IMG/VR virus record: IMGVR_UViG_3300030104_003125
Span: 1-35,150 of that record
Strand: one strand, 5' to 3'
DNA: 35,150 bases
DNA from: a virus
Below the pieces are notes generated by a model that worked only from the letters and a program-made list of their open reading frames with translations, did not search any database and was not told the origin of the DNA. Shown here piece after piece: positions 1 through 35,150 of this stretch; the first letter of the stretch is position 1; each line of letters starts with the position of its first letter. Both the position numbers and the translations under genes were made by a program.

Positions 1-1836
1 ACAATCAACAAGGCGATTGAAGTTCTTGAGCGAATGGATTACAATTGCACGCCCCTCATCTCAAGAACCAAGCAATTGCCTGAGACTACAAGAGGCAACA
101 GTGAGTGCTGGACTCGATTATCAGAGGGCTTGTTGTATCTACACTGGCCCTACATCCCCGACAATGCTTTCCGAGACAAGGTGCGCCTGATTGTGCGTAG
201 CATCTCTGGTCGCAAGTTCCACAAAGAGCAGAAGTGTTGGTCGATTCCATCTACACAAGCACGTACACTACACTCTCTTCTTGAGGATGTGTACCCTTGC
301 CTTGCCAATGCCATCATCGATAACGAAGATGTCAAGGAAGATGTCGAAGGAAGCATTGAGCGTGTAGAAATGAGTGGCGCGGCCCTTCTCGATGACAGCA
401 GAATGGATGAGATTTCCAAGAAACTTGAGGGTGCATTCCCTGAAGGATTGGAACTCTTCCCCTTCCAAAAGGTCGCAGTTGCATTCGCTGAAGCCAGTGA
501 TGGCCGATGCCTGATTGGGGATGAGATGGGGATTGGTAAGACCATCTCCGCCATTGGTTATGCAGCCGCGAACCCAGAGATGCGACCGGCCATTGTTGTG
601 TGCCCAGCCAACGTAAAATACAACTGGGTAAAGGAAGTAAGTAAGTGGTTACCTAACGAAGACGTGTACGCAATTGCCAAAGGAAAGGATGAGGTTCGCT
701 CAGCCGATTGGATTGTCATTAACTACGACTTGGTGACCAAGAAGTTAGACGAACTCAGAGCAGTCAACGCACAACTCATCGTGCTCGATGAGGTTCACTA
801 CCTGAAGAACCGTGGTTCCAAGAACAATCCAGTCAAGCGTACTGTATCTACACTTGAACTTGCCAAGTATATTCCTCAGATTCTAGCACTCAGTGGTACT
901 GCAATTAGCAGCCGTCCCTCTGAGTTTTTCAACACACTCAATCTCATACGGCCTGCTCAGTTCTCTTCGTTCTGGAACTTTGCTCAGCGATACTGTGACC
1001 CGTGGCACAATGGGTACGCATGGAACTTCGACGGAGCATCGAACATCAAGGAACTCAATGGACTGACCAGAGACATGTGCATTCGTCGTCTGAAGAAAGA
1101 GGTGCTACCTGAACTACCACCCAAGCGGCGCACGTTCCTTCCCATCCATTTGGATAGGAAAGAGCGCAGACCATACGACCTCGCTCAAGAAGAGTGGGAC
1201 AGGCGTATTGATGATTACTACCTGAACAATCAGCCCATGCCACAAGGTATGATGCTGAACATGCTGAATGACCTACGCCACATCTGTGGTCGAATCAAAG
1301 TCAAGTATGCCTCTGAGTGGATTCAGGAATACAATGCACAGACAGGCAGACCCATTGTGGTATTCACACATCACCGTGATGTCATGAGCAATTTAGGCAT
1401 GCGCCTGAAAGATGGGTTGGTTGTCGATACCATCAGTGGTGACGTATCATCCAAGCAACGTCAGGAGATTGTAGACAATTTCCAAGACAATGAGATTGAC
1501 GTACTCATCTGTAACACCATTGCTGCCAAGGAAGGGATTACCCTCACAGCAGCAGACACCGTACTATTCCTTGAGCGCGAATGGGTTCCTACCGACGAAG
1601 AACAAGCGGAGGACCGAGTGTACCGTATTGGGCAGGAGAGTGACAGTGTGCACGCAGTGTACATCTCCTGTGCTGGCACGATTGACGAACACTTCGACCG
1701 TGTGGTTGAAAGCAAGCGGAAAGTCGTGAAGGCCGTTCTCGATGGCGGAGATGTCGAAGAGAGGCAGGGACTTGTCAGTGAACTCGTGAAGAAGTTACAG
1801 ACCGAGCGCGGATGGAAATTGGAGGGGAACGAATGA
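1..1836 (+). CDS. SNF2-family (SMARCAL1-like) DNA helicase/translocase, open at left edge
   Basis: A superfamily 2 ATPase of the SNF2 group, which moves along or remodels DNA using ATP; SMARCAL1/HARP-type members anneal or remodel stalled forks. Counting from the ATG at 34, Walker A is GDEMGIGKT at about 162-170, the DEVH box is at 252-255, and the C-terminal motif AEDRVYRIGQ is near residue 525-535, as in SNF2 rather than RecG or DEAD proteins. The first ~110 residues (YIPD, ISGRKFHKEQKCWSIP) resemble a HARP-type annealing domain. The frame has no stop between position 1 and the ATG at 34, so the true start may lie outside the window. It ends in an ATGA overlap with the next gene. Position at the head of a replication module suggests a role in replication or recombination. 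The family is clear; the specific role is inferred. Confidence 0.9.
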   Translation, partial: TINKAIEVLERMDYNCTPLISRTKQLPETTRGNSECWTRLSEGLLYLHWPYIPDNAFRDKVRLIVRSISGRKFHKEQKCWSIPSTQARTLHSLLEDVYPCLANAIIDNEDVKEDVEGSIERVEMSGAALLDDSRMDEISKKLEGAFPEGLELFPFQKVAVAFAEASDGRCLIGDEMGIGKTISAIGYAAANPEMRPAIVVCPANVKYNWVKEVSKWLPNEDVYAIAKGKDEVRSADWIVINYDLVTKKLDELRAVNAQLIVLDEVHYLKNRGSKNNPVKRTVSTLELAKYIPQILALSGTAISSRPSEFFNTLNLIRPAQFSSFWNFAQRYCDPWHNGYAWNFDGASNIKELNGLTRDMCIRRLKKEVLPELPPKRRTFLPIHLDRKERRPYDLAQEEWDRRIDDYYLNNQPMPQGMMLNMLNDLRHICGRIKVKYASEWIQEYNAQTGRPIVVFTHHRDVMSNLGMRLKDGLVVDTISGDVSSKQRQEIVDNFQDNEIDVLICNTIAAKEGITLTAADTVLFLEREWVPTDEEQAEDRVYRIGQESDSVHAVYISCAGTIDEHFDRVVESKRKVVKAVLDGGDVEERQGLVSELVKKLQTERGWKLEGNE

Positions 1837-2003
1837 GATGCAAAGTGTGTAAGGGAACAGGTATCGTAGCCCAGATAGGATACGATGGAGAATGGGAGCC
1901 TATGCCGTGCGATTGTACCGTCGACCCAGAGCAATTAGAGGACTCAAAACAACCTCTAGTTATAAAGAAACAAGAAAGATATGAAGACAGCCCAGAAAAA
2001 TGA
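1833..2003 (+). CDS. Small zinc-ribbon-like protein (56 aa)
   Basis: A 56-residue protein starting MRCKVCKGTGIVAQ. The CxxCxGxG element is like one repeat of the DnaJ cysteine-rich zinc domain, and a second pair, CDC, follows about 20 residues later, enough for one zinc site. The start at 1833 overlaps the stop of the upstream helicase gene (ATGA) and has GGAGG a few bases upstream; an ATG at 1812 in the same frame would overlap more and lacks this site. Its last codons run through the first copy of a 29-nt direct repeat (1955-1983), so the tail LVIKKQERY is encoded by a sequence that is noncoding in its second copy. Function is unknown; a protein- or nucleic-acid-binding adaptor is possible. 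Confidence 0.7.
   Translation: MRCKVCKGTGIVAQIGYDGEWEPMPCDCTVDPEQLEDSKQPLVIKKQERYEDSPEK
1955..1983 (+). repeat. 29-nt direct repeat, copy 1 (promoter-like)
   Basis: Perfect match to 7207-7235. It begins TCTAGTTATAAAG and ends GAAAGATATG. The TTATAAAG core (1960-1967) resembles an archaeal TATA box and lies 46 nt before the ATG of the DUF932-like gene at 2013. This copy lies inside the end of the preceding small gene. The promoter role is inferred from position and sequence. Confidence 0.6.
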
Positions 2004-2012
2004 GGCAAACAA

Positions 2013-3533
2013 ATGAGAGTGAAAGATATGAACGAAGTAGTATTGATTGGAAAAGTGACAGGAAGCACACAGGCTTTCGTCGAGATGGATTACCCGTCTG
2101 TATCGGGCATCCAAACGGTGAGAGTACCTAAAGTGATGATAGCGAGATTTGAGAAGATTGACCATGGGCGAGTAGTAGTACTCATTCGTGGGGAAGAGGG
2201 CAACGCCATCAGTGATGGTTTGATGCCCAGTCTCATTGGACAAGGTGCGCCCCTGCACATTACAGACGAACAAATTGGAATTGTGAATGCAATGGAGAAC
2301 AACGAACCCCTTGATTCAGTCGAGGTCGCAGATGACGAAGTCCCCATGTGGGTCGATGCATCTGCTCCCGACATCATTGTGGATGGTGTGAAGGTAGAGC
2401 AGTCGGACGGCGCGTTCGATGACATGCTATTCTCAGGTGGGCGTAAGGAGAAGGCAAGTACAGATTGGGACTTTGACCCAGTGCGCAAGCCTGCCTTTGT
2501 CCTGTATGACAGTGGTAGTGATGAGATGGGTTCGACCATGGCTCGTGTGAACAATGCGAGTGGTGAGCCGGTATCCTACCACATCTTCAATCCACTGTAT
2601 GCAGATGACAAGCGACCTGCTGGTGCCTACTTGGGTACTTTCAGCCCCACCTACTATCCCATGCCTTACCGCAAGGGATTCGGCCCTGTCCTTGACTTGG
2701 CCGCAGAGCGTGGCTACAATGCCAAGGTGTTGGCATGGGACGAGGGCAAGCGAGCAGCGTGCTTCCTCGACGTGTCCACCAACGTAGATTGGGATAAGGC
2801 AGTAGCAGATTCTACTGTCGGAGACAAGTGGACCAAGAGTGGATTCTTGAACAACGGTGACTATCGAATCGGTATCGCTATCCACAACAGTCTGGATGGC
2901 TCAAGTGCATTTAAGGTACAGGCAGTAGCAGAACGACTGGCTTGCACAAATGGTATGGTCATGGGAGACAGAGCGAATCTCATCAGCCTCAAGCACACCA
3001 ACGGTGTGTTGGGCTCGTATGACTTCGATGTATTGGCTGAGAAGATTGACAGTGTTATTGAAATGGCTGCCAAGGAAATCCTTGTAGCAGAATCGATGAG
3101 AGATGTCGAGGTCAACCGTGATACATTTGAGAAGTTGATGACGATTTGTGAGCGGAACGGATTGATTACCAAGCCCGCACTCAAGCGAGATGACCACGGT
3201 AAGGTGCAAAGTATCAGTCGTGGACACATGTGGAGACTCATGGGCCAAGGGTGGACGAAGCCTTCTGAGCCATGGGTTGCAGTCAGCAACAAGGACCAAG
3301 GTACACTGTATCACGTTTACAACATTCTGACAGGTGCAATCACGCACAAGCCAGAGTGGCAAGACGATGATGGTAAGGTACTCAAGGGTAGCACGTTGAA
3401 CTTCAACACCTTCCATGACCGCTTAAACAAGGTCCACAAGGTTCTTGGTGACATCACGACTCGCGCAGTATCCGGTCAGGACATTGAGGACCAACTCAAG
3501 AGTGTCCCGATGTTTTCAGAGGTGCTGCATTGA
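2013..3533 (+). CDS. DUF932-like phage/plasmid protein
   Basis: A 506-residue protein. The central part (about 280-350), with IGIAIHNSLDGSSAFKVQ followed by ERLACTNGMVMGD, matches the style of the DUF932 family, found in phages and plasmids and without a settled biochemical role. The first ~60 residues form a separate beta-rich segment, and residues 75-150 are acidic and probably flexible. ATG 2013 is 9 nt after the previous stop; ATG 2028 is an alternative. The promoter-like repeat at 1955-1983 is correctly placed to drive this gene, so it may begin a transcription unit. It is encoded among replication genes, as DUF932 proteins often are in mobile elements, which hints at DNA metabolism or takeover but does not show it. 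Confidence 0.6.
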   Translation: MRVKDMNEVVLIGKVTGSTQAFVEMDYPSVSGIQTVRVPKVMIARFEKIDHGRVVVLIRGEEGNAISDGLMPSLIGQGAPLHITDEQIGIVNAMENNEPLDSVEVADDEVPMWVDASAPDIIVDGVKVEQSDGAFDDMLFSGGRKEKASTDWDFDPVRKPAFVLYDSGSDEMGSTMARVNNASGEPVSYHIFNPLYADDKRPAGAYLGTFSPTYYPMPYRKGFGPVLDLAAERGYNAKVLAWDEGKRAACFLDVSTNVDWDKAVADSTVGDKWTKSGFLNNGDYRIGIAIHNSLDGSSAFKVQAVAERLACTNGMVMGDRANLISLKHTNGVLGSYDFDVLAEKIDSVIEMAAKEILVAESMRDVEVNRDTFEKLMTICERNGLITKPALKRDDHGKVQSISRGHMWRLMGQGWTKPSEPWVAVSNKDQGTLYHVYNILTGAITHKPEWQDDDGKVLKGSTLNFNTFHDRLNKVHKVLGDITTRAVSGQDIEDQLKSVPMFSEVLH

Positions 3534-3553
3534 AGGAGAGTTACGAAGGAACG

Positions 3554-3871
3554 ATGATGAAAGCCGCAGAGATTGACGAAGATGGGAACTGGATTCATGA
3601 GGGGGAGAAAATCCCCCTCGTGGGTTCAACCATCCCAGTCCCCGACACTGCGAGGCTGAGAGGTGAACCTGAACAACAAGAGGTGCTATACATGACAACT
3701 GCGTTGGTGAAATATGACAACTGCTTGTCTTGCAATGAGCACTTTGATGAGACATACCCGTGCTTTGTCACGGAGTATGGTGCGAGAATGATACCAGCAA
3801 GATGCTGTGACACATTCATTTGGATAACAGATGAAATAGGAGAGGAATATGATGGAAGAGCAGACGCCTGA
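3554..3871 (+). CDS. Small Cys-containing hypothetical protein (105 aa)
   Basis: Not recognised as a named family. The C-terminal half contains CLSC, a single Cys about 13 residues later (YPCF) and CC near residue 87, which could form one zinc site. I chose the paired ATGs at 3554/3557, which have GAAGGA just upstream; a TTG at 3530 in the same frame would extend the protein by 8 residues. The end overlaps the next gene by 23 nt, so the two are probably translationally coupled. The N-terminal half (EKIPLVGSTIPVPD) has no clear motif. Confidence 0.6.
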   Translation: MMKAAEIDEDGNWIHEGEKIPLVGSTIPVPDTARLRGEPEQQEVLYMTTALVKYDNCLSCNEHFDETYPCFVTEYGARMIPARCCDTFIWITDEIGEEYDGRADA

Positions 3872-4580
3872 AGATAATGTGAAAGAGATACTGAGTAGGT
3901 TACGCCTGAATGGCTTGTGGGAACCCGCAGGCTTGGGCCTATCTTACCTGAGAGATGGTGACCGTAGCATCAAATTGGTGCAGCAGGAGAATCATCCCAG
4001 TGCCGCCCAAGCGAGAATTCGTATGAAGATTCTCGTAGAAGGGATTGGTTGGACTGTAGATGAATCTGAGGTACAACTGATTGATGTACAGCATCTCACG
4101 CCACAAGAGCGACACATGCAAGAGATGATGAAACGACAAGAGATTGCGCAACAGTGGCCCTGCCCTGATTGCTCAGTGCCTTTGTCGTCTTTCCCCTTGG
4201 AGGAAGGGGCATGGACATTTGATGGTCAGGCTGAGATGGCTTTGCCGGAAGGAGTAGAGGGTGAAGATGGCCAGACCACAGAGTTGGTCGAACAGTGGTC
4301 AGTCGTGATTACCTGCCCTGTGTGTGACACATCTGTTCCCATGGAACCATACGACTATGGCCTACTGGCTGGTGATGACCTGATGCTCAAGTTTGATGCG
4401 AAGGCTGCCACCTATGTCGCACTGTCTCGCCCTGAGATTATCAATATGGTTGACAACAAACTGGCTGAGAACATCAAGGTTCTCGGTACGTTCTGTCCAT
4501 TCAGCGGTGAACTACTGCCACCACATGTACGTGGCTCAGTGGTCATCTACTATCCACGTTCAGAGGAGGAGGAGGAGTGA
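3849..4580 (+). CDS. Zinc-ribbon-containing hypothetical protein (243 aa)
   Basis: A 243-residue acidic protein of unknown function. Two CPxC knuckles are visible: CPDC near residue 105 and CPVC near residue 157, separated by an acidic stretch, which fits one zinc ribbon with a long insert. An N-terminal region of about 90 residues precedes it. The protein ends in a run of five glutamates encoded by GAG/GAA repeats, and that purine-rich run also serves as the Shine-Dalgarno sequence of the following GTG-started gene. The start at 3849 (or ATG 3852) has AGGAGAGGA upstream. No catalytic motif was recognised. Confidence 0.65.
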   Translation: MMEEQTPEDNVKEILSRLRLNGLWEPAGLGLSYLRDGDRSIKLVQQENHPSAAQARIRMKILVEGIGWTVDESEVQLIDVQHLTPQERHMQEMMKRQEIAQQWPCPDCSVPLSSFPLEEGAWTFDGQAEMALPEGVEGEDGQTTELVEQWSVVITCPVCDTSVPMEPYDYGLLAGDDLMLKFDAKAATYVALSRPEIINMVDNKLAENIKVLGTFCPFSGELLPPHVRGSVVIYYPRSEEEEE

Positions 4581-4708
4581 GGTTCTGCCCTGATTGTGGA
4601 TTGAAGCGACTTAGGACCGAAGGCGGTTTTTCAGAAGTTACAGGAAAATTAGTTCATTCAACATGGTGCGATTACTGCGCGGGTTATGAAGGGTGGGACG
4701 GTAAATGA
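4577..4708 (+). CDS. 43-aa zinc-ribbon miniprotein, GTG start
   Basis: A short gene that fits exactly between its neighbours: GTG at 4577 overlaps the upstream stop (GTGA), and its own stop overlaps the next ATG (ATGA at 4705). The product begins MRFCPDCGLKRL and ends with CDYCAGYEGWDGK, so it has two CxxC knuckles about 25 residues apart, a minimal zinc ribbon. The upstream GAG-repeat tract provides a very strong Shine-Dalgarno. Support comes from the double overlap, the ribosome binding site and the regular Cys spacing. Function is unknown. Confidence 0.7.
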   Translation: MRFCPDCGLKRLRTEGGFSEVTGKLVHSTWCDYCAGYEGWDGK

Positions 4709-4947
4709 GCAAAGGAAAGTACAGGATTTCAATGCAGCAGAAAGCCGTCATTGAAGAACTCATGGAAGATGGTGCATGGCGCAACTGCCGTGAAATTGCA
4801 AAGCACATGGGTTACGACAACAAGTTCACAGCATCATCCATTGCATACTGGCTCAAGCGAAAGTCAGACTATGGTAGATATGTCATGGGAATAGATGAGA
4901 CTTGCTCAGACAACCGACGTAAGATATTCAGAAAGGTGAAAGCATGA
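4705..4947 (+). CDS. Small winged-helix/HTH-like protein (80 aa)
   Basis: An 80-residue basic protein. The segment QKAVIEELMEDGAWRNCREI, followed by AKHMGYDNKFTASSIAYWL, reads as helix-turn-helix: an N-terminal helix, a turn, a recognition-like helix, then a basic tail (RRKIFRKVKA). This pattern is common in small DNA-binding regulators. Both ends overlap neighbours by 4 nt, so it lies within an operon. It could regulate viral transcription from the repeat promoters at 1955 and 7207; this is inference from proximity and fold only. Confidence 0.5.
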   Translation: MSKGKYRISMQQKAVIEELMEDGAWRNCREIAKHMGYDNKFTASSIAYWLKRKSDYGRYVMGIDETCSDNRRKIFRKVKA

Positions 4948-5213
4948 GTAGAGGCTTCGTTCAGACAATCAAGTGGCGTGTGCCAAACACTTCCAAGAAG
5001 TGGAAAGGCAAGGCCGAGACTGTCATGAGCGTAGCCGACCCCATAGGTGACGCACCTGCGCTCATCGACATCCGAGTCAGACGAACAGAAGAGCATCCCA
5101 GTGGCAAGGGCTTCACGAGAGAGGGCGTGAGGCTGAGCCAAGAGGAAGCGGCATCCTTAGTGAAAGCGATACAACATTCCCTCCAAGAACTGAGGGAAAC
5201 AGATGCCGTTTAA
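4944..5213 (+). CDS. Possible PC4-like ssDNA-binding protein (89 aa)
   Basis: An 89-residue protein. Its second half, IDIRVRRTEEHPSGKGFTRE followed by GVRLSQEEAASLVKAI, resembles the PC4 transcription coactivator pattern: a beta strand with DIR, a basic loop, then (K/R)xGVxLS and a helix. PC4-like proteins bind single-stranded DNA and occur in archaea, bacteria and phages. The N-terminal half (QTIKWRVPNTSKKW) is basic. It is coupled to both neighbours by overlaps. The family call is weak because the motif is short; a generic small DNA-binding protein is the fallback. Confidence 0.35.
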   Translation: MSRGFVQTIKWRVPNTSKKWKGKAETVMSVADPIGDAPALIDIRVRRTEEHPSGKGFTREGVRLSQEEAASLVKAIQHSLQELRETDAV

Positions 5214-5751
5214 ATGCCCTGTATGTGGTAAATACGCACCCGGTAGTCAGAGATTTTGCAGTAAACCTTGTAGCAAAAAGGTCAAGCGGATGTGCAAGCG
5301 GATAGGTTGTACAGAAACTTGGTATGCTACTGAGAAAAACTCCAAGAGATACTGTAGAGGTTGTATCCCCCAGTCGTCGTCAGGTCCCATTTACCCATAT
5401 AGAGTAAGGAAATTATGCGACCTATGCTCCGAGACATTTACCACAGAAGTGCATAGTGAAAAGCAACGGAAAAGTGAAAACACCTGTAGTGAGTGTAAGG
5501 GCTTGCTTCAATCAAGTCAATGGAAAATGTGTATCCTTATGCAAGAAAAAAACATATCATTGTATGATTTGAAGAAGATGGATAAAGTCGCTATTGATTG
5601 GCATTATGATAAATTGGAACTTTTGGAACCCAAGGTCAATTCTAAACCTTGGACTAAGACTAAGACTAAGACTAAGACTAAGACTAAGACTAAGCCTAAG
5701 CCTTTGACAAGACAAGATATACTGAAAATATGGTTCGGAGAGGAAGAGTGA
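5203..5751 (+). CDS. Multi-zinc-finger protein with (TK)n linker (182 aa)
   Basis: A 182-residue Cys-rich basic protein. Cys clusters: CPVC with CSKPC (residues 5-24), CKRIGC with CRGC (about 31-55), and CDLC with CSEC (about 72-98), so about three zinc-binding units. A Thr-Lys repeat linker (residues 151-164) follows, then a short helix LTRQDILKIWFGEEE. The linker is encoded by a perfect hexanucleotide repeat (separate entry). The start overlaps the previous gene by 11 nt; the end abuts the next ATG (TGATG). Lys-rich linkers with zinc fingers suggest nucleic acid binding. The protein is not recognised as a known family. Confidence 0.65.
   Translation: MPFKCPVCGKYAPGSQRFCSKPCSKKVKRMCKRIGCTETWYATEKNSKRYCRGCIPQSSSGPIYPYRVRKLCDLCSETFTTEVHSEKQRKSENTCSECKGLLQSSQWKMCILMQEKNISLYDLKKMDKVAIDWHYDKLELLEPKVNSKPWTKTKTKTKTKTKTKPKPLTRQDILKIWFGEEE
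5653..5694 (+). repeat. Hexanucleotide microsatellite, ACTAAG x7
   Basis: Seven perfect ACTAAG units, followed by one variant unit CCTAAG at 5695-5700. In frame they encode (TK)7 then PK. Unit changes by slippage would alter linker length by two residues without a frameshift. Confidence 0.95.
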
Positions 5752-7202
5752 TGTTGTTAGCAGAGGCAGCAGACATCGCTGAAAATCTCAGGCGATTAAA
5801 TAGGAAAATCCTAACGGACAAAGAGAACCGTTGGAAGTATTTCCAACAGTGCCTCAACCTCGTTGAGCAATCGGTAAGCAACACAGGCGCTGAACTTGAG
5901 GAACTCATTGACATCTTCTATCCTGCGCACTCACGATTTGAACGACAGTTCATTTCGATTCGTTGGATACGTGATGATGTGTGCAGCAAGTTATCCATCT
6001 CCCCTCTGATATGGGATGAGTCACTTGCAGGCAAACCGATGGTACCACTCCTCGCAGTCGAGTCACCTGAGTATGGAGGTGAAGGGATGACAGTCAAGCA
6101 AGCACTCATGCTCATGGGTCGGATTCAAGACCTCGGCTTTCTCCACATTGCCAGCAAAATGAATGAGAAAGAAGCAATGCTCTTCTGGTCACGAGCCATA
6201 GATGAGCCACCTATCATGCCCATCGACCGCTTCCTACAGATGGTATCCTACATCACAGACGCGGGTGCGCAGAGCATGATGGCCATTCGTCAGATGCTTG
6301 ACACGATGTCGCCCACGGAGATAATCAATCGTTTGCTCAAGGAGGAAGTCGTTGACATGGATGTGCGAACAATGCAACCCGGTCAAGCGTTCAGGGGCCC
6401 AGTCTATAGAGCGTGGGCGAAGATGAGTACGCCTACGAAAGTGTACGTCGAAACCATTGAGCACCCACGTAGATACCTCCACATCACTGAGTTCCCACAG
6501 GGGACATTCAAGGGTGTACTCTATGGGCGGGACCGACAAGTCATCGGCAAGGTCACACAGGTTCCTATCGATAAGGAAGGTGTGTTTGAAGTAGAGGCAG
6601 ACGGCTGTAACATCAAGTGTCTGACAGATATATTCGCACTGGGTGATGACTGGGATATTCACAAGTTGCCTTACGCCGACCGGCTTTCATTTCTCAACAA
6701 AACAGATAGCAAATTACCAATCAAAGAGGGAAGGCTCATGGAGGCAGATTCTGAACTGGGCCACCTCATCGAATCGTCTGACAAGGAACGCATTCGCCTG
6801 ACACTACCGGGACCATTTCAGGTAGGCGGTGAAGGTGGGTGGATGATTCTCAAGGACGCGTTCCACATCAATCTCCTCATTGCTTCCATCCGTAAGGATG
6901 AGGAGTTCAATACATTCGTGCGCGTGGCTGCGATGGACGGCTACGAGATGTACGAGGTGGGTGAACTGGAGGTACCTGTGGGCCCCGCACAGCACATGCG
7001 TCAGCGCCTTGCACAGCAGGGTATGCTCGCAGGTCTCAACTGGTTACCTGTAGATGAATACGCGGTCGTCGTGACCGTGGAGGTAACTGATTTCAAACTC
7101 GATACGTTGTCACTCGCAGGTGCGAACCTAGACTATGTGGATGACAACTTAGGATACAGTGACGTAGCACAATTGACAGACCTCATAGAAATGGCAAATT
7201 AG
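5751..7202 (+). CDS. Large hypothetical protein, possibly a degenerate ATP-dependent DNA ligase
   Basis: A 483-residue protein starting at ATG 5751 (GGAGAGGA upstream, TGATG junction); an ATG at 5730 would add seven residues. The centre contains DIFALGDDWDIHKLPYADRL, very like the FDxLxxDGxDLxxLPxxxR segment of ATP-dependent DNA ligases, followed by EGGWMILKD, comparable to the ligase EGxxxK motif. The C-terminal ~110 residues look like an OB-fold domain (VGELEVPVG, then EYAVVVTVEVTD). The N-terminal ~200 residues are helical, comparable to a ligase DNA-binding domain. I cannot find the adenylated-lysine motif KxDG in the expected place (around VYVETIEHPRRY). It may therefore be an inactive or divergent ligase-like protein, or the resemblance may be fortuitous. 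Confidence 0.4.
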   Translation: MLLAEAADIAENLRRLNRKILTDKENRWKYFQQCLNLVEQSVSNTGAELEELIDIFYPAHSRFERQFISIRWIRDDVCSKLSISPLIWDESLAGKPMVPLLAVESPEYGGEGMTVKQALMLMGRIQDLGFLHIASKMNEKEAMLFWSRAIDEPPIMPIDRFLQMVSYITDAGAQSMMAIRQMLDTMSPTEIINRLLKEEVVDMDVRTMQPGQAFRGPVYRAWAKMSTPTKVYVETIEHPRRYLHITEFPQGTFKGVLYGRDRQVIGKVTQVPIDKEGVFEVEADGCNIKCLTDIFALGDDWDIHKLPYADRLSFLNKTDSKLPIKEGRLMEADSELGHLIESSDKERIRLTLPGPFQVGGEGGWMILKDAFHINLLIASIRKDEEFNTFVRVAAMDGYEMYEVGELEVPVGPAQHMRQRLAQQGMLAGLNWLPVDEYAVVVTVEVTDFKLDTLSLAGANLDYVDDNLGYSDVAQLTDLIEMAN

Positions 7203-7206
7203 ATGG

Positions 7207-7235
7207 TCTAGTTATAAAGAAACAAGAAAGATATG
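7207..7235 (+). repeat. 29-nt direct repeat, copy 2 (promoter-like)
   Basis: Perfect copy of 1955-1983, here in the 46-bp gap between the ligase-like gene and the RFC gene. The TATA-like TTATAAAG is at 7212-7219, 30 nt before the ATG at 7249. With archaeal spacing of about 25 nt from TATA to start site, transcription would begin near 7240, giving a very short leader. Role inferred. Confidence 0.65.
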
Positions 7236-7248
7236 GTTGTGAGCCAAA

Positions 7249-8178
7249 ATGGATTGGAGAGAGAAATACAGACCCACTACCACGAGTGAACTCGTAGGTT
7301 GCCAAGAGTACAAGAACGCTGCGATGCAGTGGGACCTTGACTCGTGCCCACCTAACCTGTTGTTCGTTGGTCCTGCGGGTACAGGAAAGAGCAGTGCTGC
7401 TAAAGCATTGGCAAGAGACTTGCTTGGTGAATACTTTGACCCGATGAATTTCATTGTTACCAACGCCAGTGATGACAGAGGCATTGATGCTGTGAGAGAA
7501 CTCAAGAGTATCAGTAAGCAGAAGGGACTTGGTGTCAGTCGCCGCATCATCTTCTTAGACGAGGCGGATGAGTATACTTCCCAAGGGGAGAAAGCCCTCA
7601 AACAAATCATGGAGGACAGTCACAAGACCACCATCTTCATCTTGGCAGCCAATGATATTGGGCGGATAAACAGTGCAATCCGAGACAGATGCATGACATA
7701 CGTGTTCAAGCCCCTCTCCGACGATGAGGCTTATGAACGCCTCTATCATATCCATCTAGAGGAAGTGCTACCTACCGCGTGGATATACCACTACGGCTCT
7801 CTCAATCGATTGCATGGTGGTAGTCTACGTAGTTGCATTGATACCCTTCAGGCATTGCCCAAGGAGGGCGATGCACTAGAGCAACATCTCAGGCGAGATA
7901 CAAACACACTCAACAAAGCCGCCCTCAATCTGATGGGTAGTGCTTTCCCACAGGTAACTGCCTTGCTGACCCAAGCGTTGGAGTCAGGCAACAGCAGAAT
8001 CGGAGTGCTTAAAGGACTCCGCTTCCGAGCCAAACCTCTCATGGAGAGCGAAGATGATTGGCACAAGTTCATGCTCACTTATGGCGAGTTCGTCATGTTG
8101 GCTACACAGTGGCCCGACGACGACTTGGCATTTGTTGAGTACTTTGTAGCAAAACTGAAGAAAAATATGGAGGAATGA
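7249..8178 (+). CDS. rfcS: Replication factor C small subunit (sliding clamp loader ATPase)
   Basis: AAA+ clamp loader that opens PCNA and places it on primed DNA. Visible features: RFC box REKYRP at residues 4-9, Walker A GPAGTGKS at 41-48, Walker B FLDEAD at 102-107 with the DEAD form typical of clamp loaders, sensor 1 Asn in AAND at about 135, and an SRC-like arginine finger RDRC at 145-148. At 309 aa it is slightly shorter than usual cellular small subunits (about 320-330). No large subunit is encoded in this window, so it may work as a homopentamer or borrow the host RFC-L. It follows the second promoter-like repeat and starts a run that includes RadA/Sak4, PCNA and PolB. Assignment is firm. 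Confidence 0.95.
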   Translation: MDWREKYRPTTTSELVGCQEYKNAAMQWDLDSCPPNLLFVGPAGTGKSSAAKALARDLLGEYFDPMNFIVTNASDDRGIDAVRELKSISKQKGLGVSRRIIFLDEADEYTSQGEKALKQIMEDSHKTTIFILAANDIGRINSAIRDRCMTYVFKPLSDDEAYERLYHIHLEEVLPTAWIYHYGSLNRLHGGSLRSCIDTLQALPKEGDALEQHLRRDTNTLNKAALNLMGSAFPQVTALLTQALESGNSRIGVLKGLRFRAKPLMESEDDWHKFMLTYGEFVMLATQWPDDDLAFVEYFVAKLKKNMEE

Positions 8179-8181
8179 AAA

Positions 8182-8448
8182 ATGGAAACGACAATACCGA
8201 AAGAAACGAACGTCAATGATATGACACCCGAACAGCAAAGCCTGTGGGACTGCCTTAACATCTTACGTAACAATCTCTATGATTGGTTAGGAAGCGTAGA
8301 AGAATGCAAGGCGTACCATCACGAAAGATACGATGTTGGCCCACCGGGGACACACTATGACATCACAGCAGACTTGGAAGACCTTGAGTCATTTATCAAA
8401 ATCACACGAAAGCAAATGGAGAGATTCCACGAAGTAGTAAGGTGGTAA
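8182..8448 (+). CDS. Hypothetical protein (88 aa)
   Basis: An 88-residue acidic protein, three bases after the RFC stop and with AATGGAGGAATG just upstream, so it is likely co-translated. It appears mostly helical (WDCLNILRNNLYDWL and a C-terminal ITRKQMERFHEVVRW). No family was recognised. Its position between the clamp loader and the putative ssDNA-binding protein hints at a replication accessory role but does not establish one. Confidence 0.6.
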   Translation: METTIPKETNVNDMTPEQQSLWDCLNILRNNLYDWLGSVEECKAYHHERYDVGPPGTHYDITADLEDLESFIKITRKQMERFHEVVRW

Positions 8449-8480
8449 ACAAAAGGAGAAATCGAATAGGAGGAATAAAA

Positions 8481-9779
8481 ATGGAAAATGAAGGAAATGA
8501 ATGGGATAAACTTCCCACAGGTGTACAGGAAAGGCTGAGTGCCTATGCCGAAAGGCTAGGTATCAGCAAAGAGGAAGCCCTCAGTCAGTTGAAAGACTGG
8601 TTGAAGGTTGAGTTTGAGGTGGACGATGTTCACTCAGAAGACTCTTTCCTCGTGACGGAATGGACAGAGATGTTCGTTATCGAAACACGCAACCTCGGAG
8701 CATCTGGCGGAAGTCAGCGAGAGACAAGCACATACGTCGGTATGATGGTAGCCATCGAATCGAGTGCGAGAGACCAGAGAGAGAACGCGAGACAATCCGC
8801 TCTCAATCTGTTCAAGAGTAACCAAGACCGAGCAATCAGTGACCGAGTTATCGGTATTGTGACAGCAAAGGAAGGGAACTGGTGCGTCAACGGTGAGCCA
8901 ACAGGTGAGCGCGTAGACGGCAGTGAACTACCTTGGTTCGCATTTGAGCACGATGACCTCATCCTGTGCTTGTTGAACACCAACCAAGCCAGCGCAAACG
9001 TAGGAAGACCAATGGCACCGACCAGCATGGTGCGCAACATGTACTTCCTTGGCTCTGATGAGCGTTCAAGCGACATCAAAATGTGGCGTGTGGCTTTGAC
9101 CAACAACGCGATGAACACGGACTACCAGTACTACACACCGTGTAAGATTCAGGTGGTTCCACCTACCCAAGAGGGTAGAGACACACTGTACACGAACCGC
9201 AACTTCCACGAAACCGTGGAGTACACAGATTCGTTTGTACCTGACGAACTACGTGCTGAACTACGACCCGAGCGCCTCTTGTCTAACGACCAGATGCACA
9301 AGGAATACGTGGACCTCAGCGAACTTGTCGAAGCACACGGTGACCGCAAGATTCAGTTGCCCAATGGTAACACAATGAATCCAATTGTCATCACCAAGGG
9401 ATACGTGAGTCGATTGAACAAAGAGCCAATGGACTCCGAGTACGATTCGACAGGTCGCTCATTCCGCATGAGTGTCACCAGTCTAGCATTGCAGTCACGC
9501 AACGGTCGTGACAGCCCTCACTCAGAGGTTACTGTCTGGGTTCCGGGTGCATTGTATGACGACCAACATCCATTCGACTACGAGAAGAGTCCGGGTGAAT
9601 GGGTACCATACGCAGAGCGCACACAGGTTATCGTCATCGGTCGCCTCAAGTTGCGTCCTTACAACAACGACACCCTACCAAGTGTTACTGCACTGGGTGT
9701 GTTTGTACCACCACGCACGGCTCGCCCTGCGGCTACTGGTGGCAACACATCCCTCAATCAATTCGGAGGTGAACAGTGA
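8481..9779 (+). CDS. Candidate ssDNA-binding (RPA-like) protein (432 aa)
   Basis: A 432-residue protein starting at ATG 8481, which has a clear TAGGAGGAATAAAA leader; the frame is open to an ATG at 8442 but that lacks a comparable site and overlaps the previous gene. The N-terminus has a small helical domain (LPTGVQERLSAYAERLGISK) and the remainder is beta-rich, with strands such as TQVIVIGRLKLRP near the C-terminus that would suit OB folds. The tail after residue ~410 is Gly/Thr/Asn-rich and ends SLNQFGGEQ. A single-strand-binding role is inferred mainly from its place among RFC, RadA/Sak4, PCNA and PolB, all partners of an SSB, and because no other SSB is visible. No diagnostic motif seen. 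Confidence 0.4.
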   Translation: MENEGNEWDKLPTGVQERLSAYAERLGISKEEALSQLKDWLKVEFEVDDVHSEDSFLVTEWTEMFVIETRNLGASGGSQRETSTYVGMMVAIESSARDQRENARQSALNLFKSNQDRAISDRVIGIVTAKEGNWCVNGEPTGERVDGSELPWFAFEHDDLILCLLNTNQASANVGRPMAPTSMVRNMYFLGSDERSSDIKMWRVALTNNAMNTDYQYYTPCKIQVVPPTQEGRDTLYTNRNFHETVEYTDSFVPDELRAELRPERLLSNDQMHKEYVDLSELVEAHGDRKIQLPNGNTMNPIVITKGYVSRLNKEPMDSEYDSTGRSFRMSVTSLALQSRNGRDSPHSEVTVWVPGALYDDQHPFDYEKSPGEWVPYAERTQVIVIGRLKLRPYNNDTLPSVTALGVFVPPRTARPAATGGNTSLNQFGGEQ

Positions 9780-10063
9780 TGCATCCGTTTGAACAGGGAA
9801 TCTTTGACAGACTCATGACAGGTGAGCCGTGGACGTTTGATGTCCGTGGAACAGACAAGGTGATTCATATTGAAGCACACTTGGATGACGACGGAGAGAA
9901 TATCCAATTCGTCGAGTGGGGTGTCGGAACTATGACACAAGCCTTCGCCTTTGCAAACACACCCAAGAACGAGGATTGGCCTCATCAACTGATGTTGGCT
10001 ATTAGCGAAGAGGTCGAAGAAGTGAACTACGACCCTGCACTATATGAGGAGGCGAGCGAATGA
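9779..10063 (+). CDS. Acidic hypothetical protein (94 aa)
   Basis: A 94-residue acidic protein starting at ATG 9779, directly on the previous stop (GTGATG) and preceded by CGGAGGTGAACAG. Its end overlaps the RadA/Sak4-like gene by 4 nt. Features: an N-terminal segment FEQGIFDRLMTGEPWTFDV, a beta-type middle and an acidic tail. No family was recognised. The tight coupling on both sides suggests it is made in proportion to the recombinase and SSB candidate. Confidence 0.6.
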   Translation: MHPFEQGIFDRLMTGEPWTFDVRGTDKVIHIEAHLDDDGENIQFVEWGVGTMTQAFAFANTPKNEDWPHQLMLAISEEVEEVNYDPALYEEASE

Positions 10064-11046
10064 GTGGATGGGGAGCATTAGCGCAGACCAGCGAAGCGGA
10101 GAAGGAAGTAGTTCCTGAAGACGCACCCATCGCAGCACAGGCACCTGTCACCTCTGGTGAATTTGTCAGCAGTTTTCCTGACATCATCAAAGAGATGGAA
10201 GGACTCGGTGAACCATCTAAGGTATCGAGTGTCTTCTGTGGTATGGTAGGGCACGAGGGTGTGGGTAAGTCTGGTCTAGTACTGGACGCCCACGCCCACC
10301 GATTCAAGGACGGAGAGATGCTTTGGGCACTCGATTTCGACAACGGTGCAATGGCTTGCAAGCAGGCGCACTATCGGGACGATGCACGCTTCCGTACCTT
10401 CTCACCATGGGTGATGCAGATGGAAGACCGCACAGCCTACGATTACATTGCAACCTATCAGCGTGTCATGGACATCGGTAAGGCTGCTGTTGAGTATGCG
10501 AGTAAGCAGTACGAAGAAGGCTTTGAAGGCCCTCTGCTCAAGACATTCCTTGTCACGGCGGTTGACCAGTTCGACGGCATGTGCATGGACATCATGAAAA
10601 TCTACGACTTGGATATGAATGCGAAGGATGCTATCGAAGCATCTCAATCCAAACTCAATCAAGAGATTGGTTGGAACTGGGGCATTCGTTCCACACGATT
10701 CCGACAACTGACTGCAATCTGCCGTCAACTCAACAGCCTCGGCGTCGATGTCTTTTGGGAGACACACCTCAAGGAAGACCGAGAGGGTAAGGTTGGATTC
10801 GATGGTTGGAAGTTCGCATGGGAGAAGAGTGCGACCAACGACCTGTTCCAAATCCTATGGTGTAAGACACAGGTGATGCGCAACTCTGATGGTTCAACCA
10901 CAGGGGAAGTGCGACACTATGTTGATTTCTTCAAGCAGAAAACCAACTCCAACCTCAAAGGTCAGGAGCGAGTGTACTTTGTGACGAAGAAGGGCGAGGA
11001 GGCCACATGGTACGGACTCGCTGAGATGAGGGACAACATGCTATGA
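10060..11046 (+). CDS. RadA/Sak4-like RecA-fold ATPase
   Basis: A 328-residue P-loop ATPase. Walker A is GHEGVGKS at about residues 64-71; a hydrophobic strand ending in D (FLVTAVDQFD) is near 160-170 and fits Walker B, followed by DVFWETHLKED, similar to the sensor strand of RecA-like proteins. The size and lack of a RadA N-terminal HhH domain fit phage Sak4-type proteins, RecA-core ATPases that promote strand annealing with an SSB, or the AAA_24 phage nucleotide-binding family. The first ~50 residues are low-complexity and acidic. It lies downstream of the candidate SSB gene, which matches the Sak4/SSB pairing known in phages. The ATPase call is strong; the exact recombination role is inferred. 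Confidence 0.7.
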   Translation: MSGWGALAQTSEAEKEVVPEDAPIAAQAPVTSGEFVSSFPDIIKEMEGLGEPSKVSSVFCGMVGHEGVGKSGLVLDAHAHRFKDGEMLWALDFDNGAMACKQAHYRDDARFRTFSPWVMQMEDRTAYDYIATYQRVMDIGKAAVEYASKQYEEGFEGPLLKTFLVTAVDQFDGMCMDIMKIYDLDMNAKDAIEASQSKLNQEIGWNWGIRSTRFRQLTAICRQLNSLGVDVFWETHLKEDREGKVGFDGWKFAWEKSATNDLFQILWCKTQVMRNSDGSTTGEVRHYVDFFKQKTNSNLKGQERVYFVTKKGEEATWYGLAEMRDNML

Positions 11047-11241
11047 TTACATCTGCGTCGGCACGGCAGGGTGGACCATCGCAATATATCCACAGTTAGC
11101 CGACGCTTGGGGGTTTGTGCAGTAATAAGAGGATACCAACTGGTCTTGATTCATGCAGGAGTGCAACGGCACTGGGCGCGGCTTTCGACATGGCTATCAC
11201 CGTCCACCTCTTCCCCCCAACCCTTTACAGGATATGATACT
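11047..11241 (+). other. 195-bp gap with strong inverted repeats, possible structured RNA or leader
   Basis: The largest gap in a window where most genes overlap. GCGTCGGC (11055-11062) pairs with GCCGACGC (11099-11106), and within that loop GTGGA (11071-11075) pairs with TCCAC (11089-11093). A second hairpin is AGTGC-AACG-GCACT (11160-11173). TTGGGGG (11107-11113) can pair with CCCCCAA (11214-11220). A weak TATA-like AATATAT is at 11083-11089. The frame of PCNA is open through part of this gap (from 11071), but that 57-residue extension does not look like PCNA. Confidence 0.5.
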
Positions 11242-12003
11242 ATGACAGAATTTACAATCTCACACAGTGGCCTCAAGGACTTCTTGAGCAGTTTCGGTAA
11301 GGACCTAGCAGACTTGGTCATCGAAGCCAAGAGCGATGGCATCCACGCCTCAGTTGGTAAGGACACACACTTCATCCGCAGAAAGGTTGAGTGTGATGTC
11401 AGCCAACCGGGCAAGGTGAACATCAGTGACTTGGCCAAGGTCAAAGCGTTCATGGGCACCATGAAGAGTGGCGACCTCAAGATTACTCAATCAGGCAAGG
11501 CGAGCACCCTGCATATCGTAGGTCCATCGTCGAGCCTACAGTTACCGACATCATCTTACATTCAATCACAGGACAAGGTTGGATTGATGAGTAGACTCAT
11601 CCGTGAGGCTGAGGAAAGCATGTGGCAGAAGTGGGCAGGGTTCCCACTCAAGTACCATGCGAAAGTTACAGCCGACTCGCTGAAACCTGCAAGTAAGTTC
11701 AGCAAGGTCGTGGGTAGTAAGTTCTCATGCAAGACTGAGTTCGACCCCCAAGGTGCAGAGTTGGTGATTCGTGGAGGTTCATCGAGCAAGGGCAAGATGT
11801 TTGTGCGAGCCCCACTCGTTGACATCGATTCGCCTGACATTTCTGCACGCTCAGCATTCGACTATTGGTTACCTGAACTATTGGAGAATCTCCCCAGTGG
11901 AGAACTCGACATTCACACAAGTGACGAGTGCGTGATAGTGCTCAAGCAAGTAAGTACTGACTTCCTAATGGTGGTCATCGACCAAGAGTATGAGGAGGAT
12001 TGA
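11242..12003 (+). CDS. pcn: PCNA DNA polymerase sliding clamp
   Basis: Ring-shaped trimeric processivity clamp for PolB and other PIP-box proteins. The 253-residue product starts MTEFTISHSGLKDFLSSF, and its length matches archaeal PCNA (about 245-250). Typical features are the first-domain pattern (DLVIEAKSDGIHA) with KVNISDLAKVKAFM, and the C-terminal strand-rich end (GELDIHTSDECVIVLKQ) before an acidic tail EYEED. The interdomain connector is not obvious by eye. ATG 11242 was chosen over an upstream ATG at 11071 because the extra residues lack homology-like character and come from the structured gap. It is followed within 3 nt by the PolB gene, so clamp and polymerase are probably co-expressed. 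Confidence 0.85.
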   Translation: MTEFTISHSGLKDFLSSFGKDLADLVIEAKSDGIHASVGKDTHFIRRKVECDVSQPGKVNISDLAKVKAFMGTMKSGDLKITQSGKASTLHIVGPSSSLQLPTSSYIQSQDKVGLMSRLIREAEESMWQKWAGFPLKYHAKVTADSLKPASKFSKVVGSKFSCKTEFDPQGAELVIRGGSSSKGKMFVRAPLVDIDSPDISARSAFDYWLPELLENLPSGELDIHTSDECVIVLKQVSTDFLMVVIDQEYEED

Positions 12004-12005
12004 AC

Positions 12006-14393
12006 ATGATTATCGATGTCTTCAGACCAGACCCAGAAGGTCCCGACCACATCTACAAACGGTGGCGTGACGCTGATGGAAACCTCATCGAAGAGGTGGT
12101 CGAAGACTTCCAACCTTACTTCTGGATTAAGGCCAGCACCCCTCAGAGAATTATAGACCGTGCGCTTGCGCGGTATCCGGGCTCGTCTATCGACTGGTAT
12201 GACCGTGCTCAGGCGTTGCGGACAAATGAGGAGTTGGTCAAGGTGTATTCCTATAGAACGACGGACATCAGGGAGATGACCAAGGAATTCGGCCAAACAT
12301 GGGAGGGTGACCTCAGTTTGACAGACAGATACCTCATCGATTCTATAGAAGAGATGCCTGAGTGGAAGCCCCGAGTTTGGCACTTTGACCTTGAGTGGGA
12401 CCCAAAGAAGGATTTCACGACCGTCATGGCAGTCACAGATAGTTACAACGAAAGGAATGTAGTTTTCTGTTGGTCGGAATGGGGTAATTATGAAGCCAGA
12501 CATTTGGGAGAAGTAGACCAGAATGGTTTGGTTTCTATAGAAAATGTCGAAGTCGATAACACCGATGAAGATGGGATTCGTCACCACTTCACATACGAGC
12601 GACATTTGTACATGGATGAGGAATCTATGTACCAAGCATTCTTTGAATATCTGGAAGAATGCAACCCTGACATCTTCGTTGCACATGCGATAATGTGGGC
12701 CGACCTTCCCCACATTGTCAGGCGTTTCCCTGAGTTTAGGAGACTAAGTCCACTCGGAAGAGTGCTCAGACCACCTCAAGGGAACCGAGGATATGACTAC
12801 ACAGCACAACCGATTTGCGGTCGGCTTTGCTTCGACACAGCGGCCCCTCTGAGAAGTGGAACTGGCTTTGAGCGGGTATGGAAAGACAGTGGCCAACCCC
12901 AACTCAAGAACCTCAAATTGAACACCATCGCTGAGACTCTTGGCTATGGTGGGAAGTTTGAGATGGACGTATTCACAGGGTGGTATGACCGCTTCGATGA
13001 TTACGTCGCATACTGTATGCAGGACGTACTCCTTCTCAAGAAAATAGATGAGGAAAATCACGTTCTGAACTTCTACTTATCACTCCAACGAATCACAGGC
13101 GTTTCGTTCACATCTTGTCACAACGTGACTCGGTTTGCGCGGGGCCTCCTGTCGAGGCGCACACATTGGAAAGCACCGACTCGCTCTCAGCAAGAGAAGC
13201 AAGAGTACGAAGGTGCATTCATCCCACCACCTACGCCCGGACGATACGAAGGTGTAGCGTGTGTGGATTACAAGGGTCTGTACCCGAGCATCATCCTCAG
13301 TCACAACCTCTCATGGGAAACACGCGTGCCCAAGAGTCGAGCCAACGACGATGATGTACATGAGTTACCTGATGGCACTTGTTGGCAACAGGGTGAACCG
13401 GGCCTGCTTCCACGTATTGTGACTGAGATGTTTGACCTCCGTGATATGTACAAGAAGAAGATGAAAGAGTCCACGACAGAAACTGAGAGAAAGGGATGGA
13501 ACACCATGCAACTTGCAGTGAAGCGTGTCATGGCCTCTTTCTACGGGATGACTGCATCTGCACATTGGGGTTGGTCAGACTTTGACATCGCCAGTGCAAT
13601 CACAGCCTGCGGTCGTCGCGCTATCAAATTCCTCATGGAAGAGTCACAGGCACAGGGCTACGAGGCTCTGTACGGACACACGGATTCTGCCTTTGTCAAG
13701 GTGCCATTCGACGAAGCACCTGCGCTTGCCAAGCATCTGACCGAAGAGATTCAGCGGCGCTACCAAGAGCACGCACTCATCGTAGAGTTTGAGGCATATA
13801 TGCCCTACTGGTTGGTTGCAGGAAAGAACCTATACTATGGCATCTGCTCATGGCCACCTGAAGATGAGGGCAAGGTCAAATCTGCTCGGTTTGGTAAAAT
13901 CAGCACGCTCGCCCCCATCTCCAAGAACTTGGAGAACGACGTACTGTCAGCCGTTTGCACAGGTGCAGATGAGGATGAAGTCATTGATATGGTGCGCCCA
14001 CTCTCTAAGCGAATCGCTAGAGGCGATGTCGATATATCAGAGGTGGCAGGCACCACACGTATCCAGAAGAAACTCAATCAGTATGCTCCGAGCATAGGTG
14101 TGCCGGGCGTCAAGGGCGCACGTTACTACAACGAGCACATTGCAAAGGGTAAGTCTGAGCGCATGGGTGAGGGGGACAGTGTGAACTGGGTGTATGTCAG
14201 CGGCGTACCGGATGGCTTGCCCAAGGCAGACATCGTGGCGTACCGTGAGGAGGTAGACTTGGCTGGTTACACACTTGACTATGACACGATGGTGGACAAG
14301 TTGGTCAAGTCCAAGGTCAAGAGTATATTCAATGCACTGAATTGGAATCTAGATTTCGCAGCAGGTGCAGCACGACCGAAGAGGTATGGGTGA
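12006..14393 (+). CDS. polB: Family B DNA polymerase
   Basis: Replicative DNA polymerase with proofreading domain, 795 aa, normal for archaeal PolB and without an intein. Exo I is FDLEWD near residue 127, Exo II is degenerate (AHAIMWADLP, retaining Asp), and Exo III is YCMQD near 336-340. Motif A is DYKGLYPSII near 420, motif B is KRVMASFYG near 505, and motif C is YGHTDS at 556-561. Two positions differ from the common consensus: Ala in place of Asn in KxxxNSxYG, and His in place of the first Asp in YGDTDS; the second, metal-binding Asp (560) is kept. ATG 12006 has GAGGAGGATT upstream; a TTG at 12000 is the alternative. Acts with PCNA and RFC encoded just upstream. Confidence 0.95.
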   Translation: MIIDVFRPDPEGPDHIYKRWRDADGNLIEEVVEDFQPYFWIKASTPQRIIDRALARYPGSSIDWYDRAQALRTNEELVKVYSYRTTDIREMTKEFGQTWEGDLSLTDRYLIDSIEEMPEWKPRVWHFDLEWDPKKDFTTVMAVTDSYNERNVVFCWSEWGNYEARHLGEVDQNGLVSIENVEVDNTDEDGIRHHFTYERHLYMDEESMYQAFFEYLEECNPDIFVAHAIMWADLPHIVRRFPEFRRLSPLGRVLRPPQGNRGYDYTAQPICGRLCFDTAAPLRSGTGFERVWKDSGQPQLKNLKLNTIAETLGYGGKFEMDVFTGWYDRFDDYVAYCMQDVLLLKKIDEENHVLNFYLSLQRITGVSFTSCHNVTRFARGLLSRRTHWKAPTRSQQEKQEYEGAFIPPPTPGRYEGVACVDYKGLYPSIILSHNLSWETRVPKSRANDDDVHELPDGTCWQQGEPGLLPRIVTEMFDLRDMYKKKMKESTTETERKGWNTMQLAVKRVMASFYGMTASAHWGWSDFDIASAITACGRRAIKFLMEESQAQGYEALYGHTDSAFVKVPFDEAPALAKHLTEEIQRRYQEHALIVEFEAYMPYWLVAGKNLYYGICSWPPEDEGKVKSARFGKISTLAPISKNLENDVLSAVCTGADEDEVIDMVRPLSKRIARGDVDISEVAGTTRIQKKLNQYAPSIGVPGVKGARYYNEHIAKGKSERMGEGDSVNWVYVSGVPDGLPKADIVAYREEVDLAGYTLDYDTMVDKLVKSKVKSIFNALNWNLDFAAGAARPKRYG

Positions 14394-14397
14394 TAAT

Positions 14398-14586
14398 ATG
14401 AGTAGAGTAGAAGATGAAGTATGTAAGAAGATAAAACAACGCTCAGACGTTGGTAAACAGAAGTATGGCGTCACAATGGAGACAGCCCCACTCACACGAT
14501 TGGAGTGGCTTATCCACGCGCAAGAGGAAGCGATGGACCTAGCAGTCTATCTACAGAAACTAATTGAGATGGAGGGGAATGAATGA
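14398..14586 (+). CDS. MazG-like/phage nucleotide pyrophosphohydrolase-type small protein (62 aa)
   Basis: A 62-residue protein. The pattern GKQKYGVTME, followed by EWLIHAQEEAMDLAVYLQKL, is like a widespread class of short phage proteins related to all-alpha MazG-type NTP pyrophosphohydrolases; the EExxD element (E43, E44, D47) would bind Mg2+. Full-length enzymes have two such EExxD helices, so this one may be a minimal form or need to oligomerise. The start at 14398 lies four bases after the PolB stop; an in-frame ATG at 14365 within polB is unlikely. The end overlaps the next gene (ATGA). Possible role: control of nucleotide pools during replication. Confidence 0.6.
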   Translation: MSRVEDEVCKKIKQRSDVGKQKYGVTMETAPLTRLEWLIHAQEEAMDLAVYLQKLIEMEGNE

Positions 14587-14816
14587 AGTGGTTTGACAGA
14601 TTCAGAAAGAAGCCAGAAATATCTGAGCGCAAGCAATACTGCCAATGCGGTGGCATCAAGACTCGACAGACAACATTGGATGAATTCGACCCGAACATCT
14701 TTGTACCGGAGACTCAGAGCAAACTCACCGACTTCGACCCAGACATGATACCAGTCAACACGACTGAGCGTGTGGGCATGAAGAGTGACAAGCGAAAATA
14801 CAGGGGGAACATCTGA
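14583..14816 (+). CDS. Miniprotein with two tandem PIP-box-like motifs (77 aa)
   Basis: A 77-residue protein of unknown family. Two copies of a PCNA-interacting-peptide-like motif lie exactly 16 residues apart: QTTLDEFD (29-36) and QSKLTDFD (45-52), each followed by a similar DP(N/D)(I/M)(F/I) tail. The PIP pattern is Q-x-x-hydrophobic-x-x-aromatic-aromatic; here the seventh residue is Phe but the eighth is Asp, so the match is imperfect. The N-terminus is basic (FDRFRKK) with a CQC pair. It lies one gene after PolB and two after PCNA. I infer it may bind the viral or host clamp, as inhibitor, tether or competitor; this is not shown. Confidence 0.6.
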   Translation: MKWFDRFRKKPEISERKQYCQCGGIKTRQTTLDEFDPNIFVPETQSKLTDFDPDMIPVNTTERVGMKSDKRKYRGNI

Positions 14817-15118
14817 TGGGTTTTCAAAGAAAGGAATGTACTTTGTGCGGATTCATGTTTGAACCGAAGGCTCAAAATGCTCTATACTGTGATGACCCAT
14901 TCGACAACGAAGGGATTGACCCCACTACTTGCAAAGAATTGATGACCCAAAGAAAACATTACAATATCAAATATTATGGTACTGAAGGATTGAAGCGCAT
15001 TGGTCTAAAATCAAGTGATGTGATACCACCAACATTCCGTTGTTCATTCTGTGATGGTCTGAACCTGAAAGAATCAGACCAAGGGTGGTTTAAGTGCATA
15101 GATGGGTGTGGTGAATGA
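14816..15118 (+). CDS. Zinc-finger protein (100 aa)
   Basis: A 100-residue protein with an N-terminal CTLCG knuckle, an internal YCDDPF and TTC, and a C-terminal CSFCDGLNLKES followed by WFKCIDGCGE. The C-terminal CxxC...CxxxC arrangement reads as a zinc ribbon, and the N-terminal Cys residues as a second site, similar to small HNH-associated or recruitment zinc fingers, though no HNH catalytic motif is present. Start and stop overlap both neighbours. No specific function can be assigned. Confidence 0.6.
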   Translation: MGFQRKECTLCGFMFEPKAQNALYCDDPFDNEGIDPTTCKELMTQRKHYNIKYYGTEGLKRIGLKSSDVIPPTFRCSFCDGLNLKESDQGWFKCIDGCGE

Positions 15119-16116
15119 TGGCTAGGGACTTCAAGCAATACGCCAAATCCACATACCAGTGGGAACCGGGTCACGAGAAGTACCTACGCATCACCAAGTC
15201 AAGTTTGACCAGTGATTTTGATTATTGCCCGAAGTCATACGAATACAAGCGAATACACAAGTTACCGGAGTCCGGCTCTGATGCAATGACAAAGGGTACG
15301 AATGTCCACGATGCAATCGAAGACTTCTATGTCAACGTCGTTCCGTATGTCCAAAAGGCGTATGACTTGCTACAAGCCAACAAAAGGGATGAGGCCATGG
15401 AACTCTTTCAGAAGGCCCTCCCTGTACCTGAAGAGCCCTATGTGCTGGGCGAACAGGCATCGATTGATTCACGGTTGGATATGGACCTCGACCGACTACT
15501 TGGGGATGGAGTCACACGATTCCTACCCATCATCAATGAATTGGAATTACACGGATTCACTGATGAAACCATTGAGTTCAATGGTGAGACTGTCACCATC
15601 CCTGTGCACTATGCAGGTATGATTGACCGAGGATTCCGCACACCCGAAGGGTCAGTGGCCCTCATGGAGTTGAAGACAGGTAAATGGGTCAAGACCCTTA
15701 AGGGCGCTGATTGGGTCGATTCAGACTTCAAGGTCAAATCGATGCGCACTGAGATGATGTTCTACAAGAAACTGCTTGAACTGTGCGACCATGAATATCA
15801 AGATGTGACGCATTGGGGCTGGGTCTATCCATCAGGTGACCAAGTCGAAGTCCCTGCGATGAACAAGTATGGCTATGAGCAGAAGTCTGTCAATCGCATT
15901 TGGTACGAACCATGCACAGGTCGTCGTCATAACGACTATGCCAAGAAGATTCGACGCATGGTTGATGCCCTGTTCACGGCTTACTTGACAGATAACTTTG
16001 AAACCAGCGCAAGTCAAGGGAAGTGTTCATACTGTTCATTCAAGGGCATCTGCCCTGCGTGGGAAGGCAGCGATGACCCTGAAGAATATCGTAAGGCATG
16101 GGAGGCAGAAGCATGA
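15115..16116 (+). CDS. Cas4/RecB-like PD-(D/E)XK nuclease with Fe-S cysteines
   Basis: A 333-residue nuclease of the Cas4/AddB-like type. Residues visible: Cys38 in FDYCPKSYEYKR, His65 in GTNVHDAIEDF, Asp171 in GMIDRGF, and the catalytic ELKTGK at 185-190. The C-terminal cysteines C304, C307 and C313 (CSYCSFKGIC) together with Cys38 would hold a 4Fe-4S cluster. Family members resect or trim DNA ends. It is larger than CRISPR Cas4 (about 200 aa) because of an insert between residues 70 and 165. No CRISPR repeats or other cas genes are nearby, so a viral recombination or replication role is more likely. It overlaps neighbouring genes by 4 nt at both ends. Confidence 0.85.
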   Translation: MMARDFKQYAKSTYQWEPGHEKYLRITKSSLTSDFDYCPKSYEYKRIHKLPESGSDAMTKGTNVHDAIEDFYVNVVPYVQKAYDLLQANKRDEAMELFQKALPVPEEPYVLGEQASIDSRLDMDLDRLLGDGVTRFLPIINELELHGFTDETIEFNGETVTIPVHYAGMIDRGFRTPEGSVALMELKTGKWVKTLKGADWVDSDFKVKSMRTEMMFYKKLLELCDHEYQDVTHWGWVYPSGDQVEVPAMNKYGYEQKSVNRIWYEPCTGRRHNDYAKKIRRMVDALFTAYLTDNFETSASQGKCSYCSFKGICPAWEGSDDPEEYRKAWEAEA

Positions 16117-16391
16117 CGCCGAGAAAAGAACTGACACCGCGCATGGTGTCCATGATATGCGATACTTTGCTGAAACACATTGTGGGCCGTCCCGTTATCG
16201 TATCCTTTGACCATCTTGGGCAGAGCAAGGATTACTCTGTAGCCATACAGAAGAGCCTGTACGAATATGCCCCTGACATGGAATCAGGCGAAGAAGGCCC
16301 CATGTACATCACACTGAACCGCCGCCTTTTCCAAGACACAGAGGAATTGCTGAGAGTTCTGAATGAAATTGTTGAGAAATACCGAATTTGA
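16113..16391 (+). CDS. Hypothetical protein (92 aa)
   Basis: A 92-residue protein starting at ATG 16113, which overlaps the nuclease stop (ATGA) and has GGGAGGCAGAAGC upstream; an earlier ATG at 16098 is possible. It seems to be mixed alpha/beta, with an N-terminal helix (MVSMICDTLLKHIVGRPVIV) and a C-terminal helix (TEELLRVLNEIVEKYRI). No conserved catalytic motif or metal site was recognised. It is placed between the Cas4-like nuclease and the primase. Confidence 0.6.
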   Translation: MTPRKELTPRMVSMICDTLLKHIVGRPVIVSFDHLGQSKDYSVAIQKSLYEYAPDMESGEEGPMYITLNRRLFQDTEELLRVLNEIVEKYRI

Positions 16392-16398
16392 GGTGATT

Positions 16399-17508
16399 AT
16401 GATGAAGATGGTGTTTGATTTCCCACGCGAAGTTATGGAACTCTCTACTGAGAAGGGCAAAGGCTTCCGTAAGTTGGTGGCTGACACTGAGGACTTTGAG
16501 CGATACTGGCAAGGCAAGAATGGAGTATCCAATGCATTCACAACTGTGTATGGCTACCGTGCTACTCAGCAACCACACAATCGCAGAGTCGATTTGATGA
16601 CTCCTATCGTGCGCCATTTCGTATTGGACTTTGACCCGAAGAACTTCCGCGCTCAGAACAGACCGGATGTAGAGGTGGAGGTCGCACTAGAGCAAGCGCG
16701 TAAACTCCATCAGTTCCTGCTGTCAAATGATACTTCACATGCCATCTGGTACAGTGGTGGTGGCTTTCACGTATGGGTGGAACTGGACAAGGCATACATC
16801 CCCGGAAGCGGTGCTCACCTATCCGCTATCAAGGAAGCCGGAATGCAAGTTGTAAACGACTGGGTTCGTGACTTAGATTTGTTTTGCTCAGACCCCGCAG
16901 TACCATTTGATACCAGTGGGATGATTCGCATTCCAAACTCGTATAATGCCAAGCGTGGATTCTGGTCTATTCCCCTGACATCTACCGACCTTGAACGTGG
17001 CCTTGAGCATATCTGGGGCAAGGCTACACAGCCTCGCAGTGGCATGATTTCCTATGGCTCTGAAGGTGTCACACTCACAGTCAAAAAGCCCGAAGAGCGG
17101 GCACAAATTTTCAATCCTAATTCTACTCCTATCGATTTGCCTACCGTGTCCATGGAGGGCGTCATTATCCTACCTTGCCTCAATGCTGCGGCTTGCCAAA
17201 AGGGTGGCAATCCCAGCCACGATGCGCGGGTTCAATTGGTCAAGTATTTGGCCAAGCGGATGCGTAATTTCGTACCGTTAGAACGAGCCAAACAAGAGGA
17301 CATCAACAAGCACACTGAGACCATTGTAAACTTTATCAAAGGGCTTGAGTGGGCGGACTTTGACGAGGGCATCACGCGCTACCAAGTATCCACACTTATG
17401 AACACAGACTACCCACAGACCTGTTCCATGCTATGGAAGAAGGGAATGTGCTTGGGTAAATGTCGGTACTGGGACAAGACGGGTGCACTCAAGGGGGAAC
17501 CACAATGA
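16399..17508 (+). CDS. priSL: Archaeo-eukaryotic primase, PriS catalytic domain fused to PriL-like Fe-S domain
   Basis: Makes RNA or DNA primers for PolB. In this 369-residue protein, catalytic motif I is LDFDP (D77, D79), motif II is SGGGFH (119-124), and motif III is the region DTSGMIRIPNS (from D171), all typical of the PriS/AEP active site. The C-terminal third has cysteines at 260 (ILPCLN), 342 (QTC), 351 and 355 (MCLGKC), with a conserved-looking R-x-x-L-x-x-Y-L region between them; this matches the four-Cys 4Fe-4S domain of the PriL large subunit. Both subunits thus appear fused in one short chain, without the PriL N-terminal part. The start at 16399 (or ATG 16402) follows the previous stop by 7 nt with AGGTG upstream. 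Confidence 0.85.
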   Translation: MMKMVFDFPREVMELSTEKGKGFRKLVADTEDFERYWQGKNGVSNAFTTVYGYRATQQPHNRRVDLMTPIVRHFVLDFDPKNFRAQNRPDVEVEVALEQARKLHQFLLSNDTSHAIWYSGGGFHVWVELDKAYIPGSGAHLSAIKEAGMQVVNDWVRDLDLFCSDPAVPFDTSGMIRIPNSYNAKRGFWSIPLTSTDLERGLEHIWGKATQPRSGMISYGSEGVTLTVKKPEERAQIFNPNSTPIDLPTVSMEGVIILPCLNAAACQKGGNPSHDARVQLVKYLAKRMRNFVPLERAKQEDINKHTETIVNFIKGLEWADFDEGITRYQVSTLMNTDYPQTCSMLWKKGMCLGKCRYWDKTGALKGEPQ

Positions 17509-17645
17509 AGCACACCATATCCAAGCCAAGACCCAGTAACAGAGGGTTGTGTAAAGGAACTACCGCAGAGGGAAAACCATGTCAACAATGGAAGGCAGAA
17601 GGGTCACAGTACTGCCGCCATCACAAGAAACAGGGGGATGAATAA
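17505..17645 (+). CDS. 46-aa Cys/His zinc miniprotein
   Basis: A 46-residue basic protein beginning MKHTISKPRP. The motif C-x(10)-C-x(10)-C-x-x-H, seen in LCKGTTAEGKPC and SQYCRHH, is a known short zinc-binding pattern of phage and bacterial miniproteins with unknown role. The ATG at 17505 overlaps the primase stop (ATGA), and the TAA stop shares its last base with the next ATG (TAATG). A longer version from ATG 17460 would run inside the primase gene and is less likely. Confidence 0.65.
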   Translation: MKHTISKPRPSNRGLCKGTTAEGKPCQQWKAEGSQYCRHHKKQGDE

Positions 17646-18355
17646 TGCCAACACCACCACTCATTATCGACACAAATGAACGCGGCCCCCTTTGCGATTC
17701 TGTCATCCGTTTGGCTGAGAAACAAGGATTCCCTACCAAGCGTGTACACATGCAGGGTATGGGCGATTACAAGGTCGGTGGCTATGGGCATGTTGAGTGC
17801 AAGAGCCTGTCTGACCTATTCCAATCCAGTCATAGTGGTCACCTCATGCGCCAACTGGACAATTTAGATGCCAACTGCGAGAGAGTGTTCCTCGTCGTAC
17901 ACGGTGACATTGCCAAGCACGTCGCCATCCACAAGAAGCAGGGGCGCAACCTATCTTATTCACGCGTAATGAACGAACTCATCGGTACGTTCGCACGCAT
18001 CACGGCAGACTTTGACTGCCACATCTACAGGGCCAAAGACCACTCAGAAGCGGCCATGTTCATCACCAAATTACACAGTAAAATGCACAAGCCTGCATCC
18101 CGTCATGGGGCCAAGGCCGTCACGCGTGTAAGTACAAATGATGTGAGAGCAGATATGCTACTCGCAATACCGGGCTTTGGCCCCGACCTCGTAGACCGTA
18201 CCCTAGAGAAGTGCGGCTCTATCGAAGAGATGCTATTCCAAGAATCACTGAAGCAAGTCAAAGGCATGGGTCCAACCCTACGTAAACGCCTGCTTGACGT
18301 GCTGACTTCGGAAGAACCAGTGCGAATGGAAAAGAAATACAAGAGAGGGAATTAA
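17645..18355 (+). CDS. ERCC4 (XPF/Hef-type) nuclease with HhH domain
   Basis: Structure-specific endonuclease family that cuts branched DNA or flaps. In this 236-residue protein the ERCC4 core shows IDTNER at 8-13, GDYKVG at 40-45 and VECKSLSD at 50-57, followed by the GHLMRQLDNL helix. The usual signature is (V/I)ERKxxxD, so the central Arg is replaced by Cys here while the Glu, Lys and Asp are kept. Residues ~165-225 form two helix-hairpin-helix units (LLAIPGFGPDLVDRTLEKCG; VKGMGPTLRKRLLDVL) for DNA binding. There is no helicase domain, unlike full-length Hef. Predicted roles are recombination intermediate or fork processing together with the Cas4-like nuclease. The start codon overlaps the previous stop. 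Confidence 0.9.
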   Translation: MPTPPLIIDTNERGPLCDSVIRLAEKQGFPTKRVHMQGMGDYKVGGYGHVECKSLSDLFQSSHSGHLMRQLDNLDANCERVFLVVHGDIAKHVAIHKKQGRNLSYSRVMNELIGTFARITADFDCHIYRAKDHSEAAMFITKLHSKMHKPASRHGAKAVTRVSTNDVRADMLLAIPGFGPDLVDRTLEKCGSIEEMLFQESLKQVKGMGPTLRKRLLDVLTSEEPVRMEKKYKRGN

Positions 18356-18514
18356 ATGAAATCAGACATTAGGAAAGCAAGAAAGGCACTAGAGAGTATT
18401 CACCAGCAGTATCTACTGTATGCCATGCAGCAACAAGACAAGGAGTACGTAGAAGCCATGAATGGAATCTTCGCACTACTGAAGCGACTAGAAGAGGAAG
18501 AGGATGCCGTATGA
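18356..18514 (+). CDS. 52-aa helical hypothetical protein
   Basis: A short gene filling the space between the ERCC4 nuclease and AAA+ ATPase genes. ATG 18356 follows the TAA directly, with AGAGAGGGAATTAA upstream as Shine-Dalgarno, and its stop overlaps the next ATG (ATGATGG at 18511). The product (MKSDIRKARKALESI, later GIFALLKRLEEEEDAV) is charged and predicted helical or coiled coil. Support is the perfect fit, the ribosome binding site and the coding-like composition. Function is unknown; it might be an accessory of the helicase that follows. Confidence 0.65.
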   Translation: MKSDIRKARKALESIHQQYLLYAMQQQDKEYVEAMNGIFALLKRLEEEEDAV

Positions 18515-19935
18515 TGGAACACCGCGCAGATAAATACGAATGCGTGCAGAAATACCCCATTCTGAAAGGGTATCTAGACCACTTCAATGAGGTCAGTCGG
18601 AACAACGAAATTCCGGGTCTGCTGTCATTCTTCTTCATTCAAGGACAAGCGGCCATTCCTTTTGTTCGTATTCCAGTGGGTGGGAGCAATCTTGACCCGC
18701 GTGTGAGTACGTTCTGGATTCAGCCTACACGAACAGGTAAGTCAGCCGCCTTCCAAGTGATTGAGAAAGTATGCGACGGTGCAAACTTAGAGAGTGTCGA
18801 TTACAACTCCGGTAACGATGCTGCTCTAGTGGGCACCCTCGTACCCGACCCTGACGACGAGGACAGGCAGAACCCACAGATGATAACACGCCCCGGTCTA
18901 CTTGCAGGGCGGAAGGGACTGAACTTCGACGAAGGGTCAGTATTACTCAAGGGTGGTCAGCACAATGAGAACACAACTCTATTCCTACAGTCCGCCCTCA
19001 ACTCTGCGGGCACAGGTAGAAACTATCTGACCAAGCACATGGCCAGAGATACGTTCACCATCAAGTCAGAGGTATCCCTTTGGATTACGACCTATCCACC
19101 CAAGGGTGTGAAGGAACACGTCTTGGAGAAAGGTATCTTCCAGCGCGTACTGACATACTGGCGTGACTGGACATTGGAGATGCGACGTGCAATCAACCAC
19201 GAGTTGGCCGAGGCGCAATACAATCAGCCTGACTTTGAAATCTCATTCGATGAAGTCACCACTTACTTCACAGACTTGCAACAGCGACTTGAAGCACGCA
19301 TCATCGAATTGAGTGGACTCTCAGACTTAGAGTGGAACGAGATGTCAGAAGATGACCAAGAAGCGGTAGTCATGCGCATCTGCTGTGAAGAGAAGCGTCT
19401 GTTCAGACCCGACTCTAGTTACGTCCCCGCGTTGATTCAAGCCATCGACGAATACTACACGTTGGTTGAGAATATGTCAGCCGATAAGCAGGGTGTCTGT
19501 GCATCGTTCATCATGGGCCTTCAGAACTATACGGCTGTACTTGCCCACCACATGGCGATGATTGAAGGTACGTGGGAACTCAGAGGCGACCACATTGATA
19601 TGGCCAAGGAGATTCTCTACGACCTGTATCAGAACCTTATACACTGGCTTGAATCGGAAGTCAAGGTGGGTGCAGGTAACAAGGAGAAAGGGCAGATGAA
19701 AGCGTTCTGGAAGGATGCCTTTAATCGCTGTGAACGATTCGACTTTGATGATAGACGAGGACAAGGGTGGGTAAAGAAGTCAGAGTTACTGAAGGCTTTC
19801 TCTCAAATTTCTAATTTCAGTAGTCCAAGTACAATCAACAACAAATTCAATGAGTATGGTGCTAAGATGTTCAAAGACACAAGAGAAGGTATCCGCGTGT
19901 ACCTCAGACTCAGAAAGGAACACCAAAAGAAGTGA
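18511..19935 (+). CDS. AAA+ ATPase, MCM/DUF3987-like putative replicative helicase
   Basis: A 474-residue protein with Walker A QPTRTGKS at 71-78 and a Walker B-like FDEG at 139-142. A segment SGNDAALVGTL and then LLAGRKGLNFDEGSVLL follow the order seen in MCM helicases (the aG-L segment and the ID/E strand), as do a sensor-like strand LWITTYPP near 190-200 and a possible arginine finger in FQRVLTYW near 213. The C-terminus (QGWVKKSELLKAF to VYLRLR) resembles a winged helix. No MCM N-terminal zinc/OB domain is visible, so the protein is probably a stripped-down relative or a DUF3987-type phage helicase. It is the best candidate for the replicative helicase in this set. ATPase firm, MCM relation tentative. 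Confidence 0.55.
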   Translation: MMEHRADKYECVQKYPILKGYLDHFNEVSRNNEIPGLLSFFFIQGQAAIPFVRIPVGGSNLDPRVSTFWIQPTRTGKSAAFQVIEKVCDGANLESVDYNSGNDAALVGTLVPDPDDEDRQNPQMITRPGLLAGRKGLNFDEGSVLLKGGQHNENTTLFLQSALNSAGTGRNYLTKHMARDTFTIKSEVSLWITTYPPKGVKEHVLEKGIFQRVLTYWRDWTLEMRRAINHELAEAQYNQPDFEISFDEVTTYFTDLQQRLEARIIELSGLSDLEWNEMSEDDQEAVVMRICCEEKRLFRPDSSYVPALIQAIDEYYTLVENMSADKQGVCASFIMGLQNYTAVLAHHMAMIEGTWELRGDHIDMAKEILYDLYQNLIHWLESEVKVGAGNKEKGQMKAFWKDAFNRCERFDFDDRRGQGWVKKSELLKAFSQISNFSSPSTINNKFNEYGAKMFKDTREGIRVYLRLRKEHQKK

Positions 19936-19936
19936 T

Positions 19937-20068
19937 ATGATGGCAAGTAACAGATACTACACATGCCCCGGCTGTAAGCAGAAGACGGCGTCGAGCCACT
20001 ACATGCGATGCATCAGTTGCTACAGACCACTACTCGTAAAGGAACTTAAGGAGGCCAAGAAAAAATGA
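19937..20068 (+). CDS. 43-aa zinc-ribbon miniprotein
   Basis: A 43-residue protein, MMASNRYYTCPGCKQK, with a second knuckle CISCYRPLL about 18 residues on: one compact zinc ribbon with a basic C-terminal tail (ELKEAKKK). The start (paired ATGs 19937/19940) lies one base after the AAA+ ATPase stop, and the stop overlaps the exonuclease ATG. An in-frame extension to 19850 would lie inside the upstream gene and is not supported. Function is unknown. Confidence 0.65.
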   Translation: MMASNRYYTCPGCKQKTASSHYMRCISCYRPLLVKELKEAKKK

Positions 20069-20673
20069 CTGATATGCTCGCACTTGATATTGAGACCGCT
20101 AACTTCTCTCACGAGATTGGAGGGTGGGGTAACACCCATCTGTTTGAACCGTCAGTTGTCGCCACATGGGATGGCAACCAAGGGACGGTTTACTCCAATG
20201 AAAATGTGGAGAAGTTCTTGCCCGAGGGAACTATCATCAAGCCTCTACATCCTAGGGCATTGGGTGAGGACATGGCCAAGCATGTGGCCAAAGGTGGGAT
20301 GATACTTGGTCACAATCTCAAGGGATTCGATTTACCTGTGCTTCGTGATGGACTAGATTGCTGGACAGCCAGTGATGTGCTATCCAAATCAGAGGAACAG
20401 ATATTCGATACTTCATTCCTACTCAAGTCCATTGTCGGTCACGCAGTACCCTTGTCAGACGCATGCTACCACACACTCAGCAAAGGTAAACTGATGAATA
20501 GCCACGATGCACCCGTCGAATGGCGAAAGGGCAACTACAGCAAAGTGGCTGAGTATTGTCTCAAAGATGCTGAGTTGGTGTACGAACTGTGGAAACATGG
20601 TGTGGAAGAAGGATTCGTCAGGGCGCGGTCGAGGACCGATGGTGTCATAAAAGAGTTTGAAGTCGACTGGTAA
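20065..20673 (+). CDS. DEDDy-type 3'-5' exonuclease (RNase H-like fold)
   Basis: A stand-alone proofreading-type exonuclease, 202 aa. Motifs: Exo I LDIET (D8, E10), Exo II GHNLKGFDLP (H83-N84, D89), Exo III YCLKD (Y164, D168). The Tyr spacing marks it as DEDDy, close to the exonuclease domain of family A/B polymerases. It could degrade or repair DNA ends or primers. PolB in this window has its own exonuclease domain, though with a degenerate Exo II, so this second enzyme may add proofreading or resection. The start overlaps the preceding zinc ribbon (ATGA) and has AAGGAGGCC upstream. Confidence 0.85.
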   Translation: MTDMLALDIETANFSHEIGGWGNTHLFEPSVVATWDGNQGTVYSNENVEKFLPEGTIIKPLHPRALGEDMAKHVAKGGMILGHNLKGFDLPVLRDGLDCWTASDVLSKSEEQIFDTSFLLKSIVGHAVPLSDACYHTLSKGKLMNSHDAPVEWRKGNYSKVAEYCLKDAELVYELWKHGVEEGFVRARSRTDGVIKEFEVDW

Positions 20674-20709
20674 TGTCGGCTGGCCTACGGCCAACAGAGA
20701 GGGAATCAA
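20674..20709 (+). other. 36-bp gap with short inverted repeat before chaperonin
   Basis: TGGCC-TAC-GGCCA (20681-20693) can form a 5-bp hairpin. AGAGAGGGAATCAA just before ATG 20710 supplies the ribosome binding site. Nothing TATA-like is visible. The hairpin is short and may be chance. Confidence 0.3.
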
Positions 20710-22200
20710 ATGTCAGATAACGAAGCAATTAGTGCACAAGTGCATAACATTAGAGCAGCAAAGAAAATTGTCAATACCGTCAAGACCACACTAGGTCCGA
20801 TGGGCATGGACAAGATGATGGTAGACGCCGGAGGCAATGTGATTGTCACCAACGATGGTGCCACCATCATGCAGGAAATCGATGTCGCGCACCCTGCTGC
20901 CAAGATGGTAGTAGAGGCAGCGAACACGCAAGAAAACATGTGCTACGATGGCACGACCAGCACCGTCGTATTGGCAGGGGAATTGCTAGGAAATAGCGAA
21001 CTTCTGTTCAACAAAGGTCTGCATGCGAATGTCGTATGTCGTGGATACCGCCGAGCATCTCGGTGGGCTACAGAACATATTGACAGTATGAAAGTATCAG
21101 CAAAGAAGCACCTGAAGCATGTCGCTCAGACTTCAATTACAGGCAAATCGCTAGAATCCTCCATGGACCATGTGAGTCAATTATGTGTGGATGCAGTAGA
21201 GAACGCAGATGGTGAGTTTGAGCGCATCCGTGTACTTTGCCAGCCCGGAGGGGCACTTGATGACTCAACGTGCTTCTCGGGTGTCGTATTGCACAAGGAG
21301 TTCATTCTCCCTGCAATGCCAACCAACCCACACGGTCAAGCCCTACTCATCAATACTGGGATGTCTGCGGACAAGGGCGATGATAATATCCAACTCCAAC
21401 TTGGCTCAGCGAGTGAGATGCAGCAGTACAAGCGTCAGACTAACAGAGACAACTGGCTGGAAAAAGCAGAACTAATTGCCTCTAAGTTGCCAGATGGTGG
21501 TGTTGTCTTTGTCCGAGATTCGGCAAATGAAGTTATGTCTGCTGCACTAGCCCGAAAGAATATCAGCGTTGTTCACCGGATTCCAGAAAGTGATATGATT
21601 GCACTAGGTAAACTCCTGAACACCACTAGTGCGCACACGCCTGAAGATTTGCATGAGGCTGTCCCTTGTGATGCAGAGTGCAAGACCATTGGTGACATGA
21701 AGTACGTTGTCGTCAAGGGCGAAGGTGAAGTTACTACACTCATCCTACGAGGCGCAACCAAGCAAACGCTTGATGAAACTGAGCGTGGGTTTGAAGATGC
21801 ACTCGGTGTCGTTTGCCTTGCCTACAACAGTGGCAATGTCGTGCCCGGTGGTGGTGCAGCATATCTCAATGCAGCCCTACACCTACGTGCTAGAGCAGCA
21901 GAGGCAGGTGGGCGTGAGCAGATGGCCATTGACGCCTTCGCAGACGCCCTAGAGTCCATTCCTGCGGCCATTGCAGAGAACGCAGGGCATGACCCACTAG
22001 ACACTGTCCTCTCACTACGTAACGACCACTCTGCGGGTAAACTCACTGGTCCTGATATTGAGAACGGTGGAACCTGCGATATGGCAGAGGCAAATGTCTG
22101 GGAACCACTGGCACTTGTACGCCAAGCAGTTCAGTCAGCAAGCGAGGTCACCATGAGCATTCTGCGCATCGATGACATCATCGGCATGAGAGCAGAGTAA
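20710..22200 (+). CDS. Group II chaperonin (thermosome subunit), divergent viral type
   Basis: ATP-driven double-ring protein-folding machine of the archaeal/eukaryotic type. The 496-residue chain has the equatorial nucleotide-site motifs [15 protein letters not shown] (residues 30-44), NDGATIM and [15 protein letters not shown] (GDGTT in most homologues), an apical domain with [14 protein letters not shown], and the C-terminal equatorial [11 protein letters not shown] and [14 protein letters not shown]. It is about 40-50 residues shorter than cellular subunits: the N-terminal extension is minimal, and the C-terminus ends DDIIGMRAE without the Gly/Met-rich tail. Probably helps fold large virion proteins such as the giant structural protein encoded opposite. 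It is the last rightward gene, and its stop codon directly touches the stop of the leftward module. Confidence 0.95.
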
Positions 22201-22449
22201 TCACTTCCTAGCCATTTCCCTGAGAAACAAGGAAAGTCGACCATTTGCACGCTTGCTGACAGGCGCTTTCTTTCGCTTACGTAAACCGATGGGACCGAGT
22301 CCCCCATGTGGCCTCACGTAACTGCAATGAGGGCACTGGTGCATGACCACTGGTTCACCAGATACATACCGCCCCGAAATTGACAGGGGAATAGATACCT
22401 TTCGACAGTTCTCACAATCACGTTTGAACTGCTCGACGAGTCGCCCCAT
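22201..22449 (-). CDS. Small zinc-ribbon protein at end of structural operon (82 aa)
   Basis: An 82-residue basic protein starting MGRLVEQFKRDCENCRK, with CENC and CPHC knuckles about 27 residues apart (one zinc ribbon) and a Lys/Arg-rich C-terminus (LRKRKKAPVSKRANG). ATG 22449 overlaps the stop of the fibre-like gene (ATGA) and has GGTGATTTG upstream; a start at 22482 would add 11 residues. Being last in the structural operon, it may be a virion or late regulatory protein. Function is unknown. Confidence 0.6.
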   Translation of the reverse strand: MGRLVEQFKRDCENCRKVSIPLSISGRYVSGEPVVMHQCPHCSYVRPHGGLGPIGLRKRKKAPVSKRANGRLSLFLREMARK

Positions 22450-23630
22450 CAAATCACCGCGTGATGGTCCAGTACATGCCAATTGGTGCCGTCGAATACA
22501 AACTTGGCATATTGGTCTGCTGCTACATTTAGCAGTGTACTTGACCCAGCAGGGGCGTTAATGAAGTTCAGTGCGTGAGCACCTGCCGTATGGTATATCT
22601 CAATGACATGACCCGGTGGGAATGTACCACTTGGAGTAAATGTGGTTGTACCGCTAGTTGTTGCAATCCACATATTGGGTCCATCAAAGGTGCAAGTCTG
22701 GGTAGTTGAGATGGTCGCTACCTTGACTTCACTTGGCCCCAATCGATGAGTGTAGGTTGCGATTGAGCCACCCATGGTGTGAGGGGCTGCATAGTACAGC
22801 ATGCCGTGAGCGTCAGGCGTATGACTCTGCCATAGCGCACCGAAGAAACTGTTGGTGAAATCACCACTCTCAGGAGAAGCATACAGTGCAGCCAAATCCG
22901 TGTGTGAATCAACTGCGTTCGCAACAGTGACCAGATTCGTGCCAACTGTTGTACCACCCTTGGACATGTGCTGTAGGTACATCGGGCTTGTCCTCACGTA
23001 AACTCGCCTGTCGTGCAATACAGGTGTAGCACCAAGCGATGCAGTAACGCTCCCTGCTCCTGCTGACATGGTGTATTTGAGCACACCTAGTACGATATGT
23101 TGGTGATTCTTGCGAGTAAGCCCCAACAATGGGTCAGAAAGGAAAGTAGATGGAATCAGAGGCGTTCCTGTACTGGGAGCCGCAGGAGTTCCCATTTCGT
23201 AGCGAATACGGGCCGTGGTGGTCGAATCCGATGAAATGTACACCACGACGTAAACTTCGCTGTTAGCCGAAGGAACTGCGGGCAATTCACCATTGAAATT
23301 TGCAGTTCCAGTTGCACCGATAGTGATTTGCTGAGTTGAGCCGGGGCCACCTGCGAACTTGTAGAGTACGCCATCAATGACACACCAACCACCGTGTATG
23401 GTTACGACACCACTGGCAGCCGTAACGATGTACCCCGGCGTAGACGTAGCAATACTGTTGCGAGAAGACGCACCAACTGCCGTATCCTCCAATCTGAGAA
23501 TACCATTACCATGTGCAGCCTCAATCGGACCAGTCAAACTAGGTGAAGACAATCCATCCCCATCACGCAGCCCTTCTGAACTCGTACCCATACCCGTCGC
23601 ACTTGTGTGACCGGCCTTTGGATTACTCAT
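22449..23630 (-). CDS. Tail fibre-like structural protein (393 aa)
   Basis: A 393-residue Gly/Thr/Ser/Ala-rich, Cys-poor protein with strongly beta character. Segments such as GVVTIHGGWCVIDGVLYKF and the C-terminal TFDGPNMWIATTSG, then FDGTNWHVLD, look like phage tail-fibre and receptor-binding modules; the final FDGTNW is common at the ends of virion proteins. No enzyme motif was seen. It overlaps both neighbours by 4 nt and follows the tail hub gene, the usual place for fibres. The fibre assignment is by composition and context, not by a recognised domain. Confidence 0.55.
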   Translation of the reverse strand: MSNPKAGHTSATGMGTSSEGLRDGDGLSSPSLTGPIEAAHGNGILRLEDTAVGASSRNSIATSTPGYIVTAASGVVTIHGGWCVIDGVLYKFAGGPGSTQQITIGATGTANFNGELPAVPSANSEVYVVVYISSDSTTTARIRYEMGTPAAPSTGTPLIPSTFLSDPLLGLTRKNHQHIVLGVLKYTMSAGAGSVTASLGATPVLHDRRVYVRTSPMYLQHMSKGGTTVGTNLVTVANAVDSHTDLAALYASPESGDFTNSFFGALWQSHTPDAHGMLYYAAPHTMGGSIATYTHRLGPSEVKVATISTTQTCTFDGPNMWIATTSGTTTFTPSGTFPPGHVIEIYHTAGAHALNFINAPAGSSTLLNVAADQYAKFVFDGTNWHVLDHHAVI

Positions 23631-23986
23631 GGGTTCACCTCAATGATGGCGGAGAATCGAATCTCGTTGTTATTCGTCTTGGTCACAGCGTCATAAGTGT
23701 AGCGGAGTAAAGCAGTGGTATCTGAAGCATTATCAGGATTCTTGTACTGCACCACCACCTCTCGGAGTGGGCGTGTAAATGAGGAATCCAATGCTAGTTT
23801 CGCCTCGACCGAAAGTGTGTGGTCGTCAATCACGCGCACGGTCGGAGTTACGGTAACCGCAGGCTGAGATGCCCCTACATCGTCTTGGCTGGCGAGGTTG
23901 CCCCCGAATCCGAATACAACTTGGTTGATTCGCCCCTTTAGTGTGTCAATCATGTATCTACTTGCTTCATTCAATAATGGCATCAT
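23627..23986 (-). CDS. Small putative tail/baseplate protein (119 aa)
   Basis: A 119-residue protein with paired ATG start at 23986, preceded by GGAGGCGAGG. An N-terminal helical stretch (LNEASRYMIDTLKGRINQVV) leads to a beta-rich remainder (TVTPTVRVIDDHTLSVEAKL). The sequence is not recognised, but size, composition and position between the hub-like protein and the fibre-like protein suggest a small baseplate or connector component. It overlaps neighbours by 4 nt on each side. Confidence 0.5.
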   Translation of the reverse strand: MMPLLNEASRYMIDTLKGRINQVVFGFGGNLASQDDVGASQPAVTVTPTVRVIDDHTLSVEAKLALDSSFTRPLREVVVQYKNPDNASDTTALLRYTYDAVTKTNNNEIRFSAIIEVNP

Positions 23987-25626
23987 CCTCGCCTCCTACT
24001 GTCGTAATTACCCTTGCTCATTCCAATCTTCAAATGGCTGTTTAAGGATTCTTTCATACTGTTGTTCGGGAACAAGAACAACTCCTCATTGTCACCGACT
24101 AAATCTGGCGCACCGATAGCGATAGTTACGTTGGTTGTGGTCCGACTAGCAACCTTCCCCAGTTTGTTACCGTTGCCTCTGTATACCCAATCACCAACGG
24201 CAAAGGAACTGGTGGCTGCTGTCCCATCAACTGTGTATGAAGTTGTGCCTATCGCATAACCACCACCATTGTTGATGAGTGTACCTGTAGATTTCAATTC
24301 CTTCCGACCGTGAATTACAGCCCTCTCTTTACCAACAACTATACCTTGTTGCCGATTCTTGACTTCCCTTACATCAAGTTGCCAAGTAACCCTTACATCA
24401 AAGCCAAATCCAGTCGAAAACTCCTCCGTAGAAAACTGTCTGTTTCGCTCTGAATTTTGATTGAGAGTGGATGCAATATCTCCCTCTTGGAATCGTTGGA
24501 TGATGTCTTCTAAAGAAGATTCTACGCTGTTGATTCTTACATCAGATTTTCGCTCTGTGATATTGTGTGTGGTTGACAACACGATTTTCCTCTGACTACC
24601 CGTAATTTCCTTGTAAGACAATACATCTCCCGGTTGAATCGTAGAGGCATGGAAGACACCACGAAGAGTTTCTCCCCCAGTTGCTTGTTTGGCCATGGAG
24701 AGGAATTTCCTCCCTATTGCCCTTGCACTTGACTTTGTGATTGCGGTAGGCGCATGAATGCCACCCGGTATCTCATTGATACCACTGGCTTGCGCCCCTC
24801 TGTCATCTATTTGGATAGAATTTTCATCGTTATTTGCCCTTGACCTGCCGTGCACGATAACTCGATTTGGCACGCTTTCACTATCTTCTTTGACAGAACC
24901 ATCAGACACCATATTTTGCGATATGATGTGTTCTCGACCGTGCTTTTTCTGATGGACATAGTAGATGTTCCCGAAAGAATCTGCTCGCACATTGTAGTTG
25001 TCATGCCGAGTCAAGTATCGTAATGCAGTAACGGCATCAGTTCCATAGAAATCTTGGGCGACAAAGGTAGCGCTAGGATTCGGTACAATCACCCCATTGA
25101 GTCCGCTGTTTGTTCCCTTGGCAACCCGAATAGCAAGGTCTGATGTACGAAGGCCAACGCCGACTTTCTGTGCAATGTGAACTGTTTTGTCAGTAAATCC
25201 AATTTGAGACAAGTCCCTTCCTTTGAGGTTTTCAATTCTGTAACGAGTCCCTTTAGTACTCGTTTCAATAGAGGAAGGGACCAGTGCTTGCTTGGAATCT
25301 TCACCGCCCACGAATAGAGGCGGCAATGTACTGGATGTCGTCACTTTATCCGAGTCCGTGTAAACTGCACCTGTGTATTGATGCCCGTCAGAAGGATTAT
25401 GAAGGATACGGATGGTATCGTCTTCTTCTGCCAAAAGATACTTGCGGTCATGTGTAGGAAGGAAGTCACTTGATGTAGGGGCAGCCACATTGAACCCAGC
25501 CTGCACTTTGGTATACTCTCCATGCCGCACAGCATTATCCACGAATCGAGGCTTGCGCACACGCTTCATAATGGGCGTCTGAGCCGCATTGAAACGACCA
25601 GTTGAGAGGTTCTTACCTAGCGTCAT
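23983..25626 (-). CDS. Tail hub (gp27/GPD-like) baseplate protein
   Basis: A 547-residue protein resembling phage baseplate hub/late control D proteins. The stretch RYLTRHDNYNVRADSFGNIY followed by VPNRVIVHGRSRANND and a later IQPGDVLSYKEI fits the hub pattern, where a short helix precedes a strand with a conserved PNRVIVxG. Residues ~445-525 (24060-24285) form a module with YAIGTTSYTVDG, FAVGDWVYR and LGKV that is also present in the giant protein. ATG 25626 has GGGGAG five bases upstream; GTG at 25632 would add two residues and give a GTGA overlap. The hub assignment is moderate. Confidence 0.55.
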   Translation of the reverse strand: MTLGKNLSTGRFNAAQTPIMKRVRKPRFVDNAVRHGEYTKVQAGFNVAAPTSSDFLPTHDRKYLLAEEDDTIRILHNPSDGHQYTGAVYTDSDKVTTSSTLPPLFVGGEDSKQALVPSSIETSTKGTRYRIENLKGRDLSQIGFTDKTVHIAQKVGVGLRTSDLAIRVAKGTNSGLNGVIVPNPSATFVAQDFYGTDAVTALRYLTRHDNYNVRADSFGNIYYVHQKKHGREHIISQNMVSDGSVKEDSESVPNRVIVHGRSRANNDENSIQIDDRGAQASGINEIPGGIHAPTAITKSSARAIGRKFLSMAKQATGGETLRGVFHASTIQPGDVLSYKEITGSQRKIVLSTTHNITERKSDVRINSVESSLEDIIQRFQEGDIASTLNQNSERNRQFSTEEFSTGFGFDVRVTWQLDVREVKNRQQGIVVGKERAVIHGRKELKSTGTLINNGGGYAIGTTSYTVDGTAATSSFAVGDWVYRGNGNKLGKVASRTTTNVTIAIGAPDLVGDNEELFLFPNNSMKESLNSHLKIGMSKGNYDSRRRG

Positions 25627-25628
25627 AC

Positions 25629-28600
25629 TCACTCCCCGCTATGGTCTCCTGTGTTATAAGATGCATCGCCATCGCTACCCTTCGGGTGCAAAGTTTGGCT
25701 GTGTCTTGGCTGAACAGTGTAATCACCTTCGCCAGTACCATCTGTTCTGCTCGCATCAGACCTGAAATGCTCTAGTGTGTTTTCACTCATTAGCATGCGT
25801 GCTACAGGGCTGCGGATGTCGGCCTTGTTGTATCCCGTAACATCCACACCCTGAATTTTTGGCCCTTGGCTAATAGGTACGGTAGTGCTGGCGTCAGGGT
25901 GTACAGTAAACACAGGTGCGTATGGAGGTGAACTGGGTGTCCCTGTGCGTGCACTTGGTGCGTCGCTAGTAAACAACCCATACTTACCGCCGGACGTTGC
26001 CTTGTAGAAATTGGCCCCAGCCTGTGGACCGTTGAGTGTGATGTAGGGTCTGAACATTTGAGAATGCTTGTAATCTAACACTTGTTGTGGGCGATACAAG
26101 AATTCTACGGATTTATCCTTGACGTTGGTTGCTTGTATCGTAGAATCATGGTCCGTATCCTGATAAGGGTTAGAAGATGCACCTAGGTAGTCACCGTTGA
26201 TACCATATTTCTGAGACAAGTAACTCTCGACTTGCTTTTGCTCTGATGCGGTCAACGCTCTGTTGTATACCATTACTTCAGCCATTTGCCCTGTCAATTG
26301 GAATGACCCTACTTGTCCCACGATAGGTGTATTAGAAGTGCTAGTTTTCTTGGTAAATACTGCACTAGATGTTGCAGCAGAAACGCCATTCACTGATAGC
26401 GTCTGTACCGTAGTTCCTCCACCTGAGCCATCACTACCTGATATTTGGAAAGTGACGATAGATGGCGTATTGGGCACCACACTATCATTGGCCGCATTGA
26501 TTGTCGTTTGGCCAGAACCTGTTCCGGTCCTAACTTGCCAATAATTAGTAGAGCCAGTCATCCTAGCGTAAAGCAGCCACCCTGTATTTGAAGTGTAGTT
26601 GTTAATGACACCCTGATATGTACCTGTATCTGAATCGACTGTTGCGACTACAAACACTGTCATATTGTTGGGGTTCAAATCTGCACTAAATGGTATTTCA
26701 AGTTCATCATTTCCGTCGAAGTGAACATGGGGCCTGTTGTTAAAGTCAGCGTCTGATGCTACATAACTTGGTTGGTCACTTACTGTACCTTGTGCAGCAT
26801 GATGACCATTACCACTCATATCTGTCCATGAAGAAACTGCCGCACCATTACTGAGGTCCAAACTATCCGCTTTGAGCCAAAGTGCCAGTCCATTTCTAGA
26901 TACGGCGTTACCCCAACCCTTGTCGTTGAGTACGCCAGAATATACGCTCCAATCTATGACGTATGTTCCGCCCAATGACCACATAGCGTGTGCGTTAGAG
27001 TGCTTTACGATTCCAGCCACAGGTTGTGCTGCAAAAGTAAGTGCAGTCATATCCAAATCGGTAAGAGTGCGAGATGCGACGTTGTACGCTCCTCTGATAT
27101 TGGTCCGTTGACCAACCTCACGGTCTGTGTGTAAACTCGCAGCCTCTGTGGACATAACCACGTACTCTCTTGAAGTCCCATCATTCAATTCAGCCAATGT
27201 ATCTACATCTAATCCTAATCTAAAGTCATCCCTTGACACAGGGTCCGCACCCCGAATGTCCGCAGTAACGGTCTCAAACCCTTCACCAACAGATGCACTA
27301 GAGCGGAGTAATCCATCATCTGCATTGAGGTCTACGCGGTCACTAATGCCTCGCTCAACTTCTCCATCTTGCAAAACCAAATTACTGGGTCGAATGAGAC
27401 CTTGTCCAAAGGCGGGCTCTGCGGTGCTGTGAGACAGCACGAGTCCAGTGGCATCATGGGTTTCACTGACAGCCATAAGTAGGCTTTCGTTAAACACAGT
27501 TGGCCATCGACAACCACGCCCGTCACCACGGTCACCTACACGAATTGAACTGGCTGGGTTAAACCAATCAACACCGCCGTTGATATTGCCGGATGCGGTG
27601 TTACTGACGTAATTGTTGTTGCCACTGTACTTGTCTGAGTAATCACCATTGAACAGAAGTCCTGAACCTGCCGCACTACCATCCTTGGGTCGATGAGTGA
27701 CGTTGGTGTCTGCATAAGCATCTTCAGGGTCCCAAGATGGCCGAATACCGAATCCACGTACAGGGAAACGCCTGACATCTTCACCACGGGTATTGCCCCA
27801 CCAATCGACTACGTAATAGCGATGCGCGTTGGCGAGTTCTGTCACACCCTTTCCTGTATCATCGCCCGGATACAATCGACGTACAGTTGAGGCATTGCGT
27901 AATGTGCGGACAGGACAGCCGAATGGCGCAGTATGTCGCCTTCCATCGCTATAGCGCACCTTTCGACCATACTGGTCTTGATTCATCAATGAACTTACTT
28001 GTGTGATTCTTTCTAGCATACCCACGTAAAGTGCGGTTAGGCTCACATCAGCCAATCCGTCTGCACCAACATAATCCCATCCGTTTGTCTTGTTATCTTG
28101 TTGGATAAGTGGACCGTGATAGTAACCCAGTAAAGCATTGCTATTTGCAACTTCCAGCCAACCGCGAATGTAAGGTGCCCAACGTGGTCGGTTTCGGGCT
28201 TGGCCTACACCAAACCGATAGCCGAATCCATCGTTCAGGTTGTTTGGCTTTGATGCAGATGCAATGCCTGTGCTGTCTGTGTAAGTCGTAACAGTCATGC
28301 CGTAACTTTCGCCACCCCAACCTGCCAAGGCTTCTGCATACATTTCCAATCGACTGACACCGGGTCCACCACGGCTACCACTAGGCCAGAATCCAGCAAA
28401 GTTGTACTTGTCCGAACCAGACGTGCCACCTTGATGCTCAAGGTTTGCATCCGCATCAATCAAAGCCGCAGTGTATGTCATGCCGTCATTTGAGTTGGTT
28501 GGCGCTGTACCAGCAGCAGGTGGTACAATCCATCGCATGGCCAACCCAAATGGCCCCTTCGACGCTGCATAATTGAAATCGTGATAGTGGATAGTTTCAA

Positions 28601-31600
28601 AGTGCTCAGGAATGTGATTGTATGGCTTTTGGTCAACTGGAGTGTCTGCTGCACCAGCCGCTGTGTAGAAGTTGCGACTACCGCCAGTGGCAGTATCACT
28701 ATACCATGTGAATGGGCGACCAAGGTTAGGATGCCACATACACAAATACGCATCAGGTAGATGCAGACTGTTTGTGTCACGACTTCCTTTATGTATCTCT
28801 AAAGGTTTCTCCATGAGTCTAGTGACAATACTGCTATCTGATTGCAGATAGATACTGTCAGAGGGGTGAGTATCGTATGGGCGCGTAAGTTTGAGTACCT
28901 GATTAGCGGCCAAGTTTGCCCAGAAATCAGCACTTCCTTCGACCCCTTGGAAAATAGTTGATACACCCAGTGTAGCATAATCAAGCGTACCTGTGCGATT
29001 GTTGTAAGTTGCAGTAAAACGAATACCATTCTTGGTGTATTCCAACCGTTCTCCATAGTGTGGTCTGGAAGGGAATAAGTCATTGTTATCCACCGTAATT
29101 GTCTTACCACCAGAACTCAATGAAAGTACAACGCAAGTTGGGTTGGCTGAACGGTTGTTTCGATACTTGGCATAGATGTCCATGTAAGAGGTGGGGTAGC
29201 CAGCCAAGGTCAATTGTGCACCAACACACCCATAAGATGCTCGGCAGAATTCGTAGTAATTGTCTGGCTTGTGCCATTCTAGGTGCCTCCATCCAGTTGA
29301 ACTAATTCTGTCCACACTAAGTGTAGCATTACCCCCACCTCCACTAATGGTAAGTGTATCTCCAAGTCGATAGCCTGTTCCAGCCGTATGGATAGCAACT
29401 GCGGTAACTGCGCCTGTGCTCACAGTGGTATTGACTGTAAGGCCAGTACCACTTCCTCCACTCACTGCTACGTTGGTGGCACCTGTGTAACCACTACCAC
29501 CTGCGGTCACACTCAGTCCATTCCCTTGGATAAGTCCCTCTGTCAATCCATCTTTGTGTAACATACCCCACCAAGGAATCGTCAAAGTTCTACCCGGCGT
29601 GGAACTAATGAACATACCCGGTCGGTAAGGTAAACTCCGTCGTGTAAATGGCGCAGATGCTGTTTCCTGAACACCTAGAGGATTATACAGAGCCATGGGC
29701 GGTAAGCACGTAAACTGACTACCGACATCAGGGTCAATATCCAACATTACTTCGTTTACAATGACCTCACAGCCGCGCACATCTGCCATCATTGCTTCTG
29801 CTAAAATCAGCGTGTAAGCACCATTTGTAGCAGTGTCTTGCTCAACTGCAATCACTGTATTGACCTGTTGACCAGTCAATTCTGTAACTTTGTCGCCACT
29901 TTCTGACGGAGCACTATTTTCAGTTGCGTGATTTAGGTGGAATCCACTAAATTGCTGAGCAAATACATTTGGTTGAATGATAATTTGATACGCGCCCACT
30001 TCCAGTGGGTCAGGGAAATGATGATTGAGAGTGTATGTCGAGCCTGCTTCCAACACAAGGCTGTGCCCACCGGCTGCGTTTGTGTTACCGGGAGTTCCCG
30101 CAGACGCTGCAATCCCATAACCGTCAAACTTGACCTTGGTTTCAGTCATCAGAGTAAACGCACCGCCATGAATATCTGACGGACCATAGGTGGCTGTAGG
30201 TGTTGAGAACCACGCTGCTGGATTCCATCCGATACCTCGGGTAAGTGTTGTCGCCGTACTCATAAACAGAGCAGCGTTGTTGGCAATGGTGACAGGTATA
30301 CCCGGAGAGGCCAAGGTAACGAGGTTAGCCCCGACTGCTTCTACAAATCCTAGTTCAGTCCCTACACTGTCATAGACTCGGTCACCAATTGAGAATTTAG
30401 TCGTAGCATCTACTGTATCTACTGCAATAGCAGTTGTTCCCACAGCGTAAGTCCCAGCACTAGGATGATTGACCAGCACGCCGCTTGTTTCATTGGCAGC
30501 CCTTGTTGCAGCCTTTAGGCCCAATAATTCGTCAACCATAGGCTTGTGATTAGAACTTCTACATGCATGGTGCAAATCGTACACTCGTTGGTATGCAGGA
30601 TGCGCGTAATGACCGGGCAAAATAGCCATTGTAGGCGTTACGTAATGATGGCCCATACGCGGGATAGGCATAGGAGTTAATCCCCTTCCTGTAAAGTGAG
30701 TGTACCACGCATTGTCACTGACATTTTCTGTAGCGGCTGTGTCCGCAGGCAAAGTACTATGGAAAGCAAACCAATCAATTTGCGCTGCATCTGGACTGGC
30801 GCCGCTAACCTCGCAGTGGTCTCGCAAACGACGAGATGCAAAGAATCGAGTAGTACCAGCAGGCATGTAATAAGAAGGCACGACTTTCAAACCAGTCTTA
30901 CCTTCAACAAACTCAGCAAAATCAGGAGAATAAACCACACCAGTAAAGGTACTACTAGACGTATTTGTGTAACTGGCAATTACACCTTTGTTGGTCGTAG
31001 GGTCATAGACTCGTAGGAACCATCGCCCACCACTTTTCTCACTTTCGACTTTCCAAGTCGTTGCTTCCGGGGCTGAACCCACCGTAATTGTTGTACTGCT
31101 GTAACTACTGAAAGTCAACTCGTCAAGAGAATATCGGTGAGTAGAAGACACACCCATTCTAGTTACATGGAAATACAAACTACGGTCGTGGGGCTCATAG
31201 GCAGTTTGTAAAGGTGCATTTCCAGTGGAATCTTCCCACCCGTTACTTGTAGATGCTGGATAATCCAATCGGTGTACATTCTTGAGTTGAGAAACATCTA
31301 CGCCATCTTGACTAATGTGTTCCCATCCGTTGTTTTCCCAAAATGGCCACAGTCGAGGGCCTGCGTTCGTATTTTTGAACAAATCAATAATTTGTTGGTT
31401 TGGCTGGGAAGGATGCTGAAGCCCACCAGACCCCATTGTTTCATTTTGATAGCCTTGAATTCGGTCAAACCCAGAGCGTACAATGATATTACCCGGTATT
31501 TCATCTGGATTTGGCAATCCAATCTTCATATTGGGGGATACGCCGCTTCCAGCCAAAGCAGGCGCCAATCCTTCTATTTCTCTATCACTAACATGGCGGA

Positions 31601-34600
31601 AATCAAGTATAACTGTACCGAGTGGAGAGCCACCTTCAAGACGATGCTCTTGACCTGTATCGTCAATGACTTGTACACTCTTGAATTGTTCTTGCTCATT
31701 TGGAATTAGTAAAGCCTGTTGAATTTCTCTTGGGTACTGCTCTGCTAACTGCGGATGTGCTAGTTCTTGTGCTTGAATAATCGGGAACATAGAAGCATTT
31801 GTTGTCTCAAATGAAAATCTTACGTTACCAAGAATTTTTTCTCCACTTAACTTCCATGCCCCACTATCTTTTGTATACATCCACGGCATTTGTCCTAGAC
31901 CACGCGCATTAAGGGCAGGCATTGTAAGATTACCACCATCCATGCGCTTCCATACAATGTGCTCTGGCAAGAAGTTGCGTGCAGCAGAGCGCTTTGAGTA
32001 GTAACCGTACAAACCGGGGTGAGGTTGAGCGGCAGTCACTGCTGTATTCAAGTAATCTGTGTGGGCTGTAGCCCCCATACACTCGACGCCGTAATCTGAA
32101 AAATCTTCATGGAAGTTGTTTGACTTGACAACGCTTTCATCCCAGAACAAGTCTCCTGTTGGATATTGACAAGTGGTTCCGTGTACCATATCACCTGATT
32201 GCATGGCACGGTGAAGTTGTGCGTCAGTTGGAACAGCACTAGTAGCAGGATAATCTGCTGCCAAAGTAGGTCGGGCAAATCCAGTGTGGAAATGTGCTTC
32301 AACGTGAGGCCCACCTGTTGCGGGCGCTTCAAATCTTGAATTGTTAAAACCACTCAAATTCATTACCGTGCCAGCGTAGGAAATGTCAGACCCCAATTTT
32401 GCTGATAATCTGTCTCCTCGCAAAAATATCCCATCTCTGTCAGAAAATGCTACCAAGGACAAAGCACATTCACGACTTACGGCCACTAAATGTCTAGAAG
32501 ATAAGCCAGTAACACAGTATTCTGAAGCGAGTGTTGTTGGAGTGTCTGCAACCCCCACTGGTGTTGAACTGCCCAAGCATGTTTCAGCAGCACCATAAGG
32601 GCTGAATCCGAGGAAGGGGTGCCAAGCACCAAGTCCGGCAGGATAGGCTGAATCAACTTGATAAGAGTTGAAGTAAGAATATGCTTCGCCGTGCCAACCA
32701 ACTGCACCAATGGGCTTTGTTCTATCTACAGCATCAATCAGTCCGTTAAAGTGAACTTGACATAAGTGGTCACGGCTAGTTGCACCAGACACGTTATTAT
32801 GTCTTCGTGTACCTGCCTTCGTCCATACATACACTTCAGTATTCGCAGCGTCAAAATCACTATCTGTAATTGCCGCAGCGGTATTTGGTTCGTATGCATT
32901 TGTCTCATTACCTGAAGAAGAAGACATTACGGAATTTACAGCCAGAGTAAATGTCTTACCCGTATATGAAGAATAAGCAGCCACAGCCGCCTTGCTACCA
33001 TTCGACATACGAATCCAACCATACTGTGGTAAAGTCGTAGGAATCGTCGTTGTAACTGTGATAGATGCAGGTGTAGTAGAATTATGAGGAATATACCCAT
33101 TCCCACTACTGTGGTCAATAACCAACTTGTGCCAACCATATCGGTCTTGGTTTGTTCCAGTCTGGAATGATGGCATAAATGTACCACCAATTGCTTTGAG
33201 TCCATAAGAGCCGGGGAATGTATTGATTGCGGCCGATAGGATTGTGCCCAGTTCTTCTGCGTTCTGCACCCTAGTGGCATCGACCAAAACAATGTTATCG
33301 TCACATGGTTGTTCTTCATGAGGTGAAGTAAACGCCGCATTGTAAGCCGTTGCCAATAATCCTGCTACTCTAAATGCCGCAGGGTTATGCTGATTAGTTG
33401 TATTTCCAGACAAAACGGCATTTGCCACAACATTCATTGGATTTTTGCGCACCGCATTATCAAAGAAATGTCCACCGGGGTGGTAGCCCCCATCCATGTG
33501 CCAAATCACTGAAGAGAACCGTGTAGTTGACCAATTTGATGTTCCGACTTCTCTTGGTGTGCCTGAATTGTAAAGACTGATTGGTTGATTCATTGGATGT
33601 GCATGGATTGGTAGGTTAGATGTACCGGGCGCCTTGCCTGTAAAGAATCGAGAATCACTAAACACATTGGAATATCCTACGGAACTAGCACCACTTACAG
33701 AACGATGATTTGGGAACCCTTTTGCTGGTTCCCAATTCATAACGTAATTGAAGCCACTTACGTTGTTTTTCTGATAAAAAGTACTCATAGGCAGGTGCGC
33801 TTCTGCACTACCTGCATTGAAACCTGCATGGTTTGTTGAGCCGTTAGCCAACTCATTCGGTAAAAACGCAAGGCCACCTGCTGCGCGAGCAATAGGTACA
33901 GCGCTATACCCGTTACCTGCGGTCACCATTGCAGAACCTTGTGGCTCTTGAGACATGTAGTTGTGAGGGAATGATTGACCGGGGCCGAAAATCATGTAAG
34001 TTGTATGTTCTGCGCTTGGTGCTGCGGAGTACCTAGCGTTTGCACTAGCGAATTTGATGACAATTGGACTGGGTACAGTTACAGTCACAGTGTTGGTTCC
34101 ATCTGTATAGTCTACTCCAGTGACCTTGGAATTACCACCCTTAGCCATATCAAATGGCAAGATGGCATCTTGGTTGAAGAAAGGTGGATTATTCTGACCT
34201 TTGTGCTGGTCAAGGTATGGTGTTCCGGGGAACATGGCCAACATTGCATTCGTGTCTAGTAGAGAAAACGCAGTGGACATTTCACCTGCATTTTGCAATC
34301 CACATGCACCAGTGGGTCCAGTAGCGTAAGGATGGGTATAGAAGTCCGAGTAATCATTCTCCGTACCATCATTGATGTCCATAACAACACCAGAGAAACC
34401 TCCTCCGAAGAACAGTGGTACCCAGTGGTCAGCACTATCTCTTCCACCACGGAAGTAAAGGAATGGACTTGACAGTTTACTACCGGCTCTACGAATACCA
34501 TCTATTTGCTTGGCTTTGTGAATGGGGCCGCCGTTCTTAATCAAGATGTCATTTTGGTCAATGTTTCCATTGGTAAAGCCCGACGAAGTACCATCATTTG

Positions 34601-35150
34601 CTGCAAAGGTGAGTGTATCCTCATCTGTACCTGCGACAGTACCATACTCTTCAGACCCGAACCAAAGTGTAAATCGCTCACCCCACCGACCTGTACCAGC
34701 CGTCGTCGAAGGTGCCCCTGCTAGGAACACAAACTCGTTGCTTGCCAGTACAAGAGTAGTCGATGTATCAGAGTCAATCTTGACCATCGGGCTATCTATT
34801 CTAGGAATAATGTGGTCTCCAGCAACATCTGTGAAATTTTCACCACGTAAGTTTCTTTGCCATATTGCTGTGTCAACAATGTTGTTTTGATTATCTACTA
34901 ATACGGGAGTAGCAGTATTGGCATTAGACCCTCTATACTTTGTTGTAATATGCAATACAGTTTCTGGAATGTAACCCACATCCAAACGAGTCCCAGCATC
35001 ACGTTCAGAGTTTGACAGACCGCCTGTGTGATGACTGCCGACAGCAGTGTCGCTACTAGCACCTTCAACCAAGCCCCAGTCTTTCTCTCTACTAACCTCA
35101 AACAATTTATTGAGGGGAATAGATGCATCCGACTTGGTTCTGATACGAAT
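25629..35150 (-). CDS. Giant structural/adhesin protein with LamG-like domain, N-terminus beyond right edge
   Basis: At least 3174 residues in one open frame covering 9.5 kb. The frame has no stop between the edge at 35150 and the TTG at 35105, so the true start lies outside the window. It is beta-rich, low in Cys, and rich in Gly, Asn, Thr, Ser and His. Recognisable parts: a laminin G/concanavalin-like domain at about 26200-26900 (ALWLKADSLDL, SSWTDMSGNGHHA, and a closing AEVMVYNRALTASE); a Gly-rich GGSGYTG...GTGYRLGDTLTISGGGG module at about 29310-29525, common in virion proteins; and the YAVGTT/IGDRVYD module at 30250-30483 shared with the hub. No tape-measure-like helical stretches and no enzyme motif were noticed. 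It lies upstream of the hub in the same operon, so a tail-tip or host-adhesion role is likely. Confidence 0.75.
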   Translation of the reverse strand: MRIRTKSDASIPLNKLFEVSREKDWGLVEGASSDTAVGSHHTGGLSNSERDAGTRLDVGYIPETVLHITTKYRGSNANTATPVLVDNQNNIVDTAIWQRNLRGENFTDVAGDHIIPRIDSPMVKIDSDTSTTLVLASNEFVFLAGAPSTTAGTGRWGERFTLWFGSEEYGTVAGTDEDTLTFAANDGTSSGFTNGNIDQNDILIKNGGPIHKAKQIDGIRRAGSKLSSPFLYFRGGRDSADHWVPLFFGGGFSGVVMDINDGTENDYSDFYTHPYATGPTGACGLQNAGEMSTAFSLLDTNAMLAMFPGTPYLDQHKGQNNPPFFNQDAILPFDMAKGGNSKVTGVDYTDGTNTVTVTVPSPIVIKFASANARYSAAPSAEHTTYMIFGPGQSFPHNYMSQEPQGSAMVTAGNGYSAVPIARAAGGLAFLPNELANGSTNHAGFNAGSAEAHLPMSTFYQKNNVSGFNYVMNWEPAKGFPNHRSVSGASSVGYSNVFSDSRFFTGKAPGTSNLPIHAHPMNQPISLYNSGTPREVGTSNWSTTRFSSVIWHMDGGYHPGGHFFDNAVRKNPMNVVANAVLSGNTTNQHNPAAFRVAGLLATAYNAAFTSPHEEQPCDDNIVLVDATRVQNAEELGTILSAAINTFPGSYGLKAIGGTFMPSFQTGTNQDRYGWHKLVIDHSSGNGYIPHNSTTPASITVTTTIPTTLPQYGWIRMSNGSKAAVAAYSSYTGKTFTLAVNSVMSSSSGNETNAYEPNTAAAITDSDFDAANTEVYVWTKAGTRRHNNVSGATSRDHLCQVHFNGLIDAVDRTKPIGAVGWHGEAYSYFNSYQVDSAYPAGLGAWHPFLGFSPYGAAETCLGSSTPVGVADTPTTLASEYCVTGLSSRHLVAVSRECALSLVAFSDRDGIFLRGDRLSAKLGSDISYAGTVMNLSGFNNSRFEAPATGGPHVEAHFHTGFARPTLAADYPATSAVPTDAQLHRAMQSGDMVHGTTCQYPTGDLFWDESVVKSNNFHEDFSDYGVECMGATAHTDYLNTAVTAAQPHPGLYGYYSKRSAARNFLPEHIVWKRMDGGNLTMPALNARGLGQMPWMYTKDSGAWKLSGEKILGNVRFSFETTNASMFPIIQAQELAHPQLAEQYPREIQQALLIPNEQEQFKSVQVIDDTGQEHRLEGGSPLGTVILDFRHVSDREIEGLAPALAGSGVSPNMKIGLPNPDEIPGNIIVRSGFDRIQGYQNETMGSGGLQHPSQPNQQIIDLFKNTNAGPRLWPFWENNGWEHISQDGVDVSQLKNVHRLDYPASTSNGWEDSTGNAPLQTAYEPHDRSLYFHVTRMGVSSTHRYSLDELTFSSYSSTTITVGSAPEATTWKVESEKSGGRWFLRVYDPTTNKGVIASYTNTSSSTFTGVVYSPDFAEFVEGKTGLKVVPSYYMPAGTTRFFASRRLRDHCEVSGASPDAAQIDWFAFHSTLPADTAATENVSDNAWYTHFTGRGLTPMPIPRMGHHYVTPTMAILPGHYAHPAYQRVYDLHHACRSSNHKPMVDELLGLKAATRAANETSGVLVNHPSAGTYAVGTTAIAVDTVDATTKFSIGDRVYDSVGTELGFVEAVGANLVTLASPGIPVTIANNAALFMSTATTLTRGIGWNPAAWFSTPTATYGPSDIHGGAFTLMTETKVKFDGYGIAASAGTPGNTNAAGGHSLVLEAGSTYTLNHHFPDPLEVGAYQIIIQPNVFAQQFSGFHLNHATENSAPSESGDKVTELTGQQVNTVIAVEQDTATNGAYTLILAEAMMADVRGCEVIVNEVMLDIDPDVGSQFTCLPPMALYNPLGVQETASAPFTRRSLPYRPGMFISSTPGRTLTIPWWGMLHKDGLTEGLIQGNGLSVTAGGSGYTGATNVAVSGGSGTGLTVNTTVSTGAVTAVAIHTAGTGYRLGDTLTISGGGGNATLSVDRISSTGWRHLEWHKPDNYYEFCRASYGCVGAQLTLAGYPTSYMDIYAKYRNNRSANPTCVVLSLSSGGKTITVDNNDLFPSRPHYGERLEYTKNGIRFTATYNNRTGTLDYATLGVSTIFQGVEGSADFWANLAANQVLKLTRPYDTHPSDSIYLQSDSSIVTRLMEKPLEIHKGSRDTNSLHLPDAYLCMWHPNLGRPFTWYSDTATGGSRNFYTAAGAADTPVDQKPYNHIPEHFETIHYHDFNYAASKGPFGLAMRWIVPPAAGTAPTNSNDGMTYTAALIDADANLEHQGGTSGSDKYNFAGFWPSGSRGGPGVSRLEMYAEALAGWGGESYGMTVTTYTDSTGIASASKPNNLNDGFGYRFGVGQARNRPRWAPYIRGWLEVANSNALLGYYHGPLIQQDNKTNGWDYVGADGLADVSLTALYVGMLERITQVSSLMNQDQYGRKVRYSDGRRHTAPFGCPVRTLRNASTVRRLYPGDDTGKGVTELANAHRYYVVDWWGNTRGEDVRRFPVRGFGIRPSWDPEDAYADTNVTHRPKDGSAAGSGLLFNGDYSDKYSGNNNYVSNTASGNINGGVDWFNPASSIRVGDRGDGRGCRWPTVFNESLLMAVSETHDATGLVLSHSTAEPAFGQGLIRPSNLVLQDGEVERGISDRVDLNADDGLLRSSASVGEGFETVTADIRGADPVSRDDFRLGLDVDTLAELNDGTSREYVVMSTEAASLHTDREVGQRTNIRGAYNVASRTLTDLDMTALTFAAQPVAGIVKHSNAHAMWSLGGTYVIDWSVYSGVLNDKGWGNAVSRNGLALWLKADSLDLSNGAAVSSWTDMSGNGHHAAQGTVSDQPSYVASDADFNNRPHVHFDGNDELEIPFSADLNPNNMTVFVVATVDSDTGTYQGVINNYTSNTGWLLYARMTGSTNYWQVRTGTGSGQTTINAANDSVVPNTPSIVTFQISGSDGSGGGTTVQTLSVNGVSAATSSAVFTKKTSTSNTPIVGQVGSFQLTGQMAEVMVYNRALTASEQKQVESYLSQKYGINGDYLGASSNPYQDTDHDSTIQATNVKDKSVEFLYRPQQVLDYKHSQMFRPYITLNGPQAGANFYKATSGGKYGLFTSDAPSARTGTPSSPPYAPVFTVHPDASTTVPISQGPKIQGVDVTGYNKADIRSPVARMLMSENTLEHFRSDASRTDGTGEGDYTVQPRHSQTLHPKGSDGDASYNTGDHSGE
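26200..26900 (-). other. LamG/concanavalin-like domain within giant protein
   Basis: Encoded domain with LWLKADSLDLSNG, WTDMSGNGHHAAQ, FDGNDELEIPFS, FVVATVD, a ligand-side strand LSVNG, and GQMAEVMVYNRALTASEQ near the end. This order is the usual LamG-like jelly roll. Such domains bind sugars or proteins and occur in viral adhesins. Located near the C-terminus of the giant chain. Confidence 0.8.

Follow-up and report, generated by a model that had tools for sequence, protein, structure and literature searches.

A conserved viral miniprotein with two PIP-like motifs encoded in the clamp and polymerase cluster of a putative magrovirus

The Thermococcales inhibitor of PCNA (TIP), at 64 aa, resembles the viral miniprotein considered here in being tiny and archaeal, and an N-terminal PIP motif has been proposed for it (PMC4929162). 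Compared by description, however, TIP is cellular, has no more than one PIP motif alongside a putative partial PH-like domain, and neither a tandem motif nor a Cys knuckle has been described for it. The DP2 subunit of PolD also has two PIP boxes (iPIP and cPIP) per chain acting on PCNA (PMC7101311), although these belong to a large polymerase, rather than to a separate miniprotein. In the Hafunaviridae (HRTV-10, HF1, and HRTV-25), a PIP-like QTGLxxF motif is found on or near the viral polymerase, and the gp43 protein of HRTV-25 combines a Cys pair with a PIP motif, but the halovirus PolB tails and gp43 have a single motif, which is located at the extreme C-terminus.

The window analyzed here comprises 35,150 nucleotides (positions 1 to 35,150 of the IMG/VR record IMGVR_UViG_3300030104_003125), and the virus appears to be a magrovirus, a label that is based on gene content (in comparison with PMC10768690) and the IMG/VR relatives, rather than on phylogenetic placement or matching to a host. 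The miniprotein has two motifs, and the first-pass annotation knew of no described viral protein of this design; a literature search likewise recovered no description of the miniprotein, nor any described relative. The combination of a conserved tandem-PIP miniprotein and a second PIP-bearing small protein indicates where the wiring of the replisome should be sought, and the cultured haloviruses offer a possible analogue, open to genetic testing. These marine archaeal viruses carry the genes for most of a replisome, and, to our knowledge, no member of the group has been cultured.

The miniprotein gene and its two motifs

The miniprotein gene (14583–14816, plus strand) encodes 77 aa (MKWFDRFRKKPEISERKQYCQCGGIKTRQTTLDEFDPNIFVPETQSKLTDFDPDMIPVNTTERVGMKSDKRKYRGNI), and overlaps its upstream neighbor through ATGA and its downstream neighbor through TGATG, with a Shine-Dalgarno-like GGAGGGG (14571–14577) located 5 nt upstream of its ATG. 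In comparisons with its relatives, dN/dS is 0.05–0.16, and the miniprotein is therefore under purifying selection. Judging from the ATGA overlap, the Shine-Dalgarno sequence, and these dN/dS values, the ORF is a real gene, exactly as first described, with QTTLDEFD and QSKLTDFD placed 16 residues apart.

No family was found for the miniprotein in Pfam or PHROGs, no relative of either the miniprotein or the PolB of the window was recovered from the GTDB genomes, and tblastn, run on the named phage records, including those of the haloviruses, detected no protein related to it in sequence. The PDB sequence search retrieved nothing beyond a chance match to SUMO (E 0.59). The family was recovered from the viral contigs, which were scanned with the protein, next with branch alignments, and then with an iterated profile run over all the ORFs of the loci, with separate scans for each branch, because the alignment of the whole family was too divergent to serve as a query. 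The search recovered 71 places, many of them duplicates of the same contig, at which 34 distinct proteins are encoded.

These proteins form two branches, one of 56–63 aa (MSKW.FW..CPTCGR..RQAKLFEFAEMEQKTLEVYA), and the other of 58–78 aa, in which the C-terminus is mostly RKYRG(N/M/S)(I/L), and the branches are bridged by members such as that of locus L096, which have the N-terminus of the former and the C-terminus of the latter. Residues W3, C22, G23, Q29, L32, and Q45 are invariant in the 31 aligned miniproteins. The N-terminal basic and aromatic segment MKWFDRFRKK (14583–14612), with its invariant W, is aligned with MSKWKFWKK in the relatives, and is followed by a Cys knuckle, CQCGG (14640–14654), which corresponds to CPTCGR or CCNCGG in the relatives, and reads as one half of a zinc site only. 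The C-terminal module TERVGMKSDKRKYRGNI (14763–14813) is kept in one branch, and is missing from the 56–63 aa branch.

The AlphaFold2 model of the miniprotein (pLDDT 65, pTM 0.22) has no confident fold, which suggests a disordered protein, with the motifs lying in a flexible segment. Short helical turns at residues 32–34 and 48–50 fall within the two motifs, as expected for linear motifs.

Motif 1 (QTTLDEFD; 14667–14690, Q29 to D36) is a PIP box, and motif 2 (QSKLTDFD; 14715–14738, Q45 to D52) is a weaker PIP-like motif. Over 19 clusters, motif 1 invariably retains the Q, the L, and an aromatic residue (19/19 for each; F in 15, W in three, and Y in one), whereas motif 2 retains the Q and an L or I in all 19 (L in 15, I in four), but has the aromatic residue in only 13, having lost it in six, so that the Q x x [LIM] x x aromatic core is found in 19/19 clusters for motif 1 and 13/19 for motif 2. 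The codons of the Q and L of the motifs vary synonymously, and the exchanges observed, among F, W, and Y or between L and I, are within the tolerance of a PIP box. Canonical forms of motif 1 (QTTLDEFF, QTKLNEFF, and QSTLDEFF) are found in the relatives, with FF at positions 7 and 8 in eight of the 19 clusters, and motif 1 is close to the archaeal consensus peptide KTTQSTLDSFFK of the structure 1RXM (PMC4929162). The Asp found in the window at position 8, where a second aromatic residue would be expected, had been seen as a weakness of the match, although this is probably not a serious objection, given that the position is F, Y, A, M, V, T, or D across the relatives (in motif 1, F in eight of the 19 clusters and Y in one), and the RNase H of A. 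fulgidus binds PCNA without the second aromatic residue, with an Arg before the box thought to compensate (PMC3504372). The residue preceding the Q in the miniproteins is R, or, in a single case, H.

The alignment of the homologues upholds the residues on which the original proposal was based, but not the interval of 16 residues between the motifs, given that the Q-to-Q spacing is 14 in eight clusters, 11 in six, and 16 in five, with a spacing of 11 leaving a linker of only three residues. Shuffling the miniprotein sequence produces two Q..h..aromatic cores in 0.15% of cases, a figure that becomes 0.47% when the rate at which the core follows a Q in the long ORFs of the related loci is used instead. 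This rarity is not decisive alone, but the motifs are also kept across the family.

The clamp, the polymerase, and the neighboring genes

The presumed partner of the miniprotein is encoded at 11242–12003 (plus strand). No match was found for this protein in Pfam, the PDB sequence search, or the PDB profiles, and only one of its 31 relatives touches DNA_pol3_beta in Pfam. Its AlphaFold2 model, by contrast, has a pLDDT of 93.4, and its best structural matches are archaeal PCNAs (E down to 9e-13, TM about 0.7). A match of the fold without a match of the sequence identifies this protein as a very divergent sliding clamp of the PCNA fold, and the model has an unusual long helix (113–125) in the interdomain connector.

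The family B DNA polymerase (12000–14393, plus strand) ends in ARPKRYG, without a PIP tail, and the polymerases of this virus group end in PK(R/K/Q)YW or similar, also without a PIP tail. In the five records inspected for the nearest named relatives, the PolBs of haloviruses, the polymerase has a tail of either QTGLAAFC or QTGLGAFV. Within the PolB of the window, QKKLNQYA (Q..L..Y) was considered as a PIP motif and rejected, being, by inspection, part of the conserved core of the polymerase.

Wherever flanks are present, the miniprotein gene sits in the operon-like cluster of clamp, PolB, and nuclease, often straight after PolB, while in the window it follows the gene of a 62-aa protein (14398–14586, plus strand), which is MazG-like by eye only, has no match in Pfam, and corresponds to PHROGs of unknown function. 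In locus L119, the miniprotein gene is found immediately upstream of the clamp gene, and overlaps its start. The miniprotein gene was not detected in 19 related virus records of 43–109 kb, in which a PIP tail is likewise absent from those PolBs that were inspected; the miniprotein is thus not the only route of the polymerase to the clamp.

In five loci (L057, L017, L067, L051, and L061), the gene after PolB has a C-terminal PIP-like motif of its own (QTTLDEFF, QTTLDEFG, QTRLDDFT, or QTRLDEYE), and a separate miniprotein was not found there; the genes of L057, L017, and L067 are homologues of the 62-aa neighbor. In the haloviruses, gp43 of HRTV-25 (L142, 7599–7730), a 43-aa Cys protein encoded downstream of PolB, has a C-terminal QTGLGDFV, and has a homologue in gp40 of HRTV-27 (L143, 2965–3132), the two proteins ending in QTGLGDF(V/A). 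The PolB tails and these small proteins suggest that clamp binding may have been shifted from the polymerase onto separate small proteins, although the 19 records in which no miniprotein was detected count against a strict version of this idea.

The proposed role of the miniprotein

The miniprotein very probably serves the viral replication machinery as a small accessory. The proposal that it presents clamp-binding peptides, encoded beside PCNA and PolB, is strongly supported by the conserved Q, L, and aromatic residues, the canonical forms of the relatives, the constant linkage to the cluster, and the fold predicted with high confidence for the clamp. The reading preferred here, with a probability of roughly 0.6, is that of a disordered clamp-binding adaptor or competitor in the viral replisome, with motif 1 as the main PIP box and motif 2 as an auxiliary. 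Motif 1 would dock the miniprotein on the virus's own sliding clamp, a binding that we infer, as we do the second partner and the direction of the effect, while motif 2 would be an auxiliary clamp-binding peptide, probably alternating with motif 1 or raising local rebinding. The N-terminal KW.FW and the Cys knuckle, together with the RKYRG(N/M)I module in one branch, would engage a further partner. The likeliest candidate is PolB, whose gene lies beside that of the miniprotein and which lacks the PIP tail of the related halovirus polymerases. The outcome would be either an adaptor, or a competitor that regulates which enzymes occupy the clamp.

The absence from the PolBs of this group of the C-terminal PIP motif kept by their halovirus relatives, and the presence of a small protein encoded adjacent to them, also lead to a more tentative reading, on the unlikely side of an even chance, in which the miniprotein would be the detached clamp-binding tail of PolB, acting in trans, with the N-terminal and Cys-knuckle segment bound to the polymerase and the PIP boxes to the clamp. 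A role as a clamp inhibitor, which would fill the pockets of the clamp and block other PIP proteins, as TIP does, is rather doubtful. The size and PIP motif of the miniprotein are like those proposed for TIP (PMC4929162), the clamp model also matches the structure of a PCNA in complex with a small inhibitory protein (5da7), and the distribution of the miniprotein, not found in the 19 related records, is that of an accessory, but the conserved KW.FW, Cys knuckle, and RKYRGNI exceed the needs of a pure blocker, and a reason of timing would be needed for a virus to block its own clamp. The sequestration of the PCNA of the archaeal host, sparing the viral clamp, would be consistent with a motif that matches the general archaeal PIP consensus, and with the marked divergence of the viral clamp, from which it follows that the two clamps could be distinguished; this decoy function is nonetheless improbable, given that the miniprotein is always encoded inside the viral clamp-polymerase cluster, and that another small protein of this cluster keeps the same motif.

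The suggestion that both motifs of a single chain occupy two sites of the PCNA trimer simultaneously is not supported, and is considered to be very unlikely, even though every member of the family has two motifs, at least as Q..(L/I). The spacing is 11, 14, or 16, the aromatic residue of motif 2 has been lost in several lineages, and a register of 11 residues would span at most about 40 Å when extended (our estimate, at 3.6 Å per residue), in comparison with roughly 50–60 Å from pocket to pocket (our estimate, from the geometry of the ring). In the PolD-PCNA complex, the binding of one PIP of a chain was judged to exclude that of the other, and a linker of 40 residues was considered hardly long enough to span the 70 Å to the next free pocket (PMC7101311). 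It is this precedent, together with the three-residue linkers of one branch, that makes the occupation of two pockets unlikely. There is an equally slim chance that the Q..L..F motifs are fortuitous, or serve another partner, such as the primase or an RPA-like protein, rather than the clamp: the cPIP of PolD binds PCNA and primase alike (PMC7101311), and the probability of two chance motifs in a single protein (0.15%) is small but not negligible, while the conservation across the family and the canonical FF forms argue against this explanation.

Other PIP-like motifs in the window

A 97-aa protein of the window (16098–16391, plus strand), with QKSLYEYA here and QTTLDEFF in its relatives, belongs to a second family with a PIP motif, encoded between the nuclease and the primase, with homologues in about 107 loci. 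All 58 distinct sequences of this family have an internal motif with Q, L or I, and an aromatic residue, ranging from QTTLDEFF to QTSLYEFD; these ORFs were chosen by synteny and length, with preference given to the motif pattern. Every locus that had an ORF at the nuclease-primase position also had the motif. In 28 of the 135 loci there was no such ORF, although three of these (L041, L088, and L089) do have one, just beyond the limits of the search. On the basis of its motif, this family is a second candidate clamp binder.

A 182-aa protein with Cys motifs (5203–5751) has the C-terminus RQDILKIWFGEEE, a canonical-looking PIP box. The protein encoded at 8442–9779, called RPA-like without a family match, has homologues that nearly all end in G(D/N/S)Tx(L/I/V)xQF, a PIP-like sequence minus the Q.
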